DNA of 64,000 nucleotides from Pseudobutyrivibrio ruminis CF1b. Lineage in GTDB: Bacteria > Bacillota > Clostridia > Lachnospirales > Lachnospiraceae. A program made the translations under genes and the position numbers. Of this stretch, positions 1 to 64,000 are shown piece after piece. The notes beneath the pieces are model-generated. The model had not been told where the DNA came from. It searched no databases and saw only the letters and a program-made list of their open reading frames with translations. The DNA lies in assembly GCF_000424005.1 (NCBI RefSeq), contig NZ_AUJB01000009.1, forward strand, positions 372,001 to 436,000, given 5' to 3'. Every line of letters begins with the position of its first letter. The first letter of the stretch is position 1.

Positions 1-462
1 CGCCGCGTAGCATTAGTGCTTAAACAGGATTACCGCGAGCGTGTAAGATTCCTTAGAGGCTACGTACAGAACGTAGGCTTCAAAAAGACTACGCTTGAGT
101 TTGAAGCCAGCGCCAGAGTGGCCGGCGAGAGCAATTACAATTTACGTGCTCTCGTAAAGCTTTCACTTAACGCCATCTGCAATTTCTCAGATGTGCCTTT
201 AAAGATGGGAATCTATGCCGGAGTATTCTCGCTGATTTTAGCGTTTATATTGATGATTTATTCTATCGTGCAGTATTTCCTTGGCACCGCGCCTAATGGA
301 TACTCGACACTTATCGTTGTTCTTTGCTTCATGTTCGGTGTGCTTTTCATAATTTTGGGATTTATATCCGAATATTTGGCAATAATTTTTGCAGAAGTTA
401 AGAATAGACCAATATACATAGTTGATAGTATAATTACAAAAGACGGGGAAGAACTTAAGTAA
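1..462 (+). CDS. Polyprenyl-phosphate glycosyltransferase (GtrB/DPM1-like), C-terminal part
   Basis: The reading frame is open from base 1, so the N-terminal GT2 catalytic domain lies outside the window. A GTG at 16 is only an internal codon. What remains is the end of the cytoplasmic domain and two hydrophobic segments (about residues 67-90 and 98-125 of the visible part). The tail, with SEYLAIIFAEVKNRPIYIVD, matches the C-terminus of GtrB/DPM1-type enzymes, which move a sugar from a nucleotide to undecaprenyl phosphate on the inner membrane face. The two SMR-type proteins at 4504-5233 could act as flippases for such a lipid-linked sugar; that link is inferred from proximity only. Confidence 0.8.
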   Translation, partial: RRVALVLKQDYRERVRFLRGYVQNVGFKKTTLEFEASARVAGESNYNLRALVKLSLNAICNFSDVPLKMGIYAGVFSLILAFILMIYSIVQYFLGTAPNGYSTLIVVLCFMFGVLFIILGFISEYLAIIFAEVKNRPIYIVDSIITKDGEELK

Positions 463-484
463 TTTACATAAGTGGGGTTGAGTT

Positions 485-886
485 ATGCTTAGTTCAAAAA
501 ACAGAATAGTTAACGAGAGATTTTATGATGCTTACATTCTTTTCGACGATATGCTTGCCCAGCGATTCAAGCTGGAAGAAGGCGGTGTCGTAAAGTACAT
601 GGCCAAAATGAAGGAGTGCTACACCGAGGCCAGAGAACATATCCCTGAGTGGGATGACACCTTCAAGCGATTACAGCATCTTCAGGCCAGATTCAATTCA
701 TTGAAAGATGGCAAAGTAGCTTTCGAACATTTTCAGGGCAAGGATGAAGATGTGGTTTGGATGTCTGTTTTCAAAGAAAAAATGGATGCTGAAGCAGATG
801 TGCTTTCCAAGTATTCAAAGATCGATTTCAGCAAAAAGAAGAAGGATGAAGGATTCTTCGGAAAGCTGTTCGGACTATTTAAATAA
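485..886 (+). CDS. Hypothetical soluble protein, 133 aa
   Basis: I do not recognise a family. The product is highly charged and predicted mostly helical, with no signal peptide or membrane segment. It ends in a basic run followed by an aromatic tail (EGFFGKLFGLFK) that could form a short amphipathic membrane-contacting helix. The ATG at 485 follows the upstream gene by 22 bases with GGGG/GAG-type ribosome-binding sequence just before it, so the two are probably co-transcribed. A strong terminator follows directly. Confidence 0.65.
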   Translation: MLSSKNRIVNERFYDAYILFDDMLAQRFKLEEGGVVKYMAKMKECYTEAREHIPEWDDTFKRLQHLQARFNSLKDGKVAFEHFQGKDEDVVWMSVFKEKMDAEADVLSKYSKIDFSKKKKDEGFFGKLFGLFK

Positions 887-900
887 ATGAGATATTCTAA

Positions 901-927
901 GAGGTGCACAACATGTGCGCCTCTTTT
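901..927 (+). terminator. Intrinsic terminator after the 485-886 gene
   Basis: A 10-bp stem (GAGGTGCACA / TGTGCGCCTC, one G-T pair) with a 3-nt loop is followed by TTTT. It separates the first two genes from the capFGE operon. Confidence 0.85.
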
Positions 928-952
928 GTTATTTAGACTAGTGTGATATAAT
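924..952 (+). promoter_or_regulatory. Probable promoter for capF operon
   Basis: TATAAT at 947-952 is a perfect -10 box. The matching -35 position (924-929, TTTTGT) is weak and overlaps the T-tract of the preceding terminator. Transcription would begin near 959, leaving a leader of about 44 nt before the TTG start at 1003. Confidence 0.4.
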
Positions 953-1002
953 TTACAGGATTATGGGTGCCTAGGCACTTTTGGAAAATAGGAGAGACTA
1001 TT

Positions 1003-2223
1003 TTGAAAATTCTGGTTACCGGTGCAGCCGGTTTTGTTGGAAAAAATCTTGTGGAAACTCTTAAATGTGCTTCGGATGGGCGCGACAAGTTTCACGCTTT
1101 CGGCGAAGAGCTGACCGTCTACGAGTACGATAAGGAATCCACTCCTGAGGAATTAGACCGCTTCTGCAGCGATTGCGATTTTGTTTTCAATCTGGCAGGG
1201 GTCAATCGTCCTAAAGACAATAGCGAATTTATGGAAGGGAACTTCGGCTTTGCCAGCACCCTTCTTGATACTTTAAAAAAGCATAATAATACCTGCCCGG
1301 TGATGCTTTCATCATCGATTCAGGCCACACTTTTGGGCCGATATGCAGGCAGTGATTACGGCGCAAGCAAGCTCGCAGGCGAGGAGCTGTTTTTCAAATA
1401 TCAGCAGGAGACCGGCGCCAAGGTCTTGGTTTACCGTTTCCCTAATCTTTTCGGAAAATGGTGCCGTCCTAATTACAATTCTGCAGTGGCTACTTTCTGT
1501 AACAACAAGGCAAACGGCCTTGAGATAACAGTGAATGATCCAGCTACAGAGCTGACACTTGTGTACATCGATGATCTTGTGAACGAGATGATTGATGCGC
1601 TGCAGGGAAATGAGCATCGCTGCGATTATGATGACGAGGGCAAGGTGGTTCCTGATACAGCAGGTAAATACGCATACGTTCCTGTGACTCACACAGTCAC
1701 ACTTGGCGAGATCGTTGAGCTTCTGGACAGCTTTGTGGAGCAGCCAGCATCACTTATGGTGCCGGAGATTCCAAGTGGCAGCTTTGCAAAGAAGCTTTAC
1801 AGCACATATCTCAGCTATCTGCCAAAGGACAAAGCGATTTTTGATTTGAAAATGAACTGTGATCAGCGTGGAAGTTTCACGGAGCTGCTTAAGACTCCGG
1901 ATCACGGCCAGATTTCAGTTAATATAAGTAAGCCTGGCATCACAAAGGGCCAGCACTGGCATCATACAAAATGGGAATTTTTTATCGTGGTTTCAGGTCA
2001 CGGAAAGATTCAGCAGCGCCGTGTAGGTGTTGATGAAAATGGAAATCCATTCCCTGTTATCGAGTATGAGGTGAGCGGTGAGAAGATTCAGGCTGTTCAC
2101 ATGCTTCCAGGCTACACACACAACATCATCAATCTTTCTGACACAGAGGATTTGGTGACATTGATGTGGGCAAATGAGCTCTTGGAGCAGGACAGACCAG
2201 ATACATATTTTGAAGAGGTATAA
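1003..2223 (+). CDS. capF: CapF/WbjC-type bifunctional reductase with C-terminal cupin
   Basis: An SDR-type Rossmann domain (GAAGFVG, residues 7-13; Y119-x3-K123) is joined to a C-terminal cupin-like domain (about 290-400, His-rich near GQHWHH). This two-domain architecture is that of CapF/WbjC, which makes UDP-2-acetamido-2,6-dideoxy-L-talose in the route to UDP-N-acetyl-L-fucosamine. The start chosen is TTG at 1003, with AGGAG at 990-994 eight bases upstream, giving 406 residues that begin MKILVTGAAG. A GTG at 967 is in frame but lacks a ribosome-binding site and adds residues the family does not have. capG follows after one base. Confidence 0.88.
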   Translation: MKILVTGAAGFVGKNLVETLKCASDGRDKFHAFGEELTVYEYDKESTPEELDRFCSDCDFVFNLAGVNRPKDNSEFMEGNFGFASTLLDTLKKHNNTCPVMLSSSIQATLLGRYAGSDYGASKLAGEELFFKYQQETGAKVLVYRFPNLFGKWCRPNYNSAVATFCNNKANGLEITVNDPATELTLVYIDDLVNEMIDALQGNEHRCDYDDEGKVVPDTAGKYAYVPVTHTVTLGEIVELLDSFVEQPASLMVPEIPSGSFAKKLYSTYLSYLPKDKAIFDLKMNCDQRGSFTELLKTPDHGQISVNISKPGITKGQHWHHTKWEFFIVVSGHGKIQQRRVGVDENGNPFPVIEYEVSGEKIQAVHMLPGYTHNIINLSDTEDLVTLMWANELLEQDRPDTYFEEV

Positions 2224-2224
2224 C

Positions 2225-3382
2225 ATGTTTAAGAATAATGGAAAATTAAAGCTTTTAATCATCGTGGGCACACGTCCAGAAATCATTCGTCTTGCGGCTG
2301 TTATCAAGAAGTGTCGCAAGTACTTTGACTGCGTATTGGCTCACACAGGTCAGAATTATGACTACAATCTTAATGGAGTATTCTTCAAGGATCTTCAGCT
2401 TGATGACCCAGAGGTTTACATGGACGCTGTTGGCGACAATCTCGGTCAGACAGTTGGAAATATCATCGCAAAGTCATACGAGCTTATGGTTGAGATTCAG
2501 CCAGACGCACTTTTGATTCTCGGCGATACAAACTCATGCCTTTCAGCTATCGCTGCAAAGCGTCTTCATATCCCAATCTTCCACATGGAAGCTGGAAACA
2601 GATGTAAGGATGAGTGCCTCCCAGAGGAGACAAACCGCCGTATCGTAGATATTATTTCAGATGTAAATATGGCATATTCTGAGCATGCCCGCCGCTACCT
2701 GGCAGACTGCGGTCTTCCAAAGGAGCGCACATATGTGACAGGTTCGCCAATGGCTGAGGTTCTCCACGAGAACTTAGAGTCAATCGAGGCATCAGATGTG
2801 CTTACAAAGCTTGGCCTTGAGCCAAAGAAATACATTCTTCTTTCTGCTCACAGAGAGGAGAACATCGACACAGAAAAGAATTTCACATCCCTTTTCACAG
2901 CTATCAACAAGCTTGCTGAGAAGTACGACATGCCAATTCTTTACAGCTGTCATCCACGTTCAAGAAAGCGTCTCGAGGCTACAGGCTTCAAGCTTGACCC
3001 ACGAGTTCGCACGCACGAGCCACTTGGCTTCCACGATTACAATCATCTTCAGATGAACGCCTTCGCGGTAGTTTCTGACTCAGGTACACTTCCAGAGGAA
3101 TCAAGCTTCTTCACAAGCATTGGAAAGCCATTCCCTGCAGTGTGCATCCGCACATCGACAGAGCGTCCAGAGGCACTTGATAAGGCTTGCTTCTTTATCG
3201 CTGGTATCGATGAGGCATCACTCCTTCAGGCTGTTACAACAGCTATTGATATGAATGAGGCTGGGGATTATGGTATTCCTGTGCCTGATTATGTTGAGGA
3301 GAATGTGTCAACAAAAGTAGTTAAGATAATCCAGAGTTATACAGGAATTGTTAACAAGATGGTTTGGAGAAAAGAAATATAA
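2225..3382 (+). CDS. capG: UDP-GlcNAc 2-epimerase family enzyme (CapG/WbjD)
   Basis: The protein is a non-hydrolysing UDP-HexNAc 2-epimerase of 385 residues. It shows GTRPEII near the N-terminus, HMEAGNRCKDECLPEETNRR in the middle, SAHREEN, and CHPRSRKR, all standard for the WecB/CapG family. Because it sits between capF and capE, the likely substrate is UDP-2-acetamido-2,6-dideoxy-L-talose and the product UDP-L-FucNAc. ATG 2225 follows capF by one base and has GAAGAGG upstream. A longer open frame from 2174 overlaps the end of capF and is not needed. A dispersed repeat starts right after the stop codon. Confidence 0.88.
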   Translation: MFKNNGKLKLLIIVGTRPEIIRLAAVIKKCRKYFDCVLAHTGQNYDYNLNGVFFKDLQLDDPEVYMDAVGDNLGQTVGNIIAKSYELMVEIQPDALLILGDTNSCLSAIAAKRLHIPIFHMEAGNRCKDECLPEETNRRIVDIISDVNMAYSEHARRYLADCGLPKERTYVTGSPMAEVLHENLESIEASDVLTKLGLEPKKYILLSAHREENIDTEKNFTSLFTAINKLAEKYDMPILYSCHPRSRKRLEATGFKLDPRVRTHEPLGFHDYNHLQMNAFAVVSDSGTLPEESSFFTSIGKPFPAVCIRTSTERPEALDKACFFIAGIDEASLLQAVTTAIDMNEAGDYGIPVPDYVEENVSTKVVKIIQSYTGIVNKMVWRKEI

Positions 3383-3440
3383 CACCTCATCAGTCAGCTA
3401 AAGCTGACAGCTTCCCCTCAAGGGGAAGCCTTAGGGGTTT
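3381..3440 (+). repeat. Dispersed double-hairpin repeat, copy 1
   Basis: Beginning at the capG stop codon, two hairpins stand in tandem: GTCAGCT-AA-AGCTGAC and CTTCCCCT-CA-AGGGGAAG. A close copy lies at 15277-15337. Both copies share the lead-in AACACCTCATCA and both end about 20 bases before a gene start, next to its ribosome-binding site. Repeats of this general look are known in Clostridia genomes. Here it lies inside an operon, between capG and capE. Confidence 0.75.
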
Positions 3441-3460
3441 AGAAAGGATAAAGATTAATT

Positions 3461-4504
3461 ATGAACTGTGAATTATTTAAAGATAAGACTCTTATGATTA
3501 CTGGAGGTACAGGTTCATTCGGTTCCACTGTACTCAAGCATTTTTTGGACTCTGATTTAAAGGAGATTAGAATTTTTTCTCGTGATGAGAAGAAGCAGGA
3601 TGATATGAGACATCAGCTTCAGGCTGAGCATCCAGACCTTGCTGGCAAGGTAAAGTTCTACATCGGTGATGTTAGAAACATGCGCTCAGTGCAGGATGCT
3701 ATGCCAGGTGTTGATTTTATTTTCCATGCGGCAGCACTTAAGCAGGTTCCATCTTGCGAGTTCTTCCCAATGGAAGCTGTTCGTACAAACGTAGAGGGAA
3801 CTGACAACGTTCTTCACGCAGCTGTTGAGGCTGGTGTTCAGAGAGTAGTTTGTCTTTCAACTGACAAGGCTGCTTACCCAATCAACGCAATGGGTATTTC
3901 AAAGGCTATGATGGAGAAGGTAATCGGCGCAAACGCTCGTGTAGCTGCAGGCAAGACTACAATCTGCTGTACACGTTACGGTAACGTTATGTGCTCTCGT
4001 GGTTCGGTTATTCCTCTTTTCATCGACCAGATCAAGGCTGGAAATCCTATCACAATCACAGACCCTAACATGACTCGTTTCCTTATGAACCTTGATGAGG
4101 CAGTTGCCCTTGTTATGTTTGCATTCGAGAACGGAGAGCCAGGTGATTTATTCGTTCAGAAGGCTGATGCCTGCACAATCGGAGACCTTGCAAAGGCTGT
4201 TCAGCAGACATTTGGCGATACAGGTACAAAGATTATCGGAACACGTCACGGCGAGAAGCTTTACGAGACACTTCTTACAAACGAGGAGTGTGTTCGTGCT
4301 ATCGATATGGGTGACTACTACCGTGTACTTCCTGATGGTCGTGATCTTAACTACGACAAGTTCTTTGTTGATGGCCAGGTTCAGACAATGGCTTCTGATT
4401 CTTACACATCACACAACACAAAGAGACTTGATGTTCAGGGCACAATCGACAAGATCATGGGCACTGACTATGTTAAGGAAATGTTAGAAAACTGGGGTAA
4501 ATAA
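3461..4504 (+). CDS. capE: UDP-GlcNAc 4,6-dehydratase/5-epimerase (CapE/WbjB)
   Basis: This is a short-chain dehydrogenase of the CapE/FlaA1 polysaccharide-synthesis class, 347 residues. GGTGSFG at 15-21 binds the cofactor, and STDKAAYPINAMGISK (133-148) holds the T134-D135-K136 triad. The usual SDR tyrosine position is Met144 (M-x3-K148), a feature I associate with CapE-type enzymes. It would start the UDP-L-FucNAc pathway from UDP-GlcNAc. The order here, capF-capG-capE, puts the first enzyme last. The stop overlaps the next gene's ATG (TAATG). Confidence 0.9.
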   Translation: MNCELFKDKTLMITGGTGSFGSTVLKHFLDSDLKEIRIFSRDEKKQDDMRHQLQAEHPDLAGKVKFYIGDVRNMRSVQDAMPGVDFIFHAAALKQVPSCEFFPMEAVRTNVEGTDNVLHAAVEAGVQRVVCLSTDKAAYPINAMGISKAMMEKVIGANARVAAGKTTICCTRYGNVMCSRGSVIPLFIDQIKAGNPITITDPNMTRFLMNLDEAVALVMFAFENGEPGDLFVQKADACTIGDLAKAVQQTFGDTGTKIIGTRHGEKLYETLLTNEECVRAIDMGDYYRVLPDGRDLNYDKFFVDGQVQTMASDSYTSHNTKRLDVQGTIDKIMGTDYVKEMLENWGK

Positions 4505-4899
4505 TGAAAAAAGAGAACATTAAGTGGTTTATAATTTTACATATTATTATTCTGATTTTTTCAGTTAATGGTATTTTTTCAAAGACTGCTGCGCAGTACC
4601 CATTCCTTAGTCCAAACTGGATTTTGTACTACGGATTGGTAATTTGCATCCTCGGATTTTATGCTATCGCATGGCAGCAGGTACTTAAGCATCTTCCACT
4701 GATTACAACATACGCCAACAAGGCAGCCACCACATTGTGGGGCCTTGTCTGGGGAGCGTTAATTTTCCACGAGAAGATTACTCCTCTTAAAATCGTTGGA
4801 GCGATTGTTGTAATAATCGGAGTTTACTTCGTTGTCACAGGTGACGAGGAAGTAACAGGAAAGAAATCTGATGATAAGGAGGATGGTTTAAATGCTTAA
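4504..4899 (+). CDS. Small SMR/EamA-type four-helix membrane protein, 131 aa
   Basis: Four hydrophobic helices and the length fit the small multidrug resistance/ArnE-ArnF superfamily. A charged cytoplasmic tail (about residues 117-131) follows helix 4. The gene overlaps capE by one base and the next SMR-type gene by 8 bases, so the two probably form a heterodimer, as ArnE/ArnF do when flipping undecaprenyl-phosphate aminoarabinose. By context, the likely cargo is a lipid-linked sugar rather than a drug, but this is inference. HEKITPLKIVGAIVVIIGVY resembles the conserved last helix of the family. Confidence 0.75.
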   Translation: MKKENIKWFIILHIIILIFSVNGIFSKTAAQYPFLSPNWILYYGLVICILGFYAIAWQQVLKHLPLITTYANKAATTLWGLVWGALIFHEKITPLKIVGAIVVIIGVYFVVTGDEEVTGKKSDDKEDGLNA

Positions 4900-5233
4900 A
4901 TTTGCACTTATTATGCTTACCGGCACATTCATTGCATCCTGCTCACAGATTATCTTAAAGAAGGCTGCTGAAAAGGAATATCCAAGCAAGATAGCAGAGT
5001 ACTTAAACCCTATGGTTATGGGGGCTTACATCGTTTTCTTTGGAGCATCCCTTTGCTCAGTTTTAGGATATAAGAAGGTGCCTCTTTCAATCGGACCAAT
5101 CCTTGAGGCTACAGGCTACATCTGGGTGGCCATTTTAGGAAAGGTTTTCCTTGGCGAGAAAATCAGCACCAAGAAAGCACTTGGACTTGTGATTATCATT
5201 GTTGGAATTATAATTGCTGCATTTGGAGTATAA
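4892..5233 (+). CDS. Small SMR/EamA-type four-helix membrane protein, 113 aa
   Basis: This is the partner of the preceding gene, again with four hydrophobic helices filling 113 residues. The GEKISTKKALGLVIIIVGI segment corresponds to the SMR/EamA end motif. The start ATG at 4892 lies inside the upstream gene, preceded by AAGGAGG, so translation is coupled. The 4-bp gap to the NeuD-like gene suggests all belong to the capFGE transcript. A role as half of a sugar-lipid flippase is inferred from the pair arrangement. Confidence 0.75.
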   Translation: MLKFALIMLTGTFIASCSQIILKKAAEKEYPSKIAEYLNPMVMGAYIVFFGASLCSVLGYKKVPLSIGPILEATGYIWVAILGKVFLGEKISTKKALGLVIIIVGIIIAAFGV

Positions 5234-5236
5234 AAT

Positions 5237-5854
5237 ATGAAAAGTATCGCAATTATGGGGGCTAGCGGACACTGTAAAGTGGTTGCAGATTTGGCCCTGT
5301 TAAATGGATATGATGATATAGTTTTTGTGGATAAGAATCCGGAAATCGACATGCTTGGTGAATATCCGGTGGCAGATGAGGATACGGACCTGGATTACTA
5401 CATCGAGAAGAAATATGATTTCGTTGTGGGAATCGGAGAGGCTTCTATCCGCCGAAAGGTACAGGAGATGCTGGAGTCAAAAGGTGTGAACATTGTCACA
5501 CTGATTCATCCTGCAGCTGTTGTAGCCTATGATGTGGAAATCGGAGCTGGCACAGTGGTGATGGCCGGGGCCGTTGTTAATCCTGGCACTACCATTGGAA
5601 AGGGCTGTATTATAAATACATCTTCCTCTGTGGATCACGATAATGTAATCGGAGATTACTGTCACATCTCGGTGGGAGCTCACACAGCAGGAACAGTCAC
5701 AATGGGTGATAATTGCTGGCTTGGCATTGGCGCCATCGTCAGCAATAACATCGACATTTGCAGTGATGTATTTATGGGCGCTGGCACTGTGGTGGTGAAG
5801 AATCTCACAGTGGCTGGAAGGTATTTCGGAATACCAGCAAGACGCTTAAAATAG
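5237..5854 (+). CDS. NeuD/PglD-type sugar O/N-acyltransferase
   Basis: The 205-residue protein has an N-terminal nucleotide-binding-like domain (GASGHCKVVADLA, about residues 8-20) and a C-terminal left-handed beta-helix of hexapeptide repeats (about 90-200), the layout of NeuD/PglD acetyltransferases that use acetyl-CoA to modify amino sugars or sialic acids. The position after the FucNAc genes suggests a nucleotide sugar or glycan residue as acceptor. A second, diverged copy of the same family is at 60228-60881. The terminator at 5891 ends the operon. Confidence 0.82.
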   Translation: MKSIAIMGASGHCKVVADLALLNGYDDIVFVDKNPEIDMLGEYPVADEDTDLDYYIEKKYDFVVGIGEASIRRKVQEMLESKGVNIVTLIHPAAVVAYDVEIGAGTVVMAGAVVNPGTTIGKGCIINTSSSVDHDNVIGDYCHISVGAHTAGTVTMGDNCWLGIGAIVSNNIDICSDVFMGAGTVVVKNLTVAGRYFGIPARRLK

Positions 5855-5890
5855 AATATGGAAATATATTCTTTAGTGTGATAAAGTATA

Positions 5891-5920
5891 AGGAGCTCGT
5901 GTGTTACGAGCTCCTGTTTT
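5891..5920 (+). terminator. Terminator or attenuator before metY
   Basis: A perfect 10-bp stem (AGGAGCTCGT / ACGAGCTCCT) with a 5-nt loop is followed by GTTTT. Only 23 bases separate it from the metY start, too few for a downstream promoter, so it may sit in the metY leader. Confidence 0.75.
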
Positions 5921-5943
5921 AGTTTATGAGGAGGATTTTAATT

Positions 5944-7221
5944 ATGAGCAACAACGGAATTGGCACTAAATGTGTGCAGGCTGGATACACTCCAGGAAAT
6001 GGCGAGCCACGTCAGATCCCAATCGTTCAGTCTACTACTTTTAAATATGACACAAGCGAGGACATGGGTAAGCTCTTCGATTTGGAGGCTTCAGGATATT
6101 TCTACACACGTCTTCAGAACCCAACTAACGATTATGTAGCTGCAAAGATTGCAGCACTTGAAGGCGGTGCAGCAGCAATGCTTACATCTTCAGGCCAGGC
6201 TGCAAATTTCTTCGCTCTTTTCAATATCTGCGAGAACGGCAGCCACATCGTAGCATCTTCATCAATCTACGGCGGAACATTCAATCTTATTGCTGTAACA
6301 ATGAAGAAGATGGGCGTTGATGTGACATTCGTTTCACCAAAGGCTACTGAGGAAGAGCTCAATGCAGCATTCCAGGACAACACTCGCGCTGTATTCGGTG
6401 AGACAATCGCAAACCCAGCTCTTACAGTTTTGGATATCGAGAAGTTCGCAAAGGTTGCTCATGAGCACGGCGTTCCTCTTATTGTAGATAACACATTTCC
6501 AACTCCTGTAAATTGCCGCCCAATCGAGTGGGGCGCTGATATCGTTACTCACTCTACTACAAAGTACATGGATGGCCATGGTGCAGCAGTTGGTGGATGT
6601 ATCGTAGATTCAGGCAAGTTCGACTGGATGGCTCACGCTGACAAGTTCCCAGGACTTTGCACTCCAGACGACAGCTATCACGGCATCACATATGCTGAGA
6701 AGTTCGGCAAAGAAGGTGCTTTCATCACAAAGTGTACAGCACAGCTTATGCGTGACTTTGGTTGCATCCAGTCACCACAGAATGCATTCCTTTTAAATCT
6801 TGGCCTTGAGTCACTTCATGTTCGTATGCCACGCCACGTGGAGAACGGACTTGCAGTTGCCAAGTTCTTAAAGGATCAGCCTGAGGTAGCAAAGGTTACA
6901 TATCCAGGCCTCGAGGGAGATGAGTATTATGAGCTTGCTCAGAAGTATCTTCCAAAGGGAGGCTGTGGCGTAGTATCATTCGAGCTCAAGGGTGGACGTT
7001 CAGCAGCTGAATCATTCATGAAGAAGCTTAAGCTTATCGCAATCGAGACACACGTTGCAGATGCTCGTAGCTGCTGCTTAAACCCAGCTACATCTACTCA
7101 TCGCCAGATGACAGATGAGCAGCTTGAGGCAGCTGGCATCCCAGCAGGACTCATCAGAGTATCTTGCGGTCTTGAGGATAGCGCAGATCTTATTGCAGAT
7201 ATTGCACAGGCTCTTAAATAA
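5944..7221 (+). CDS. metY: O-acetylhomoserine sulfhydrylase (Cys/Met-metabolism PLP enzyme)
   Basis: A Cys/Met-metabolism PLP enzyme of 425 residues, the usual length for O-acetyl-L-homoserine sulfhydrylase. The PLP lysine is K207 in THSTTKYMDGHG; YTRLQNPT (54-61) and the SSGQAA cofactor loop (82-87) are intact. It would make homocysteine (or methionine with methanethiol) from O-acetylhomoserine. ATG 5944 is chosen because GAGGAGG lies 9 bases before it; an in-frame ATG at 5926 precedes that ribosome-binding site. It stands alone between two terminator-like structures. Methionine gamma-lyase is a less likely alternative. Confidence 0.88.
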   Translation: MSNNGIGTKCVQAGYTPGNGEPRQIPIVQSTTFKYDTSEDMGKLFDLEASGYFYTRLQNPTNDYVAAKIAALEGGAAAMLTSSGQAANFFALFNICENGSHIVASSSIYGGTFNLIAVTMKKMGVDVTFVSPKATEEELNAAFQDNTRAVFGETIANPALTVLDIEKFAKVAHEHGVPLIVDNTFPTPVNCRPIEWGADIVTHSTTKYMDGHGAAVGGCIVDSGKFDWMAHADKFPGLCTPDDSYHGITYAEKFGKEGAFITKCTAQLMRDFGCIQSPQNAFLLNLGLESLHVRMPRHVENGLAVAKFLKDQPEVAKVTYPGLEGDEYYELAQKYLPKGGCGVVSFELKGGRSAAESFMKKLKLIAIETHVADARSCCLNPATSTHRQMTDEQLEAAGIPAGLIRVSCGLEDSADLIADIAQALK

Positions 7222-7238
7222 TATAAAAAACCGAAATA

Positions 7239-7268
7239 TTTACAAAACAATCATATTGATGGTATAAT
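7239..7268 (+). promoter_or_regulatory. Promoter for the HTH-HipA-like pair
   Basis: TTTACA (7239-7244), an 18-base spacer and TATAAT (7263-7268). The spacer coincides with the left arm of the inverted repeat at 7245-7298. Confidence 0.65.
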
Positions 7269-7298
7269 TTGCTTAAGAAACCATTGATATGATTGTTT
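7245..7298 (+). promoter_or_regulatory. Long inverted repeat over the promoter (operator and/or metY terminator)
   Basis: Arms 7245-7263 and 7280-7298 match over 17 of 19 positions (AAACAATCATAT...ATGGT) around a 16-base centre. The left arm fills the -35/-10 spacer of the promoter. The right arm is followed by a T-run, so the RNA hairpin could also end metY transcription. Binding by the HTH protein encoded at 7317 is inferred. Confidence 0.6.
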
Positions 7299-7316
7299 TT
7301 TGTTTTATAAGGTAAA

Positions 7317-7853
7317 ATGATTAAAGAACAGGTAAATGGTGCAGACATTAGACGACTCCGTTTAAAGCTTGGATGCACTCAAAAAGATTTTGCAAAGTTA
7401 ATATGCAGTTCAAAGCCAACCATTGAACGCTGGGAGAGGGAACCAGAAGGAATCATTACTGGACCAGTTGTTGCTCTTGTACGAATACTGGAAAACAGAC
7501 CATCACTGGCTAAGGATTATTTGGAAGTTCCAGAAAAAGAGCTGCCTATAAGAATGTGGTACATGAATAAAAATCGACCATGCACACTTATAGATGTAGA
7601 TGATGCGTCTCAGCAGATATTTGTAAAAAACTATGTGGATGATATTATGTTTCGAGCTTTTGGGGTGAACAATCAGCCAAACTATGCTGACTACCTGGAG
7701 TTTATAGAGTCAAGGTGTTTTCCTCGAAATAGAGATAAGAATAAAATCATCTTAGAAGAGTTGGGCCTCCTTTTTTATGACCCGTTCTTAATAGTGAAAA
7801 AGACTGAAGGAAGAATGGCTGAGGATGATTTTTGGATTCATATAGAGGAGTAA
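7317..7853 (+). CDS. XRE-type HTH protein with HipA-partner-like C-terminal domain
   Basis: Residues about 9-40 form a helix-turn-helix of the XRE/Cro kind (RRLRLKLGCTQKDFAKLI then SSKPTIERWER). The C-terminal 100 residues form a separate domain ending in YDPFLIVKKTEGRMAEDDFW. My impression is that such tails occur in small proteins encoded next to HipA-like kinases, but I could not check this. The ATG at 7317 has only AAGG upstream. The gene is 7 bases before the kinase gene. It is most likely the autoregulating antitoxin or partner of that kinase; its promoter lies in an inverted repeat. Confidence 0.7.
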   Translation: MIKEQVNGADIRRLRLKLGCTQKDFAKLICSSKPTIERWEREPEGIITGPVVALVRILENRPSLAKDYLEVPEKELPIRMWYMNKNRPCTLIDVDDASQQIFVKNYVDDIMFRAFGVNNQPNYADYLEFIESRCFPRNRDKNKIILEELGLLFYDPFLIVKKTEGRMAEDDFWIHIEE

Positions 7854-7860
7854 TTGCGAT

Positions 7861-8670
7861 ATGATTGAATTGACAGAGCAATATCTCAGAGATTTTGCCA
7901 GACAATCTTCTAAAGGTAATCAATTAAAGTGGGAATATAAGGGGATTTGGTACAAGGCAGATTATGCTGGTTATGAGGGATTGGCCGAGTATCTTATCAG
8001 CAAGCTGTTGATAAAATCAAGCTTGGACTCTAGTGAATTTATTGATTACAATTTAGAGGAAATCAAATATAAGAGAAATATATTTAATGGTGTAAGCAGC
8101 GTCAATTTTGTAAATGATGGTTATCAGCTGATCACTTTAGAACGCCTTTATAAAATGCGAAAGGGAGCTAGCTTATTAGAATCTGTATGGCATCATTCTG
8201 ATGTCGAAAATAGATTAAAATACTTCGTAGATGAGGTTGTGCAGCTGACAGGATTGGATGATTTTGGGAAATATATCTCAAAGATGCTTACCATTGACGC
8301 CTTTTTTCTGAATGAAGATAGGCACATGCATAATATTGCAGTATTGATGGGGCCTGGTTCAAAGTATGAGTATTGTCCTATTTTCGATAATGGTGCGGGA
8401 TTATTGTCTGACCTCTCAATTGATTATCCATTATCAGGAGATGTGATTGAGATGATTGATGAGGTAAAGGCAAAGACTATTTGTACCAGTTTTGACGAGC
8501 AGTTAGATGCTGTAGAAAGTGCATTTGGCTATAATATACATTTTAATTTCCATAAAAAAGATGTTGATGCTTTGCTGGAGGATGTTGCTAACTATTCTCC
8601 TGAGATAATTGAAAGGGTGAGAACTATCCTTTATCAGAGAATAAGAAAATTCGATTATTTAATGCATTAA
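7861..8670 (+). CDS. Truncated HipA-like Ser/Thr kinase (possible toxin)
   Basis: The 269-residue protein carries the HipA-type catalytic loop NEDRHMHNI (151-159, with D153, H155, N158) and a metal-binding PIFDNGAGLL segment (D176). A lysine in WYKAD (K33 region) followed by EGLAEYLISKLL fits the ATP-binding part. It is much shorter than canonical HipA (about 440 residues) and lacks the N-terminal subdomain, as in HipT or Helicobacter CtkA. In HipBST systems the missing subdomain is encoded separately; here the C-terminal domain of the upstream HTH protein could play that role. GAGGAG lies 9 bases before the ATG. Targets are unknown. Confidence 0.72.
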   Translation: MIELTEQYLRDFARQSSKGNQLKWEYKGIWYKADYAGYEGLAEYLISKLLIKSSLDSSEFIDYNLEEIKYKRNIFNGVSSVNFVNDGYQLITLERLYKMRKGASLLESVWHHSDVENRLKYFVDEVVQLTGLDDFGKYISKMLTIDAFFLNEDRHMHNIAVLMGPGSKYEYCPIFDNGAGLLSDLSIDYPLSGDVIEMIDEVKAKTICTSFDEQLDAVESAFGYNIHFNFHKKDVDALLEDVANYSPEIIERVRTILYQRIRKFDYLMH

Positions 8671-8691
8671 CTGGAAATATTTGGAGGAAAA

Positions 8692-10215
8692 ATGCTTTTC
8701 AATTCTTATATATTTATTTTCTTATTTTTACCGATTTGCATAGCGGGGTATTTTCTGATTAACAAGGCTGGGAAATATCGCTTGGGAAATGCCTTTTTGC
8801 TGGGCATGTCCCTGTGGTTCTATGGCTATTTTAATCCGGCTTATCTGCTGATAATTATTTCCAGCGTGTGCATCAATTTCACATTTTACAAGATGATGAA
8901 GCGCATGCAGAAGCAGACCATGCTGGAGGCTGTCACAGAAAATGACGAGCTGCAGAATCTGGCAAGTGCATCTATCGGTCACCTGAAGAAATGCAAGCCT
9001 GTTGTGGTGCTGGCAGTGGCTGTGAATCTTGGAATCATCGGTTATTTCAAGTACATGGATTTCTTCATTGAAAATGTGAATGCCATCGCCAAGACTGACT
9101 GGCCACTAATGCACATTGTACTGCCACTTGGCATTAGCTTTTTCACGTTCCAGCAGATTTCATTCGTGGTAGACACCTACAGAGGAGAGGTGCCTACATA
9201 CGATTTCCTTACATATGCCTGCTATGTTACCTTCTTCCCACAGCTGGTGGCAGGCCCAATTGTCACTCATGACGAGATGATTCCACAGCTGACAAACCCA
9301 GCTAAGAAGCATATTAACTGGAATAATATGGCCATGGGATTTTATATTTTTGCCCTTGGCCTTGGAAAGAAGATTCTTATAGCTGATGTCTTTGGAAATG
9401 CCGTAAACTGGGGATATGAGAATGTGGCTGATCTGAAGGCTACAAATGCGATACTTATAGCAATTGCTTACTATTTCCAGATATATTTTGATTTTAGCGG
9501 ATACTGCGACATGGCAATCGGACTTGGAAAGATGTTAAACATCGAGCTGCCTGTGAACTTCGACAGCCCATATAAGTCTCTGTCCATAGCAGAATTTTGG
9601 AAGAGATGGCACAAAACCCTTACAAGATTCTTTACCCGCTACGTGTACATTCCACTTGGTGGAAATCGAAAGGGAAAAGTACGAACTATTGTGAATATCT
9701 TCATAGTATTTTTTCTGAGTGGATTGTGGCATGGCGCCGCCTGGACCTTTGTGCTGTGGGGCGTGATGAATGGAATTTTTGTTATCATCAACAGGATTTT
9801 TAAGAAGCAGTTTGATGCCATGCACCCAGCATTGGGATGGATGATAACTCAGGTGTTTACCTGCCTTGCTTGGGTATTCTTTAGGGCGGAAACTGTAAGC
9901 GACGCTATAAAGGTAATTAAGCAAATATTATATGTAGATTTTACAAATATAGATGTAAATATTCTCTATGCATTCCAGACATCACCACTGAAATGGTTGT
10001 TGGACGGCACACCTGTGACCCGCTCACTGCCATTTATATACGTGGGGCTGTATTACATAGGAGCTTTATTTATCCTGCTTGGATTCAAGAATTCATACGA
10101 GAAGATGAAGGCATTCAAGCCAAACTGGAAGAACATGATCTGGGCAGGCTTTTTGATGGCCGCAAGTATATTATCATTTAGCGGAATCAGTACATTTTTG
10201 TATTTTAATTTTTAA
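8692..10215 (+). CDS. MBOAT family O-acyltransferase (AlgI/DltB-like)
   Basis: A 507-residue, multi-helix membrane protein with the MBOAT hallmarks: FFPQLVAGPI, DFSGYCDMAIG, FWKRWHKTLTRFF and the active-site histidine in LSGLWHGAAWTF (about residue 345). Members carry acyl groups across the membrane for glycan or teichoic-acid O-acylation and usually work with a secreted SGNH-like partner, here encoded next. GGAGG precedes the ATG. It is separated from the HipA-like gene by 21 bases. Confidence 0.9.
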   Translation: MLFNSYIFIFLFLPICIAGYFLINKAGKYRLGNAFLLGMSLWFYGYFNPAYLLIIISSVCINFTFYKMMKRMQKQTMLEAVTENDELQNLASASIGHLKKCKPVVVLAVAVNLGIIGYFKYMDFFIENVNAIAKTDWPLMHIVLPLGISFFTFQQISFVVDTYRGEVPTYDFLTYACYVTFFPQLVAGPIVTHDEMIPQLTNPAKKHINWNNMAMGFYIFALGLGKKILIADVFGNAVNWGYENVADLKATNAILIAIAYYFQIYFDFSGYCDMAIGLGKMLNIELPVNFDSPYKSLSIAEFWKRWHKTLTRFFTRYVYIPLGGNRKGKVRTIVNIFIVFFLSGLWHGAAWTFVLWGVMNGIFVIINRIFKKQFDAMHPALGWMITQVFTCLAWVFFRAETVSDAIKVIKQILYVDFTNIDVNILYAFQTSPLKWLLDGTPVTRSLPFIYVGLYYIGALFILLGFKNSYEKMKAFKPNWKNMIWAGFLMAASILSFSGISTFLYFNF

Positions 10216-10257
10216 AAAGCAAAGGTAGCTAATGGGCTATTTTTATAGGAGATTTAG

Positions 10258-11328
10258 ATGTTGAGTGTTAAGAAATGGCTGGCAGGCATGCTGGCTCTGA
10301 CACTGGTAATCCTGGTGGCTGTGGCTGGTGTGATTATCTACGTGGATCCATATTTTCATTACCACGGGCCACAGGCCGGTCTTTACTACGAACTAAATAA
10401 CGAGCGTAGCCAGAACGATGGAATCATTCGCCATTTCAGCTATGATGGAATGATTATCGGTACTTCCATGTCTGAGAATTTCAAGGCCAGCGAAGCTGAG
10501 GGACTCTGGGGTGGTACATTTATAAAAGTTCCATTCGCAGGCGGTACCTACAAGGAGCAGAACGACAATATTGCTAAGGCTATTAAATATAATCCTGATT
10601 TAAAAATAGTTATCAGACCGCTGGATTACGCATATCTTATGGATGATCCTGCGCGAGTTCGTGATGACTTGGGAGATTACCCAGATTATCTTTACGATAA
10701 CAATCCATTCAATGATGTGAACTATATTTTCAATAAGGACATCTTCTATGGCATCTGTCTTCCTATGCTGGAGGATGCCCAGGCAGGAAAGGCAGCCGGC
10801 ATCACATCTTTTGATGACTATGCCAACTGGATGGCGGAGGCAGAGTTTGGACCAGAAGCAGCGCTGCTTGGTCGTACAGAGTACAAGGCACCAGAGCAAA
10901 ACCAGCCATTCGTAGATGAAGTAAAAGAAATGGTAGATGCCAACATCACACAGAATGTAGTGGAGCTGGCCCAGGCAAATCCTGACGTGGATTTCTACTA
11001 TTATCTCACACCATACTCAGTGGCTTGGTGGGGTTCTCAGAAGGAGCTGGGTACCTTGGAACGCTGGCTTGCAGTAGAAAAGTATGCAATTGAGCTGATG
11101 CTTGAGTGCGACAACATCCACCTATATTCATTTAATAATGAGTTTGATGTGGTCTCAGATTTAAATAATTATAGAGACGAGTGCCACCACGGCGATTGGA
11201 TAAACTCTCAGATTCTTGGCTGGCTCTACAGCGGCACTGACCAGCTGACAAAGGAGAATTACAAGGATTATCTGGCTGTGGAGAAGGATTACTACACGAC
11301 ATTCGATTACGAGGGACTTTTAAAATGA
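10258..11328 (+). CDS. Membrane-anchored SGNH/AlgJ-like partner of the MBOAT protein
   Basis: One N-terminal helix (about residues 8-28) anchors an extracytoplasmic domain. IIGTSMSENF (66-75) has the look of the first SGNH block and DECHHGDWIN near residue 305 could supply a catalytic Asp/His. Together with the MBOAT gene this resembles the PatA/PatB or AlgI/AlgJ-X systems that O-acetylate wall glycans; the acceptor here is unknown. AGGAGA precedes ATG 10258. The stop codon overlaps the ABC ATPase start (ATGA), so translation is coupled to the transporter. Confidence 0.7.
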   Translation: MLSVKKWLAGMLALTLVILVAVAGVIIYVDPYFHYHGPQAGLYYELNNERSQNDGIIRHFSYDGMIIGTSMSENFKASEAEGLWGGTFIKVPFAGGTYKEQNDNIAKAIKYNPDLKIVIRPLDYAYLMDDPARVRDDLGDYPDYLYDNNPFNDVNYIFNKDIFYGICLPMLEDAQAGKAAGITSFDDYANWMAEAEFGPEAALLGRTEYKAPEQNQPFVDEVKEMVDANITQNVVELAQANPDVDFYYYLTPYSVAWWGSQKELGTLERWLAVEKYAIELMLECDNIHLYSFNNEFDVVSDLNNYRDECHHGDWINSQILGWLYSGTDQLTKENYKDYLAVEKDYYTTFDYEGLLK

Positions 11329-11993
11329 TAGAAATCAAAGGTGTTACAAAGAACTATGGAAAAAAGCAGGTTTTGAAGGGAGTTACGTTTGACGTGGCGC
11401 CTGGAGAAATCGTGGGAATATTGGGAGCAAACGGTAGCGGTAAGTCGACATTGCTGTCTATTCTTGCTGGTTTACAGCGGTCTAATGGCGGCTACTTTGC
11501 CATCGATGGAAAGGATTTGCTGGGGGACAGCAAGCTTAGAAATAAGAAAGTGGCTTACGTGCCACAGGAAAATCCATTGATAGAAGAGCTGAATGCCTGG
11601 GACAATCTTAGAATGTGGTATGACGCGAAAACATTGAAGGCAGAGTTGAAAAACGGCATGCTAAAGCTCTTGGGAATCGATGAGTTTCTGAAGGTACCAG
11701 TGAGCAAAATGTCTGGTGGAATGAAGAAACGTCTCACCATAGGATGTGCCATGAATGGCGGTCCTGAGCTGATGCTTTTGGACGAGCCAACAGCAGCCCT
11801 TGATATGGTGTGCAGAAATGAGATATACGACTACTTTGAGAGCTTCAGAAGTACTGGCGGCTCCATGATTATTTCCACACACGAGCTCCAGGAAATTGAG
11901 CTTTGCAACAAGTGTTATATTTTGAAGGATGGAGTGCTCCATCCATACACATATGATGGTGACTTACAGCATTTGATTGGGATATTAGAATGA
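11325..11993 (+). CDS. ABC transporter ATP-binding protein, 222 aa
   Basis: A single, compact ABC ATPase. Walker A is GANGSGKST (about 35-43), the signature is MSGGMKKRL, and Walker B is LMLLDEPTAALD. It overlaps the SGNH gene by 4 bases and the first permease gene by 4 bases. The closest functional class is ABC-2 exporters of the CcmA/NatA type. The substrate is not evident; coupling to O-acetylation genes suggests an envelope component. Confidence 0.88.
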   Translation: MIEIKGVTKNYGKKQVLKGVTFDVAPGEIVGILGANGSGKSTLLSILAGLQRSNGGYFAIDGKDLLGDSKLRNKKVAYVPQENPLIEELNAWDNLRMWYDAKTLKAELKNGMLKLLGIDEFLKVPVSKMSGGMKKRLTIGCAMNGGPELMLLDEPTAALDMVCRNEIYDYFESFRSTGGSMIISTHELQEIELCNKCYILKDGVLHPYTYDGDLQHLIGILE

Positions 11994-13279
11994 TTAGATT
12001 TTGGGACTATTTTATCGTACAACTGAAAAGAATAATAAGGCTGCTGCCAGGCATTCTGATTATGACAGTGGTGGTAGGCCTTGCGGTCAGCGCTATCGGA
12101 TATGCTATTGTTAACAGCGAAAGCTACAAGGATCAGCATATGAGATATAAGCTTGGAATAGTAGGTTCCACTGATAGTAACATGCTGACAATGGGCGTCA
12201 ATCTATTGAAAAACGATGATGATAGCAGATTTATGCTGGATATCGTAAGGTTCGATGATGAGGATGATGCCAGGGCAGCTTTGAGAAATGGAAAGGTTTC
12301 GGCTTATGTTTTAATAACCGACGAATTTTTAAATTCGGTGAATGCGTTATCAGACGACATAAGTTTAGAATATTTTGCAACATCAGGACAAAGAGGGATA
12401 ACTGGCGTCATGATTGATGAACTTGCTGATATTGCATCTGAATTGGTGGTAAGTTCAGAAAAAGGATTATTGGTATTGGAGGAAGATTTAAGAAATGCAG
12501 GATTTCCGTCAGAGGCTATAAACGCCCAGGTTGACCAGCTTTTACTGCTTTATGTAGGTGCTATGATAGCCCGTGGAAATATGGCAGAGTTTTCCGAATT
12601 AGGTCTTGCCAACGGTCTTACAACACCTGAATATTACAGCATTTCCTTGAGTTTGTTTTTCCTGCTTTTGATGTCATTTTGTAGTATCAGTTTCTTCCTT
12701 GGCAAGAAAAAAGCTACTTACCAATTCATCAGTGCAAAGGGCCTTGGAGCGGGCAGGCAAATTCTGGCAGAATTTTTTGCCTACTTTTTAATGAATCTTT
12801 TCTGCGTGGAATTGATCTTATTTTTCGTGAGAAAACTCGTAGAAAGAAATATAATACCAACACAAAATGGCGAGATTATAGGAGATACTATTTTAATTAA
12901 ATCGGAATTTAATATTATTTTAGTAGTTATCCTGTTTTCAGCCCTTGCATTTTTCATTTTTGAGGTGGTAACAGGGGTAATTAACAAGTTTTTGGCAGCC
13001 TTTATTTTATACATAGGTATGGCATACATCTCAGGATACTTTTATCCAAAGTCATTTTTTCCAGATGGGCTTAGAATATTAGGAATTAATCTTCCAACCG
13101 GTGTAGCATTTGCCTACATGGAAGGTCTGAAAAGAGAATCCTTCTCGACACTGTCATCCAGCAAAATGCTGGTGGGAGAGTACGTCAGTATTCCTGGATG
13201 TATCTTCATGATGGCTAACTATACTTTGATCTTTATATTAGGTTCAGTTTTTATCAGGGGAAGAAAGATTAGAAAATGA
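11990..13279 (+). CDS. ABC-2 type permease with large extracytoplasmic domain (1)
   Basis: The 429-residue protein has one N-terminal helix (about 14-36), a large extracellular region of roughly 180 residues, and five or six C-terminal helices, the ABC-2/YhgE-like half-transporter layout. It overlaps the ATPase and the second permease by 4 bases each. The two permeases probably form a heterodimer with the ATPase dimer. No binding protein is encoded nearby, which favours export. Confidence 0.82.
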   Translation: MIRFWDYFIVQLKRIIRLLPGILIMTVVVGLAVSAIGYAIVNSESYKDQHMRYKLGIVGSTDSNMLTMGVNLLKNDDDSRFMLDIVRFDDEDDARAALRNGKVSAYVLITDEFLNSVNALSDDISLEYFATSGQRGITGVMIDELADIASELVVSSEKGLLVLEEDLRNAGFPSEAINAQVDQLLLLYVGAMIARGNMAEFSELGLANGLTTPEYYSISLSLFFLLLMSFCSISFFLGKKKATYQFISAKGLGAGRQILAEFFAYFLMNLFCVELILFFVRKLVERNIIPTQNGEIIGDTILIKSEFNIILVVILFSALAFFIFEVVTGVINKFLAAFILYIGMAYISGYFYPKSFFPDGLRILGINLPTGVAFAYMEGLKRESFSTLSSSKMLVGEYVSIPGCIFMMANYTLIFILGSVFIRGRKIRK

Positions 13280-14424
13280 GATATTTACTATTACTGAAGC
13301 GATTCTTCAGAAAGAAAAGTTATATAGTGATGCTTCTGTTGGTGCCATTTATGGTGTTCCTTTTGAAGGAAATGAGCCAGGGGCAGGAAAACATTATGAC
13401 CATTGGTGTTTACCTGCCGGGTACTGACCCTAGCTCCCAGTCTCTTCGAGAGAATCTTGATGACGAGTCCGGCGCTATAAAATATGTTTATTACGATTCG
13501 GAATATGCTCTCAGACGTGATGTGGCCAATCAGACTCTTACAGAAGGCTGGGTTGTGCCAGAGAATCTGGACTACACGGTAGGTATGATGGCCGACAACC
13601 AGTATCCACATGACAGAATACAGGTGGTAGTTCGTGAGCAGGGAGTCACCCAGCTTCTGGGAAAAGAAATAATCTGCAGTCGCATTTACCCATCGGTGGC
13701 AAAGCGACTGCTGGTGAAATATACAAAATATTATACAGGCAACGATGAGCTGCCTGTAGATGTGATTGCTCACCTTGAGAACAGCTTTGAGAATTACAGT
13801 ATTTCAAATAAGCTTTTCCAGGCAAGCTACCTGGACTCGGCAGAAATCAATGATACTCCAGTAATCCTTATGCCTCTTCGAGGTATTCTTGCAATGTGGC
13901 TGATGCTGTGCGGAATCGCTACTTCTATGTACTACTTGGAGGATCAGGAAAATGGCCTCTTCATCTGGTGGCGTTCACGAATAGGTTTCCTCAGAGACCT
14001 TGGATACTACGCTGTGGCCTTTATAGCTCCTGCTATTATTACTGTAGTGAGCCTGATTTATGGTGGCAGCTTTACCACTTTGGCAAAAGAGGTTCCAGCC
14101 TTGTTTTTATACGTGTTGGCAACTATTTTCTTTTCTATGGCAATAAGAATCATAGGGGCTGGCAAGAAGTTTTTAGGAATGTTAACACCAGTTTTAATTA
14201 TACTATCAACAATACTGTCACCGGTATTTGTAGACCTTAAAGAGCTTAGGCAAATTCAAAAATGCTGCCCGGCATTTCATTACCTGAGCAGCATACACGA
14301 TTCATATTATTTAGTCACCCTACTTATTTATACGGTACTCCTTGGGTGTCTTGTTGTACTTCTCCTTAAACTTTCGGTTAAAGTGAGAAAGGTTTTCAAA
14401 GCCAACCTGCTGAGAAATATCTAA
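13276..14424 (+). CDS. ABC-2 type permease with large extracytoplasmic domain (2)
   Basis: A 382-residue protein of the same plan as its neighbour: helix at about 14-32, an extracellular domain to about residue 200, then membrane helices. The last helix (about 345-365) and a basic tail VKVRKVFKANLLRNI are encoded in sequence that is also the 3' end of the convergent AraC gene, a 105-bp overlap. Both ends look genuine. No intrinsic terminator is visible between the two genes. Confidence 0.82.
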   Translation: MRYLLLLKRFFRKKSYIVMLLLVPFMVFLLKEMSQGQENIMTIGVYLPGTDPSSQSLRENLDDESGAIKYVYYDSEYALRRDVANQTLTEGWVVPENLDYTVGMMADNQYPHDRIQVVVREQGVTQLLGKEIICSRIYPSVAKRLLVKYTKYYTGNDELPVDVIAHLENSFENYSISNKLFQASYLDSAEINDTPVILMPLRGILAMWLMLCGIATSMYYLEDQENGLFIWWRSRIGFLRDLGYYAVAFIAPAIITVVSLIYGGSFTTLAKEVPALFLYVLATIFFSMAIRIIGAGKKFLGMLTPVLIILSTILSPVFVDLKELRQIQKCCPAFHYLSSIHDSYYLVTLLIYTVLLGCLVVLLLKLSVKVRKVFKANLLRNI

Positions 14425-15192
14425 TATAGTATCTTCGGAAGAAAGCAGCAGGCGGGCTGCCATGGACAGCCTGTAATCATTCAGGTAAGTGATGAAACTT
14501 ACCCCGAAGGTATCTTTGAAAAATCTCATAAAGTGGGACTCTGAGAAGCCGGCGATATCTGCCATCTCGGCAACGGTGGCAGGTTCGCTGTAATGGAGCT
14601 CCACATGTTTAATGACAGGCTTTAGCTTGTCTATTTTTTTTCTATTAGAAGAGTCAATCTTCTTCTCATACAAAGTCACTAGATCAAATAAAAGCAGATA
14701 AAGATTTCCTTTTATTGCCAATCCCCAGGCCCCTTCGCGGTGGGAGGAGATGTTGTCGTTGGCGTCTAAGTAGCGGCGCATAGATTCGTAGCCAGGAACT
14801 CCCTTTTGGAATATGTGAGGAATCTCCACTGCGTTTTCGAAGAATGGAAGTAGAAAACTATCATAAAAGTCATCTAATGATGAAGAGAATATTTTTCCAT
14901 CAAACAGAATGTTTTCATATTCCATAGATTCGTCGTCTACCTGAAAAATACCATGCACCTTGCCTGGCAAGATAAATGCAATATCAGATGCGGAAACTGT
15001 ATGCTCTTCTCCATCAATGATTATTACGCCTTTTCCCTTCTTTATATAGATAAATTCTGCATCTTCGTGCCAGTGAAGAGGCACGCTTTCAAAGTCTAGT
15101 GGGATGGTACAAGGGTAAGTGTTATACGCTATGTTGTAGTCAAAGTGACTAACGTTTTCATGTATGGCTTGATACTCGTTTATATTAATCAT
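14320..15192 (-). CDS. AraC family regulator with N-terminal cupin
   Basis: The 290-residue protein has an N-terminal cupin-like sensor domain (PLHWHEDAEFIYIKKGKG, about 38-55) and the C-terminal double HTH of AraC proteins (about 190-288), ending KFKEKYNKTPKEYR. Many relatives sense sugars and control glycoside utilisation, so the divergent glycogen phosphorylase gene or the overlapped transporter are candidate targets. There is no ribosome-binding site before the ATG; instead a -10 box ends 6 bases before it, so the mRNA may be leaderless. Confidence 0.88.
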   Translation of the reverse strand: MININEYQAIHENVSHFDYNIAYNTYPCTIPLDFESVPLHWHEDAEFIYIKKGKGVIIIDGEEHTVSASDIAFILPGKVHGIFQVDDESMEYENILFDGKIFSSSLDDFYDSFLLPFFENAVEIPHIFQKGVPGYESMRRYLDANDNISSHREGAWGLAIKGNLYLLLFDLVTLYEKKIDSSNRKKIDKLKPVIKHVELHYSEPATVAEMADIAGFSESHFMRFFKDTFGVSFITYLNDYRLSMAARLLLSSEDTILDISQQVGFENLSHFNRKFKEKYNKTPKEYRINK

Positions 15193-15198
15193 AGCAGA

Positions 15199-15228
15199 AT
15201 AGTATCACTTTTTAATAGCATAGCGCAA
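15199..15228 (-). promoter_or_regulatory. Promoter of the AraC gene, leaderless arrangement
   Basis: On the minus strand TTGCGC (15223-15228) and TACTAT (15199-15204) are 18 bases apart, and the ATG begins 6 bases after the -10 box, at the expected transcription start. Confidence 0.5.
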
Positions 15229-15276
15229 GTTTTTAATAGAAATGTAGCATTATAATGTCATTAAGTTAAAGGAGAG

Positions 15277-15337
15277 AACACCTCATCAGTCAGCTGGCGC
15301 TGACAGCTTCCGCTCAAGGGGAAGGTTTTGAGGACTT
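15277..15337 (+). repeat. Dispersed double-hairpin repeat, copy 2
   Basis: A second copy of the 3381-3440 repeat, with GTCAGC-TGGC-GCTGAC and CTTCCGCT-CA-AGGGGAAG (one mismatch). The loop of the first hairpin differs from copy 1 while the stem is kept. It occupies the glgP leader between a possible -10 box (TATAAT, 15251-15256) and the AAGGAGG ribosome-binding site. Confidence 0.75.
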
Positions 15338-15352
15338 TAAAGGAGGATAAAA

Positions 15353-17602
15353 ATGACAGCAAATGAGTACATCAAAGTAAGATTTGGCAGACACATGGAC
15401 CAGTGTACAAATGAGGAGATTTACATCGGTCTTTTGGAGTATGTAAAGGACAAGGCTAAAGATAAGGAAATCAAGGGAGGCAAGAAGAAGCTCTACTACA
15501 TCAGTGCAGAGTTCCTTATCGGAAAGCTTCTTTCAAACAACTTAATTAACCTTGGTCTTTATGATGAGGTTAAGGCAGAGCTTGAAGCTTGCGGAAAGTC
15601 ACTTGCAGAGATTGAGGAAATCGAGGTTGAGCCTTCACTTGGTAACGGTGGTCTTGGAAGACTTGCAGCTTGCTTCCTTGACTCAATTGCAACACTTGGA
15701 CTTAATGGTGATGGTGTAGGTCTTGCATATCACATGGGCCTTTTCAAGCAGGTATTTGAGAACAATCTTCAGAACGAGGTTCCAAACCCATGGATGTCTG
15801 AGCACAGCTGGATGACAAAGACAGAGAAGACATACCAGGTAGATTTCGGCGGATTCAATGTTCAGTCAAGAATGTACGATATCGATGTAACAGGTTACGA
15901 TTCAGTATCTACAAAGCTTCATCTTTTCGATGTTGAGACAGTAGATGAGAGCATTATCAAGGACGGAATCAACTTTGATAAGGCTGAGTTCACAAAGAAT
16001 CTTACACTTTTCCTTTATCCAGATGATTCAGATGATAACGGTAGATTACTTCGTGTATATCAGCAGTATTTCATGGTAAGTAACGCTGCTCAGCTCATCT
16101 TGGATGAGGCAGTTGAAAAGGGTTCAAACCTCTACGACCTTGCTGATTACGCAGTTATTCAGATAAATGATACACATCCATCAATGGTTATCCCTGAGCT
16201 TATTCGACTCCTTCAGATTCGCGGGCTTACAATGGACGAGGCTATTGATGTGGTTTCTAAGTGTACTGCTTATACAAACCACACAATCCTCGCAGAAGCT
16301 CTCGAAAAGTGGCCAATCCACTTCATGATGAAGGCAGTTCCACAGCTCATGCCTATAATTCGCGAGCTCCACAACAGAATCGCAAAGAAGGTTAACGATC
16401 CAGACGTAGCCATCATCAAGGACGACCTTGTACACATGGCACACATGGATATCCACTATGGTATCTCAATCAACGGTGTTGCTGCACTTCACACAGAGAT
16501 TCTTAAGGAGACAGAGCTTAACAAGTTCTACAAGCTCTACCCAGAGAAGTTCAACAACAAGACAAACGGTATCACATTCCGCCGTTGGTTATTATATTGC
16601 AACCCAGAGCTTGCAAAGCTTATCGAGGAGCTTATCGGACCAGGTTTCAAGAAGGACGCTACAGAGCTTAAGAAACTTGAGCAGTTCATGAATGACGATG
16701 CAGTTGTTCAGAAGTTCCTTGATGTAAAGAACACAAGAAAGACAGTTCTCAAGAACTACCTTGCAAAGACACAGGGAATCGAAATCGACGACAACTCTGT
16801 TTACGATATTCAGATTAAGAGACTTCACGAGTACAAGCGTCAGCAGATGAATGCCCTCTATGTAATCAACAAGTACTTCGAGATTAAGGAAGGCAAGAAG
16901 CCAGCTCGCCCAATCACAGTAATCTTCGGCGCAAAGGCTGCTCCTGCTTACGTTATCGCTAAGGATATCATTCACCTTATCCTTTGCCTCTCTGAAATCA
17001 TTGCAAAGGATCCAGAGGTTAGCCCATACCTTAAGGTTGTTATGGTAGAAAACTACAACGTAACACTTGCAGAGAAGCTTATCCCAGCTTGCGATATTCA
17101 CGAACAGATTTCACTTGCATCTAAGGAGGCATCTGGTACATCAAACATGAAGTTCATGCTTAACGGTGCCGTTGCTATCGGAACAATGGATGGTGCAAAT
17201 GTTGAGATGCACGATTTCGTTGGAGACGATAATATTTACATCTTCGGTGAGGATTCAGACACAGTTATCAAGCGTTACGCTGATGCCAGCTACTGCTCAC
17301 GCGACTACTACGAGAAGGATGCAAACCTCAAGAAGTGTGTTGATTTCATCGTTTCAGACAAGCTTATGGAAGTTGGTCAGAAGGAGAACCTTGAGAGACT
17401 TTACAATGAGCTCCTTAACAAGGACTGGTTTATGACATTCCCAGATTTCAAGGACTACTGCGAGACAAAGGAAAAGGCTTACAAAGAGTTCGAAAACCGC
17501 ACAGAGTGGGGCCGCAAGATGATCAAGAACATCGCCAATGCCGGATTCTTCTCTAGCGATAGAACCATAGCTCAGTACAATGAGGATATCTGGAAATTAT
17601 AA
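15353..17602 (+). CDS. glgP: Glycogen/maltodextrin phosphorylase
   Basis: A 749-residue alpha-glucan phosphorylase that releases glucose-1-phosphate from glycogen or maltodextrin. [33 protein letters not shown] and the PLP-lysine segment [15 protein letters not shown] are all present. The length fits bacterial enzymes lacking long N-terminal regulatory extensions. AAGGAGG lies just before the ATG. The glucose-1-phosphate formed could also feed rfbA and, via UDP-glucose, ugd at the other end of the window. Confidence 0.95.
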
Positions 17603-17608
17603 TAAGAA

Positions 17609-17693
17609 GCCAGTAAGTATCAAGCTCTGAATGATGCACAGTGAGATGTGTTAATCGAGCGGAGCATTATTCAGGCTTGAGACTGTAACTGGC
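17609..17693 (+). ncRNA. Post-stop hairpin element A
   Basis: Seven bases after the glgP stop, an 85-base imperfect hairpin is closed by GCCAGT/ACTGGC, with an inner stem of CAAGC-T-CTGAATGATGC against GCATTATTCAGGCTTG carrying one unpaired T. Element B at 21674-21756 has the same plan with different bases. No T-run follows, so it is not a plain terminator. Confidence 0.5.
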
Positions 17694-17705
17694 GTAGGTT
17701 TGTAG

Positions 17706-17734
17706 TTGATTTAAAGGCTTTATCATGTTAAAAT
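17706..17734 (+). promoter_or_regulatory. Promoter for the 17781 gene
   Basis: TTGATT (17706-17711), 17-base spacer, TAAAAT (17729-17734). Two small hairpins (CCAC-TTAGT-GTGG and GCCC-GAAGT-GGGC) follow in the leader before the AGGAGG site. Confidence 0.6.
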
Positions 17735-17780
17735 ACCACTTAGTGTGGCCCGAAGTGGGCTTAGGTAGGAGGATATTTTA

Positions 17781-18260
17781 ATGAGCACAGGAATTATCGT
17801 TTTGCTTGTAATCCTGGTAGTAATGATTGCAGCATTGGTTGCTCTTTACTTCATGGGTAAGAAGGCACAGACACGTCAGGAAGAGCAGAGAGCTCAGATG
17901 GAAGCTGTTGCACAGCAGGTGTCTATGCTTATCATTGATAAGAAGCGCTTAAAAATGAAAGATTCAGGTCTCCCAGAGGCAGTTATCTCAGCTACACCAT
18001 GGTATGCTAAGAATTCTAAGATACCAGTTGTTAAGGCTAAGGTAGGCCCACAGATGATGACACTCATCTGCGACGCAGAGATTTTTGACGAGATGCCAGT
18101 TAAGAAGGAAGTAAAGGCTACAGTTTCTGGTCTTTACATCACAAAGGTTCGTGGTCTTCGCGGTGGAAACGCACCAGTTGATACTAAAAAGAAAAAGGGC
18201 CTCAGAGCTTGGGCATTAAACAAGCGCAAAGAGCTTGAAGCTGAAAGCAAGAATAAGTAA
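17781..18260 (+). CDS. Membrane-anchored protein of unknown function, 159 aa
   Basis: One N-terminal helix (about residues 4-25) is followed by a coiled-coil-prone region (KKAQTRQEEQRAQMEAVAQQ) and a compact domain with a very basic C-terminus (KKKKGLRAWALNKRKE). I do not recognise the family. The topology suggests an N-terminal anchor with a cytoplasmic basic domain. It has its own promoter and terminator and so is probably monocistronic. Confidence 0.7.
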   Translation: MSTGIIVLLVILVVMIAALVALYFMGKKAQTRQEEQRAQMEAVAQQVSMLIIDKKRLKMKDSGLPEAVISATPWYAKNSKIPVVKAKVGPQMMTLICDAEIFDEMPVKKEVKATVSGLYITKVRGLRGGNAPVDTKKKKGLRAWALNKRKELEAESKNK

Positions 18261-18270
18261 AACAGAAATC

Positions 18271-18305
18271 AAAGGAGTTCTCCAATTGGAGAGCTCCTTT
18301 TTTGT
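18271..18305 (+). terminator. Intrinsic terminator
   Basis: AAAGGAG(T)TCTCCAA and TTGGAGA(G)CTCCTTT pair around a very short loop and run into TTTTTT. Confidence 0.9.
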
Positions 18306-18467
18306 ATTATATGCCGCACTTAAATTGTTTGCATAATAGAAGTAACACAATTTTCACAGAGGCTATATTCTAAAAATACTCAATACGTGTTAGAATATTC
18401 ACATAATTTGTAAAATGTAATTTATATTATGGCTGATAATGGCCACAAATTCATGGGGGAAAATAAA

Positions 18468-19319
18468 ATGAAGAAAATGAAGATGAGAGCTGTCTTGTCG
18501 GTTATGATCTGCAGCGCTGTATTAGCGCTGTCTCCAAAGCTTACCGTGAAGGCGGCTTATAATGATGAGCTGTTGGCATGTTCAAAGATTTTTGATGCAG
18601 ATTATTACGCTACAATGTACCCAGATATAGGGGCAGCATCAAATGGCAACAAGCTTTGGCTTTTAAGTCATTATGTTCGCTGTGGAATATATGAAGGAAG
18701 AAATGCATCTGCAACCTTCAATGCCACAGACTACAAGAACAAAAACGCCGATTTGGTAGCTCTTTATGGAGATTATCTGCCAGGCTACGCTTTCCATTAT
18801 GCAAATGCAGGCAAGGCTGAAGGCAGAGATGGAACGCCATCTACAGGCACTGAATTAGTGGTACCAGCAACCTACACATTGCTGGGAGTATACTCAACAG
18901 AGTATGATCCAGAGGCAGCCCGCGGCAAAAACATCGAGATTGCAGCATCACATGTAAATGGAACTGTTGTAAAGCCAGGACAGACATTTTCAGCAAACAA
19001 GGCCATTGGCCCTAGAACACATGAAAACGGATTTGTTGATGCACCAGTTTTCATTAATAAGGAGCATGCAATTGGAGTTGGCGGCGGTGTTTGTCAGGTT
19101 TCATCTACAATTTATGCAGCTATGAAAATGGCTGGAGTAAACGCTACAGAAAGACACCCACATTCTCTTCCTGTGTATTATTTACCAGAAGGATGGGATG
19201 CGACAATTTCAGGAAACTCTTTAGATTTAAAATTTAAAAATACTTACAAGAAAAACATCGTAGTCTATGAAATTGCCGGCGGTGGCAAACTTACAGCGGC
19301 GTTATATTTAGAAAACTAA
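18468..19319 (+). CDS. Secreted VanW-like protein with an N-terminal YYxxxxPDI..EGR domain
   Basis: A signal peptide (MKKMKMRAVL onward, ending near VKAA) leads into a roughly 80-residue module, FDADYYATMYPDI...HYVRCGIYEGR followed by a second, weaker repeat ending GKAEGR, and then a VanW domain (about 145-283, with GQTFSANKAIGP and GGGVCQVSSTIY). VanW proteins are common in clostridia; their biochemical role is uncertain. ATG 18468 is chosen because GGGGGA lies 7 bases before it; the longer frame from 18429 would put residues ahead of the signal peptide. The N-terminal module recurs in the protein at 53416. Confidence 0.82.
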   Translation: MKKMKMRAVLSVMICSAVLALSPKLTVKAAYNDELLACSKIFDADYYATMYPDIGAASNGNKLWLLSHYVRCGIYEGRNASATFNATDYKNKNADLVALYGDYLPGYAFHYANAGKAEGRDGTPSTGTELVVPATYTLLGVYSTEYDPEAARGKNIEIAASHVNGTVVKPGQTFSANKAIGPRTHENGFVDAPVFINKEHAIGVGGGVCQVSSTIYAAMKMAGVNATERHPHSLPVYYLPEGWDATISGNSLDLKFKNTYKKNIVVYEIAGGGKLTAALYLEN

Positions 19320-19399
19320 TTCAAATTTGTGGTGGAAATATAACTAAACCTATGGTATACTATCCGAGTTGTTTGGATTTATACGCGAGGATGATAGTT

Positions 19400-21022
19400 T
19401 TGAATGATGTTTTATTAAGTAAAAAATCACCGCAAGTGGTGGAGCTGATAAAACAGATGGAGGCTGTTCGCAAGGTCGAAAATGAGAAATATGTTGACCT
19501 GGCGTGCGATCTGTTTGATATGGCTCAAGAGGAAGGCAACGAAGATTTGCGCAATTTTGCCAGCTGTACGCTCGGCGATGCGCTTTGCCAGAATAACGAG
19601 TTCACACAGGCTGTTTATTATCTTTCAGCAGGTTTGCAGGGGATAATTAACACTGATGAATATCGTCTTATTTGTCGTTGCTACAATGAAATGGGTATCA
19701 TAATGCGGAGTGAGGGCCATTTCATTACAAGTCAGGAAAATTATGTAAATAGTATAGACATGGCCAGAGCTCATCGTATGTATTATCAGGAGGCTCTTGC
19801 CTGCGGTAATTTCGCATCCCTCTGCGAGGAGATGGGTGCCAGAGGCGAGGCTTTGGAGTACCACTACAGAGCTATCGAGTGCTGTCAGTTTATTGAGGAT
19901 GAGGCCCTTAAGAACAGCCTGCTTGTTATGGAGTATGCCCAGCTTACAAAGCTTTATGTTATCAGTGGCGATTTAACTCAGGCGAAGGCTATTCTTGATG
20001 AAATGGACAGACTGGATAAGGAATATCCAGATGAGGAAAACTTCTTTGGAGTTTCCCTTGCGCGCCTGTATTATTACGATGCTATTAAAGAGAAAGAGCT
20101 TTCAGATAGATATAAGGAAGACAGTATCAAGGCCTTCTATTCGGTTACAGATGTGGTAGTTTACTTCGATGAAATCGAGGCGCTGGTACTTTTACTTCTT
20201 GAGAAGCGCGAATACGTCACACTTGAGAAGATGTTTGATCATATTGATCTTAAGGCTGGTGAGGACGAGGTAATCAACATCCGTCTCCGTTTGGAAAGCT
20301 GGAAAATCAAGATGTACGAAGCGATTGATGACAGAGTAAAGATTGCTCAGTGTTCATACAATTATTATAGATATGATTCTATGAAATCCAGAGCAAACAG
20401 AAAGTCATTTACCACAACACTTCGTCTTAAGACAGAGCTTGTTCAGCAGAAGACCAAGAATCTGTTCCTTTCAGCCCAGGCTGAGACAGATACACTTACA
20501 GGTCTTGCCAACAGAATGAAACTCAACAACGTTATCGACGAGCTGTTTATGATGGCTGTAGATAAGGGCCACAAGCTGGGCGTCGAGATGATGGACGTGG
20601 ATTTCTTCAAGCAGGTAAATGATAACTATGGACATGCCAAGGGCGATCAGCTTCTTGCAGCAATGGGCCGTGGATTTAGAGAGATAAACGAGGAATTCGA
20701 GAAAGTCTTCGTTGCCCGCTACGGCGGTGACGAATTTATCCTGTACTATTACGATATGGAAGATGATGAGATTCTCCAGGTGGCTGACAGAATCAGAGAC
20801 ATGGTTGCCAAGATTGGTAAGGAGCTAGAAATCGAGCAGATTTCCGTTTCTCAGGGGATCGTAAACAGAGTTCCTGATCCTCTGAATAGAGCATGGGATT
20901 TCCTTAATGCAGCAGATTACGCTTTGTACTATGTTAAGGAGCATGGCAAGGCCAATGTTAAACTCATCCACAACGGCTACGAGCTGGAAAAGTATTTTGA
21001 CAGGATGTTAGAGAAAGATTAA
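19400..21022 (+). CDS. TPR-like sensor with C-terminal GGDEF (diguanylate cyclase)
   Basis: About 350 residues of helical, TPR-like repeats precede a GGDEF domain (about 375-530) that begins ETDTLTGLANRMKLN and has an intact RYGGDEF signature, so it should make cyclic di-GMP. No RxxD inhibitory site is visible before the signature. No membrane segment is seen, so it is probably cytoplasmic. TTG 19400 with GAGG nine bases upstream is preferred; ATG 19391 touches that site, and ATG 19352 lies at a probable -10 box (TATACT). The start remains uncertain by about 50 bases. Confidence 0.85.
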   Translation: MNDVLLSKKSPQVVELIKQMEAVRKVENEKYVDLACDLFDMAQEEGNEDLRNFASCTLGDALCQNNEFTQAVYYLSAGLQGIINTDEYRLICRCYNEMGIIMRSEGHFITSQENYVNSIDMARAHRMYYQEALACGNFASLCEEMGARGEALEYHYRAIECCQFIEDEALKNSLLVMEYAQLTKLYVISGDLTQAKAILDEMDRLDKEYPDEENFFGVSLARLYYYDAIKEKELSDRYKEDSIKAFYSVTDVVVYFDEIEALVLLLLEKREYVTLEKMFDHIDLKAGEDEVINIRLRLESWKIKMYEAIDDRVKIAQCSYNYYRYDSMKSRANRKSFTTTLRLKTELVQQKTKNLFLSAQAETDTLTGLANRMKLNNVIDELFMMAVDKGHKLGVEMMDVDFFKQVNDNYGHAKGDQLLAAMGRGFREINEEFEKVFVARYGGDEFILYYYDMEDDEILQVADRIRDMVAKIGKELEIEQISVSQGIVNRVPDPLNRAWDFLNAADYALYYVKEHGKANVKLIHNGYELEKYFDRMLEKD

Positions 21023-21038
21023 AATATGTAATTAATTA

Positions 21039-21067
21039 GACAGAAGGTAGTTTACTTGCCTTCTGTC
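21039..21067 (+). terminator. Hairpin between the GGDEF and tdk genes
   Basis: GACAGAAGG and CCTTCTGTC pair perfectly around an 11-base loop. The T-tract is poor (AATTTAT), so this is either a weak terminator or a processing site. Confidence 0.5.
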
Positions 21068-21099
21068 AATTTATGTAAGGGGAAAAGGGAAATAATTTT

Positions 21100-21666
21100 A
21101 TGGCAAAGCTCTATTTTTACTATGGTGCAATGGGCTCTTCTAAGACAGCCAATGCGCTTATGACACACTTCAATTACGAGGAGGTTGGACAGAATGCTCT
21201 TCTTGTGAAGCCAGCGGTGGACACAAGAGATGGAGAGCGAATCGTTCATTCCAGAATCGGTCTTGAGCACGAGTGTGTATTTCTTGAGGACTTAGTGGAA
21301 ATGTCTGAGGAGGAGATTAAGAAATACGATTGCATCATTGTTGATGAGGTGCAGTTTGCTACTCCTGAGCAGATTGATTATCTTTCAGATATAGTTGATT
21401 TCATGGATGTTCCAGTGGTTGCCTACGGACTTCGTGCGGATTTCCAAAACGAGCTGTTTCCAGGTTCAAAGAGACTTATCGCTATCGCAGATGTGATTCA
21501 TGAGGTTAAGACAGTATGCTGGTGTGGTCGAAAAGCTACCTGCAACTGCCGTTACAATGAAAACGGCGTGGTTCGCTCTGGCCCACAGGTTATGCTTGGA
21601 GCCAACGATTCATATGTGGCGTTATGTAGAAAGCATTTTAAGCTTGGACAGCTTAATGATAATTAA
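21100..21666 (+). CDS. tdk: Thymidine kinase (type II)
   Basis: A 188-residue type II thymidine kinase. The P-loop region is FYYGAMGSSKTANAL (6-20), the DxxQ-type segment is VDEVQFATPEQI, and the zinc site is CWCGRKATCNCRYN. It salvages thymidine to dTMP. GGGGAAAAGGG precedes the ATG. One note: the P-loop reads GAMGSSKT, where many relatives have GPMFSGKT or GPMFSGKS, as occurs in some clostridial members. Confidence 0.93.
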   Translation: MAKLYFYYGAMGSSKTANALMTHFNYEEVGQNALLVKPAVDTRDGERIVHSRIGLEHECVFLEDLVEMSEEEIKKYDCIIVDEVQFATPEQIDYLSDIVDFMDVPVVAYGLRADFQNELFPGSKRLIAIADVIHEVKTVCWCGRKATCNCRYNENGVVRSGPQVMLGANDSYVALCRKHFKLGQLNDN

Positions 21667-21673
21667 TAAAATA

Positions 21674-21756
21674 GCTAGTAACTAACAAGTTCTAATATTT
21701 CTGAAAGGAACATCTAGTGACTGGAAGAAATCATTAGACTTGTTAGTGTAACTAGC
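21674..21756 (+). ncRNA. Post-stop hairpin element B
   Basis: Eight bases after the tdk stop, an 83-base hairpin is closed by GCTAGT/ACTAGC with an inner stem CTAACAAG-T-TCTAAT against ATTAGACTTGTTAG. Relative to element A the closing pair C-G has become T-A on both sides and the single unpaired base in the inner stem is kept. The GGAGGG ribosome-binding site for the next gene follows directly. Confidence 0.5.
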
Positions 21757-21767
21757 GGAGGGATTAA

Positions 21768-23735
21768 ATGACTTTTAGTTTAGGTATCACTTTCGTCTTC
21801 CTGCTTTACAGCATCTTCTGGATAGAGATTCCGGGTATGCTGTTTTCCACTATGCTTCTGCAGCGAAGATTTAAGTTTTCTACAAGATTGCTAGCCGGAT
21901 TTTTCATCGGCTTCATATATATGGCGGCCCTCTATTTGATAGAGTCTCTCACAGGTCTTACAGGTATCATTATGTTTGCAGGCCCTATCACTTCGGCTAT
22001 CGGGATTTTTTGTTATTTCAAAAATGACCGTCCTTCAGTTTTTAATGCGTCGGAGCGTTTTAGATGGACTTATGTGATTATCTTCGCATTTATCTATATA
22101 GTTTCGATGATGAATTTCCAGTTTAAATATTTATTTGCACTTTCTGGCGCATCTACTCAGGTTTATCATGATGCGCTGTTTCATACAGGAAATATAGTAT
22201 CCCTGAGCCGCTCATTTCCAAATACTGATATCAGAATCGAAGGACTTACATTCTATTATCATTATTTCTACGAGCTGATTTTTGCCATGTGCAAGCACAT
22301 TTTCAGGATAGATGCATTCAGGCTTTATCTTAATGGAAATGCTATTATATGTGCATTTCCGCTGACAATGGCGCTGGTTACACTTGGAGACAGAATCAGA
22401 GGGGTGAAGGAGGTTACACCTCTTAGATATTTCTTCTATTGTTCGGGACTTTTGGCATCAGGAATTGCCATGCTTCCACTTGTGGTAGTGGGTGGCCGAC
22501 TTCCTGTATCATGGCTTGGAAATCATATTTTCAGCAATATAAATGCAATGGGACTGGCCCTTGCCCTGACCATACTAGTAATCGACGTGCTGGCTGAGAT
22601 CTGGTACGACAAGCTGGCTTTCACAAATCTTATTTTGCTGTTTATCTTATCCGTAGCGGCCACTGGTTTTAAGGGCACTACAGCCACAATGCTTGTGGGT
22701 ATCACATGGTCAGTATTTGTTATCGAGTGGATAATTACCAAGAATTTCCATATACAGCAGCTTTTATATAATGTAGCTTTAACTTTAGGATTTATCCTTA
22801 CATACTTTACTGTTACTGTTGGTTTGCATCCATCAGGAGCCAACAACCGCTCAATGGTTGTGACAACAGAAGGTACTCTTGAGGCAGGTCGTGTGGGACA
22901 GCTTTTTACAAAGCTTGGCCTTGATTACATGGCATTCCCTTGGGTGATCATCGCAGTGATTTTATCTATCATCTGCATCCTGGGCCCATGTGTGATTACA
23001 TTTGTGGCTTTTACAGTTGAGAAATTTAGCACTCTTATTAAAGAAGGTGTTATCGGAGATATATTTGACTGGTTCGCCATCGGTATGGTGCTGATGGGCG
23101 TCATCGGATTTTCTGCAGTAAGTGTGCCGGGTCTTTCACAGGGCTATTTCGTGATTACAGGAGCGGGACTTTTGTTCTATTGCTCTGTAAAATATATGAT
23201 TGGTCACCGCATGGATTTCCTTTACAGGGTAATGCATATATGGTTTGCTATAGGAACTGTGCTTCTTGCGGTGGATGTGGTATATTTCTGCTACGCAGAT
23301 GTTAAGCAAAATGCAGTTTATAAGCAGGAAGCTGGAGACAGGGCTGATATGGTTTCTGCCGAGACTATGGAAGCTTATGACTGGATTAAGGAAAACACTC
23401 CTGAGGATTCGGTCATCGCGGTGGACAGACTTTCTGAAAAGCAGAAGGATGACTACAGAAGCATTTTCTTCTACGCCAGCGCATTTGCTGAGCGCCAGTG
23501 TTACATAGAGGGATATGATTATTCTGATGTGGCTGAGGATCAGGTAGAAGCAAAGCTTTCAATGAACGAGAAATTTTACAGTGAGGACGTCCTTGCTGTT
23601 GATGCTGCTTTTGAAGTGACCGGAGTGGATTATCTGGTGGTTACAAAGCAGGAACATCCTGATTATCAGGTTACTAGCCGGAATCTTAAATTAGTATTTA
23701 ATAATTCAGAGGTAATGATTTACAAGTATGATTAA
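21768..23735 (+). CDS. Multi-pass membrane protein (GT-C-like), 655 aa
   Basis: About a dozen hydrophobic helices occupy residues 1-530, and the last 125 residues form an extracytoplasmic domain (ETMEAYDWIKENTPEDSVIA) typical of large GT-C glycosyltransferase-like membrane proteins. HYHYFYELIFAMCKH after the third or fourth helix is a conserved-looking acidic/His loop. The overall plan suggests a polyprenyl-phosphate-sugar-dependent glycosyltransferase that adds side groups outside the cell; this is a structural inference. It overlaps the Wzm-like permease by 8 bases. Confidence 0.72.
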   Translation: MTFSLGITFVFLLYSIFWIEIPGMLFSTMLLQRRFKFSTRLLAGFFIGFIYMAALYLIESLTGLTGIIMFAGPITSAIGIFCYFKNDRPSVFNASERFRWTYVIIFAFIYIVSMMNFQFKYLFALSGASTQVYHDALFHTGNIVSLSRSFPNTDIRIEGLTFYYHYFYELIFAMCKHIFRIDAFRLYLNGNAIICAFPLTMALVTLGDRIRGVKEVTPLRYFFYCSGLLASGIAMLPLVVVGGRLPVSWLGNHIFSNINAMGLALALTILVIDVLAEIWYDKLAFTNLILLFILSVAATGFKGTTATMLVGITWSVFVIEWIITKNFHIQQLLYNVALTLGFILTYFTVTVGLHPSGANNRSMVVTTEGTLEAGRVGQLFTKLGLDYMAFPWVIIAVILSIICILGPCVITFVAFTVEKFSTLIKEGVIGDIFDWFAIGMVLMGVIGFSAVSVPGLSQGYFVITGAGLLFYCSVKYMIGHRMDFLYRVMHIWFAIGTVLLAVDVVYFCYADVKQNAVYKQEAGDRADMVSAETMEAYDWIKENTPEDSVIAVDRLSEKQKDDYRSIFFYASAFAERQCYIEGYDYSDVAEDQVEAKLSMNEKFYSEDVLAVDAAFEVTGVDYLVVTKQEHPDYQVTSRNLKLVFNNSEVMIYKYD

Positions 23736-24543
23736 AGACATTATCACAAACAGAAAATTAATAACAAAGCTTGCAAAGAACGATTTTAAGCAGAAGTTTG
23801 CAGGCTCTACACTTGGAGTAATCTGGGCTTTTGTACAGCCGGTTATCACAGTCCTGGTATACTGGATAGTGTTTGATAAGGCGCTGAGCCAGGGCACTCA
23901 GGGTACAAAGGGAGGCATTGACGCGCCATTTGTACTTTGGCTCTCAGCCGGTATTGTATCATGGTTCTATTTCAGCGAGGTGCTTTCAGCTGGAACGGTG
24001 GTGCTTCACGAATACAATTATCTTGTGAAAAAAGTTGTATTTCCAATTAATGTGTTGCCTATCGTAAAGGCTGTTTCATCCCTGATTGTCCACGGCTTTT
24101 TCGTTGTATTCACATTGTTGGTGGCTTTTCTTTATGGATTTGGATTTACACCATATATCTTCCAATGTATTTATTATTCCTTCGCCATGATGGTGCTTGT
24201 TATTGGTTTGATTTATCTTACCAGTGCGCTTTGTGTATTCTTTAAGGACATGGCACAGCTCATAAATATCTTCCTACAGGTAGGTATCTGGGCTACACCA
24301 ATCATGTGGAACTTTGATTATATGGTGCAGAAGGGTTCGATTCCCCTTTGGCTCAACTATGTGCTTAAGCTGAACCCAATGTTCTACATCACAAGCGGAT
24401 ACCGCGACAGCATTATTGGACAGACTGGATTTTGGACAAGACCAGTAATGACAGCATATTTTTGGGTGGTTACACTTGTTATATTTTTATTAGGCACACA
24501 TGTATTCAAAAAATTACAGAGTCAGTTTGCAGATGTTTTATAA
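23728..24543 (+). CDS. Polysaccharide ABC exporter permease (Wzm/TagG-like)
   Basis: A 271-residue ABC-2 permease with six helices. The N-terminus LAKNDFKQKFAGSTLGVIWA and the NPMFYITSGYRDSI region near the end are the hallmarks of Wzm/TagG/RfbA-type permeases that export lipid-linked O-antigen, teichoic acid or rhamnan. The matching ATPase is encoded at 25673, separated by a terminator and a glycerophosphodiesterase gene, an unusual split. Confidence 0.92.
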   Translation: MIKDIITNRKLITKLAKNDFKQKFAGSTLGVIWAFVQPVITVLVYWIVFDKALSQGTQGTKGGIDAPFVLWLSAGIVSWFYFSEVLSAGTVVLHEYNYLVKKVVFPINVLPIVKAVSSLIVHGFFVVFTLLVAFLYGFGFTPYIFQCIYYSFAMMVLVIGLIYLTSALCVFFKDMAQLINIFLQVGIWATPIMWNFDYMVQKGSIPLWLNYVLKLNPMFYITSGYRDSIIGQTGFWTRPVMTAYFWVVTLVIFLLGTHVFKKLQSQFADVL

Positions 24544-24549
24544 TAATTA

Positions 24550-24562
24550 GCCAGTAACTGGC
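24550..24562 (+). other. Minimal version (C) of the post-stop hairpin
   Basis: GCCAGT-A-ACTGGC stands 6 bases after the permease stop. It has the same closing stem and flank (GGCGGA) as elements A and B but no inner stem. Confidence 0.4.
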
Positions 24563-24574
24563 GGAATATTTACT

Positions 24575-24607
24575 AAAAAATGCCCGATGATTTCGGGCAT
24601 TTTTTTG
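24575..24607 (+). terminator. Intrinsic terminator after the permease gene
   Basis: AAAAATGCCCGA and TTTCGGGCATTTTTTT form a strong stem ending in a T-run. Confidence 0.9.
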
Positions 24608-24677
24608 TGCTCAAAATCAAGTTGATTTTGCCCTAATGTGCTAAAATATAACTAGCTAGAGAAGGGGGGACTTGCGT

Positions 24678-25493
24678 ATGAGGGGTAAGTTTTTTTCTAA
24701 AGTAGGGAGAACCGTCGCAGTCAGCATGGTCGCCTTGCTTTGTTCTTTTGCATTCTGCAATGAGTTCAATTATTTACCAGCTGATGCTGATGAAGATATT
24801 GTAGTTCAGGTAGTAGCTCACAGGGGGTATTCTGGGGCTTATCCGGAGAACACCCTTAGTGCTTTTGCGGGGGCTTATGCACACGGGGCAAAAACGGTAG
24901 AATTTGATGTAAGAAAGACAAAAGATGGAGAGCTTGTAATCTACCACGATGACACGTTAGAGAAGGTTGACGGCGGAGAAACAACAATTGCTGACCACAC
25001 CTATGAGGAGCTTTTGGAGCTTGATGCAGGAGCGTGGTACGGCAAGGAATATGCTATGGAGCGCATTCCTACACTGGACCAGGTACTGAATCTGTTACAG
25101 TCTACAAATATGCGTATGTTCTGCGAATTGAAGGATATTGGAGAAGATCCTGAGTTTGCAGGTCAGGTATATGAGAAAGTTCAGCAGTACGGACTTTTAG
25201 ACAAGGTAGTATTTTTATCATTCAATTATGACTACCTAGCAGGAATTAAGGCTATTAATCCAGATCAGCCAATTATGAAACTGGCTTCATTTGGAAAGTC
25301 TACACTTCCTACCAAATACCCAGCTGAGTATTACGGGGTTAATATGAAGACTCTTACACCTAGAACAGTAAGAGCCATTCATGAGGCAGGGGGAAAGGTT
25401 TATTCTTATGCACCAGAGACAAAGGGACAGATGTTATCCCTTCAGCGTCTTGGTGTGGACGGCGTAATCACCGACTATTTGGAAGTTAATTAG
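24678..25493 (+). CDS. Secreted glycerophosphodiester phosphodiesterase
   Basis: A signal peptide (about residues 1-36) precedes a full GDPD domain: VAHRGYSGAYPENTLSAF holds the catalytic His-Arg, EFDVRKTKDGELVIYHDD the metal ligands, and FCELKDIG the third block. It cleaves glycerophosphodiesters and may recycle glycerol-phosphate from teichoic acid or lipids outside the membrane. ATG 24678 is eight bases after a GGGGGG site; a TTG at 24672 is too close. It lies between the two halves of a polysaccharide exporter. Confidence 0.9.
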   Translation: MRGKFFSKVGRTVAVSMVALLCSFAFCNEFNYLPADADEDIVVQVVAHRGYSGAYPENTLSAFAGAYAHGAKTVEFDVRKTKDGELVIYHDDTLEKVDGGETTIADHTYEELLELDAGAWYGKEYAMERIPTLDQVLNLLQSTNMRMFCELKDIGEDPEFAGQVYEKVQQYGLLDKVVFLSFNYDYLAGIKAINPDQPIMKLASFGKSTLPTKYPAEYYGVNMKTLTPRTVRAIHEAGGKVYSYAPETKGQMLSLQRLGVDGVITDYLEVN

Positions 25494-25518
25494 TATTGGT
25501 GGGGGCGCAGGCTTAGGA

Positions 25519-25592
25519 ATCATGAGGCTTTAAGTTGCCATGATTATAAAGCTAAATTTTCACCCATCTCAGGTGTTGGGGTCACCTGAGAT
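25519..25592 (+). other. Two hairpins in the GDPD 3' region
   Basis: Hairpin 1 (25519-25544) pairs ATCATG..GC with GCCATGAT around TTTAAGTT. Hairpin 2 (25566-25592) is a perfect 10-bp stem, ATCTCAGGTG/CACCTGAGAT, with no T-run. A terminator follows at 25598. I could not match the set to a known riboswitch. Confidence 0.5.
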
Positions 25593-25597
25593 AAAAG

Positions 25598-25627
25598 AGG
25601 GCATCGGGAAACCGGTGTCCTTTTTTT
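25598..25627 (+). terminator. Intrinsic terminator before the Wzt-like gene
   Basis: AGGGCATCGG-GAAA-CCGGTGTCCT stem-loop (two wobble pairs) followed by TTTTTTT. Confidence 0.88.
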
Positions 25628-25672
25628 GTAAATTATGATAGAATTGACTCATATAGCAACATAGGAGACGAT

Positions 25673-26983
25673 ATGAGCGATTACGTTATAGAGGTTAACA
25701 ACGTAGACAAAGTCTACAAGCTTTTCGATAGCAATAAAGCCCGAGTAGCTGATACTCTCGGTCTTACAAGAAAAAAGAATTATAAAGAGCACTATGCTCT
25801 CAAAAATATGTCCTTTGCTGTAAAGCAGGGAGAGTGCGTGGGTCTTATCGGTACCAATGGTTCTGGAAAGTCCACCATTTTAAAGATTATTACAGGCGTG
25901 CTTTCACCTACAAAGGGTGATGTCCGTGTGGATGGCAGAATCTCAGCACTTCTTGAGCTGGGAGCAGGTTTTAATCAGGAATATACAGGAATTGAAAATA
26001 TATATCTGAACGGCACCATGCTTGGTTACAGCAAGGAAGAAATCGATGCAAAGCTTGATGATATCCTTAGTTTTGCAGATATTGGCGATTTCGTTTTCCA
26101 GCCGGTAAAGACATACTCTTCAGGTATGTTTGTCCGTTTGGCTTTTGCAGTAGCTATCAACATCGATCCAGAGATTCTCATCGTAGATGAGGCCCTTTCT
26201 GTAGGTGATGTTTTCTTCCAGGCAAAGTGCTACAAGAAGTTCGAAGAGTTTAAGGAAGCAGGAAAGACTATTCTTTTCGTATCCCATGATTTGGGCGCCA
26301 TCAGCAAATACTGCGACAGAGCAGTCCTTATCAACAAGGGTGATAAGGTGGCTGAGGGCACACCAAAGGATATGATTGATATCTATAAAAAGATTCTTGT
26401 TGGTCAGGAGCCAGTGCTTTCTAGCAAGGTGGATCTGGCAGACGCTTTTGGGGCAGACAGCCAGGACAGTATCGTTAATTCAGACCAGCCAGGCTCTACA
26501 AACTGGAAGTCAAACTACCAGCTCAATCCAAATGTTAATGAGTACGGCGATGGCAGAGCCAGCATCGTTGATTTTGCAGTTATCGATGACAATGGCAATT
26601 ACACCAACGCCATTATGAAGGGCAGCACCTTCACAGTAAAGTCAAAGGTGCACTTCAATACAGATATCGAGAATCCTATCTTTACACTTACATTTAAGAC
26701 TCTTAAAGGAATCGATGTGACAGGCACCAACACCATGTACGAAAAGTGCGATGTGGGTCTTTGCAAGGAGGGCAGCGAATATGTGGCTACCTTCACCCAG
26801 AAGATGGATATGCAGGGCGGCGAGTATCTGATGTCTATCAGCTGCACAGGTTATGACGGTGTGGATTTCGTGGCATATCACAGACTTTACGATGTTATGA
26901 ATATTACAGTGGTCAGCACTAAGAACACTGTGGGATATTATGATATGAATTCAAAGGTTACTGTAACAAAAGTTAAGGATTGA
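25673..26983 (+). CDS. Polysaccharide exporter ATPase with C-terminal glycan-recognition domain (Wzt-like)
   Basis: The N-terminal ABC ATPase (1-240) has Walker A GTNGSGKST (60-68), signature YSSGMFVRLAFAVA and Walker B ILIVDEALSVGDVFF, as in Wzt/TagH/RfbB. After a linker, residues about 275-436 form a beta-rich domain (ASIVDFAVIDDNGNYTN to the end) like the Wzt-C domain, which reads a modified chain end and so controls chain length and export. A methyltransferase-like protein follows at once, fitting a chain-end modification scheme. AGGAGA precedes the ATG. Confidence 0.9.
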   Translation: MSDYVIEVNNVDKVYKLFDSNKARVADTLGLTRKKNYKEHYALKNMSFAVKQGECVGLIGTNGSGKSTILKIITGVLSPTKGDVRVDGRISALLELGAGFNQEYTGIENIYLNGTMLGYSKEEIDAKLDDILSFADIGDFVFQPVKTYSSGMFVRLAFAVAINIDPEILIVDEALSVGDVFFQAKCYKKFEEFKEAGKTILFVSHDLGAISKYCDRAVLINKGDKVAEGTPKDMIDIYKKILVGQEPVLSSKVDLADAFGADSQDSIVNSDQPGSTNWKSNYQLNPNVNEYGDGRASIVDFAVIDDNGNYTNAIMKGSTFTVKSKVHFNTDIENPIFTLTFKTLKGIDVTGTNTMYEKCDVGLCKEGSEYVATFTQKMDMQGGEYLMSISCTGYDGVDFVAYHRLYDVMNITVVSTKNTVGYYDMNSKVTVTKVKD

Positions 26984-26999
26984 TTTAAGGAGTGTGCCT

Positions 27000-27488
27000 A
27001 TGATACAAGAAAAGTATAATAGACGAATCTTTGAAGAGGGAACCATTGAGGCCATTGAGAATCTTAGTCATATGAGAAGCAACGTGCTTTCCCCTGTGGG
27101 TATCACAAAGGGAGACAGTGTGCTTATTATAGAGCCGGACTGCGAGTCCCTGGTGGAATGGCTTCAGGAACAGGCTGCTCAGGTTACTGTAGCCATGGAA
27201 GATTCCATAGAGGATATTAAAGAACGATTTAATATCATTATCAATCTTGGACACCTTTCAGAGACTCCTTCAGCTTTGAAGAAACACCTGTCAGACGGCG
27301 GCAGACTAGTATATGCATTCTCTGAAAAAGACAGACTTTCAAACTTTGTAAAGAACCTTTTAAAAGAAGCGGGCTTCAATGACATCACTACTTTCAGAGT
27401 GAGCCCAGATTACCTGTTTACCACAGAAATATATGCAGAGGATTATTTAGGGGGAGGAGCAGGCGACTATCTGCTCATTGCTAAATAA
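27000..27488 (+). CDS. Small methyltransferase-like protein, 162 aa
   Basis: The sequence alternates strands and helices like a class I SAM methyltransferase core (SVLIIEPDCESLVEWL, FNIIINLGHLSE, GGRLVYAF), but the glycine-rich SAM loop is not recognisable, so it may be inactive or bind something else. ATG 27000 is seven bases after AAGGAG; the GTG at 26994 is too close. It lies between the Wzt-like gene and the RgpF/HAD fusion with 16- and 3-base gaps, so it is part of that operon. Confidence 0.6.
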   Translation: MIQEKYNRRIFEEGTIEAIENLSHMRSNVLSPVGITKGDSVLIIEPDCESLVEWLQEQAAQVTVAMEDSIEDIKERFNIIINLGHLSETPSALKKHLSDGGRLVYAFSEKDRLSNFVKNLLKEAGFNDITTFRVSPDYLFTTEIYAEDYLGGGAGDYLLIAK

Positions 27489-27491
27489 AAA

Positions 27492-30400
27492 ATGGAACGA
27501 TTACTATACGAGAAGCTCTCCAATGAGAGAAACCCAAAATACAACATCATCACAGATATTGTGGAGCGTGACGGCACAAAGGTTGTTGTGAAAAGGCCCT
27601 ACGACTCAGAGGCTGTGGAGCATATACATAGAGTATTCGATAGCTACAGAGGCTTGCAGGAATTACTGCAGGGCTCTGATTTTTGCGTAAATGACAGTAA
27701 GCTTGTGGGGGATTCCATTGAAAGTGAATTCCTTGAGGGACAGCATTTGACTGCGGAAGATGCAGAAGATTTCCTTGCAGCAGTGAAGGGGGCATTTATC
27801 CCAAAGGCTACTGAGTTTGTAAGTACTCCAGAGTTCGAGAAGGTCTTCGGACAGGTGGATTTGCCTAGGGGAGTGCTTGCGTGCAAATACTTAGATATAG
27901 ATTTAATTTTTGACAACATCATCAAGACTGACAAGGGATGGCAGATTATTGATTACGAGTGGACTTTTGATTTCCCTATTCCCATCAATTACATGCTTTA
28001 CCGTGTGGTGAAATTCAGCCAGCTTCCAGGCAATCTGGTGGCTATTTCTGATGCAGAAAAGGCAGAGTATCAGAAGATGGAGGATCACTTCCAGAGCAGA
28101 TACTGCTTCAAGGATGTGAAGAATCTGAAGGAGCTGAGAGAACATGCGGAAGGCCGCAGCAAGACAAGCGCTGATTTTGCCATCGCCAGCCGTGATTATC
28201 AGATAAAGCAGCTACAGGATCTTATCGCTGCAAAGGATGTGCACATCAGAAACATCGAGGCTGTGAATGACCAGCTTCGCACAATATACGACAACACTGT
28301 AAACACCAGAGGCTACAAGACTTTGGAGAGCTTCCGTGCCTTGGCAGCATTCCTGCGAGGCAAGCCTAGCCCAGCAAGAGATGCAAAAAAGGCTGAGAAG
28401 GAAGCCAAGAAAGCAGCGAAGATTGCTGCCCGTGAGGCTAAGAAGGCTGCAGCGAGAGGAGAGGAAGCACCATCTATCGCAGTGCATCTTCATCTTTTCT
28501 ATGTGGATTTACTTCCAGAGTTTGTAAGCTATTTTTCAAATATTCCATTCCGCTTTGACCTTTATATCTCATGTCAGCCTGACGCTGATATCAATGTGAT
28601 TAAGGCCGGGTTGAAGGACCTTAAGATGGCCAACAAGACGGTGGTTCGTCCGCTTCAGAACAGGGGACGCGATCTCGCACCTCTTTATGTGGCCTTTGCT
28701 GAGGAGATAAAGCAGCACGATTATTTCCTCCATGTACACAGCAAGAAGTCTCTTTACTCGGGACAGGAAAAGGGAGGCTGGAGACAGTTCTCACTTGAGA
28801 TATTATTAGGCTCTCCTGAGAAAGTTAATTCTATATTTGATTTATTTAAGAATAAAAATGCAGGTTTGGTATACCCAGATATCCATGAAGAAGTACCTAT
28901 GATTGCCTACTCATGGCTTGCTAATGCAGGCCTGGGTCAGCAGCTTTTTGCTGAGTACGATTTAGGTGAGATGCCATCTGTATTCAATTACCCAGCAGGC
29001 TCATTCTTCTGGGCTCGTACCGATGCGCTGAAGCCTGTTTTTGATCATGGCTACAGCTATGAGGATTTCCCTGAGGAGGCAGGCCAGACTGACGGCACAC
29101 TTGCTCACGCTTTGGAGCGCATCCTTCCTTTCATTTCAAGAAAGCAGGGTTATGACGATTTCATCCTTTATTTAGAGGATAAGGATACACAGGTCAATAA
29201 GAGCCTTCGTCCATTCTATAGCAATTTCAAGGTGGACAAGGAGCTTCTCATTATGAAGCTTTCAGCTTATGAGACTATTTCATTTGATATTTTCGACACA
29301 CTCATCACTCGAACAGTGTATGAGCCAGATGATGTGTTTAGAATCGTGGAGAAGGTCATTGCCAATAAGTACGGCAAGCAGGTGGATTTCCTGAAACTGA
29401 GAAAATCTGCTGAGGCTGCTGCCGCAGCACAGTACGGTGCCCTCACCACAATCGACAAGATATACGTGGAGGTTTCCAAGGACAAGACCATCGGCGATAT
29501 CGCTATGGATATCAAGAAGCTGGAAATCGATATTGAGACTGCTGTATGCATTCCTAGAAAAGACATGGTGGAGGTTTACAACGCCCTGAAATCAATGGGC
29601 AAGCGTGTAATCCTGGTTAGCGATATGTACCTCAACCGTGTGGAGGTTGTAGGATTATTACACAAGTGTGGTATAGCATATTATGATGAGCTTCTTATTT
29701 CATGTGAGGTGGGCGCCCGCAAGGACGACGGAAGCATGTGGAATCTGGTGCTTTCAAATGTACCAGCAGATTCATTTATCCATGTGGGAGACAATTTCCG
29801 CTCGGATTCACAGATTCTCATGGACAGACATGTGGCTACACACATTGTAATGAACCCAAGAGATTTGCTGGCTCTTTCTGATTTTGCTTATTTTGATAAG
29901 CTGGCAAAGAGAAGCCTTGCTGATTCTGTAGTGGTAGGCCAGGCCATAAATGGAGGAATCTTCAACTCTCCATTTGCCTTCGATGATAAGGGACAGCTTC
30001 ACTTTAAGAATATGTACGACATGGGCTACACCACCATGGGCCCACTTATGGCCCGCTTTGTAGAGTGGATTGTAGATGAAAATAAAAAGAGTGGCGAGAG
30101 ACTGCTTCTTCTTGCCCGCGAAGGTTATATGTTAGAGCAGCTTATCCGCGGATACTGTCAGGGAAAGGGCATCGAGGTGCCAGACATTCACTATTTCCTT
30201 ACATCCCGCAGAGCCTGCGCTGTGCCAGCTCTTGAAAATGATGAGGATATCAGAGAGCTTATCTCCCAGAAATATCAGGGCACATTCAGTAATCTTTTGG
30301 TGGAACGCTTCGGATTGGAGCTTCACAGCGACGATACTGACCGCCAGTTTGACTACGAGACAAAGCCTGAAGAGCTGATGGCAGCCTTGGAACCATACAA

Positions 30401-31022
30401 GGATGAGATTTTCGACAGGGCTAAAAAAGAGAAGATTGCATATATGAATTACGCTGAGGATTTCCTTTTGACATCAAAGGAAATCGCCGTGGTAGACGTG
30501 GGATTTTCCGGCACAATCCAGTACTTCCTTATGAAGCTTACTGGCAGGGACATCAGAGGACACTACCTGGCTCTTCATTCAAATAAGCCAGAGCGTATCG
30601 GTGGAAAGGCTAACGCCATCTTCGAAATCACTGATCCTCGTCTCATCGACGAGAGCAAGCTGATGAAATATCAGCTGTTTTTGGAGAATGCTTTATCTGC
30701 GCCATTTGGCCAGCTTATTAATTTCACCATGGAAAATGGTCAGCCAAAGCCAAGTTTCAAGGGAGATGACTTTGTAAGCGAGGATGTGAAGCTGCTTCAG
30801 AAGGGCATTTTGGATTATGTGACTCAGTATGCCACTGGCACAAAGTACCTGGCTGATGAGCAGGTTGTAGATGCGGTACTTGTAGAAGATTTATTCTATG
30901 ATATAATAGCGGCTGGCACTTTAACATCTGAGATTGCCGAGAGCCTCACTGTGGAGGATGGCTACTCACGTGGCGGAGTGCAAAGATTTGACGTTGAAAC
31001 CGGTAAATGGAAGGTGGATTGA
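27492..31022 (+). CDS. Giant RgpF/HAD multidomain glycan-assembly protein, 1176 aa
   Basis: Four parts can be seen. Residues 1-210 resemble a kinase-like fold (DLIFDNIIKTDKGWQIIDYEW, 137-157). A coiled-coil and a Lys/Ala-rich linker follow (225-325). Residues 327-575 match the RgpF/rhamnan-synthesis family (NRGRDLAPLY, FLHVHSKKS, GWRQFSLEILLG, YPAGSFFWAR). Residues 590-800 form a HAD-like domain with SFDIFDTL, VSDM, ARKDDG and HVGDNFRSD, so the catalytic aspartates are kept. The last 350 residues are unassigned. Such proteins act in assembling rhamnose-rich wall glycans. No clear ribosome-binding site precedes ATG 27492; coupling to the upstream gene is likely. Confidence 0.8.
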   Translation: MERLLYEKLSNERNPKYNIITDIVERDGTKVVVKRPYDSEAVEHIHRVFDSYRGLQELLQGSDFCVNDSKLVGDSIESEFLEGQHLTAEDAEDFLAAVKGAFIPKATEFVSTPEFEKVFGQVDLPRGVLACKYLDIDLIFDNIIKTDKGWQIIDYEWTFDFPIPINYMLYRVVKFSQLPGNLVAISDAEKAEYQKMEDHFQSRYCFKDVKNLKELREHAEGRSKTSADFAIASRDYQIKQLQDLIAAKDVHIRNIEAVNDQLRTIYDNTVNTRGYKTLESFRALAAFLRGKPSPARDAKKAEKEAKKAAKIAAREAKKAAARGEEAPSIAVHLHLFYVDLLPEFVSYFSNIPFRFDLYISCQPDADINVIKAGLKDLKMANKTVVRPLQNRGRDLAPLYVAFAEEIKQHDYFLHVHSKKSLYSGQEKGGWRQFSLEILLGSPEKVNSIFDLFKNKNAGLVYPDIHEEVPMIAYSWLANAGLGQQLFAEYDLGEMPSVFNYPAGSFFWARTDALKPVFDHGYSYEDFPEEAGQTDGTLAHALERILPFISRKQGYDDFILYLEDKDTQVNKSLRPFYSNFKVDKELLIMKLSAYETISFDIFDTLITRTVYEPDDVFRIVEKVIANKYGKQVDFLKLRKSAEAAAAAQYGALTTIDKIYVEVSKDKTIGDIAMDIKKLEIDIETAVCIPRKDMVEVYNALKSMGKRVILVSDMYLNRVEVVGLLHKCGIAYYDELLISCEVGARKDDGSMWNLVLSNVPADSFIHVGDNFRSDSQILMDRHVATHIVMNPRDLLALSDFAYFDKLAKRSLADSVVVGQAINGGIFNSPFAFDDKGQLHFKNMYDMGYTTMGPLMARFVEWIVDENKKSGERLLLLAREGYMLEQLIRGYCQGKGIEVPDIHYFLTSRRACAVPALENDEDIRELISQKYQGTFSNLLVERFGLELHSDDTDRQFDYETKPEELMAALEPYKDEIFDRAKKEKIAYMNYAEDFLLTSKEIAVVDVGFSGTIQYFLMKLTGRDIRGHYLALHSNKPERIGGKANAIFEITDPRLIDESKLMKYQLFLENALSAPFGQLINFTMENGQPKPSFKGDDFVSEDVKLLQKGILDYVTQYATGTKYLADEQVVDAVLVEDLFYDIIAAGTLTSEIAESLTVEDGYSRGGVQRFDVETGKWKVD

Positions 31023-31023
31023 T

Positions 31024-33471
31024 TTGAGAGATACTTTTAATGTGGTATTTATCAGATACCATTTAACAAAGAAAAATACATTGTTGTTCCAGGGATTTTA
31101 TCCATTTGATAATCCTAAGGGCTACGACCTTGTGGCAGAGATGAACGGAAAGCCTTACAAGATGGACATCACCATCAACGAAGGCAATGAGGTTCGCCGC
31201 CGCTATATCGCTGCTCACAAGAGTGTTTCCAAGGAATATGTGGGCGAGATTGAGCTTCCAGAGAACTTAAAGGATGTGAAGTCTTTACAGCTTATCTGTG
31301 TTCTTGGAGATACTAGAAGTGTTGTTTACAAGGCTACAGGCCGCGACCTTGAAAAGCTTAAGAAGGAATATGAGTACAATCTTGAGCGCGCAGCTGTTAC
31401 AGATGATAAGATTCAGATTCTTGGCTGGGCTATCGGAAATGTACCTGAGGAGTTCCATCTTTACGATGGCAATACAGAGATTCCTATTTCTGTAAAGAGA
31501 ATGTTCCGTAAGGATGTTTACGGAGTCTATCCAGAGCTTACAGAGAAGTGTGATTCCGGCCTTGAGATTGTTTTTGATAAGGGCAATTATAAAAAGCTTC
31601 GCCTTACAATCACTGCAAATGGTCAGGTTTACGATTGCAAGGTAGACACTCCACACGTGCTTACAGGTGGAAATCTTCTTCCTAAGAAGACATTGTGGGA
31701 GCGTATCGAGCTTTACCGCCAGGATAATGGACTTGGCGCTACTATCAAGCATGCCATTGATAAGTTTAAGAATGCTGATGCACCTAAGTACACATACATG
31801 GATTTCCTTACAAGCTTCGGCCCTACAGAGGTGGAGCTTCAGCGTCAGCGCAATGAGAAGTTTGAGTACAATCCACTTATGAGTATCGTGGTGCCAATGT
31901 ATCAGACTCCTGAGAAGTTCCTTGTGGAGCTTATTGATTCTATCGTGGCTCAGACTTATGCCAACTGGGAGCTTTGTCTTGCAGACGGAAGCCCAGATGA
32001 CAGCATCGGCAAATTTATCGAGAAGAAATACGGCGGCGACAGCCGTATTAAATACACACACCTTGAGGCAAACCTTGGCATTTCAGATAACACAAATGCT
32101 GCCATCGCCCTTGCCACAGGTGATTTCATCGTGCTTTCAGACCACGATGACACTCTTGCTCCAAATGCAATGTACGAGTGCGTGGCTGCTATCAATAAGG
32201 ACCGCAGCATCGACGTCATCTACACTGATGAGGACAAGATTTCAATGGATTCAAAGGAATACTTTGAGCCAGTGTTCAAGCCAGATTACAACTTAGATTT
32301 ACTTTGCTCAGTAAATTACATCTGCCATCTTTTCATTTTCAGACGTGATATCTACGAGAAGGTGGGAGCATTTAATAAAGAGTACGACGGTGCCCAGGAT
32401 CACGATTTCATTCTCCGCTGCTGCGAGGCTGCTGGAAATGTTTATCACGTTCCAAAGGCTCTCTATCACTGGAGAAGCCACGCTGCATCTACTGCTATGT
32501 CAGCTGAGAGCAAGCTTTACGCTTTCGATGCAGGTGTACGTGCTGTTCAGGCGCACTATGACAGACTTGGCATCCCAGCTAAGGTTGAGCAGGACACATT
32601 CTACGGATGCTACCGCACAATCTATCAGTGGGACAAGGAGCCACTTGTTTCTATTATCATTCCTAACAAGGACCACACTGATGATTTGGATAAGTGTATC
32701 AAGTCAATAGATGCAAAGAGCAATTACAAAAATATTGAGTTTATCATTGTGGAGAACAATTCTACAGAGCCAGAGACTTTCGAGTACTACAAGTCAATCG
32801 AGGGTCGTCCTGATGTGAAGATTGTTCGCTATGAGACACCAGGCTTCAATTTCTCTGCAATCAACAACTGCGGAGCAAAGGCTGCCAGCGGTGAGATGTA
32901 TCTGCTTTTAAATAACGATACAGAGATTATTAACGAGGGCTGCATCAGAGAGATGGTAGATGTATGTCTTCGCCCAGATGTAGGTATCTGCGGAGCCCTT
33001 CTTTATTATCCTGACAATACAGTGCAGCATGCCGGTGTTGTTATGGGAATCGGCGGAATCGCTGGTCACACATTTGTTGGCCTTGAGCGAAGCGAGCCAG
33101 GTTACATGTTCCGTGCAGTTACCACTCAGGATCTTTCAGCTGTTACAGCTGCCTGCCTGATGGTTCGCAAAGAAGTATTTGATGAGGTTGGCGGTCTTAC
33201 AGAGGATTTGGCAGTTGCCTTTAACGATGTGGACTTCTGTATGAAGGTTCGTGATAAGGGATACCTGGTTGTTTACAATCCACACGCTGAGCTTTACCAC
33301 TATGAGTCAAAGTCTCGTGGATATGAGGACACAGGAGAGAAGGTTGCCAGATTTAATTCTGAGGTTGAGAAGCTTGAGAAGAGATGGCCAGACATTCTTG
33401 AAAAGGGTGATCCATATTACAATCCTAACCTTTCAATTTTGGATGGTTGGTTTAGACTGAAGGAAGAGTAA
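31024..33471 (+). CDS. Tandem-GT2 glycosyltransferase with N-terminal beta domains, 815 aa
   Basis: About 280 N-terminal residues form beta-rich accessory domains. Two GT2 domains follow: one starting LMSIVVPMYQTPEKFL with a DHDD metal site (VLSDHDDTL), and one starting LVSIIIPNKDHTDDL with LLNNDTEI. The second is of the rhamnosyltransferase (WbbL-like) kind. TTG 31024 is preferred: it lies one base after the previous stop with AAGGTGG just upstream; the open frame from 30934 overlaps the RgpF fusion. A paralogue without the accessory domains is at 37444. Confidence 0.85.
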   Translation: MRDTFNVVFIRYHLTKKNTLLFQGFYPFDNPKGYDLVAEMNGKPYKMDITINEGNEVRRRYIAAHKSVSKEYVGEIELPENLKDVKSLQLICVLGDTRSVVYKATGRDLEKLKKEYEYNLERAAVTDDKIQILGWAIGNVPEEFHLYDGNTEIPISVKRMFRKDVYGVYPELTEKCDSGLEIVFDKGNYKKLRLTITANGQVYDCKVDTPHVLTGGNLLPKKTLWERIELYRQDNGLGATIKHAIDKFKNADAPKYTYMDFLTSFGPTEVELQRQRNEKFEYNPLMSIVVPMYQTPEKFLVELIDSIVAQTYANWELCLADGSPDDSIGKFIEKKYGGDSRIKYTHLEANLGISDNTNAAIALATGDFIVLSDHDDTLAPNAMYECVAAINKDRSIDVIYTDEDKISMDSKEYFEPVFKPDYNLDLLCSVNYICHLFIFRRDIYEKVGAFNKEYDGAQDHDFILRCCEAAGNVYHVPKALYHWRSHAASTAMSAESKLYAFDAGVRAVQAHYDRLGIPAKVEQDTFYGCYRTIYQWDKEPLVSIIIPNKDHTDDLDKCIKSIDAKSNYKNIEFIIVENNSTEPETFEYYKSIEGRPDVKIVRYETPGFNFSAINNCGAKAASGEMYLLLNNDTEIINEGCIREMVDVCLRPDVGICGALLYYPDNTVQHAGVVMGIGGIAGHTFVGLERSEPGYMFRAVTTQDLSAVTAACLMVRKEVFDEVGGLTEDLAVAFNDVDFCMKVRDKGYLVVYNPHAELYHYESKSRGYEDTGEKVARFNSEVEKLEKRWPDILEKGDPYYNPNLSILDGWFRLKEE

Positions 33472-33476
33472 AATTT

Positions 33477-33511
33477 AAGGCTTGGTACCAGTTACGGTGC
33501 CAAGCCTTTTT
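33477..33511 (+). terminator. Intrinsic terminator between convergent genes
   Basis: AGGCTTGGTACC and GGTGCCAAGCCT pair around AGTTAC, then TTTTT. It ends the plus-strand operon; on the minus strand the T-tract is weaker. Confidence 0.9.
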
Positions 33512-33523
33512 GTATTCTGCGAT

Positions 33524-35137
33524 TTATCGTTCTGCCTCAAGGGCACTAAAGTAAGTCAGAACCTGACTTAAAAATTCTTCTTTTTCCAATTCTTCAAGAT
33601 ATCTTATTTCTCCGCCCTCAGTACTGATAAGGTATGAGGCATCGTAAAACATTCTGTCGAACTGGGAACCTGCATCGGCATCAAAAAGGCTTGTGCCAAG
33701 AAAATAGTTCTCGGAATCGATATCAAGGAAATCCAAAACTGTAGGAGCAAAGCAAAGGGAATTGCGCCCCTTTACATCAATCTCTTGAGGCTCTATGCCT
33801 TTGTAATAGATGAACAGTGGCATCACATCAAGATCGGTGCATTCACGTTTGTGGTCCGTAAACAAATCTGTGTAGGACTGGTCAGCGTAAGTGGAGTGAT
33901 CTGTTGTGAAAATAATGATGGTGTTGTCTGCGAGGTCAGACTCCTGAAAATCATCCAGGAAGTATTTAAACATCTGGTCGCAGTTGTAAAACTTATTTAA
34001 AAATCCGTTGGCACCGTCCCCGTACTGATACTCCTTAGAGTTGAAGGAAACATGGGTGCCAAAGGTGTAAATGCCAAGTAAGAATGGCTGGTCATCCTTA
34101 GCCTTTTCATGGGCTGACTGAATGAGAAGCTTGTAGGCTTCGCCGTCTGTCATGCCATCTGCAAGTCCTGTTACATTTTCCTTATCCTCGATAATCTCGT
34201 CGAATCCAAGGTTGTTCAGATAAAGAGTAAACTCGTCATTGAAAGGCTCAGTATTTATAAATGAAGTCTTGTAACCCTGATCCTTTAAAATGCTGTGGAG
34301 GGAAACAAGGTTGTTTGCCTTATTGTCATCATCCAGCTTGTAACCACTGTAAAGCTGTCCCTGAACACCGCGGAGTGTTGGGAAGGTGTGGTTGTAATAA
34401 TTTTTGAAAGAGATGCAGGATTTCTCAAACTCCCGAAGATTTGGCATGATATTTCTTTCATCGTAAATGATGTTGGAACTGAGGCCTTCTGTGAAAATCA
34501 CGATAATGTTTGGCTTCTCTGGAAGTGCAGCAGGTTTTGCAACAGCGTCTTCAAGTGAATCCTTATGGAAAGTGCCAAGGGCAACTTCAGGATTTGCGGC
34601 AGCACGCTTAACATGCTGATAGCGAACCTGATCCACCAAAATAGTAGCGAAGCTCTGGACAGGGCTGAAACGTTTGTAGCTGGCGTTAATAGCCATTTCA
34701 ATAAAAATGAAAGCTACAAGCAAAGTGACAATAGTTCTTTTATCAGCCTTGAAAATGCATCTGCCTGGGAGAAAAATAATCACCAGGGCAAGGATAGTTC
34801 CAAGGGAATAGGCTACTATTTCCCCGCCAAGATCCTGAAGAAACTTGATATTTTTCAGCATGGTGAGAGTGACGTAGCTGTTTCCAAAATAAAGTACCGT
34901 CATCTGTGCCACGTAGATGAAAAACAGCAGGCATGCTAATATTCGACAAAAAATATTTTTCTCGGTAATGAGATTATAAATTATAAAAATAAAGGTGAGC
35001 TCTACTAAACCAACAGAGATGTAAGTAACCTGTCTGGTGGTGAAGTAGGTCAGAACAGTGAGAACCGCAGCAAGTATGAACTTTATAATTGTGAAAAGCC
35101 CTCTGCGGAAGGCTTTATCTTTCAAGCGTGAAATCAA
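33524..35137 (-). CDS. LTA-synthase-like membrane phosphotransferase (sulfatase fold)
   Basis: Five N-terminal helices (about residues 13-165) lead to an extracellular sulfatase-fold domain: PNIIVIFTEG (metal Glu), NHTFPTLRG (nucleophile Thr), GTHVSFN and FTTDHSTY (metal Asp-His). This is the LtaS/OpgB arrangement that transfers glycerol-phosphate (or a related head group) from phosphatidylglycerol. A substrate other than LTA, such as a wall glycan, is possible given the setting. It overlaps the upstream acyltransferase gene by 4 bases (ATGA). Confidence 0.85.
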   Translation of the reverse strand: MISRLKDKAFRRGLFTIIKFILAAVLTVLTYFTTRQVTYISVGLVELTFIFIIYNLITEKNIFCRILACLLFFIYVAQMTVLYFGNSYVTLTMLKNIKFLQDLGGEIVAYSLGTILALVIIFLPGRCIFKADKRTIVTLLVAFIFIEMAINASYKRFSPVQSFATILVDQVRYQHVKRAAANPEVALGTFHKDSLEDAVAKPAALPEKPNIIVIFTEGLSSNIIYDERNIMPNLREFEKSCISFKNYYNHTFPTLRGVQGQLYSGYKLDDDNKANNLVSLHSILKDQGYKTSFINTEPFNDEFTLYLNNLGFDEIIEDKENVTGLADGMTDGEAYKLLIQSAHEKAKDDQPFLLGIYTFGTHVSFNSKEYQYGDGANGFLNKFYNCDQMFKYFLDDFQESDLADNTIIIFTTDHSTYADQSYTDLFTDHKRECTDLDVMPLFIYYKGIEPQEIDVKGRNSLCFAPTVLDFLDIDSENYFLGTSLFDADAGSQFDRMFYDASYLISTEGGEIRYLEELEKEEFLSQVLTYFSALEAER

Positions 35138-36207
35138 TTCAGGTACTCCTTTGTCTTGTTAATAAGTGGCTGTTCCACATAGTTGTATATTGCGATGGAC
35201 ATAGCCAGTGAAAGCAGGTAAACCACTACGAATACACGGTATGCTGACAAATCTGTAAAGTGAAGCATCAGCATGAAATGAAGCAGATACATTGAAAAGC
35301 TTACATTACCGATGAGAGTGAAAACTCTGTTGCCCATGAAGCGGCGAACAACATTGCCCTCTGAAAGAAGACACAAAATCATAATGGCAAGTGCCGCCAT
35401 ATATGTGATGAGAACAGGGTGTTCCCAACCTACGTGATAGCCTGTGAAGCGAGCATCGATTTTCGACATAATCTGCTCGGAACTTACAATAGAAAGAACC
35501 AGACAAAGTACCACATAGACCGAACCGAAAGCCGAGCAAAGAACAACAGTCTTCTCAGAAACATTCTCCTTTACAAGCTTTACAATCCTAAGCAAATAAG
35601 CAAACGCCATGCCCACTAAAAAGAGCCAGAGCCTAAGTGGGGAAGTGCTTCCATTTGCATAAAGGAAAAGTGCGGGCACCTTTGGCAAAATCTGATATGT
35701 GACAAATACAAGCAGATTTATAAAGGCAAACACTGCAAGATTCATCTGAAGTGCAGAAAGCTTTAGTGTCCCAATGAGCTTTTTGAAAGCTGCGATAATC
35801 AAAATCACAAATGGTGCAACGATATAGAAAATTATCTCCTGCTGAAGGAACCAAAGGTGGTTCTTGCTTTTGATGAAAAACATGTTTAACAAAAGACTGT
35901 TCTCAGTAGAGAAATCTCTGAAATCGAAAAATGCCAGCCCCCATGTGGCAAAGAACATGCAAAGCCAGCAGGCCGGGATGATGCGCACCAGGCGCTTTAC
36001 GTAGTAGCGGCCAAATTCCTTTGGCGAAAAGTATCCGTATTCAAAATTTTCCTGTGTAAAAGGCTGACATACGAAGAATCCGCTCATGGCAAAGAATATG
36101 TTGTTTCCTAATCCGCCCTGAGCCAGAAAACCGCAATGGGAAAGGATGATAAGGGTGATGGCCCAAAATCGAAGTCCCTGGATTGCGTTATTTTTGGACT
36201 GTTTCAT
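35134..36207 (-). CDS. Acyltransferase 3 family membrane protein (1)
   Basis: A 357-residue protein with about ten helices and the acyltransferase-3 start: NAIQGLRFWAITLIILSHCG (catalytic His in the first helix) followed by FFAMSGFFVCQPF. The family O-acetylates glycans or lipids. It forms a two-gene minus-strand unit with the LTA-synthase-like gene, so a shared substrate is likely. It is divergent from another acyltransferase at 36362. Confidence 0.88.
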   Translation of the reverse strand: MKQSKNNAIQGLRFWAITLIILSHCGFLAQGGLGNNIFFAMSGFFVCQPFTQENFEYGYFSPKEFGRYYVKRLVRIIPACWLCMFFATWGLAFFDFRDFSTENSLLLNMFFIKSKNHLWFLQQEIIFYIVAPFVILIIAAFKKLIGTLKLSALQMNLAVFAFINLLVFVTYQILPKVPALFLYANGSTSPLRLWLFLVGMAFAYLLRIVKLVKENVSEKTVVLCSAFGSVYVVLCLVLSIVSSEQIMSKIDARFTGYHVGWEHPVLITYMAALAIMILCLLSEGNVVRRFMGNRVFTLIGNVSFSMYLLHFMLMLHFTDLSAYRVFVVVYLLSLAMSIAIYNYVEQPLINKTKEYLN

Positions 36208-36296
36208 TTATATTATTCCCTTCAAAATTCGATGGTAAAATTCAAATTAAACTTATTGTGATTATACTATAGTGACCATTGAAAAAATAGGTAAAT

Positions 36297-36325
36297 TTGT
36301 ATGTGCTGTGGGTATATGATAAAAT
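36297..36325 (+). promoter_or_regulatory. Promoter for the 36362 operon
   Basis: TTGTAT (36297-36302), 17 bases, TAAAAT (36320-36325), inside the divergent region 36208-36361. A minus-strand TATAAT (36261-36266) may serve the other direction but lacks a clear -35 box. Confidence 0.55.
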
Positions 36326-36361
36326 GACTCCGTCAAAATTAATTTAATAAGGAACCGATTA

Positions 36362-37435
36362 ATGAATAATAAATGTACGTTAGAATCCCTGTCGCAGGGG
36401 ACTGATAACAATCTAAATCTGGTGAGACTGATTGCCGCCATGCTGGTAATGTACATGCATTCCTTCGCACTGTGTCAGGCAAATCTTGAGTCAGATTTAA
36501 TGTACACACTTACTTTCCACAAAGCACTTTCAGGTCAGGTAGGCGTGGATATTTTCTTTGTTATCAGCGGATTTTTAATTTATAGAAGCTACGACCGTAG
36601 CAACAAAATTGGTAAATATTTAAAGGCACGTTTTCTTAGAATATGGCCACTTATGGCACTGTTCGTTCTTTCTACGGCCTTTATTTTTGGCCCTGTGTAC
36701 ACATCACTTTCCAGGGAAGAATATTTTGCAGGTGATATCAAAGGATACCTGATGAATCTGGTTTTCATTTCATCTGAGACAAGACTTCCGGGGGTGTTTG
36801 CAAACCATATTAATCAAAGTGCAAACGGCAGTATCTGGACTCTTCAGTACGAGGTGCTTTGCTATCTGCTGGTGCTTTTGATGGTGCCAATTTTAAGAAA
36901 ATTCAAGAAGTTGATTTTTGCGATAATCGCAGTATCGGCAGGCATTTATCTGTACTTCAGCTACGGCTGCACGGCAGATACATTTCTTGGAGTTTCAAAA
37001 ACATTGTTTGTAAACTTTGGACGCCTCACTCTTCAGTTTGAAGTGGGCGTGCTTTACTATGTTTACAGGGACAAGATTGTTATGTCCATCAAGTGGTTTT
37101 TGGTGGCAGTGGCTGGTCTTGTGGCAGGCTCATATTTCTTGGATTACGAAATCGTATTTGCGATATTTGGAGCATATATAGTTTTGTATTTAGGCTTCAA
37201 TTATTACGGCATTTCAAAGATATACAATAAGGTGGGCGACATCAGCTACGGAGTGTACATCATGTCATTCTTCGTGCAGCAGCGTGTCATCGAATACCTC
37301 GGTGAGATTCCATACGGCTACAGAGCATATTACATGGATACCTACACCAATTTCTGGGTGTCAGTAGCTATCGTTGTGCCACTGGCGCTGATTAGCTGGC
37401 ATTGCTTTGAAAAACAACTTTTGAAATTAAAATAG
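36362..37435 (+). CDS. Acyltransferase 3 family membrane protein (2)
   Basis: Another ten-helix acyltransferase-3 protein, also 357 residues, with NNLNLVRLIAAMLVMYMHSF (His in helix 1), VGVDIFFVISGFLI and the RILRIWPLM-like segment after helix 2. Sequence similarity to the divergent neighbour is only at family level, so this is not a recent duplicate. AAGGA precedes the ATG. It is 8 bases before the tandem GT2 gene, implying joint expression and possibly acetylation of the glycan that enzyme builds. Confidence 0.88.
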   Translation: MNNKCTLESLSQGTDNNLNLVRLIAAMLVMYMHSFALCQANLESDLMYTLTFHKALSGQVGVDIFFVISGFLIYRSYDRSNKIGKYLKARFLRIWPLMALFVLSTAFIFGPVYTSLSREEYFAGDIKGYLMNLVFISSETRLPGVFANHINQSANGSIWTLQYEVLCYLLVLLMVPILRKFKKLIFAIIAVSAGIYLYFSYGCTADTFLGVSKTLFVNFGRLTLQFEVGVLYYVYRDKIVMSIKWFLVAVAGLVAGSYFLDYEIVFAIFGAYIVLYLGFNYYGISKIYNKVGDISYGVYIMSFFVQQRVIEYLGEIPYGYRAYYMDTYTNFWVSVAIVVPLALISWHCFEKQLLKLK

Positions 37436-37443
37436 GGAAAAAT

Positions 37444-39285
37444 ATGAACGAGATTAAAGAGTACAAGGAACCAACAAATAAAATTGAAAAGGGGTTGATG
37501 TATCTTCAGCACTACGGTGTGAGAAGAACTGTGACAAAGACCTTTTTAAAGGCCATCGGTCATGACCAGGAACACTACAGTTATCGCAAATTTTTAAAGG
37601 CTCATCCTGTTACAGAGGAGGAGCTTGATAAGCAGCGTCATACCGTATTTACGTATAATCCTGTAATCAGTATCGTAATTCCTCTTTACAACACACCGGA
37701 GAATTTCCTTGTTGAGCTGATTCAGTCATTCACAGCCCAGACCTATCCAAACTGGCAGCTCTGCCTTGGCGACGGCAGTCCAAAGGAAGGCCTGAAGGAT
37801 ATCATTTTAAAGGCTACAGGTGGACAGTGGGACGACAGAATTGTCTACAAAAAGCTGGAGGGCAACACAGGAATTGCCGGAAATACTAATGCAGCCCTGG
37901 AGCTTGCCACAGGTTCGTTCATCGGATTTACAGACCATGATGACCTTATCACTCCTGATGCAATGTTTTATATTGCAAAGGCTTTGAACGAGGACAACAC
38001 TATCGAGGCTATATATTCCGATGAGGATAAAATCGATATGGAGGGCAAGGAATATTTCCTTCCTCATTTTAAGTCGGATTTCAATCTTGACCTTTTGTGC
38101 TCACATAATTACATCACTCATCTTTTCGTTGCCAGAGCTGATTTGGTAAAGGCCAGCGGCGGAATTAAGTCTGAGTTTGATGGTGCACAGGATCATGATT
38201 TTGACCTTAGAATTTTGGAACAGTGCAAGAACATTTACCATATTCCTCGTGTGCTTTATCACTGGCGTACACATCCACTTTCTACAGCGGATCACCCAGA
38301 GGCAAAGATGTATGCCTATGAGAATGGACGCCGCGCAGTGGAGGAGCACTACAAGAGAATCGGTGTGCCAGCCAGAGTGGAGCTGGATACACATTTGGGA
38401 TATTACCGCACTATTTATGAGTGGCCAGACACACCACTTCTTTCTATCGTAATTCCGAATATGAATCACTGCAGAGATTTGCAGCAGTGTATCGACAGTA
38501 TTACTGAGAAAACAGACTATAAGAATATTCAGTTTGTGATTGTGGAAAATAATTCTGATGAGGCGGCTCTTTTCGATTACTACAAAGAGCTGGAAATCAG
38601 AACAGATATCAATGCCAAGATAGTAGATTTTACAAAGGCTTTCCCTGAGACAAAGGGACAGTTTAATTTCTCTGCGCTGGTTAATTTCGGTGTGGAAAAT
38701 GCAGATGGAGAATACATTCTTCTTCTTAACAACGACACCAGAATGATTAACAAAAATGCCATCTCAGAGATGATGGGATTTGTGAGAAGAAATGACGTTG
38801 GTGCTGTTGGCGCCAGATTATATTATGGCAACAATACTGTTCAGCATGCCGGCCTTATCTTAGGACTTGGCGGAGTTGCTAATTCACAGTTCCACGGAAG
38901 CGGAAGAGAGCAGGTGGGATATTTCTACCGCAGTACCTGTGTCCAGGATTTATCAGCAGTTACAGGTGCATGCCTTCTTACAAGCAAAGCAGATTATGAA
39001 AGCGTGGGCGGATTCGACGAGAAGCTTGCAGTGGCATTTAACGATGTGGATTACTGCCTGAAGCTTAGAGCCAAGGATTTACTTTGCGTCTACACACCAT
39101 TTGCTGAGTGGTATCACTTAGAGTCCCTTAGTCGTGGACTTGACCACGCAGACCCAGCAAAGAAGGCCCGCATGGACAAGGAGACAGAGTACTTTATGTC
39201 AAAGTGGAAGGATGTGTATGAGAAGGGGGATCCATACTACAATCCAAATCTTTCACTGACAAAATTTGACTATTCATTTGAGTAG
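37444..39285 (+). CDS. Tandem-GT2 glycosyltransferase, 613 aa
   Basis: Two GT2 domains: VISIVIPLYNTPENFL with FTDHDDL (first, about 73-270) and LLSIVIPNMNHCRDL with LLNNDTRM (second, about 335-590), ending GGFDEKLAVAFNDVDYCLKL. It closely parallels the C-terminal 530 residues of the 31024 protein, down to YNPNLS near the end, so the two are paralogues. Such enzymes extend rhamnose-type polymers. GGGAAAAAT precedes the ATG. Confidence 0.88.
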   Translation: MNEIKEYKEPTNKIEKGLMYLQHYGVRRTVTKTFLKAIGHDQEHYSYRKFLKAHPVTEEELDKQRHTVFTYNPVISIVIPLYNTPENFLVELIQSFTAQTYPNWQLCLGDGSPKEGLKDIILKATGGQWDDRIVYKKLEGNTGIAGNTNAALELATGSFIGFTDHDDLITPDAMFYIAKALNEDNTIEAIYSDEDKIDMEGKEYFLPHFKSDFNLDLLCSHNYITHLFVARADLVKASGGIKSEFDGAQDHDFDLRILEQCKNIYHIPRVLYHWRTHPLSTADHPEAKMYAYENGRRAVEEHYKRIGVPARVELDTHLGYYRTIYEWPDTPLLSIVIPNMNHCRDLQQCIDSITEKTDYKNIQFVIVENNSDEAALFDYYKELEIRTDINAKIVDFTKAFPETKGQFNFSALVNFGVENADGEYILLLNNDTRMINKNAISEMMGFVRRNDVGAVGARLYYGNNTVQHAGLILGLGGVANSQFHGSGREQVGYFYRSTCVQDLSAVTGACLLTSKADYESVGGFDEKLAVAFNDVDYCLKLRAKDLLCVYTPFAEWYHLESLSRGLDHADPAKKARMDKETEYFMSKWKDVYEKGDPYYNPNLSLTKFDYSFE

Positions 39286-39338
39286 GTTTTTTATTAGGCA
39301 CATCATTATATTTTGTAGATAATAAAAGGAATAACCAT

Positions 39339-39375
39339 TATAATATAAGGTAATAAATTACTTGGGGAAGTAATT
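39339..39375 (+). promoter_or_regulatory. Possible promoter and hairpin before the split transferase
   Basis: TATAAT (39339-39344) lacks a well-placed -35 box. It is followed by a perfect hairpin AATTACTT-GGGG-AAGTAATT (39356-39375). The hairpin would be in the leader of the gene at 39413. Confidence 0.35.
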
Positions 39376-39412
39376 GGGGTTTTACTTAAAATAGTGTATT
39401 GGGAGAATTGTC

Positions 39413-40105
39413 TTGTACAAGAAAAAGAAGCGCTCGTGGGTAAAGCATCTCGACTTTATTCTGCTGGACATGTTGGCTGCAGAGATTGCACTGTTCATTG
39501 GTGTTTTTGTTAAGTTTGAAGGTGCAATTATATTTGTCAGCAGATTTGACCATTATCCTTTATACGAAGATATGGCGATGCTGCTGCCATTTATCGATTT
39601 GGCAGGAGTTCTTTTTACAGAGACTTACACGGGTATTTTACGACGAACAAAATATCAGGAAGCGATTTCTACCATTGGTCACTGCTTTGTAAACGTACTG
39701 GGAATTCTGTTATACATGCAGGCTATGCAGACCACATTCTTCTACTCAAGATTTGCTCTTGGCGTAGCTGGTGTAGCAATGGTAATCATTTCCTATATAT
39801 TTAGATGCGGATGGAAACGTGTTATCCGCAGGAGAATGCTGCAGGATGTCAATAAGACATCCCTTATTGTGGTGGCTGAATCTACTACAGTGGATGCCTG
39901 TCTGGCTGAGCTTGCCCACAGCCCATACTACGAATTTAAGGTAAATGGTGTGGCTGTGGTTGATAAGGACATGACAGGGCAGGTGATTCAGGGAATTCTT
40001 GTTGTGGCATCTGCTGACACTTTATTTGAATATCTTAGAACCAACGTGGTGGACGAGGTGTTCCTTGATGGCAATACAAGAGCCAGCGAGGAGAACCTGG
40101 CATGA
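39413..40105 (+). CDS. Initiating glycosylphosphotransferase, N-terminal part, ended by in-frame TGA
   Basis: TTG 39413 with GGGAGA six bases upstream begins a WbaP/WcaJ-type protein: four helices (about 12-140), then the cytoplasmic nucleotide-binding-like domain (ILVVASADTLFEYLRTNVVDEVFL). The frame stops at TGA 40103-40105 and continues without any shift in the next feature. Joined, the two would give a normal polyprenyl glycosylphosphotransferase of about 474 residues. Either this is a nonsense mutation, a sequence error or strain-specific switch, or two polypeptides are made. Confidence 0.75.
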   Translation: MYKKKKRSWVKHLDFILLDMLAAEIALFIGVFVKFEGAIIFVSRFDHYPLYEDMAMLLPFIDLAGVLFTETYTGILRRTKYQEAISTIGHCFVNVLGILLYMQAMQTTFFYSRFALGVAGVAMVIISYIFRCGWKRVIRRRMLQDVNKTSLIVVAESTTVDACLAELAHSPYYEFKVNGVAVVDKDMTGQVIQGILVVASADTLFEYLRTNVVDEVFLDGNTRASEENLA

Positions 40106-40108
40106 CGT

Positions 40109-40837
40109 TTGGTTGAGCAGGGACTGACAGTTCATGTGTCCCTCATTCACACAGACAATCTTATGCCAAACAGAATAATGGAGACTTATGGTCGCTATGT
40201 AGTGCTGACCACAAGTATGCATATAGCCAATAATCGTCAGGCATTTTGCAAGAGATTTGGAGATATACTGGGTTCGATTATAGGACTGGTTTTTGTGGTG
40301 ATTGCCTTTATCATTTTTGCACCAATTATCAAAATCCAGTCCAAGGGACCTGTATTTTTCAGTCAGACCAGAATCGGTAAAAATGGACGTAAGTTTAAAT
40401 TCTATAAATTCAGAACCATGTACATGGATGCGGAGGAGCGAAAGAAGGAGCTGATGGAGCAAAACGAAATCAGCGGAAATATGTTTAAGATGGAAAATGA
40501 TCCGCGCATTATTCCAATAGGACATTTTATGCGTAAGTATTCCATCGATGAGCTGCCTCAGTTTTGGAATGTTTTGAAAGGTGATATGGCAATCGTTGGA
40601 ACCAGACCACCTCTTGAGGATGAGTATGAAAATTATGCTCTTCATCATAAGGCTCGTCTTTCAATTAAACCGGGGCTTACAGGAATGTGGCAGGTCAGCG
40701 GACGAAGCGACATCACTGATTTTGAGGATGTGGTGGCACTGGATACCCAGTATATTTCCAACTGGTCGCTGATGCTGGATTTGAAGATATTACTTAAAAC
40801 TGTTGCTGTTGTGCTTGGAGGAAAGGGATCGAAATAA
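40109..40837 (+). CDS. Initiating glycosylphosphotransferase, C-terminal catalytic part
   Basis: In the same frame as the previous feature. It has the complete bacterial sugar-transferase domain: one membrane helix (about 55-75), then FFSQTRIGKNGRKFKFYKFRTM, NDPRIIPIGHFMRKYSIDELPQ, VGTRPPLEDE and KPGLTGMWQVSGR. This domain moves a sugar phosphate to undecaprenyl phosphate and works alone in small relatives such as PglC. A TTG at 40109 and later ATG codons could start it, but no good ribosome-binding site is seen; GAGGAG at 40087 is 16 bases from the TTG. Stop overlaps the next ATG. Confidence 0.75.
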   Translation: MVEQGLTVHVSLIHTDNLMPNRIMETYGRYVVLTTSMHIANNRQAFCKRFGDILGSIIGLVFVVIAFIIFAPIIKIQSKGPVFFSQTRIGKNGRKFKFYKFRTMYMDAEERKKELMEQNEISGNMFKMENDPRIIPIGHFMRKYSIDELPQFWNVLKGDMAIVGTRPPLEDEYENYALHHKARLSIKPGLTGMWQVSGRSDITDFEDVVALDTQYISNWSLMLDLKILLKTVAVVLGGKGSK

Positions 40838-42186
40838 TGAGCGATGCTTATTTTTCTCTGGTGGTTTGGACTACGGATACTGACATGGACCAGTTTAAGG
40901 ATATGCTGGAGTCCATCGACCAACAGGATTATCGTGAATTCGAATTATATATTTTGGACAACAACCCAAGCAACGAGCTGGAGGTTACCATTAAGGAATT
41001 CTTCCCTGACATCGTTGATAAGGTTCATTATCGCCGTCTGAAAAAGAAGAATGGCGGAGCCTATGCCTATAATATAGGAATACATTTTGCAGAAGGCTCC
41101 CATTTGGTTTTCCTGGGACAGCACGACAGACTTGGCGGGAACACTCTGAGTTCTTTCAATGAAAAGATTCAGGGGCTGGAAGGCGACGCCTACATTATCT
41201 ACAGCGACCACGATGAGCTTGTGGGGCTGGACAGAATGAATCCTCACTTTAAAAGTGATTTTAATAAGGAACTTTTTTTGCAGACAAATTATATAGGAGA
41301 GTTTTTGTGCATCTCAAAGGGGCTTGTAAGACAGATTGGCGAGTTCAATGAGAAGGCAAAATATTCCTATATATATGAATATATTTTAAGAGCAGTTTTT
41401 AAAAATTTCGAAATCGCTCATGTACCATCTCTTCTTTATCATAAGAGAACCTCTACGAAGGGAATGACAAAGGAAGAACGGCAGGAGGCTACATATTCTG
41501 CCAAGGAACACTTGGCTTTAGCATTATCGTATTTACGAAGCAACGGAATAGTATGCGACGGACGAATAGACCAGTCTTTGAAGAAGTGGCACATCGATTA
41601 TGATGACACCAGCTTCAGAAGATTTGGTAAAGACTACATGTTTTTGCGTGAGGATAATGTGAGACTCTTCACCAGAAACAACGTAAAGAAAATGTACGGC
41701 TATCTTTGCCAGCCGGACGTGGCTGTAGTTGGTGTGCGTTTTTTAGGCAAAGGATTTACCTATGATAATGCTGGCTACATTATCGGCGAAGATGGTACTG
41801 AGTATCCGGCCTTTCATGGGCAGCGAATTTTCAGGGATACCTATGAGGGCTTGGGAAGCATGCCAAGAGACGTGGCCATGGTGGATGGTGGTTGCTGTAT
41901 GATTGATGCAAAGGTATACAGAATGCTTCACGGTTTTGATAAGAATCTTTCTGGCAGGGATGCCATGCTTGATTTTTGTCTGAGAGCAAAAGCTAAAGGA
42001 TACAGGACTGTAGTGGTGCCACGAGTTATCGCCAGATATAAAGATAAAAATAATGAAACCACTCAGGAAAGCCACGACAGACTTATGGAAAAACATGGTG
42101 ATTACATTCAGCAGGGGGATTGCTTCTATAATAAGAACCTTCCTCTTGGAGTAGAAAATTATGTCCTTCCAGGTGCTTCAGAATAA
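40837..42186 (+). CDS. Divergent GT2-related protein lacking usual catalytic motifs, 449 aa
   Basis: The order of segments parallels the tandem-GT2 protein at 37444: YSLVVWTT-like start, YSDHDELVGLDRMNPHFKSD, NYIGEFLCIS, then VAVVGVRFLG, DNAGYIIGEDG and VDGGCCMIDAKVYRMLHGFD. However, the first domain has QHDR where relatives have DHDD, and the first half of the second GT2 domain (with LLNNDT) is missing. It may be an altered transferase or a non-catalytic partner. It overlaps the split transferase by one base. Confidence 0.72.
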   Translation: MSDAYFSLVVWTTDTDMDQFKDMLESIDQQDYREFELYILDNNPSNELEVTIKEFFPDIVDKVHYRRLKKKNGGAYAYNIGIHFAEGSHLVFLGQHDRLGGNTLSSFNEKIQGLEGDAYIIYSDHDELVGLDRMNPHFKSDFNKELFLQTNYIGEFLCISKGLVRQIGEFNEKAKYSYIYEYILRAVFKNFEIAHVPSLLYHKRTSTKGMTKEERQEATYSAKEHLALALSYLRSNGIVCDGRIDQSLKKWHIDYDDTSFRRFGKDYMFLREDNVRLFTRNNVKKMYGYLCQPDVAVVGVRFLGKGFTYDNAGYIIGEDGTEYPAFHGQRIFRDTYEGLGSMPRDVAMVDGGCCMIDAKVYRMLHGFDKNLSGRDAMLDFCLRAKAKGYRTVVVPRVIARYKDKNNETTQESHDRLMEKHGDYIQQGDCFYNKNLPLGVENYVLPGASE

Positions 42187-42241
42187 ATAGTAAACGCAAT
42201 TCTTAAGATTTATTAAGATTTGTCTAAAACAGATAGAATTC

Positions 42242-42271
42242 TTGACAACCTACAAACCATTAGAGTAGACT
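42242..42271 (+). promoter_or_regulatory. Promoter for the LCP gene
   Basis: TTGACA (42242-42247), 18-base spacer, TAGACT (42266-42271). The -10 box is only partly consensus. Confidence 0.45.
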
Positions 42272-42279
42272 AAACCATA

Positions 42280-42315
42280 ATGCTGTCATGAAAATGGCAG
42301 CATAAAATTTTTTTT
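42280..42315 (+). terminator. Leader hairpin before the LCP gene
   Basis: ATGCTGTCAT-GAAA-ATGGCAGCAT, a 10-bp stem with one wobble pair, then AAAA and eight T. It is downstream of the promoter and 29 bases before the gene, so it may attenuate it or end read-through from the glycan operon. Confidence 0.6.
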
Positions 42316-42343
42316 AAAATAAGAATGGAGAACTAGGAGTAAG

Positions 42344-43900
42344 ATGAGTAATTTTGATGATTACGATTTTGACTTGGACAGAGATTTCAATTCCCAGCGT
42401 GGACTTGATCTCGATGATGAATTAGATATGTATGATTACGATCCAGATGTAAGACGCAGAAGACCAGAGGGCAGCCGCCCATCAGGAGCTCGTCGTCCAG
42501 CAGGTTCACGTCCTGCAGCTTCAAGAAGCAGTCAGCCTCGTCAGGGGGCACCAAGACGTCGCCCAGAGGGCAATCGTCCACAGCAGGGCAGAAGACCAGA
42601 AGGTGGCAGACCTTCAGGCAGTCGCTCAGCCGGTTCGCGTTCAGGAAATGGCCGTCCTTCAGTGACACGTCCAGATGGCGGACGCGCATCTTCAAGAGCA
42701 ACAGCTGACAGACGCAGCAGCCGCCCATCAAACAGCCGTCCAGCGGGAAGAAAGAAGACTAGCAAAGCAGCACAGAAGAAAAAGAACAGAAGAACAATCA
42801 TTATTATAGAGATAGTTATTTTATTAATCCTTGCAATCGTTATTTACTTCTGGAGTAAATTTGGCAAGGTTAACTGGGACAACATCAATATGGAGCAGGT
42901 TAAGTCAAACGAACTTGATGCAGCTACAGAAGAGGTTCTCAGCAATTACAAGACTATTGCACTGTTCGGTGTTGATAACCGTTCAAACGGAAAGCTCGAC
43001 AGTGGTAACTCAGATGCTATCATCCTTGTTTCTATTAACAATGATACAAAGGATGTTAAGATGCTTTCAGTACAGCGTGATACTTACCTTCAGGTTGAGA
43101 AGGACTTATATCGTAAGTGTAATTACGCTTATAACCATGGTGGAGTTGAGCAGGCTCTTGAGATGCTTAACACAAACCTTGATATCAAGATTGACGGATA
43201 CGTGGCAGTTGACTTCTATGCCCTTGCTACTATCGTAGACTGTCTCGATGGTCTCGATCTTGAAATCACACAGAAGATGATTACTACAAACAATCCTGAG
43301 ACAGGACAGAACGCTCTTGCAGGTTACATCGCAGAGGTTGAGAACATCCTTAATTACTATCCAAACGAGGAAGAGGGATGGAAGTACTCAGACTGCTACT
43401 TCGACAGCCCTGGTACATATCACTTAAACGGTGCTCAGGTAGTAGGTTTCTGTAGAAACAGATATGCTGTAAATAACGACTATGGCCGTGCTGAGAATCA
43501 GCGTATGGTTATTAAGATGATTGTTGAGAAGGCTAAGCATGCTTCACCTTCACAGTTGAATGACATTGCTGATAAGGTATTCCCTAAGATTGCTACCAGC
43601 CTTTCATTCTCACAGTGTGTAGGCATGGCTACAGATGTTGGAAAATACAATATGGCAGAGTCTTCAGGCTTCCCATTTGCACTTAAGACAAAGACAGTTA
43701 GCAAGAAGACAGGTAGTGTTGTAGTTCCTTGTACACTTACATCAAACGTTGCTCAGCTTCATAAGTTCCTGTATGATCAGGATGATTATGATCCTACTGA
43801 TGATGTGGTTGATGTTATCAGTGAGCACATCAAATCAGAGACGGGCTTGAGTGAATCAAGTGCAGAAATAACACAGGCAACAGACGGTTCAGGCCAGTAG
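42344..43900 (+). CDS. LytR-CpsA-Psr family glycan ligase with Arg/Ser/Pro-rich cytoplasmic tail
   Basis: The first 140 residues are acidic (DDYDFDLDRDFN) and then a low-complexity Arg/Pro/Ser/Gly segment; a helix at about 149-167 anchors the protein; the LCP domain follows (IALFGVDNRS, DAIILVSIN, SVQRDTYLQV, HLNGAQVVGFCRNRYAVNNDYGR with the conserved arginines). LCP enzymes attach lipid-linked glycans to peptidoglycan. Its place right after the polysaccharide locus suggests that product as substrate. The disordered tail is probably intracellular. AGGAG precedes the ATG. Confidence 0.92.
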   Translation: MSNFDDYDFDLDRDFNSQRGLDLDDELDMYDYDPDVRRRRPEGSRPSGARRPAGSRPAASRSSQPRQGAPRRRPEGNRPQQGRRPEGGRPSGSRSAGSRSGNGRPSVTRPDGGRASSRATADRRSSRPSNSRPAGRKKTSKAAQKKKNRRTIIIIEIVILLILAIVIYFWSKFGKVNWDNINMEQVKSNELDAATEEVLSNYKTIALFGVDNRSNGKLDSGNSDAIILVSINNDTKDVKMLSVQRDTYLQVEKDLYRKCNYAYNHGGVEQALEMLNTNLDIKIDGYVAVDFYALATIVDCLDGLDLEITQKMITTNNPETGQNALAGYIAEVENILNYYPNEEEGWKYSDCYFDSPGTYHLNGAQVVGFCRNRYAVNNDYGRAENQRMVIKMIVEKAKHASPSQLNDIADKVFPKIATSLSFSQCVGMATDVGKYNMAESSGFPFALKTKTVSKKTGSVVVPCTLTSNVAQLHKFLYDQDDYDPTDDVVDVISEHIKSETGLSESSAEITQATDGSGQ

Positions 43901-43924
43901 TTAACAGAATAAGAGGAATTAATT

Positions 43925-45757
43925 ATGTGTGGAATAGTTGGATATGTAGGAAAGTCACAGGCAGCACCTATTTTGCTTGATGGACTTAGCAAGTTGGAGT
44001 ACAGAGGTTATGATTCAGCTGGTATGGCTGTATATGATGGTGCAAAGATTGAGTACCAGAAGGCTAAGGGTCGTTTAAAGCTTCTTAGCGAGAAGACTCA
44101 TGATGGTGCTACGATGCAGGGTACCATTGGTATTGGCCACACACGTTGGGCTACACATGGTGAGCCTAGCGAGGCAAATGCTCATCCTCATCTTAACGAG
44201 GAAGAGACAATTGCTGTTGTTCACAATGGTATTATCGAGAACTACGCTAAGCTTAAGGATAAGCTTATCAAGCGTGGATATACATTTAAGTCAGAGACAG
44301 ACACAGAGGTAGTTGCTCACCTTCTTGATTACTATTACAAGCAGGGCAATGATCCACTTACATCTGTAACAAAGGTTATGCACCGTGTTGAGGGTGCATA
44401 CGCCCTTGGAATTATCTTTGCAGATCATCCAGATGAGATTTACTCAGTTCGTAAGGACAGCCCACTTATCGTTGGTCTTGGCAAGGATGGAAATCTTATT
44501 GCATCAGATGTTCCTGCAGTTCTTAAGTACACTCGCGAGGTATACTTCATCGAGAACGAGGAAATTGCAAAGCTTACAGAGAACTCAATTGAGTTTTATG
44601 ATGTAGATGGTCAGCCAATCGAGAAGCAGTCTAAGACAATCGATTGGGATGTTGATGCAGCAGAGAAGGGTGGTTACGACCACTTCATGATTAAGGAGAT
44701 TCACGAGGAGCCTAAGACTGTTCGCGATACTCTTAATCCACGTATCAAGGATGACAAGGTAGATATCGAGGAGCTTGGTATGACAGACGAGGAGATTAAA
44801 GCAATCTCACGTATTCGTATCGTAGCCTGCGGTTCTGCTTACCATACTGGTGTTACAGCCAAGTACGTATTTGAGGAGATGGCTCGTATCCCTGTAGAGG
44901 TTGATATCGCTTCAGAGTTTAGATATCGCAATCCTATCCTTCAGGAGAATGAGCTTGTTATCGCTGTCAGCCAGTCAGGTGAGACAGCTGATACAAAGGA
45001 AGCTGTTCGTATGGCTCGCGCTATGGGCAATATGACACTTGCTATTGTAAACGTAGTAGGTTCATCTATCGCACGTGAAGCTGAAAAGGTTATGTACACA
45101 TGGGCAGGTCCAGAGATTTCAGTTGCCACAACAAAGGCATACTCAGCTCAGCTCATCGCATTCTATCTTCTTGCAATGAAGTTTGCAGAGGTTAGAGGAC
45201 TTCTCGGTGCAGATGAGATGAAGTCACTTATCAGCGACTTAAAGAAGCTTCCAGAGCAGATTGAGATGCTCCTTGGAAATAAGGAGCGCATCCAGAAGTT
45301 TGCAAACAGATTCGTTGCAGCTAAGGACGTATTCTTCATTGGACGTGGTATTGATTACGCTATTTCAATGGAAGGCTCACTTAAGCTTAAGGAGATTTCA
45401 TACATTCACTCTGAGGCATATGCTGCCGGCGAATTAAAGCACGGTACTATCTCTCTTATCGAGGATAATACACTTGTTGCAGCAGTTGCTACACAGGACA
45501 ATGTATATGCAAAGACTGTATCTAACATCGTAGAGTGCAAGACTCGTGGAGCTTACATTCTTGCAGTTACAACAATAGGAAATGAGGATATTGAAAAGGT
45601 TGCAGATTCTGTAATGTACATTCCTCAGACAAACAGATACTTTACAAACTCACTTGCAATTATTCCATTGCAGCTCTTTGGTTACTATGTATCTGTTGGT
45701 AAGGGCTTTGATGTTGATCATCCAAGAAACCTTGCTAAGTCAGTTACAGTTGAATAA
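43925..45757 (+). CDS. glmS: Glutamine-fructose-6-phosphate aminotransferase
   Basis: A 610-residue GlmS. The N-terminal glutaminase starts MCGIVGYVG with the nucleophile Cys2 and has GIGHTRWATHGEPS. Two SIS isomerase domains follow (VACGSAYHTG, SQSGETADT, SYIHSEAYAAGELKHG), ending PRNLAKSVTVE. It makes glucosamine-6-phosphate, the source of UDP-GlcNAc for peptidoglycan and for the capE pathway. Only 24 bases separate it from the LCP gene, so no glmS ribozyme is present and the two may be co-transcribed. Confidence 0.96.
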   Translation: MCGIVGYVGKSQAAPILLDGLSKLEYRGYDSAGMAVYDGAKIEYQKAKGRLKLLSEKTHDGATMQGTIGIGHTRWATHGEPSEANAHPHLNEEETIAVVHNGIIENYAKLKDKLIKRGYTFKSETDTEVVAHLLDYYYKQGNDPLTSVTKVMHRVEGAYALGIIFADHPDEIYSVRKDSPLIVGLGKDGNLIASDVPAVLKYTREVYFIENEEIAKLTENSIEFYDVDGQPIEKQSKTIDWDVDAAEKGGYDHFMIKEIHEEPKTVRDTLNPRIKDDKVDIEELGMTDEEIKAISRIRIVACGSAYHTGVTAKYVFEEMARIPVEVDIASEFRYRNPILQENELVIAVSQSGETADTKEAVRMARAMGNMTLAIVNVVGSSIAREAEKVMYTWAGPEISVATTKAYSAQLIAFYLLAMKFAEVRGLLGADEMKSLISDLKKLPEQIEMLLGNKERIQKFANRFVAAKDVFFIGRGIDYAISMEGSLKLKEISYIHSEAYAAGELKHGTISLIEDNTLVAAVATQDNVYAKTVSNIVECKTRGAYILAVTTIGNEDIEKVADSVMYIPQTNRYFTNSLAIIPLQLFGYYVSVGKGFDVDHPRNLAKSVTVE

Positions 45758-45766
45758 AAGATTAAT

Positions 45767-45800
45767 AAAGGTAGTAGTTTTTTAGCTACTACCTTTTTTT
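45767..45800 (+). terminator. Intrinsic terminator after glmS
   Basis: AAAGGTAGTAG and CTACTACCTTT stem with an 8-base loop and a T-run. Confidence 0.92.
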
Positions 45801-45850
45801 CTAAAGAAATACTAATACTCTTCACGCACTTGTCACATTAGGGCGTTACA

Positions 45851-45864
45851 CTACATGCATGTAG
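45851..45864 (+). promoter_or_regulatory. 14-bp palindrome upstream of the HtrA gene
   Basis: CTACATGCATGTAG is a perfect palindrome 22 bases before the ATG, a possible operator. No convincing -35/-10 pair could be fixed around it. Confidence 0.35.
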
Positions 45865-45886
45865 TTGAGAAAGGAAGGCGAGTAAT

Positions 45887-47257
45887 ATGAGCGATTTTTT
45901 TAACAACGGCTCAAATTCGGAAGAGCAGAACAACTCTGGTTCTTATTCTTATAAGAAAGAAGAAATCAATCAGGGTGAATCATTTTATCAGTGGTCACCA
46001 TACGATGATGGCAATAGAGTAAAGAAAAAAAAGACCAGCACACTTGGTAAGAAGCTTGGCAACGCAGCAGCTATTGCATTGGTATTTGGTCTTGTTGCCG
46101 GACTGGCTTTCCAGTCTATCGTGGCAGTTACTAATAGATTGTGGAACCTGGAAGAAGCCAAGCAGCCAGCTATTGAATCTACTGTCGAGACAGAAACGGC
46201 AGACAAGAAAGTAGAATCTACTGACACAGCTAAGGGCACTACAACAGCTACAAAGATTACTACTGATGTTTCTGAGATTGCACAGAATGTGCTTCCAGCA
46301 ATTGTTCAGGTTACTAATGTAGGAATCAAAGAGTATCAGACATTCTTCGGTACAATGCAGCAGCCTACACAGTCAGCTGGTTCAGGTATTATCGTTTCAC
46401 AGGACGATGACAACATTTACATTGCCACAAACAATCACGTTGTAAGCGGCGCTGAGACTCTTACAATTACATTCAATGATGACCAGGCAGTAGAGGGAAC
46501 AATCAAGGGTACAGATTCATCTTGTGACCTTGCAGTTGTTTCAGTGGCAGTAAAGGATATCCCTTCAGATACTCTTTCTAATATTAAGGTAGCAACACTT
46601 GGTGATTCTGATAACACTGTTGTTGGCGAAGCAGCCATCGTTATCGGCAACGCAATGGGTTACGGTACATCAGTTACAAACGGTATCATCTCTGCAAAGG
46701 ACCGCGAGGTTTCAGTTCAGGATGAGGATGGAAATGTAGTTACTAATTCACTTATCCAGACAAACGCAGCAGTTAATCCTGGTAACTCAGGTGGAGCTCT
46801 TCTTAATGCAAAGGGAGAGGTTATCGGTATCGTATCTGTAAAGCTTGCTCAGGAAAATGTTGAGGGTATGGGTTATGCAATCCCTATTTCATTTGCTACA
46901 TCTATTATTCAGCAGATGGTAGACAATGATGTTGTTTCAGAGCTTGATGCTTCTTATCTTGGTATCGCAGGTAAGGATATCACTCAGGAGATGTCAGAGC
47001 AGTACAACGTTCCTGTTGGAGTTTATGTTGCGCAGGTAGTTTCTGGTTCAGGAGCAGATGAAGCAGGTATTGAAGTAGAAGATGTTATCACCGGCTTCAA
47101 CGGACGTAAGGTTACTTCAGTAAACACACTGAACAATATCATGCAGTACATTGCAGCAGGCACAACAGTTGATGTTACTGTAGCCAGACATGATAACGAC
47201 TACAAAGAAGAGACAATTAAGGTTACATTAACAAGAAAAATTGATAAAGTTCAGTAA
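45887..47257 (+). CDS. htrA: HtrA/DegP-like membrane-anchored serine protease
   Basis: An acidic, polar N-terminus (about 1-60) precedes one helix (about 64-86), then a Thr/Glu-rich linker, a trypsin-like domain and a C-terminal PDZ domain (about 355-450). The catalytic triad is visible in ATNNHVV (His), SSCDLAVVSV (Asp) and NPGNSGGALLN (Ser). It would degrade misfolded proteins at the outer membrane face. GAAAGGAAGG precedes the ATG. It is monocistronic, ended by a terminator. Confidence 0.93.
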   Translation: MSDFFNNGSNSEEQNNSGSYSYKKEEINQGESFYQWSPYDDGNRVKKKKTSTLGKKLGNAAAIALVFGLVAGLAFQSIVAVTNRLWNLEEAKQPAIESTVETETADKKVESTDTAKGTTTATKITTDVSEIAQNVLPAIVQVTNVGIKEYQTFFGTMQQPTQSAGSGIIVSQDDDNIYIATNNHVVSGAETLTITFNDDQAVEGTIKGTDSSCDLAVVSVAVKDIPSDTLSNIKVATLGDSDNTVVGEAAIVIGNAMGYGTSVTNGIISAKDREVSVQDEDGNVVTNSLIQTNAAVNPGNSGGALLNAKGEVIGIVSVKLAQENVEGMGYAIPISFATSIIQQMVDNDVVSELDASYLGIAGKDITQEMSEQYNVPVGVYVAQVVSGSGADEAGIEVEDVITGFNGRKVTSVNTLNNIMQYIAAGTTVDVTVARHDNDYKEETIKVTLTRKIDKVQ

Positions 47258-47279
47258 TATAACTTAATACACACACTAT

Positions 47280-47310
47280 AGAAGGTTCGCAGGTAGCGGA
47301 CCTTCTTTTT
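47280..47310 (+). terminator. Intrinsic terminator after the HtrA gene
   Basis: AGAAGGTTCG and CGGACCTTCT stem with a 7-base loop, then TTTTT. Confidence 0.9.
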
Positions 47311-47442
47311 CATAAATATCGACTATTCCAATGGTTTTTTTGGAATGTGCTTTGAGATTTCTATCGAAGGCTAATAAATTTTGTACAATTATTCCAAGTC
47401 TGTTATGGTACTATATGTTCTATTCAGGGAGGACTGTGACAG

Positions 47443-47931
47443 ATGGCGGAAAAAGATATCAAAACTTGTGAAGTATCAGATTTAGAAGGCTGTATCAAAG
47501 TATTAGAAAAATTTAAAGACTACGAATTCCTTAGTATGTTGCATGATGAGAATGAATTGGTTGATTATGCCAAGAAGGTTCTTGAAAATGGACATGTTAT
47601 AGCTGAATTTCTCAGTGGAGATCCAGTAGGGTTCGTTTGTTTTTACTGCAATGATACCGAGTCTAAGACTGTATTTGTGACAAGTTTTGCCATCGCGGAA
47701 GATATTGGTTTTATGAAGGGAAAGACCCTTTTTAGAATTATATCTGAAGGTCTTAAAGTATGTAAGAAAACGGGAATGGAAAACATTCTGATTGAGGTAG
47801 ATAAGAGAAATAAACTGGCCATTAGATTGTACGAACATCTTGGCCTTGAATATATGCCAGAGGAAAGAGAAACATCTTTTCTCATGGGCGCTCCAATTGG
47901 AGTAATAATGGAAAAATTTTATAAAAAATGA
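47443..47931 (+). CDS. GNAT family N-acetyltransferase, 162 aa
   Basis: The fold shows the GNAT order, including VTSFAIAEDIGFMKGKTLFRII (acetyl-CoA binding region, modified from the usual Q/R-x2-G-x-G/A), MENILIEVDKRNKLAIRLYEHLGLEYMPE as the typical C-terminal motif, and FVCFYCNDTESK as the central strand. The substrate is unknown. GGGAGGA precedes the ATG. The upstream spacer holds a short ATTCCAA/TTGGAAT hairpin of unknown purpose. Confidence 0.82.
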   Translation: MAEKDIKTCEVSDLEGCIKVLEKFKDYEFLSMLHDENELVDYAKKVLENGHVIAEFLSGDPVGFVCFYCNDTESKTVFVTSFAIAEDIGFMKGKTLFRIISEGLKVCKKTGMENILIEVDKRNKLAIRLYEHLGLEYMPEERETSFLMGAPIGVIMEKFYKK

Positions 47932-47933
47932 TA

Positions 47934-47964
47934 AGGGCTTTCTCTTGAGAGAGAGCCTTTTTTT
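47934..47964 (+). terminator. Intrinsic terminator after the GNAT gene
   Basis: AGGGCTTTCTC pairs with GAGAGAGCCT (one bulge) and a T-run follows. The -35 box of the next promoter lies in this hairpin. Confidence 0.8.
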
Positions 47965-47974
47965 ATGCTAAAAT
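47945..47974 (+). promoter_or_regulatory. Promoter of the VanZ gene inside the terminator
   Basis: TTGAGA (47945-47950) in the hairpin, 18-base spacer through the T-run, TAAAAT (47969-47974). ATG follows after 7 bases, suggesting a leaderless mRNA. Confidence 0.6.
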
Positions 47975-47981
47975 ATTCGCT

Positions 47982-48425
47982 ATGAAAAAAGGAAAGATTA
48001 TTTTAGGGATTTTAATAGTGGCGTGGCTTTGTGTTATATGGGGCCACAGCATGCAGCCTGCAGTGGTATCTGAGGGCGAAAGCGGTAAGTGGCTGTCAGT
48101 GATTTCAAGATTCATTCCAGTCATTACAAATGACGATGCGGGAATGTATATTGTTAGAAAGTGCGCCCATTTTACAGAGTACGCTATCTTGGGAGTGCTG
48201 CTTGCTTTGGAGCTTGCATATTTTGTAAAGGGATGGCTTAGAAGATTTTTTGAACCATTGGCATTTGCACTTTCGGCATCATTTATCGATGAGACTATCC
48301 AGCTTTTTGTGGAAGGTCGTTCAGGACAGGTTTCTGATATGTGGATTGATACAGCAGGGGCAGCACTTGGCATTGTCATCACCCTTGCAATTATTGGAAA
48401 TCGCAGAAGCAAAAGAGGATATTAA
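47982..48425 (+). CDS. VanZ-like membrane protein, 147 aa
   Basis: Helices at about residues 5-20, 58-80 and 115-138 and the family pattern (WGHSMQP near the start, RKCAHFTEYAILGVLL in the middle, SFIDETIQLFVEGRSGQVSDMWIDTAGA) identify a VanZ-type protein. Relatives can give low-level teicoplanin resistance, but most have no known role. There is no ribosome-binding site before ATG 47982; the -10 box ends 7 bases before it. Confidence 0.9.
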   Translation: MKKGKIILGILIVAWLCVIWGHSMQPAVVSEGESGKWLSVISRFIPVITNDDAGMYIVRKCAHFTEYAILGVLLALELAYFVKGWLRRFFEPLAFALSASFIDETIQLFVEGRSGQVSDMWIDTAGAALGIVITLAIIGNRRSKRGY

Positions 48426-48497
48426 TAGTGTCTACTGGGTACTGTTATGGTAGAATTATTACATAAATAATTTAGGCAAACGATTCGGAGGCATCAT

Positions 48498-49430
48498 ATG
48501 AGCAAAAAGAGAATAGTTATTGCACTTGGACATGACGCACTTGGCACAACTGTGCTGGAGCAGTGGAACGCTACAAAGCGCACAGCGGTGGCGGTAGCAG
48601 AATTTATCGGGCAGGATTATCAGGTGGTCATCACCCATAGCAATGGCCCACAGGTAGGTATGATTCACACAGCACTTTCTGAGTTTTATCAGAATCATCC
48701 TGATTACACACCTACACCTATGTCGGTTTGTTCCGCAATGAGTCAGGGTTACATTGGTTATGATTTGCAGCAGGCTATTCGTTCTGAGCTTGTAGGCCGA
48801 GGCATTTACAAGCCAGTATCTACAGTGCTTACACAGGTGACTGTAGATCCATATGATGAAGCTTTTTATAAACCTACAAAGATCATCGGCAGAATCCTTA
48901 CAGAGGAGGAAGCTGAGGCTGAGGAAGCAAAGGGTAATCACACAGTCAAGGTGGAAGGCGGCTTCCGCAGAATTGTGGCTGCTCCAAAGCCTATGGAGAT
49001 TGTTGAAATTGATGCCATCAAGGCACTTTGCGATGCAGACCAGGTGGTTATTGCAGCAGGTGGCGGCGGCATTCCAGTCCTCACTCAGGACAATAAATTA
49101 AAGGGTGCTTCGGCAGTAGTTGAGAAGGATACAGCAGCAGGTCTTCTTGCTTCAGAGCTTGATGCAGATATGCTTGTTATCCTTACATCAGTTACAAAGG
49201 TTTGCAAGAACTTTGGACAGGCTGATGAGGAGCCACTTGATTACATTTCAGTGGCAGATGCTAAGAAGATGCTTGCAGCAGGAGAGTTTGGTGCTACAGA
49301 TATGGCGCCAAAGATTCAGGCAGCTATCGATTACATTGGTGATTCAGCTATCCGCAAGGTACTTATCACAAAGCTTTCTGATGCTGGCAATGCAGTAGGC
49401 GGCCAGACAGGAACAATGATTGGGAAATAG
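48498..49430 (+). CDS. arcC: Carbamate kinase
   Basis: A 310-residue amino-acid-kinase-fold protein with IVIALGHDAL at the start (family: ALGGNAL), ITHSNGPQVG, a GGGGIPV nucleotide loop and GAxDMAPKIQAAIDYI near the end, all typical of carbamate kinase, which makes ATP from carbamoyl phosphate. The residues at 10-11 read HD rather than the usual GN, a departure worth noting. No arginine deiminase or ornithine carbamoyltransferase gene is adjacent. CGGAGG precedes the ATG; a terminator follows. Confidence 0.9.
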   Translation: MSKKRIVIALGHDALGTTVLEQWNATKRTAVAVAEFIGQDYQVVITHSNGPQVGMIHTALSEFYQNHPDYTPTPMSVCSAMSQGYIGYDLQQAIRSELVGRGIYKPVSTVLTQVTVDPYDEAFYKPTKIIGRILTEEEAEAEEAKGNHTVKVEGGFRRIVAAPKPMEIVEIDAIKALCDADQVVIAAGGGGIPVLTQDNKLKGASAVVEKDTAAGLLASELDADMLVILTSVTKVCKNFGQADEEPLDYISVADAKKMLAAGEFGATDMAPKIQAAIDYIGDSAIRKVLITKLSDAGNAVGGQTGTMIGK

Positions 49431-49440
49431 AAGATTATGA

Positions 49441-49481
49441 AGATGACTGGAGAGATAATTGTCTCCCAGTCATCTTTTTTG
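49441..49481 (+). terminator. Intrinsic terminator after arcC
   Basis: AGATGACTGG pairs with CCAGTCATCT, with GAGA/TCTC inside, then a T-run. Confidence 0.92.
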
Positions 49482-49497
49482 TTTATGAGTTAGCGCC

Positions 49498-49526
49498 TTG
49501 AAACCATTGAAGAAACATGGTATATT
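49498..49526 (+). promoter_or_regulatory. feoAB promoter
   Basis: TTGAAA (49498-49503), 17 bases, TATATT (49521-49526). Transcription would start near 49533, close to the first palindrome. Confidence 0.75.
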
Positions 49527-49536
49527 ATGGGTAGCT

Positions 49537-49552
49537 GTTAGATATAGCTAAC
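49537..49552 (+). promoter_or_regulatory. feoAB operator 1 (metal-regulator-like palindrome)
   Basis: GTTAGATATAGCTAAC, palindromic except for one base pair, with half-sites TTAG-N6-CTAA. It lies at the expected transcription start. Confidence 0.6.
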
Positions 49553-49590
49553 AATGATTATTTAAATAAAACTAACAATTTAAATATTTA

Positions 49591-49606
49591 GTTAGAATTG
49601 TCTAAT
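49591..49606 (+). promoter_or_regulatory. feoAB operator 2 (metal-regulator-like palindrome)
   Basis: GTTAGAATTGTCTAAT repeats the TTAG-N6-CTAA plan (TTAGA-N4-TCTAA), 54 bases after operator 1. Confidence 0.55.
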
Positions 49607-49633
49607 AATTTCCGGCTATATAAGGAGAAATTA

Positions 49634-49855
49634 ATGAAGACACTTAGAGATATTAAGGTTGGTGGCACAGCAAAGGTTGTGAAGATTAATGGCGAGGGTG
49701 CTATCAAGCGTAGAATAATGGATATGGGTATTACCAAGGGAGTAGAGATTTATGTTCGTAAGATGGCTCCTCTTGGAGATCCAATGGAGATTACTGTCAG
49801 AGGTTATGAGCTTGCATTCCGTAAGGCAGATGCAGAAATGATTATCGTAGAATAG
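49634..49855 (+). CDS. feoA: Ferrous iron transport protein A
   Basis: A 73-residue SH3-like FeoA (RRIMDMGITKGVEIYVRKMAPLGDP, then the FRKADAEMI end). It is thought to assist FeoB. ATG 49634 has AAGGAG at the right distance; the open frame from 49598 has no ribosome-binding site and would overlap operator 2. It is 8 bases before feoB. Confidence 0.95.
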   Translation: MKTLRDIKVGGTAKVVKINGEGAIKRRIMDMGITKGVEIYVRKMAPLGDPMEITVRGYELAFRKADAEMIIVE

Positions 49856-49863
49856 GAGAAAAG

Positions 49864-52011
49864 ATGGGAATTCGTATTGCTTTAGCAGGTAATCCAAACT
49901 GCGGAAAGACAACATTATTCAATGCTCTTACAGGATCTAATCAGTTCGTAGGAAACTGGCCAGGCGTTACTGTAGAGTATAAAGAAGGTACATATATCCA
50001 TGATAAGGATGTAAAGATTGTTGATCTTCCAGGTATTTACTCACTTTCTCCATATACATTAGAGGAAGTAGTTGCCAGAAATTATCTTGTTGATGAAAAA
50101 CCAGAGGCTATTATAAATGTAGTAGATGGTACAAATATTGAGAGAAATCTCTATCTCACAACACAGGTTGTAGAGCTTGGTATTCCAGTTGTTATCGCCA
50201 TCAATATGATGGATGTTGTTGAAAAGAAAGGTGACATCATTTACACTGATGCACTTTCTAAGGAAATCGGTGTACCAGTTATTGAGATTTCAGCTTTAAA
50301 GAATACTGGTATGGAGAAAGTTGTAGCTGCTGCTGTTGAGGTAGCAAAGGAGGCAAAGCCACAGAATCCTAAGCACAACTTTGGCGGAGCTGTGGAGCAT
50401 GCACTTGCTCATATCGAGGAGCTTTGCCTTCATAATCTTGAGGATGAGAATCTTCAGCGTTGGTATTCTATTAAGCTTTTTGAACGTGATGAAAAGATTC
50501 AGGAGAAGCTTGGTCTTTTAGCTGAAACAGTTCATCATATCGAAAAAGATATCACTTCCTGCGAACAGGAAATGGATGATGACTCAGAGTCAATCATCAC
50601 AAATGAGAGATACAATTACATTACTTCTATCATAGATAAATGTGTTTATAAGGCACACAGAGGAATCTCCGTTTCTGATAAGATTGACCACATTGTTACC
50701 CACAGAATTTTTGCTCTTCCAATTTTCGCATTGGTAATGTTCATCGTTTATTACGTGACAGTTACTACTATTGGAACTGCATGTACAGACTGGGTTAATG
50801 AAGGTCTTTTTGGAGATGGATGGAACTGGTTTGGTAATCCTGATAAGTTCCAGCCAGGTATTCCAGTATTGATTGAACAGGCACTTGATGCCATGAACTG
50901 TAATGACATGGTAAAGGCTCTTGTTCTCGACGGAATCGTAGCCGGTGTTGGTGCAGTACTTGGTTTCGTTCCACAGATTTTTGTACTCTTTGCATTCCTT
51001 GCATTTTTAGAGGCATGCGGTTATATGTCACGTGTGGCATTTATCATGGATAGAATCTTCAGAAAGATCGGTCTTTCTGGAAAGTCATTTATTCCTATGC
51101 TTGTCAGCACAGGTTGTGGTGTTCCAGGTATTATGGCATCACGTACCATCGAAAATGACAGAGACCGTAAGATGACAATCATGACTACTACATTTATTCC
51201 ATGTAGTGCAAAGCTTCCATTTATCGCTATGATTGCAGGTGCGATTTTTGGTGGGGCAGCATGGGTTGCTCCAGCAGCATATTTCCTTGGAATTTGTGCA
51301 GTCATTATTTCAGGTTTGATTTTAAAGAAGAGCAGATTGTTTGTTGGTGATGTTTCTCCATTTGTTATGGAGCTTCCGCCTTATCACTGGCCACCAATTG
51401 GCAATGTTCTCCGCAGTATGTGGGAGCGTGGCTGGTCATTCATTAAGAAGGCCGGAACAATCATCTTCCTTTCAACAATTGTTGTATGGTTCCTTACATT
51501 CTTTGGACCTACACCTGATGGATTTAGAATGCTTGAGGATTCTGAGATTGGAATGTCACTTTTAGCAAAGATTGGCGGACTTATTTCATGGATTTTCATT
51601 CCACTTGGATTTGGTCATTGGGAGGCAGCTGTGGCTACTCTGACAGGGCTTGTTGCTAAGGAAAATATCGTAGGTACTCTTGCAATTATCTACGGCGTTT
51701 CAGGAGATACATATCAGAATATCGCAAATGCGTTTTCACCTGCAGCAGGTTTTGCTTTCATGGCATTCAACCTTCTTTGTGCTCCTTGCTTCGCAGCTAT
51801 GGGTGCAATCAAGCGTGAGATGAATAATGCAAAATGGTTCTGGATTGCCGTTGGATATCAGTGCGGATTTGCATGGCTTGTGGCACTTATTATTTATCAG
51901 CTTGGTGAGCTTTTAAATGGCGCAGCATTTGGAATAGGTAGTCTGTGTGGCCTTGCAGCAATCGGAGTTTTGGCTTACTTTGTTGGCAGGAAATCACATA
52001 ATAAAAAATAG
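49864..52011 (+). CDS. feoB: Ferrous iron transport protein B
   Basis: A 715-residue Fe(II) transporter. The N-terminal GTPase has G1 GNPNCGKTTLFN, G3 VDLPGIYSL and G4 INMMDVVEKKGD. The membrane part has two inverted Gate motifs (FVPQIFVLFAFLAFLEACGYMSR, STGCGVPGIMASRTI, PFIAMIAGAIFGG), with the conserved Cys in GCGVPG. The GTPase and the helical spacer (to about 270) precede the channel. AGGAGAAAAG lies just before the ATG. No FeoC is encoded. Confidence 0.96.
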   Translation: MGIRIALAGNPNCGKTTLFNALTGSNQFVGNWPGVTVEYKEGTYIHDKDVKIVDLPGIYSLSPYTLEEVVARNYLVDEKPEAIINVVDGTNIERNLYLTTQVVELGIPVVIAINMMDVVEKKGDIIYTDALSKEIGVPVIEISALKNTGMEKVVAAAVEVAKEAKPQNPKHNFGGAVEHALAHIEELCLHNLEDENLQRWYSIKLFERDEKIQEKLGLLAETVHHIEKDITSCEQEMDDDSESIITNERYNYITSIIDKCVYKAHRGISVSDKIDHIVTHRIFALPIFALVMFIVYYVTVTTIGTACTDWVNEGLFGDGWNWFGNPDKFQPGIPVLIEQALDAMNCNDMVKALVLDGIVAGVGAVLGFVPQIFVLFAFLAFLEACGYMSRVAFIMDRIFRKIGLSGKSFIPMLVSTGCGVPGIMASRTIENDRDRKMTIMTTTFIPCSAKLPFIAMIAGAIFGGAAWVAPAAYFLGICAVIISGLILKKSRLFVGDVSPFVMELPPYHWPPIGNVLRSMWERGWSFIKKAGTIIFLSTIVVWFLTFFGPTPDGFRMLEDSEIGMSLLAKIGGLISWIFIPLGFGHWEAAVATLTGLVAKENIVGTLAIIYGVSGDTYQNIANAFSPAAGFAFMAFNLLCAPCFAAMGAIKREMNNAKWFWIAVGYQCGFAWLVALIIYQLGELLNGAAFGIGSLCGLAAIGVLAYFVGRKSHNKK

Positions 52012-52031
52012 AAAAATAGTAGATTGAAACG

Positions 52032-52065
52032 AACCCCTGGGTCTTTGACAGCCTAGGGGTTTTTG
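52032..52065 (+). terminator. Intrinsic terminator after feoB
   Basis: AACCCCTGGG and CCTAGGGGTT pair around a 10-base loop, then TTTT. The loop contains TTGACA, the -35 box of the next promoter. Confidence 0.9.
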
Positions 52066-52073
52066 AGTATTAT
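52045..52073 (+). promoter_or_regulatory. Promoter of the 52080 GT2 gene inside the feoB terminator
   Basis: TTGACA (52045-52050, consensus) in the loop, 17 bases, TATTAT (52068-52073). The ATG at 52080 starts 6 bases later, so the mRNA should have no leader. Confidence 0.75.
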
Positions 52074-52079
52074 GTCAGT

Positions 52080-53168
52080 ATGAGTGAAGAAATTAAATTT
52101 TCCGTGATAATGCCTACATACGGAGTGGGCGAATATATTGGCGATGCATTAGGCTGTCTCATGATGCAATCCTACGACAATTTTGAGGTTATTATTGTGG
52201 ACGATTGTTCACCTGATAACAGTGCAGATATTGCCCGTAGTTTTATCAATCGTGACGACAGATTTTTGTATATAAAGCATCCTGAAAATCAGGGCGTTTC
52301 AGCTGCAAGAAATACTGGTATCGAACATGCAACGGGAGATTATATTCTCTTTTTGGATCCAGATGATTTGTATGAGAAAAATCTCCTGAGAGTTTGCGCA
52401 GCAGCATTGGAACGAAATCCAGTTGATGTTTTGATTTACAGTCACACGGAAGATTATCGTAATTACGAATCAGGAAAAATCGAGTACATGAAGGCTATCA
52501 CATTAGAGTTGCTGGATTATGATGATGACATGCTTACTACAAATGACCCTGTAACCATTCACAGACTGGCTATGCAGATGGAAGAAATTACCATGCTGGG
52601 CTACCCTTGGAACAAGTGTTACAAGGCAAGTGTAATCAAGGATAACAATCTTAGGTTTCAAAAAATAAAGCATGTTGAAGATATTCTTTTTAACTGCGAT
52701 GTGCTTGATTATACAGAGTCACTTACTATATTAAATGACGTTCTTTATCACTATAGAAACCAGGGGCAGCTTCGTCTGACTGGCGGTGATATTGATGATT
52801 ACTTTGAACTTCAAAAGACACGAGTTAAGAGAATTTTTGACCAGCAGCAGAAGTGGAAGACCTGCGATTTTGAAGCTCTTGGAATTCTGTCAAAGGAATA
52901 TTTTAGAAGCTTCCAATCAGCAATGGTACGTCAGCTGGAGACCAAGACTAAAACAGATGAAATTTTAAAATGGTGTAAGAAAGAGGCTGAGACTGAGTTA
53001 TATCAGGAGATGAGAAAATATCTTCCAGACAGCTCACGCACCATTAAAATGTTGTATAAACCATTGGCTGAAGGCATGTTTGGAACAGCCCTCAAACGCG
53101 CTCGACTCATGGAGTATACAAAGCATTATTTCCCTGGAGTATTTAATAGAGCTAAGCAGTTACGTTAG
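52080..53168 (+). CDS. GT2 family glycosyltransferase, 362 aa
   Basis: A GT-A fold transferase: KFSVIMPTYGVGEYIGDAL at the N-terminus, VIIVDDCSPDNSADIA, GVSAARNTGIEHATGDYILFLDPDDLYE (metal DPDD). The C-terminal third is helical with the RNQGQLRLTGG block. It has its own promoter, so it need not follow the iron genes. No ribosome-binding site is visible, and no other in-frame start keeps the first strand, in line with leaderless translation. Confidence 0.9.
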   Translation: MSEEIKFSVIMPTYGVGEYIGDALGCLMMQSYDNFEVIIVDDCSPDNSADIARSFINRDDRFLYIKHPENQGVSAARNTGIEHATGDYILFLDPDDLYEKNLLRVCAAALERNPVDVLIYSHTEDYRNYESGKIEYMKAITLELLDYDDDMLTTNDPVTIHRLAMQMEEITMLGYPWNKCYKASVIKDNNLRFQKIKHVEDILFNCDVLDYTESLTILNDVLYHYRNQGQLRLTGGDIDDYFELQKTRVKRIFDQQQKWKTCDFEALGILSKEYFRSFQSAMVRQLETKTKTDEILKWCKKEAETELYQEMRKYLPDSSRTIKMLYKPLAEGMFGTALKRARLMEYTKHYFPGVFNRAKQLR

Positions 53169-53223
53169 TTTTTGCCAAAATGTAGTCATTTTTGCCAAAT
53201 GTTATAAATAGTAACAAATCTCC

Positions 53224-53252
53224 TTGAAAATGTATTATCTCGATGTTATATT
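53224..53252 (+). promoter_or_regulatory. Promoter of the 53416 gene
   Basis: TTGAAA (53224-53229), 17 bases, TATATT (53247-53252); start expected near 53259. Confidence 0.7.
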
Positions 53253-53258
53253 ATTTAA

Positions 53259-53415
53259 CGAATTAGGCAATATCTATTAATTCGGGGACAGGCAATAAGG
53301 GAGACTATAAGAAATTTGGTAAAGTTTTTGTAGAGATTTTAGAGCCATCTATCCATGAATTTATGGATATGATGGCTTTTTATATTTTTTTTATGATTAA
53401 TAAGGAGAATAAGAG
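53259..53415 (+). promoter_or_regulatory. Long leader with internal terminator (attenuator candidate)
   Basis: The leader of about 157 nt contains an intrinsic terminator at 53343-53392 (AGCCATC-T-ATCCAT / ATGGAT-AT-GATGGCT, then TTTT). It lies between promoter and gene, so full-length message needs read-through. The 80 bases before it (TTCGGGGACAGGCAATAAGG and on) match no riboswitch I know. Confidence 0.55.
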
Positions 53416-54552
53416 ATGAAAAGAAAAAAGTTTCTTGCTATGGCACTCGCAATGTCTATGGTAGCAGGGGTAGCTGGTACTACATTAGTATCAATGAACG
53501 TTTCAGCAGCACAGATTCATGATGCATCACAGGTTAACTACGGAACACTTACAGCTAAAGAGCTTGAAATGGTTAATCAGTACTTTGATGCAGAGTTCTA
53601 TGCAGCAAAGTATGAGGATGTTGTTTCTGTTCTTGGAACAGATGCAGACCTTCTTTACAAGCACTTCGTAAATTGCGGTATTTTCGAAGGCAGAGAAGGA
53701 TGGGCTACATACAACGTTGAGGATTTTAAGAGCGTTGTAATCGCTGAGGATGCTAACTTCGTTTCAGTTGAGGTTTACGCAGCTTCAAACCTTATGGGTA
53801 CAACAGATTACTCTACAATCGAGAGAGCAGCTGTTTCAGCTAACGAGAACGGTGCTTCAATCGTTAACACAGATGAGGCTTCATATGTTGTTGCTTCAGC
53901 AGAAGTAGCAGAGGCACTTGCTGAGAACGATCCACACTACGAGAAGATTGGTACACTTAACATCGGCAGAGATGGAGAGTGCTGCATCTTAGTTTACAAG
54001 AAGGACAATGGCTATGCTACAAAGTTCCTCGAGGGTGACTATACTGCAATCTACACAGGTATCTGCGAGACTGTTTCATCTTGCACAGACATCGTAGGAT
54101 TCATTCCTTTCATCGGATATGATGTTGCAGAAGCAAACGCTTTATCTGCATCATACGGCATTGAGACATTTGATGTTGATACAGGTGTTGTAGTTGGTTC
54201 TGAGGGTGCTTACTTTACATTAGATGACAAGATCGAGTACGTAAGACCAGTTGAGTTCGAAGCTCCACACGCTAGAAACATGACAAACTACACTAACAAC
54301 GGATATGAGAACAACGCTTACACTGGCGTAGATGAGAATGCTACAGCAGACACAACATTTGATATCAGTGCTGGTACAGAGGCTGATGAGAATGGTAACG
54401 TAAATGTTACAGCAGTAATCTCAAACGATGAGACAGGCTTTAACTACTCAATCACATACCAGTTCGATGGTAATGTATACAGCTCAGTAGCTGATACAAC
54501 AGCAGATACAGCTGCTACAGAGGCTCCAGCTGAGACTACAGTTGAAGAGTAA
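53416..54552 (+). CDS. Secreted protein with YY..EGR module, 378 aa
   Basis: A signal peptide (about residues 1-32, cut near VSAA) precedes FDAEFYAAKYEDVVSVLG...LLYKHFVNCGIFEGREGWATYN (about 58-100), the same module seen in the VanW protein at 18468. The remaining 270 residues are acidic and beta-rich, with a Thr/Ala-rich C-terminus (DTTADTAATEAPAETTVEE) that looks like a flexible or cell-wall-spanning tail without a sorting signal. I do not recognise the central part. AAGGAG precedes the ATG. It should be abundant and controlled by its leader. Confidence 0.78.
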   Translation: MKRKKFLAMALAMSMVAGVAGTTLVSMNVSAAQIHDASQVNYGTLTAKELEMVNQYFDAEFYAAKYEDVVSVLGTDADLLYKHFVNCGIFEGREGWATYNVEDFKSVVIAEDANFVSVEVYAASNLMGTTDYSTIERAAVSANENGASIVNTDEASYVVASAEVAEALAENDPHYEKIGTLNIGRDGECCILVYKKDNGYATKFLEGDYTAIYTGICETVSSCTDIVGFIPFIGYDVAEANALSASYGIETFDVDTGVVVGSEGAYFTLDDKIEYVRPVEFEAPHARNMTNYTNNGYENNAYTGVDENATADTTFDISAGTEADENGNVNVTAVISNDETGFNYSITYQFDGNVYSSVADTTADTAATEAPAETTVEE

Positions 54553-54571
54553 TCAGATATAGAAATTTTGC

Positions 54572-54602
54572 CAGGCGAGACTTTAAGTCCCGCCTGTTTT
54601 TT
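54572..54602 (+). terminator. Intrinsic terminator
   Basis: CAGGCG-A-GACTT and AAGTC-C-CGCCTG stem with a very short loop, then six T. Confidence 0.9.
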
Positions 54603-54608
54603 CATTAT

Positions 54609-54637
54609 TTGATTTTGTTGCATAAAAGATATATAAT
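54609..54637 (+). promoter_or_regulatory. Promoter of the small membrane-protein gene
   Basis: TTGATT (54609-54614), 17 bases, TATAAT (54632-54637), starting directly after the preceding terminator. Confidence 0.7.
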
Positions 54638-54663
54638 CAATTACGTGAGAAGGAGGGTTTAAC

Positions 54664-54801
54664 ATGACTGAGGGCGGTTTTTTAATTTTCTTTTTTGCAT
54701 TAATATTGTTAGTTGTCATTGTTGCAGTTATTGCAGTGGTATCTGCGGTTTCAGGTGCTGCGGCAGCAATTGTTGACGAAGAGGACGGCGAAGAGGATTA
54801 G
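54664..54801 (+). CDS. 45-residue single-helix membrane protein
   Basis: The reading frame starts MTEGGFLIFFFALILLVVIV, continues with small hydrophobic residues (AVIAVVSAVSGAAAAIV), and ends in the acidic tail DEEDGEED. AAGGAGGG lies at the right distance from the ATG, a good promoter is 27 bases upstream, and a terminator follows, so it is a complete one-gene unit. The family is unknown. Such peptides often regulate membrane complexes or insert in stressed membranes; no role can be assigned. Confidence 0.7.
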   Translation: MTEGGFLIFFFALILLVVIVAVIAVVSAVSGAAAAIVDEEDGEED

Positions 54802-54823
54802 TATAATCCATTAAAGATTACAA

Positions 54824-54854
54824 AAGGCGTCTATGGTTATAGGCGTCTTTTTTT
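54824..54854 (+). terminator. Intrinsic terminator after the small gene
   Basis: AAGGCGTCTAT-GGTT-ATAGGCGTCTT (two wobble pairs) and a T-run. Confidence 0.88.
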
Positions 54855-54869
54855 ATGGGAGACTAGGGC

Positions 54870-55697
54870 TTGGATATTAAAATATTTATAGCTACACATA
54901 AACCATGTCAGCTGCCGGAACAATCATGTTATGTTCCTATTCAGGTTGGCGCCAAAGGAAAAGAACCAATTTCATACAGTCAGGTTGGCATCTCAGATCG
55001 AACAGGTGACATCATTCGCGATGATGCTGGTGAGAATATCTCCCAGAAGAATCCTTTTTACTGCGAGCTGACAGCCACCTATTATATATGGAAAAATATC
55101 ACAGCTGATGTAGTGGGCTTATGTCATTACAGACGTTATTTTGCAAATAAAAAAAATCTCGGTACGGATCAGGTACCATTTGCAAATGTGCTTACAGAGG
55201 CAGAGATTGAAAGCTTAATGACAGAGGCTGATGTTATCATTCCAAAGAGAAATAAATATTTTATAGAGACACTTTACAGCCACTATGCACATACCATGGA
55301 TGGTATGCATCTGGATGTTGCCAGAGAGGTTATGGCTCAGGTTTGTCCTGAGGATTTGAAGTACATGGATGCTATTTTCTCGCGTACTAATGGCAGTATG
55401 TACAATATGTGCATCATGAAAAAAGATGTATTCGACAGATATAGCGAATGGCTATTTGCATTGTTGGCAGGTGTTGAAGAACGCGTTGACACAACGGGGC
55501 TTACTGATTTTCAGGCCCGTCTTTTTGGACGTGTCAGCGAGATTCTTATGAATGTCTGGATTCTCAAGATTCAGTCTGAAGGTAAGGTTGTTACAGAGGT
55601 GACAGCAGCCTATTCGGAGAAGATTAATTGGATTAAAAAGGGGTATTGGTTCCTTCAAGCAAAGTTTTTTGGAAAGAAATACACAAAGAGTGCATAA
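54870..55697 (+). CDS. DUF4422 capsular-polysaccharide-type glycosyltransferase
   Basis: The sequence has the DUF4422 hallmarks: IFIATHKPCQLP at the start, YCELTATYYIWKN, VGLCHYRRYF, DVIIPKRNKYFIETLYSHY and NMCIMKKDVFDRYSEWLFALL. Members sit in capsule loci and are predicted transferases. The start is TTG 54870 with GGGAG upstream; no ATG is available before the conserved N-terminus. Residues 256-275 form a basic tail. The acceptor is unknown. Confidence 0.88.
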   Translation: MDIKIFIATHKPCQLPEQSCYVPIQVGAKGKEPISYSQVGISDRTGDIIRDDAGENISQKNPFYCELTATYYIWKNITADVVGLCHYRRYFANKKNLGTDQVPFANVLTEAEIESLMTEADVIIPKRNKYFIETLYSHYAHTMDGMHLDVAREVMAQVCPEDLKYMDAIFSRTNGSMYNMCIMKKDVFDRYSEWLFALLAGVEERVDTTGLTDFQARLFGRVSEILMNVWILKIQSEGKVVTEVTAAYSEKINWIKKGYWFLQAKFFGKKYTKSA

Positions 55698-55755
55698 ATT
55701 CGTGCTAAACTTAGATGTAGTGTGGATTGCTTTTGATTGAAGGAATGGGTTACAT

Positions 55756-56592
55756 ATGAAATCTCACAAAAAGAAACGAATCGGATTAAAGATATTTCTG
55801 CTTATTCTGATTTTATTATCACTGGGGTTTGTTAGTCCTTTAAAGTTGACTACATATGATTTGCATTCATCTACTATACCAGATGATTTTGATGGATATC
55901 GGATTGTACAAATCAGTGATTTTCATTGCAAGGAGTTTGGCGAAAAGGAGAGCGCCTTGATTTCTCTCGTGAAAGAAGCTAAGCCAGATTTAATTGTTTT
56001 TACTGGCGATATTGTAGATGAAGAACACACCATAGAAAATGCAGAATATCTTATAGAGGGGCTTAAAGATGAAGCTCCTATGTATTATGTTACGGGTAAT
56101 CATGAATACTACACTAATGGCCCATTAGGTGGAGCTCCATACGAGGCATTTAAAGAATTATGTGAAGATAATGATGTGATTATCCTTGATAATGAGACCC
56201 GTACCATTGAAAAAGACGGGGCAAAAATTCTTATTAGTGGTTTAGATTGGAGAAATACATCAGCAAATTTAAAGAATGTTCTTGGATATGCTGATGCGGG
56301 ATTATTCAATATCTTGCTATGCCATGACGCTTCAAAGTTTAATTTTATATCAGAGTATGGATATGATATAGTATTTACTGGTCATATACATGGCGGGCTT
56401 GTGCGGCTTCCTGTTAAAGGCGGATTGTTTGGGTCAGATTATTCGTTCTTCCCAAAGTATGACCGCGGTGTTTATAGCGAAAAAAATTCCACTATGGTAT
56501 GTAGTGCAGGATTGGGAGATGCCAGAGTACCTCGCTGGAACAATCCAAGAGAGGTAGTGCTTGTGAAATTACATAAGGATAAAATCCTTTAG
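55756..56592 (+). CDS. Membrane-anchored metallophosphoesterase (YkuE-like)
   Basis: One N-terminal helix (about 10-28) and a calcineurin-like domain with the five metal blocks: QISDFHCKEFG, FTGDIVDEE, YVTGNHEYY, LLCHDASKF and FTGHIHGGLVRLP. Relatives such as Bacillus YkuE and the LpxG/UDP-diacylglucosamine hydrolases act on membrane-linked phosphoesters; the substrate here is unknown. The domain is probably extracytoplasmic given the anchor. AAGGA precedes the ATG. Confidence 0.88.
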   Translation: MKSHKKKRIGLKIFLLILILLSLGFVSPLKLTTYDLHSSTIPDDFDGYRIVQISDFHCKEFGEKESALISLVKEAKPDLIVFTGDIVDEEHTIENAEYLIEGLKDEAPMYYVTGNHEYYTNGPLGGAPYEAFKELCEDNDVIILDNETRTIEKDGAKILISGLDWRNTSANLKNVLGYADAGLFNILLCHDASKFNFISEYGYDIVFTGHIHGGLVRLPVKGGLFGSDYSFFPKYDRGVYSEKNSTMVCSAGLGDARVPRWNNPREVVLVKLHKDKIL

Positions 56593-56613
56593 AATATAAA
56601 GAAGGAAATTTTT

Positions 56614-57474
56614 ATGAGAAAAATTTTGGTTACAGGTTGCAATGGTCAGCTTGGCCGTGCAATCCAGAACGAATATAAGGATGAGGTAGAATTTATCCTT
56701 ACAGACGTTGTTGAAGGAGAGAAGATTTCTCCTCTTAACATTATGGATTTAGATGAGGTTCTTAGTTTTGTTGAGGCTAAGAAGCCTGATGTTATTATCA
56801 ACTGTGCAGCAGCTACAAATGTAGATGGCTGTGAAAAGGATTGGGATTTTGCTTATAAGCTTAATGCACTTGGTCCTAGAAATCTTGCCATTGCAGCTTC
56901 TAAGGTTGGAGCAAAGCTTATCCATGTAAGTACAGATTATGTATTCCCTGGAAATGCTACAAAACCTATCACAGAGTTTGACCAGCCAGCACCTATCAGT
57001 GCATATGGAAAGACAAAGTATGAAGGTGAGAAGTTCGTGCAGCAGTTTGCGGACAGATGGTTTATTGTTCGTACTGCGTGGCTTTATGGAGATGGAAAGA
57101 ATTTTGTTAAGACAATGCTCAGCCTTGCTGAGACTCACGATGAGCTTTCAGTAGTTTGTGATCAGCTTGGATCACCAACATCGGCTGTTGAGCTTGCACG
57201 TATGATTCACCATCTTGAGCCTACAGAGAATTATGGAATCTTCCACGGTACATGTGAGGGGGATACAAACTGGGCAGATTTTACAGAGGAAATCTTTAAG
57301 TTGAAGGGTATTAACGTAAAAGTTAATCATGTAACAAGTGAGGAATATAAAAAGATGAATCCTGCAAGTGCAGACAGACCTCACTATTCAATCTTAGACA
57401 ATTATATGCTTCGCCTTACAAGCGGCTACAAGATGGCTGATTGGAAGGACGCATTGAAAGAATATTTAAACTAA
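56614..57474 (+). CDS. rfbD: dTDP-4-dehydrorhamnose reductase
   Basis: A 286-residue SDR reductase: [12 protein letters not shown] at the N-terminus, [16 protein letters not shown], and the catalytic Tyr-x3-Lys in [12 protein letters not shown]. It performs the final step of dTDP-L-rhamnose synthesis. AAGGAA precedes the ATG. It begins a tight group rfbD-rfbA-rfbC-ugd with gaps of 22, 19 and 1 bases. Confidence 0.93.
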
Positions 57475-57496
57475 CCGGAAGGAGCGAAAGCTTATA

Positions 57497-58375
57497 ATGA
57501 AAGGTATTATTTTAGCAGGTGGTTCGGGAACTAGACTTTACCCATTAACAAAGGCTATTAGTAAGCAGATTATGCCTATCTATGATAAGCCTATGATTTA
57601 TTATCCATTATCTACACTTATGCTGGCGGGTATTCGTGAGGTGCTTATTATTTCTACACCTAGAGATCTTCCAGTTTTTAAGGAGCTTTTAGGTGATGGA
57701 AAGCAGCTTGGTATGGATATTCAGTATGCAGTTCAGGAGGCTCCAAACGGTCTTGCTGAGGCATTTATCATTGGTGCAGATTTCATCGGCAGCGATGCAG
57801 TTGCACTTGTACTTGGTGACAATATTTTCTATGGTCAATCATTCTCAAAGGTGCTTCTTTCTGCAGCACAGAGAACTGAGTCTGAGCCAGGCGCTACTAT
57901 TTTCGGATACTACGTACGTGACCCAAGAGAGTACGGTGTAGTTGAGTTTGATGAGAACGGTGTAGCTATTTCTATCGAGGAAAAGCCAGAGAAGCCAAAG
58001 AGCAATTACGCTGTTCCAGGACTTTACTTCTACGATAATTCAGTTGTTGAAATCGCTAAGACAATAACACCTTCAGCAAGAGGTGAGCTTGAAATCACAG
58101 CTGTTAACAACGCATATTTACAGCGCGGAAATCTTCACGTTGAGACACTTGGCCGTGGATTTGCATGGCTTGATACAGGAAATCACGACATGCTTCTTCA
58201 GGCTGCTGAGTTTGTCAGCACATTCCAGAAGAGACAGGGTATGTATGTATCATGCATCGAGGAGATTGCATACAAGCGTGGCTTCATCACAAAGGAGCAG
58301 CTTCTTAAGCTTGCAGAGCCACTCATGAAGACGGACTACGGTAAGTACCTCGTAGACGTATCTAATGGATTATAA
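57497..58375 (+). CDS. rfbA: Glucose-1-phosphate thymidylyltransferase
   Basis: A 292-residue Rml[12 protein letters not shown] (nucleotide loop), [29 protein letters not shown], and [21 protein letters not shown]. It joins glucose-1-phosphate and dTTP to form dTDP-glucose. GGAAGGAG precedes the ATG. Glucose-1-phosphate could come in part from glgP. Confidence 0.96.
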
Positions 58376-58394
58376 ATAGAAAAGAGCAATAAAA

Positions 58395-58973
58395 ATGGGA
58401 AAGATTACAGTAGAGAAAAATGTTAATGGTATAGAAGGACTCTGTGTTATAACACCTCAGGTGTTTGGCGATGACAGAGGTTACTTCGTAGAGACATATA
58501 ATAAGCAGGATATGGAGGCAGCAGGCCTTCACTACGACTTTGTTCAGGATAATCAGTCTGCAAGCAAGAAGGGTGTTCTTCGTGGACTTCACTTCCAAAA
58601 AGAGTACGCACAGGATAAGCTTGTCCGCGTAATCTCTGGTGAGGTTTATGATGTGGCAGTTGATCTTCGTCCAGGTTCACCTACATTTGGTAAGCACTAC
58701 GGAATTCTTCTTTCTGCAGAGAATAAAAAGCAGTTCCTTGTTCCAAAGGGATTTGCTCATGGCTTCCTTGTAGTTAGTGATTTCGCAGAGTTCTGTTACA
58801 AGGTTACAGATTTCTATCATCCAAATGATGAGGGTGGCCTTGCATTTGATGATCCAGATATTAATGTTCAGTGGCCTATTCCAGAAGGAATGACAAAGGC
58901 TGATTTGATTCTTTCTGACAAGGACAAGGTTAACGCAAGCTTTAAGGAATATTGCGCAGAGAGAGGACTGTAA
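58395..58973 (+). CDS. rfbC: dTDP-4-dehydrorhamnose 3,5-epimerase
   Basis: A 192-residue cupin epimerase: [34 protein letters not shown] (catalytic His in RGLHFQ), [18 protein letters not shown]-like segment and [10 protein letters not shown]. It acts before rfbD. The gene that should make its substrate, rfbB (dTDP-glucose 4,6-dehydratase), is not in this window. Confidence 0.94.
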
Positions 58974-58974
58974 A

Positions 58975-60213
58975 ATGAAAATCGCAGTAGCAGGTACAGG
59001 CTATGTAGGACTTTCGATTGCTACATTATTGGCACAGCATCATGAGATTCATGCTGTAGATGTTATTCCAGAAAAAGTAGAAAAGATTAATAACAAGATT
59101 TCTCCTATTCAGGATGAGTATATCGAAAAGTATCTTGCAGAAAAGGAACTTAACTTAGTAGCGACATTGGATGCTGAGGAAGCATATACAGGTGCAGAGT
59201 TTGTTGTTATTGCAGCACCTACTAATTATGATTCTCAGACACAGTATTTCGATACATCAGCTGTTGAAGCAGTTATTGAGCTGGTAATGAAATACAATCC
59301 AAACGCAATTATGGTTATTAAGTCTACTATTCCAGTAGGCTATACAAAATCAGTCAGAGAAAAGTTTGGTTCTAAGAACATCATGTTTAGCCCAGAGTTC
59401 CTTCGTGAAAGCAAGGCTTTATATGACAACTTATATCCATCAAGAATTATTGTTGGAACTGATTTAGATGATGAGAAATTAGTCAAAGCAGCCCATACAT
59501 TTGCAGGCCTTCTTCAGGAAGGTGCTTTAAAAGAGGATATCGACACTCTTTATATGGGATTTACTGAGGCTGAAGCAGTAAAGCTTTTTGCTAATACATA
59601 TCTTGCTCTTAGAGTTTCATACTTCAACGAGCTTGATACTTATGCAGAGATGAAGGGACTTGATACGGAGCAGATTATCAACGGTGTTTGCCTGGATCCA
59701 CGTATTGGTTCACATTATAACAATCCTTCATTTGGCTATGGTGGATATTGCCTGCCAAAGGATACAAAGCAGCTCCTTGCCAACTACAAGGACGTGCCAC
59801 AGGATATGATGTCAGCTATCGTGGAAAGTAATAAGACCCGTAAGGATTTTATCGCTGACAGAGTTCTTCAGAAGGCTGGATATTACGGCTATTCTGAGGG
59901 AAATACCTGGAATGCTGCAAATGAAAAACAGGTAACAGTCGGTGTTTACAGACTGACAATGAAGTCTAATTCGGATAATTTCCGCCAGAGTTCTATTCAG
60001 GGAATAATGAAGAGAATAAAGGCTAAAGGCGCTACAGTAATTATTTATGAACCAACCCTTAATGATGGTGATACATTCTTCGGAAGTGTTGTTGTAAATG
60101 ATTTACAGAAATTTAAGGACATGAGCGACAGTATTATTGCGAACAGATATGATTCATGTTTGGATGATGTTGTAGATAAAGTATACACTAGGGATATCTT
60201 TAAGAGAGATTAA
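58975..60213 (+). CDS. ugd: UDP-glucose 6-dehydrogenase
   Basis: A 412-residue nucleotide-sugar dehydrogenase: [15 protein letters not shown] (2-16 region), [21 protein letters not shown] and the active-site cysteine in [14 protein letters not shown]. It oxidises UDP-glucose to UDP-glucuronate with two NAD. It is one base after rfbC. A UDP-HexNAc dehydrogenase is less likely from the FLRES/YCLPKD forms. Confidence 0.92.
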
Positions 60214-60227
60214 ATCTGAGGTGGCTT

Positions 60228-60881
60228 ATGATTCTGGGAATTTTTGGAGCCGGTGGCAATGGTAAAACAATAGTCGATGCAATCAATATTCGATGGGGGG
60301 AAGAATCCCCATGGGAAAAAGTATTGTTTATTGACGATGTGGTTGAAGAAAAAGAGGTTTACCAATGTCAGGTTTACAGCTATGAGTCTATGAAGTCAAC
60401 ATATTCTCCTGATGAAATTGAGCTGTTGATTAGTTTCGGAGAACCATCTGAAAGAAAAAAAGCATTCGATATGATAAAACGGGATGGCTATAGTCTGGCA
60501 AAATTTATAGCAATTAAAACCTATATGCCACAGAACTGTTTTATAGGCGAAGGCGCTATAATTATTGGTGCATTTATCAATAGCGATGTGAAAATAGGAG
60601 ATAATACATTTGTTACTGTGGATGCTATTATAGGCCACGATAGTGTTATAGGTAGTGATTGTATAATAGGCCCAAGAGCATTTGTAGCTGGACATTGTAA
60701 TATCGGTAATCAGGTATACATCGGTCCATACGCAGTCATTAGAGATAAAATCGAAATAGAGGACACAGCTGTGGTGGCCATGGGTGCTGTTGTTTTTAAA
60801 AATGTTGCCAGAGATTATATGGCCATTGGAAATCCAGCCAGAAACATGAAAAAAGGTGATGATTTCAAGGTTTTTAAGTAA
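60228..60881 (+). CDS. NeuD/PglD-type acetyltransferase (second copy)
   Basis: The 217-residue protein opens with a nucleotide-binding-like domain (GIFGAGGNGKTIVDAINIRWG) and closes with hexapeptide repeats (CFIGEGAIIIGAFINSDVKIG onward) and AIGNPARNMKKG. The N-terminal GAGGNGK differs from the GASGHCK of the copy at 5237, so they probably serve different sugars. GAGG precedes the ATG; it closes the rfbDAC-ugd operon. Confidence 0.85.
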   Translation: MILGIFGAGGNGKTIVDAINIRWGEESPWEKVLFIDDVVEEKEVYQCQVYSYESMKSTYSPDEIELLISFGEPSERKKAFDMIKRDGYSLAKFIAIKTYMPQNCFIGEGAIIIGAFINSDVKIGDNTFVTVDAIIGHDSVIGSDCIIGPRAFVAGHCNIGNQVYIGPYAVIRDKIEIEDTAVVAMGAVVFKNVARDYMAIGNPARNMKKGDDFKVFK

Positions 60882-60898
60882 ATAACTTTATGATAATT

Positions 60899-60923
60899 AG
60901 GACGTCTTCGGACGTCCTTTTTT
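60899..60923 (+). terminator. Intrinsic terminator with UUCG tetraloop
   Basis: AGGACGTC-TTCG-GACGTCCT, a perfect 8-bp stem, then TTTTTT. Confidence 0.95.
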
Positions 60924-61000
60924 GTTATCCATATGGCATTTACCTCAAAGTACATTAGACTGAGTCCAATTCACACATACTTAAAAGAAACTACAAATTA

Positions 61001-61047
61001 ATCTCACAGCGAGAGAATAATATATAGAATAAGTACCTATGTGAGAT
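61001..61047 (+). promoter_or_regulatory. Inverted repeat upstream of the large lipoprotein gene
   Basis: ATCTCACA (61001-61008) and TGTGAGAT (61040-61047) flank AT-rich sequence (AATAATATATAGAATAAG) that may hold the -10 box. A role as a split operator is only a guess. Confidence 0.35.
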
Positions 61048-61068
61048 ATTTGTGGAAGGTGAAAAGGT

Positions 61069-64000
61069 ATGGTTAAGAAAAGGGTTTTTAGCATAATAGC
61101 TCTAGTCATGACTATTTTTATTCTTGGTTGTAATGCTGAAAGTACCACTATGGCTAGTTTGGAAAATATTGCTGATGAAGAGGTTGCTTTATCAGGACCT
61201 TCGGAGAAAGATGGAGAGTTTACGGACGAGATAGAGGATGAAGGTGAGACAGAAGAAAACAAGGACCTTGAAGTACCTGAAGATGCCAAGAGTAATGACA
61301 CAGAAATAGAAGGAGAATCAGAGGAGACTGATGTCTCTACAGCAGAAGACGGCAATAAGGTAAAAAAGGGATTATTGAAATCATTAGGAGATGCTGAAGA
61401 ATCAGAAGGGGCTGAGGAAAGTGAAGGAACTGAAGGTACGTCTGGAGAACAATCGGATAAGGAATGGGGTGTATCTTTAAATGACAGTTATGAACACCTT
61501 ACTTTGTCTGTTTCAAAAAACAGTGCCAAAGCTGGGGATATTGTTACGATTATAGCTGCAGTTGATGTGGGTTATCAGCTGACCAGTATTACCGTTAAAC
61601 CAGTAGATAACGAAGAGATTTCAAATATAACACCTGGCTCTGCAGGGAATAATTCATATGAATACACCCAGCCAGCCTGTAATGTAAAAATATATGCTAC
61701 AGCAGAAAAAGCAGGTTATACAGTAGTGGGACCAAGTGTACCATTGGGGAATGGTACTGTTTCTGTTGTGGAAATAATTAGAGAATCTGAGGATTCAAAA
61801 GCATCAGGCACTAGTATCGCAAGTTATGGTGACAAGGTTGTTCTTGATATCGTGCCTGCAAATACATATAGTCTATCTTCAATAGATGTGACTTTTAGCG
61901 ATGGACAGGTATGTAATGGTCTGAAAAATTTTGATGGCAGATATGAGTTTATTATGGCGGCAGCTGATGTTACATCTATAGTTGCTACTTTTTCTAATTA
62001 TGTTGCCTTAAGTGATTTAACAAGACCTGTAATTATTAATGGAGACGGTAATACAATACCACAGGTAGGCGACAGACTTAATGCTGTAAGCGCGGCGTTG
62101 CCAGTGACATGGGAATGGTATGCTGATGGAGTATTAATTGATAATTCTCAAAGTGAGACTCCAGATATTTATGTGCTTACTATGAATGAGGTCGGAAAAT
62201 CCATAATGGTTGTTGCCAAACAATCTCAAACACTAGTTGAAGGTCAACCAGCCGTTGAGGTGGAAGCTATATCTGACCCAACACAACCGGTAATAATAGG
62301 TGAAGGTACTATTATTTCTGCTGAAGAAGCAGCTTCTGCGGTATCTTATGATTACTATAATGAAATAGCAGTGATTGCTCCTGCTTATGAGGCAGCTGCT
62401 GATGATAATAGCATTTCTGGTGTGGACCAGCTTGCTATTACAGATATTTTAGATAGTGAAACCGACAGGGTTATTTATGTCAGAAGGAAAGCGGATATAG
62501 GTGTCAGGGCTAGTTTATGGACAGCTGTGGCACTTCCTGAAAGACCGGATGCACCAGATTTGACAGCAGAAAGTCCATCAAGTGCTCTTGCTGCTGATGG
62601 TAAGATTATGGGGACACTAACCACTATGGAATATAGGCTGGCTGAAGAGACCACATACCAGAGTGCTGCTGACAGTGTTACAAATGTTAAAGCTGGAAAG
62701 TATTATGTCAGAATTGCTGCAACAGATTCTTCCTTTGCTGGCAAGATTACAGAGGTGGATGTGTTAATAGGTTTTGTTGAACTTACGAGTGAGAGAAAAC
62801 CAGTGATAGGAAATACTACTGCAGCTCGTACACAGCCTTATGTGGGTGACGTATTAAAGGTTACAACCACTGCGGGTCCTGGAATTACTTATGAATGGTA
62901 TGCCAATGGCACTTTGATAACAGATGCCTCAGGAGATACCTATACTTTGCCACCTTCTGTATACAATAAGAGAATAACAGTAAAGGCTATTCAAGCTGCT
63001 AATGCAGATGGTGCAGGTCATCCTGCCAAGGAGATTTCCATTACATCAGCTGCAGTTGGACCTGTAAAAAAGGCGCCAGCAGATGCTCTATCAAGTGGAA
63101 ACTATAGCAGCTATTTAAGAATAGATTATGTGGCAGAAACAGCCACTGCAAACTCAGGCTTTGAACTTAGTACATCAAAGGGAAGAACTGGAAATGAAAC
63201 AATTAAGCTTGGTTCCCTTGTTGATAGAAGTACTAACAGATGCTTCTATGTGAGACAAAAGGAAACAGATTATAAAGAGGCCAGTGAATGGGCTAAGATT
63301 GAACTTGCGGCCCGCCCAGCTGCTCCAACAGGGCTTACCTCTGAAAAGGCAACTGCCTCAGATAAAGAAGATGGAAAAATAGTCGGAACAACATCGGCTA
63401 TGGAATATAAATTAACAAGTGATTCCGATTATAAGAGGGCATCAGATGGTTATACTCTTGTAAAGAGTGGAAGTTATCATGTTAGATATGCAGTCTCTGG
63501 ATCTTCATTTGCCAGCAAAACTACAACCGTGAGAGTTACCACGGGAACTACTACCAAGAAAAAAGATACAGATGAAGAGGATGATGAGAAAAAAACAAAA
63601 AAGAAAGTAACAAGTAAAAAGACAACAGCAAAAAAGGTTACTGGTAAAGGAAAAACGGCCAGTGATACAAAGCGCTCGTCCAGAGTTAGAGATGAGAGTG
63701 GTATATGGGATGGCATTCCAAGCGATACTCAGAAGAGTCTCAATGAAATAATGAAAACTTCAGGAGGAGAGGTTATAGATGCAAGTGCTTTAATGCATGG
63801 TACACCTGAAGAGTTGGAGGCTATACCTGTAGGAAACAAGCCTATTGCACTTGTTATTGGTAGTGGCGCAATTGTAATAGAAATGGAAAATCCTGATTCT
63901 GATGCTATGCTAAGTGATGCATTTGCCGTAGCAAGTGCAGTTTTAACAGAAGATCAGTTAGAACTTGTAGAACAGGGCGGTGTATTTGAAATCCGATTAT
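61069..64000 (+). CDS. Very large lipoprotein with Ig-like repeats (3' end outside window)
   Basis: The frame from ATG 61069 is open to the window end, at least 977 residues. A lipoprotein signal (MVKKRVFSII onward, lipobox ILGC with Cys21) is followed by an acidic Glu/Ser/Thr stretch (about 35-145), then repeating beta domains: two Ig-like ones (VTWEWYADGVLIDN and ITYEWYANGTLITD) and at least two with GKI-x-GT-x3-MEY-(R/K)L then V-R-(I/Y)A. A Lys/Thr-rich linker (63550-63660) precedes a further domain (DGIPSDTQKSLNEIM). This looks like a surface adhesin or S-layer-like protein. Ligand unknown. Confidence 0.85.
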   Translation, partial: MVKKRVFSIIALVMTIFILGCNAESTTMASLENIADEEVALSGPSEKDGEFTDEIEDEGETEENKDLEVPEDAKSNDTEIEGESEETDVSTAEDGNKVKKGLLKSLGDAEESEGAEESEGTEGTSGEQSDKEWGVSLNDSYEHLTLSVSKNSAKAGDIVTIIAAVDVGYQLTSITVKPVDNEEISNITPGSAGNNSYEYTQPACNVKIYATAEKAGYTVVGPSVPLGNGTVSVVEIIRESEDSKASGTSIASYGDKVVLDIVPANTYSLSSIDVTFSDGQVCNGLKNFDGRYEFIMAAADVTSIVATFSNYVALSDLTRPVIINGDGNTIPQVGDRLNAVSAALPVTWEWYADGVLIDNSQSETPDIYVLTMNEVGKSIMVVAKQSQTLVEGQPAVEVEAISDPTQPVIIGEGTIISAEEAASAVSYDYYNEIAVIAPAYEAAADDNSISGVDQLAITDILDSETDRVIYVRRKADIGVRASLWTAVALPERPDAPDLTAESPSSALAADGKIMGTLTTMEYRLAEETTYQSAADSVTNVKAGKYYVRIAATDSSFAGKITEVDVLIGFVELTSERKPVIGNTTAARTQPYVGDVLKVTTTAGPGITYEWYANGTLITDASGDTYTLPPSVYNKRITVKAIQAANADGAGHPAKEISITSAAVGPVKKAPADALSSGNYSSYLRIDYVAETATANSGFELSTSKGRTGNETIKLGSLVDRSTNRCFYVRQKETDYKEASEWAKIELAARPAAPTGLTSEKATASDKEDGKIVGTTSAMEYKLTSDSDYKRASDGYTLVKSGSYHVRYAVSGSSFASKTTTVRVTTGTTTKKKDTDEEDDEKKTKKKVTSKKTTAKKVTGKGKTASDTKRSSRVRDESGIWDGIPSDTQKSLNEIMKTSGGEVIDASALMHGTPEELEAIPVGNKPIALVIGSGAIVIEMENPDSDAMLSDAFAVASAVLTEDQLELVEQGGVFEIRL

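Follow-up and report, generated by a model that had tools for sequence, protein, structure and literature searches.

In Pseudobutyrivibrio ruminis CF1b, a family 2 glycosyltransferase gene that follows feoB is probably transcribed as a leaderless mRNA from its own sigma-A promoter, which overlaps the predicted feo terminator. The leaderless form appears to be fixed across the genus, whereas the hairpin around the -35 element belongs to the level of clades. From the comparative analysis of the sequence, we give this joint reading a probability of roughly 85%. The window analysed here is the whole stretch of 64,000 nt, and the features of the locus are collected in the table. The closest named relative is P. 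xylanivorans DSM 14809, whose glycosyltransferase shows 97% protein identity, and an Rfam search of the locus and its relatives gave no match. In the initial annotation TTGACA had been placed in the terminator loop, 17 bases before a TATTAT that is followed six bases later by the ATG, which is correct to the base; the six bases are GTCAGT. The distance between the two genes, taken there as about 50 bases, is in fact 68 nt on the same strand, as the feoB stop ends at 52011.

Table. Features of the feoB–glycosyltransferase region (window coordinates).
Feature	Position	Strand	Description
feoB	49864..52011	+	715 aa; final gene of the feo operon here; Pfam FeoB_N (1.8e-65), Gate, FeoB_Cyto, FeoB_C
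Intrinsic terminator (predicted)	52031..52064	+	12-bp stem 52031-52042/52051-52062; 8-nt loop 52043-52050; U-tract 52060-52064
-35 element TTGACA	52045..52050	+	6/6 consensus; within the terminator loop
T-tract of the promoter spacer, also the terminator U-tract	52060..52066	+	
-10 element TATTAT	52068..52073	+	5/6 consensus
Predicted transcription start (+1), A of the ATG	52080 (range 52079-52081)	+	Inferred from the position of the -10
Family 2 glycosyltransferase (GT2), predicted leaderless gene	52080..53168	+	362 aa; Pfam PF00535 (3.1e-38)

The putative promoter matches the consensus at 11 of 12 positions and is the top-scoring site of the 5 kb. This match alone is not beyond chance in 64 kb: counting both strands, the window holds five sites of at least 11/12, against 2.05 expected and a maximum of 6 in 20 random runs. 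The case for a promoter comes instead from comparison. A search of 29 genomes provided 27 orthologs whose 5' regions could be read, counting the own copy, and in every one of them a TANNNT hexamer ends 6-7 nt before the ATG (26 at 5/6, one at 4/6). Shuffled upstream sequences carry such a box at that position with a frequency of 4.7% per sequence, and the conserved placement in 27/27 orthologs exceeds chance. Upstream of about -39/-40 the weighted column information is close to background, and the -35 (T at -35 in 95%), the T-tract, the -10, the T at -1 and the ATG stand out with high values. Within the spacer, T is found at -17 in 100% and at -16 in 90% of the weighted orthologs, including those that have no hairpin. 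No second conserved promoter was found in the 60 nt upstream of the ATG among the orthologs.

The promoter letters also vary in a concerted manner. A perfect TTGACA is present in five of the 27 orthologs (own genome, G027, G019, G012 and G021; L001-L004 and L009). The extended -10 (TGn) is missing in the window and in the other perfect-TTGACA orthologs, and it accompanies a weaker -35 in the remaining 22. Such compensation is expected where selection acts on promoter strength; since the orthologs are related and do not constitute independent samples, we attach no P-value to the trade-off. In G019 (L003) the nearest upstream gene is divergent, which means that the glycosyltransferase has to have its own promoter; the hairpin has decayed there. 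Taken by its elements, the predicted promoter is of the ordinary sigma-A type. One could object that it is a chance match whose conservation reflects shared descent only, given that 11/12 matches are no rarity in a window of 64 kb and that the relatives share their history. We consider this very unlikely, as the sequence beyond -40 has diverged to background while the -35, T-tract, -10, T at -1 and ATG were kept, and as individual letters vary while promoter quality is preserved.

Translation would have to start without a Shine-Dalgarno (SD) sequence. The anti-SD duplex energy at the glycosyltransferase is -2.2 kcal/mol compared to a genome median of -8.0, a weakness shared by only 4.7% of the genes in the genome, and the earlier statement that a ribosome-binding site is lacking is borne out. 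None of the 27 orthologs has a convincing SD. A single ortholog scores -9.0 kcal/mol, probably L007, where a GGGGG almost abuts the ATG at a spacing too short for it to act as an SD. The ATG is invariant in 27/27 orthologs, and the first T of the -10 lies 12 nt upstream of it here and 12-13 nt upstream in all of them. From the ATG onward codons vary mostly synonymously (I5 as ATT/ATA/ATC, K6 as AAA/AAG, S8 with four codons), and upstream of it the frame varies freely, with a TGA two codons before the ATG in 10 orthologs. A T precedes the ATG in 26 of the 27, which fits the pyrimidine-purine start motif common to all species mapped by Cappable-seq (PMC4782308). Together, the -10 position, the invariant ATG, the missing SD, the pyrimidine at -1, the compensation between -35 and extended -10 and the coding constraint from the ATG strongly support a leaderless mRNA. 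The proposal of the initial annotation that transcription starts at the A of the ATG thus finds strong support in the 27-ortholog comparison.

Two other ways to begin translation are hard to reconcile with these data. An in-frame GTG at 52104 and an in-frame ATG at 52110 would each permit a true start farther downstream, behind a leader of about 24-30 nt. The first of these codons (codon 9) is a GTG in only 13/27 orthologs and the second (codon 11) an ATG in only 19/27; both lie inside the GT2 domain, which Pfam recognizes from residue 8, and coding constraint already acts on codons 1-8, making such a start exceedingly improbable. A mini-ORF, ATG-TCA-GTA-TGA (52072-52083), overlaps the start, but start-stop reinitiation from it is equally remote. 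The mini-ORF exists in the window and, differing by one codon, in G027 and G019. However, its ATG at 52072 belongs to the -10 region, most orthologs (G012, for example) lack this ATG, and no SD precedes the mini-ORF. A start at the ATT of codon 5, the position at which the outgroup proteins begin, was also considered and rejected, as ATT, ATA and ATC interchange there and no SD is kept.

Family-wide searches retrieved homologs with 36-45% identity in a few other genera. Five of these outgroup loci (L139, L145, L141, L142 and L146) have good SDs of -6.4 to -9.3 kcal/mol, and their starts lie directly before the KFS motif, or a few codons earlier in L141. Read by eye, all of them except L146 show a -10-like box about 20-35 nt farther upstream. 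In L140, by contrast, the homolog and the end of a carbamate kinase gene overlap. As the outgroup genera are SD-led, the leaderless form appears to be derived. Most simply, Pseudobutyrivibrio would have lost the SD, shortened its leader and acquired the N-terminal MSEEI, which presumes that the leader letters are homologous over such a distance. The leaderless promoter would then be a fixed trait of Pseudobutyrivibrio that arose from an SD-led ancestor. At L027/L030 (G001, Butyrivibrio fibrisolvens 16/4) frame changes and stops disrupt the ortholog, and the 5' leaderless promoter is kept.

The hairpin that encloses the -35 has a different history. In the window it spans 52031-52062, GAACCCCTGGGT(CTTTGACA)GCCTAGGGGTTT, with a folding energy of -19.6 kcal/mol, and the folding of the 99-nt region beats 199 of 200 shuffles (z -2.75). 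TTGACA occupies six of the eight loop bases. A 12-bp GC-rich stem that begins 20 nt past the feoB stop and is followed by TTTTT is what is predicted of an intrinsic terminator. A strong hairpin whose loop holds the -35 is present in the own genome and in G027, G012 and G021. G004 has one separately, and this distribution needs at least two changes on the tree. Within the first of these clades 7 of 8 pairs changed on both sides with pairing kept, more than in 500 shuffles, in a small set of six aligned sequences.

The gene upstream changes as well. Carbamate kinase lies directly upstream in G027 (L002), with no feoAB between and a second terminator preceding the hairpin; in G012 the hairpin is kept next to a gene that is not feoB. 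In G001, like in G019, the nearest upstream gene runs the opposite way and the hairpin has decayed, and in others, G028 and G020 among them, a separate terminator sits upstream of the promoter. In about half of the orthologs overall, feoB either is missing or is not the immediate upstream neighbour, and several orthologs have a divergent gene closest upstream. A small Cys-rich FeoB-associated gene lies between feoB and the terminator in L006, L009 and L017 and is missing here (window 49634-52011). The conservation of the T-tract even where there is no hairpin, together with gain and loss of the hairpin, suggests that the terminator was built on the T-tract of the promoter; the hairpin seems to behave as a terminator that comes and goes. 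Thus the description of the promoter as concealed within the feoB terminator is right for this genome but does not name the central feature, as elsewhere the promoter is conserved without the hairpin. The hairpin persists in G027 and G012 without an adjacent feoB. Across the genome, terminator hairpins are not enriched in -35 boxes (9 of 152 same-strand regions versus 8.1 expected from permuted hexamers). A general class of promoters in terminator loops was accordingly rejected as a rule. By its distribution, the promoter-terminator overlap is a lineage-specific feature of what looks like a genus-wide leaderless gene.

Expression of the glycosyltransferase could come mainly from feo read-through, giving a leadered SD-less mRNA translated with the help of S1 and a U-rich tract, the promoter-like letters being secondary. 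The shared strand, the short gap and a conserved T-tract 16-20 nt before the ATG would suit this reading. However, a terminator of -19.6 kcal/mol stands between the two genes, the -10, its spacing and the ATG persist where feoB is missing or non-adjacent or the upstream gene is divergent, and a trade-off between -35 and extended -10 would be meaningless for such a leader; we regard read-through as the main source as improbable. It could still add a leadered glycosyltransferase transcript, on which initiation assisted by S1 at the conserved U-rich tract (-20 to -16) would be conceivable in principle.

We therefore return to the overlapping promoter and the leaderless mRNA. Feo transcripts would end at the intrinsic terminator in the gap, and a promoter that takes its -35 from the terminator loop and has its -10 right behind the U-tract would give rise to a separate glycosyltransferase mRNA. 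From promoter geometry, we infer that the 5' end of this mRNA lies at the A of the ATG or no more than one base to either side. Having neither leader nor SD, it would be translated from its 5'-terminal AUG like other leaderless mRNAs. The hairpin around the -35 could be understood as a clade-level economy of space, whereby an upstream gene that reads inward can have its terminator placed on the T-tract of the promoter. A further, improbable extension has feo polymerases pausing and terminating within the promoter and hindering its use, such that iron starvation, with its high feo transcription, would lower a surface-glycan enzyme whose leaderless mRNA would also be translated by a separate, 70S-type route.

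An arrangement in which the end signal of an operon and the start signal of the next unit share DNA is known from E. coli frd-ampC, where the ampC attenuator follows its promoter. The locus resembles it in that the end signal of feo and the start signal of the glycosyltransferase share DNA, and differs in having the -35 in the terminator loop, the -10 after the U-tract and no remaining leader. Among open-licence papers we found no direct precedent for terminator-embedded -35 boxes.

Leaderless genes of this type have been described before. Zheng et al. 2011 defined 'TA-led' leaderless genes by a Pribnow-like TANNNT about 12 bp before the start codon and no SD, and predicted them in 56 of 209 Firmicutes genomes, with a mean of 4.2% in those genomes (PMC3160421). 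The glycosyltransferase agrees with this definition, the first T of its -10 lying exactly 12 nt upstream and an SD being absent. Unlike the Firmicutes predictions, its leaderless form appears genus-wide and changed from SD-led ancestors. In Clostridium phytofermentans, a member of the Lachnospiraceae, potentially leaderless starts make up about 4% of intergenic sense starts, and for the most part the genes concerned retain an RBS and are also served by a further start upstream (PMC5171806). Leaderless transcripts amount to 2-3% in solventogenic clostridia (PMC9045289), and 15 leaderless genes are reported in C. difficile (PMC7438776). With 2-4% of transcripts or fewer, these start-site maps agree with the expectation of the initial annotation that leaderless genes are uncommon in Clostridia. 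The low frequency is shared, whereas the glycosyltransferase, in contrast to most of the C. phytofermentans genes, shows neither an RBS nor, in the 60 nt upstream, another conserved promoter.

The analysis of the own genome covered the first 1.25 Mb, in stretches, and then 0.40 Mb more. Some 1.25 Mb contain 209 SD-less genes, and in 10 of these a promoter-like site precedes the first start by 4-8 nt; 5-nt bins at 10-34 nt hold 0-2 each, and permuted motifs average 1.8 with a maximum of 6. From this excess, about 1% of the genes in this genome may be leaderless. One of these, mnmL/ytqA (TIGR01212, radical SAM tRNA modification; L167-L192, own copy G000:C1:451819-452718, minus strand), is a second conserved candidate. 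Most members of the genus have a TATNAT/TAAAAT box there, 6 nt ahead of an ATG that lacks an SD, while some (G018, G020) appear SD-led. In a surface-polysaccharide region of G000:C10, two further glycosyltransferase-like genes (about 98974-99903, plus strand, and 100943-103042, minus strand) carry TATAAT 5-6 nt ahead of an ATG without an SD, and leaderless starts may thus be commoner among such genes here.

A strict consensus pattern applied across the genus was rejected as a detector, as most matches are not leaderless genes. Its two commonest families are the promoters of rpsL (L035, L043, L044, L046; own G000:C3:185088) and rpsT (L038, L049, L053, L058, L059; own C1:665354), where the ATG close to the start site looks like a coincidence. 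In both, ATG-CGN-stop lies 8 nt past the -10 upstream of an SD-led gene. This Met-Arg-stop, kept across most of the genus, is possibly a two-codon leaderless mini-ORF, or it may have arisen by chance within a conserved leader; Rfam gave no match for these leaders. Downstream of the glycosyltransferase, a secreted 378-aa gene at 53416, with no Pfam or NCBIfam match, lies behind a promoter-like site (53224-53252) and an approximately 155-nt leader (window 53224-53415). This leader ends in a strong terminator-like hairpin just before the SD and is a possible attenuator; it has no Rfam match above the cut-off, and among the fetched loci the motif occurs only in the own genome.

The glycosyltransferase thus seems to be a well-supported leaderless gene of a known kind that is unusually conserved for a family in which leaderless mRNAs are reported to be rare and usually backed by another start site. 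It offers a clear case of a switch from SD-led to apparently leaderless between neighbouring genera of the Lachnospiraceae, the leaderless form being predicted in all 27 orthologs checked, and the locus illustrates how a T-tract can be common to a terminator and a promoter. The case is testable in Pseudobutyrivibrio, a culturable rumen genus.
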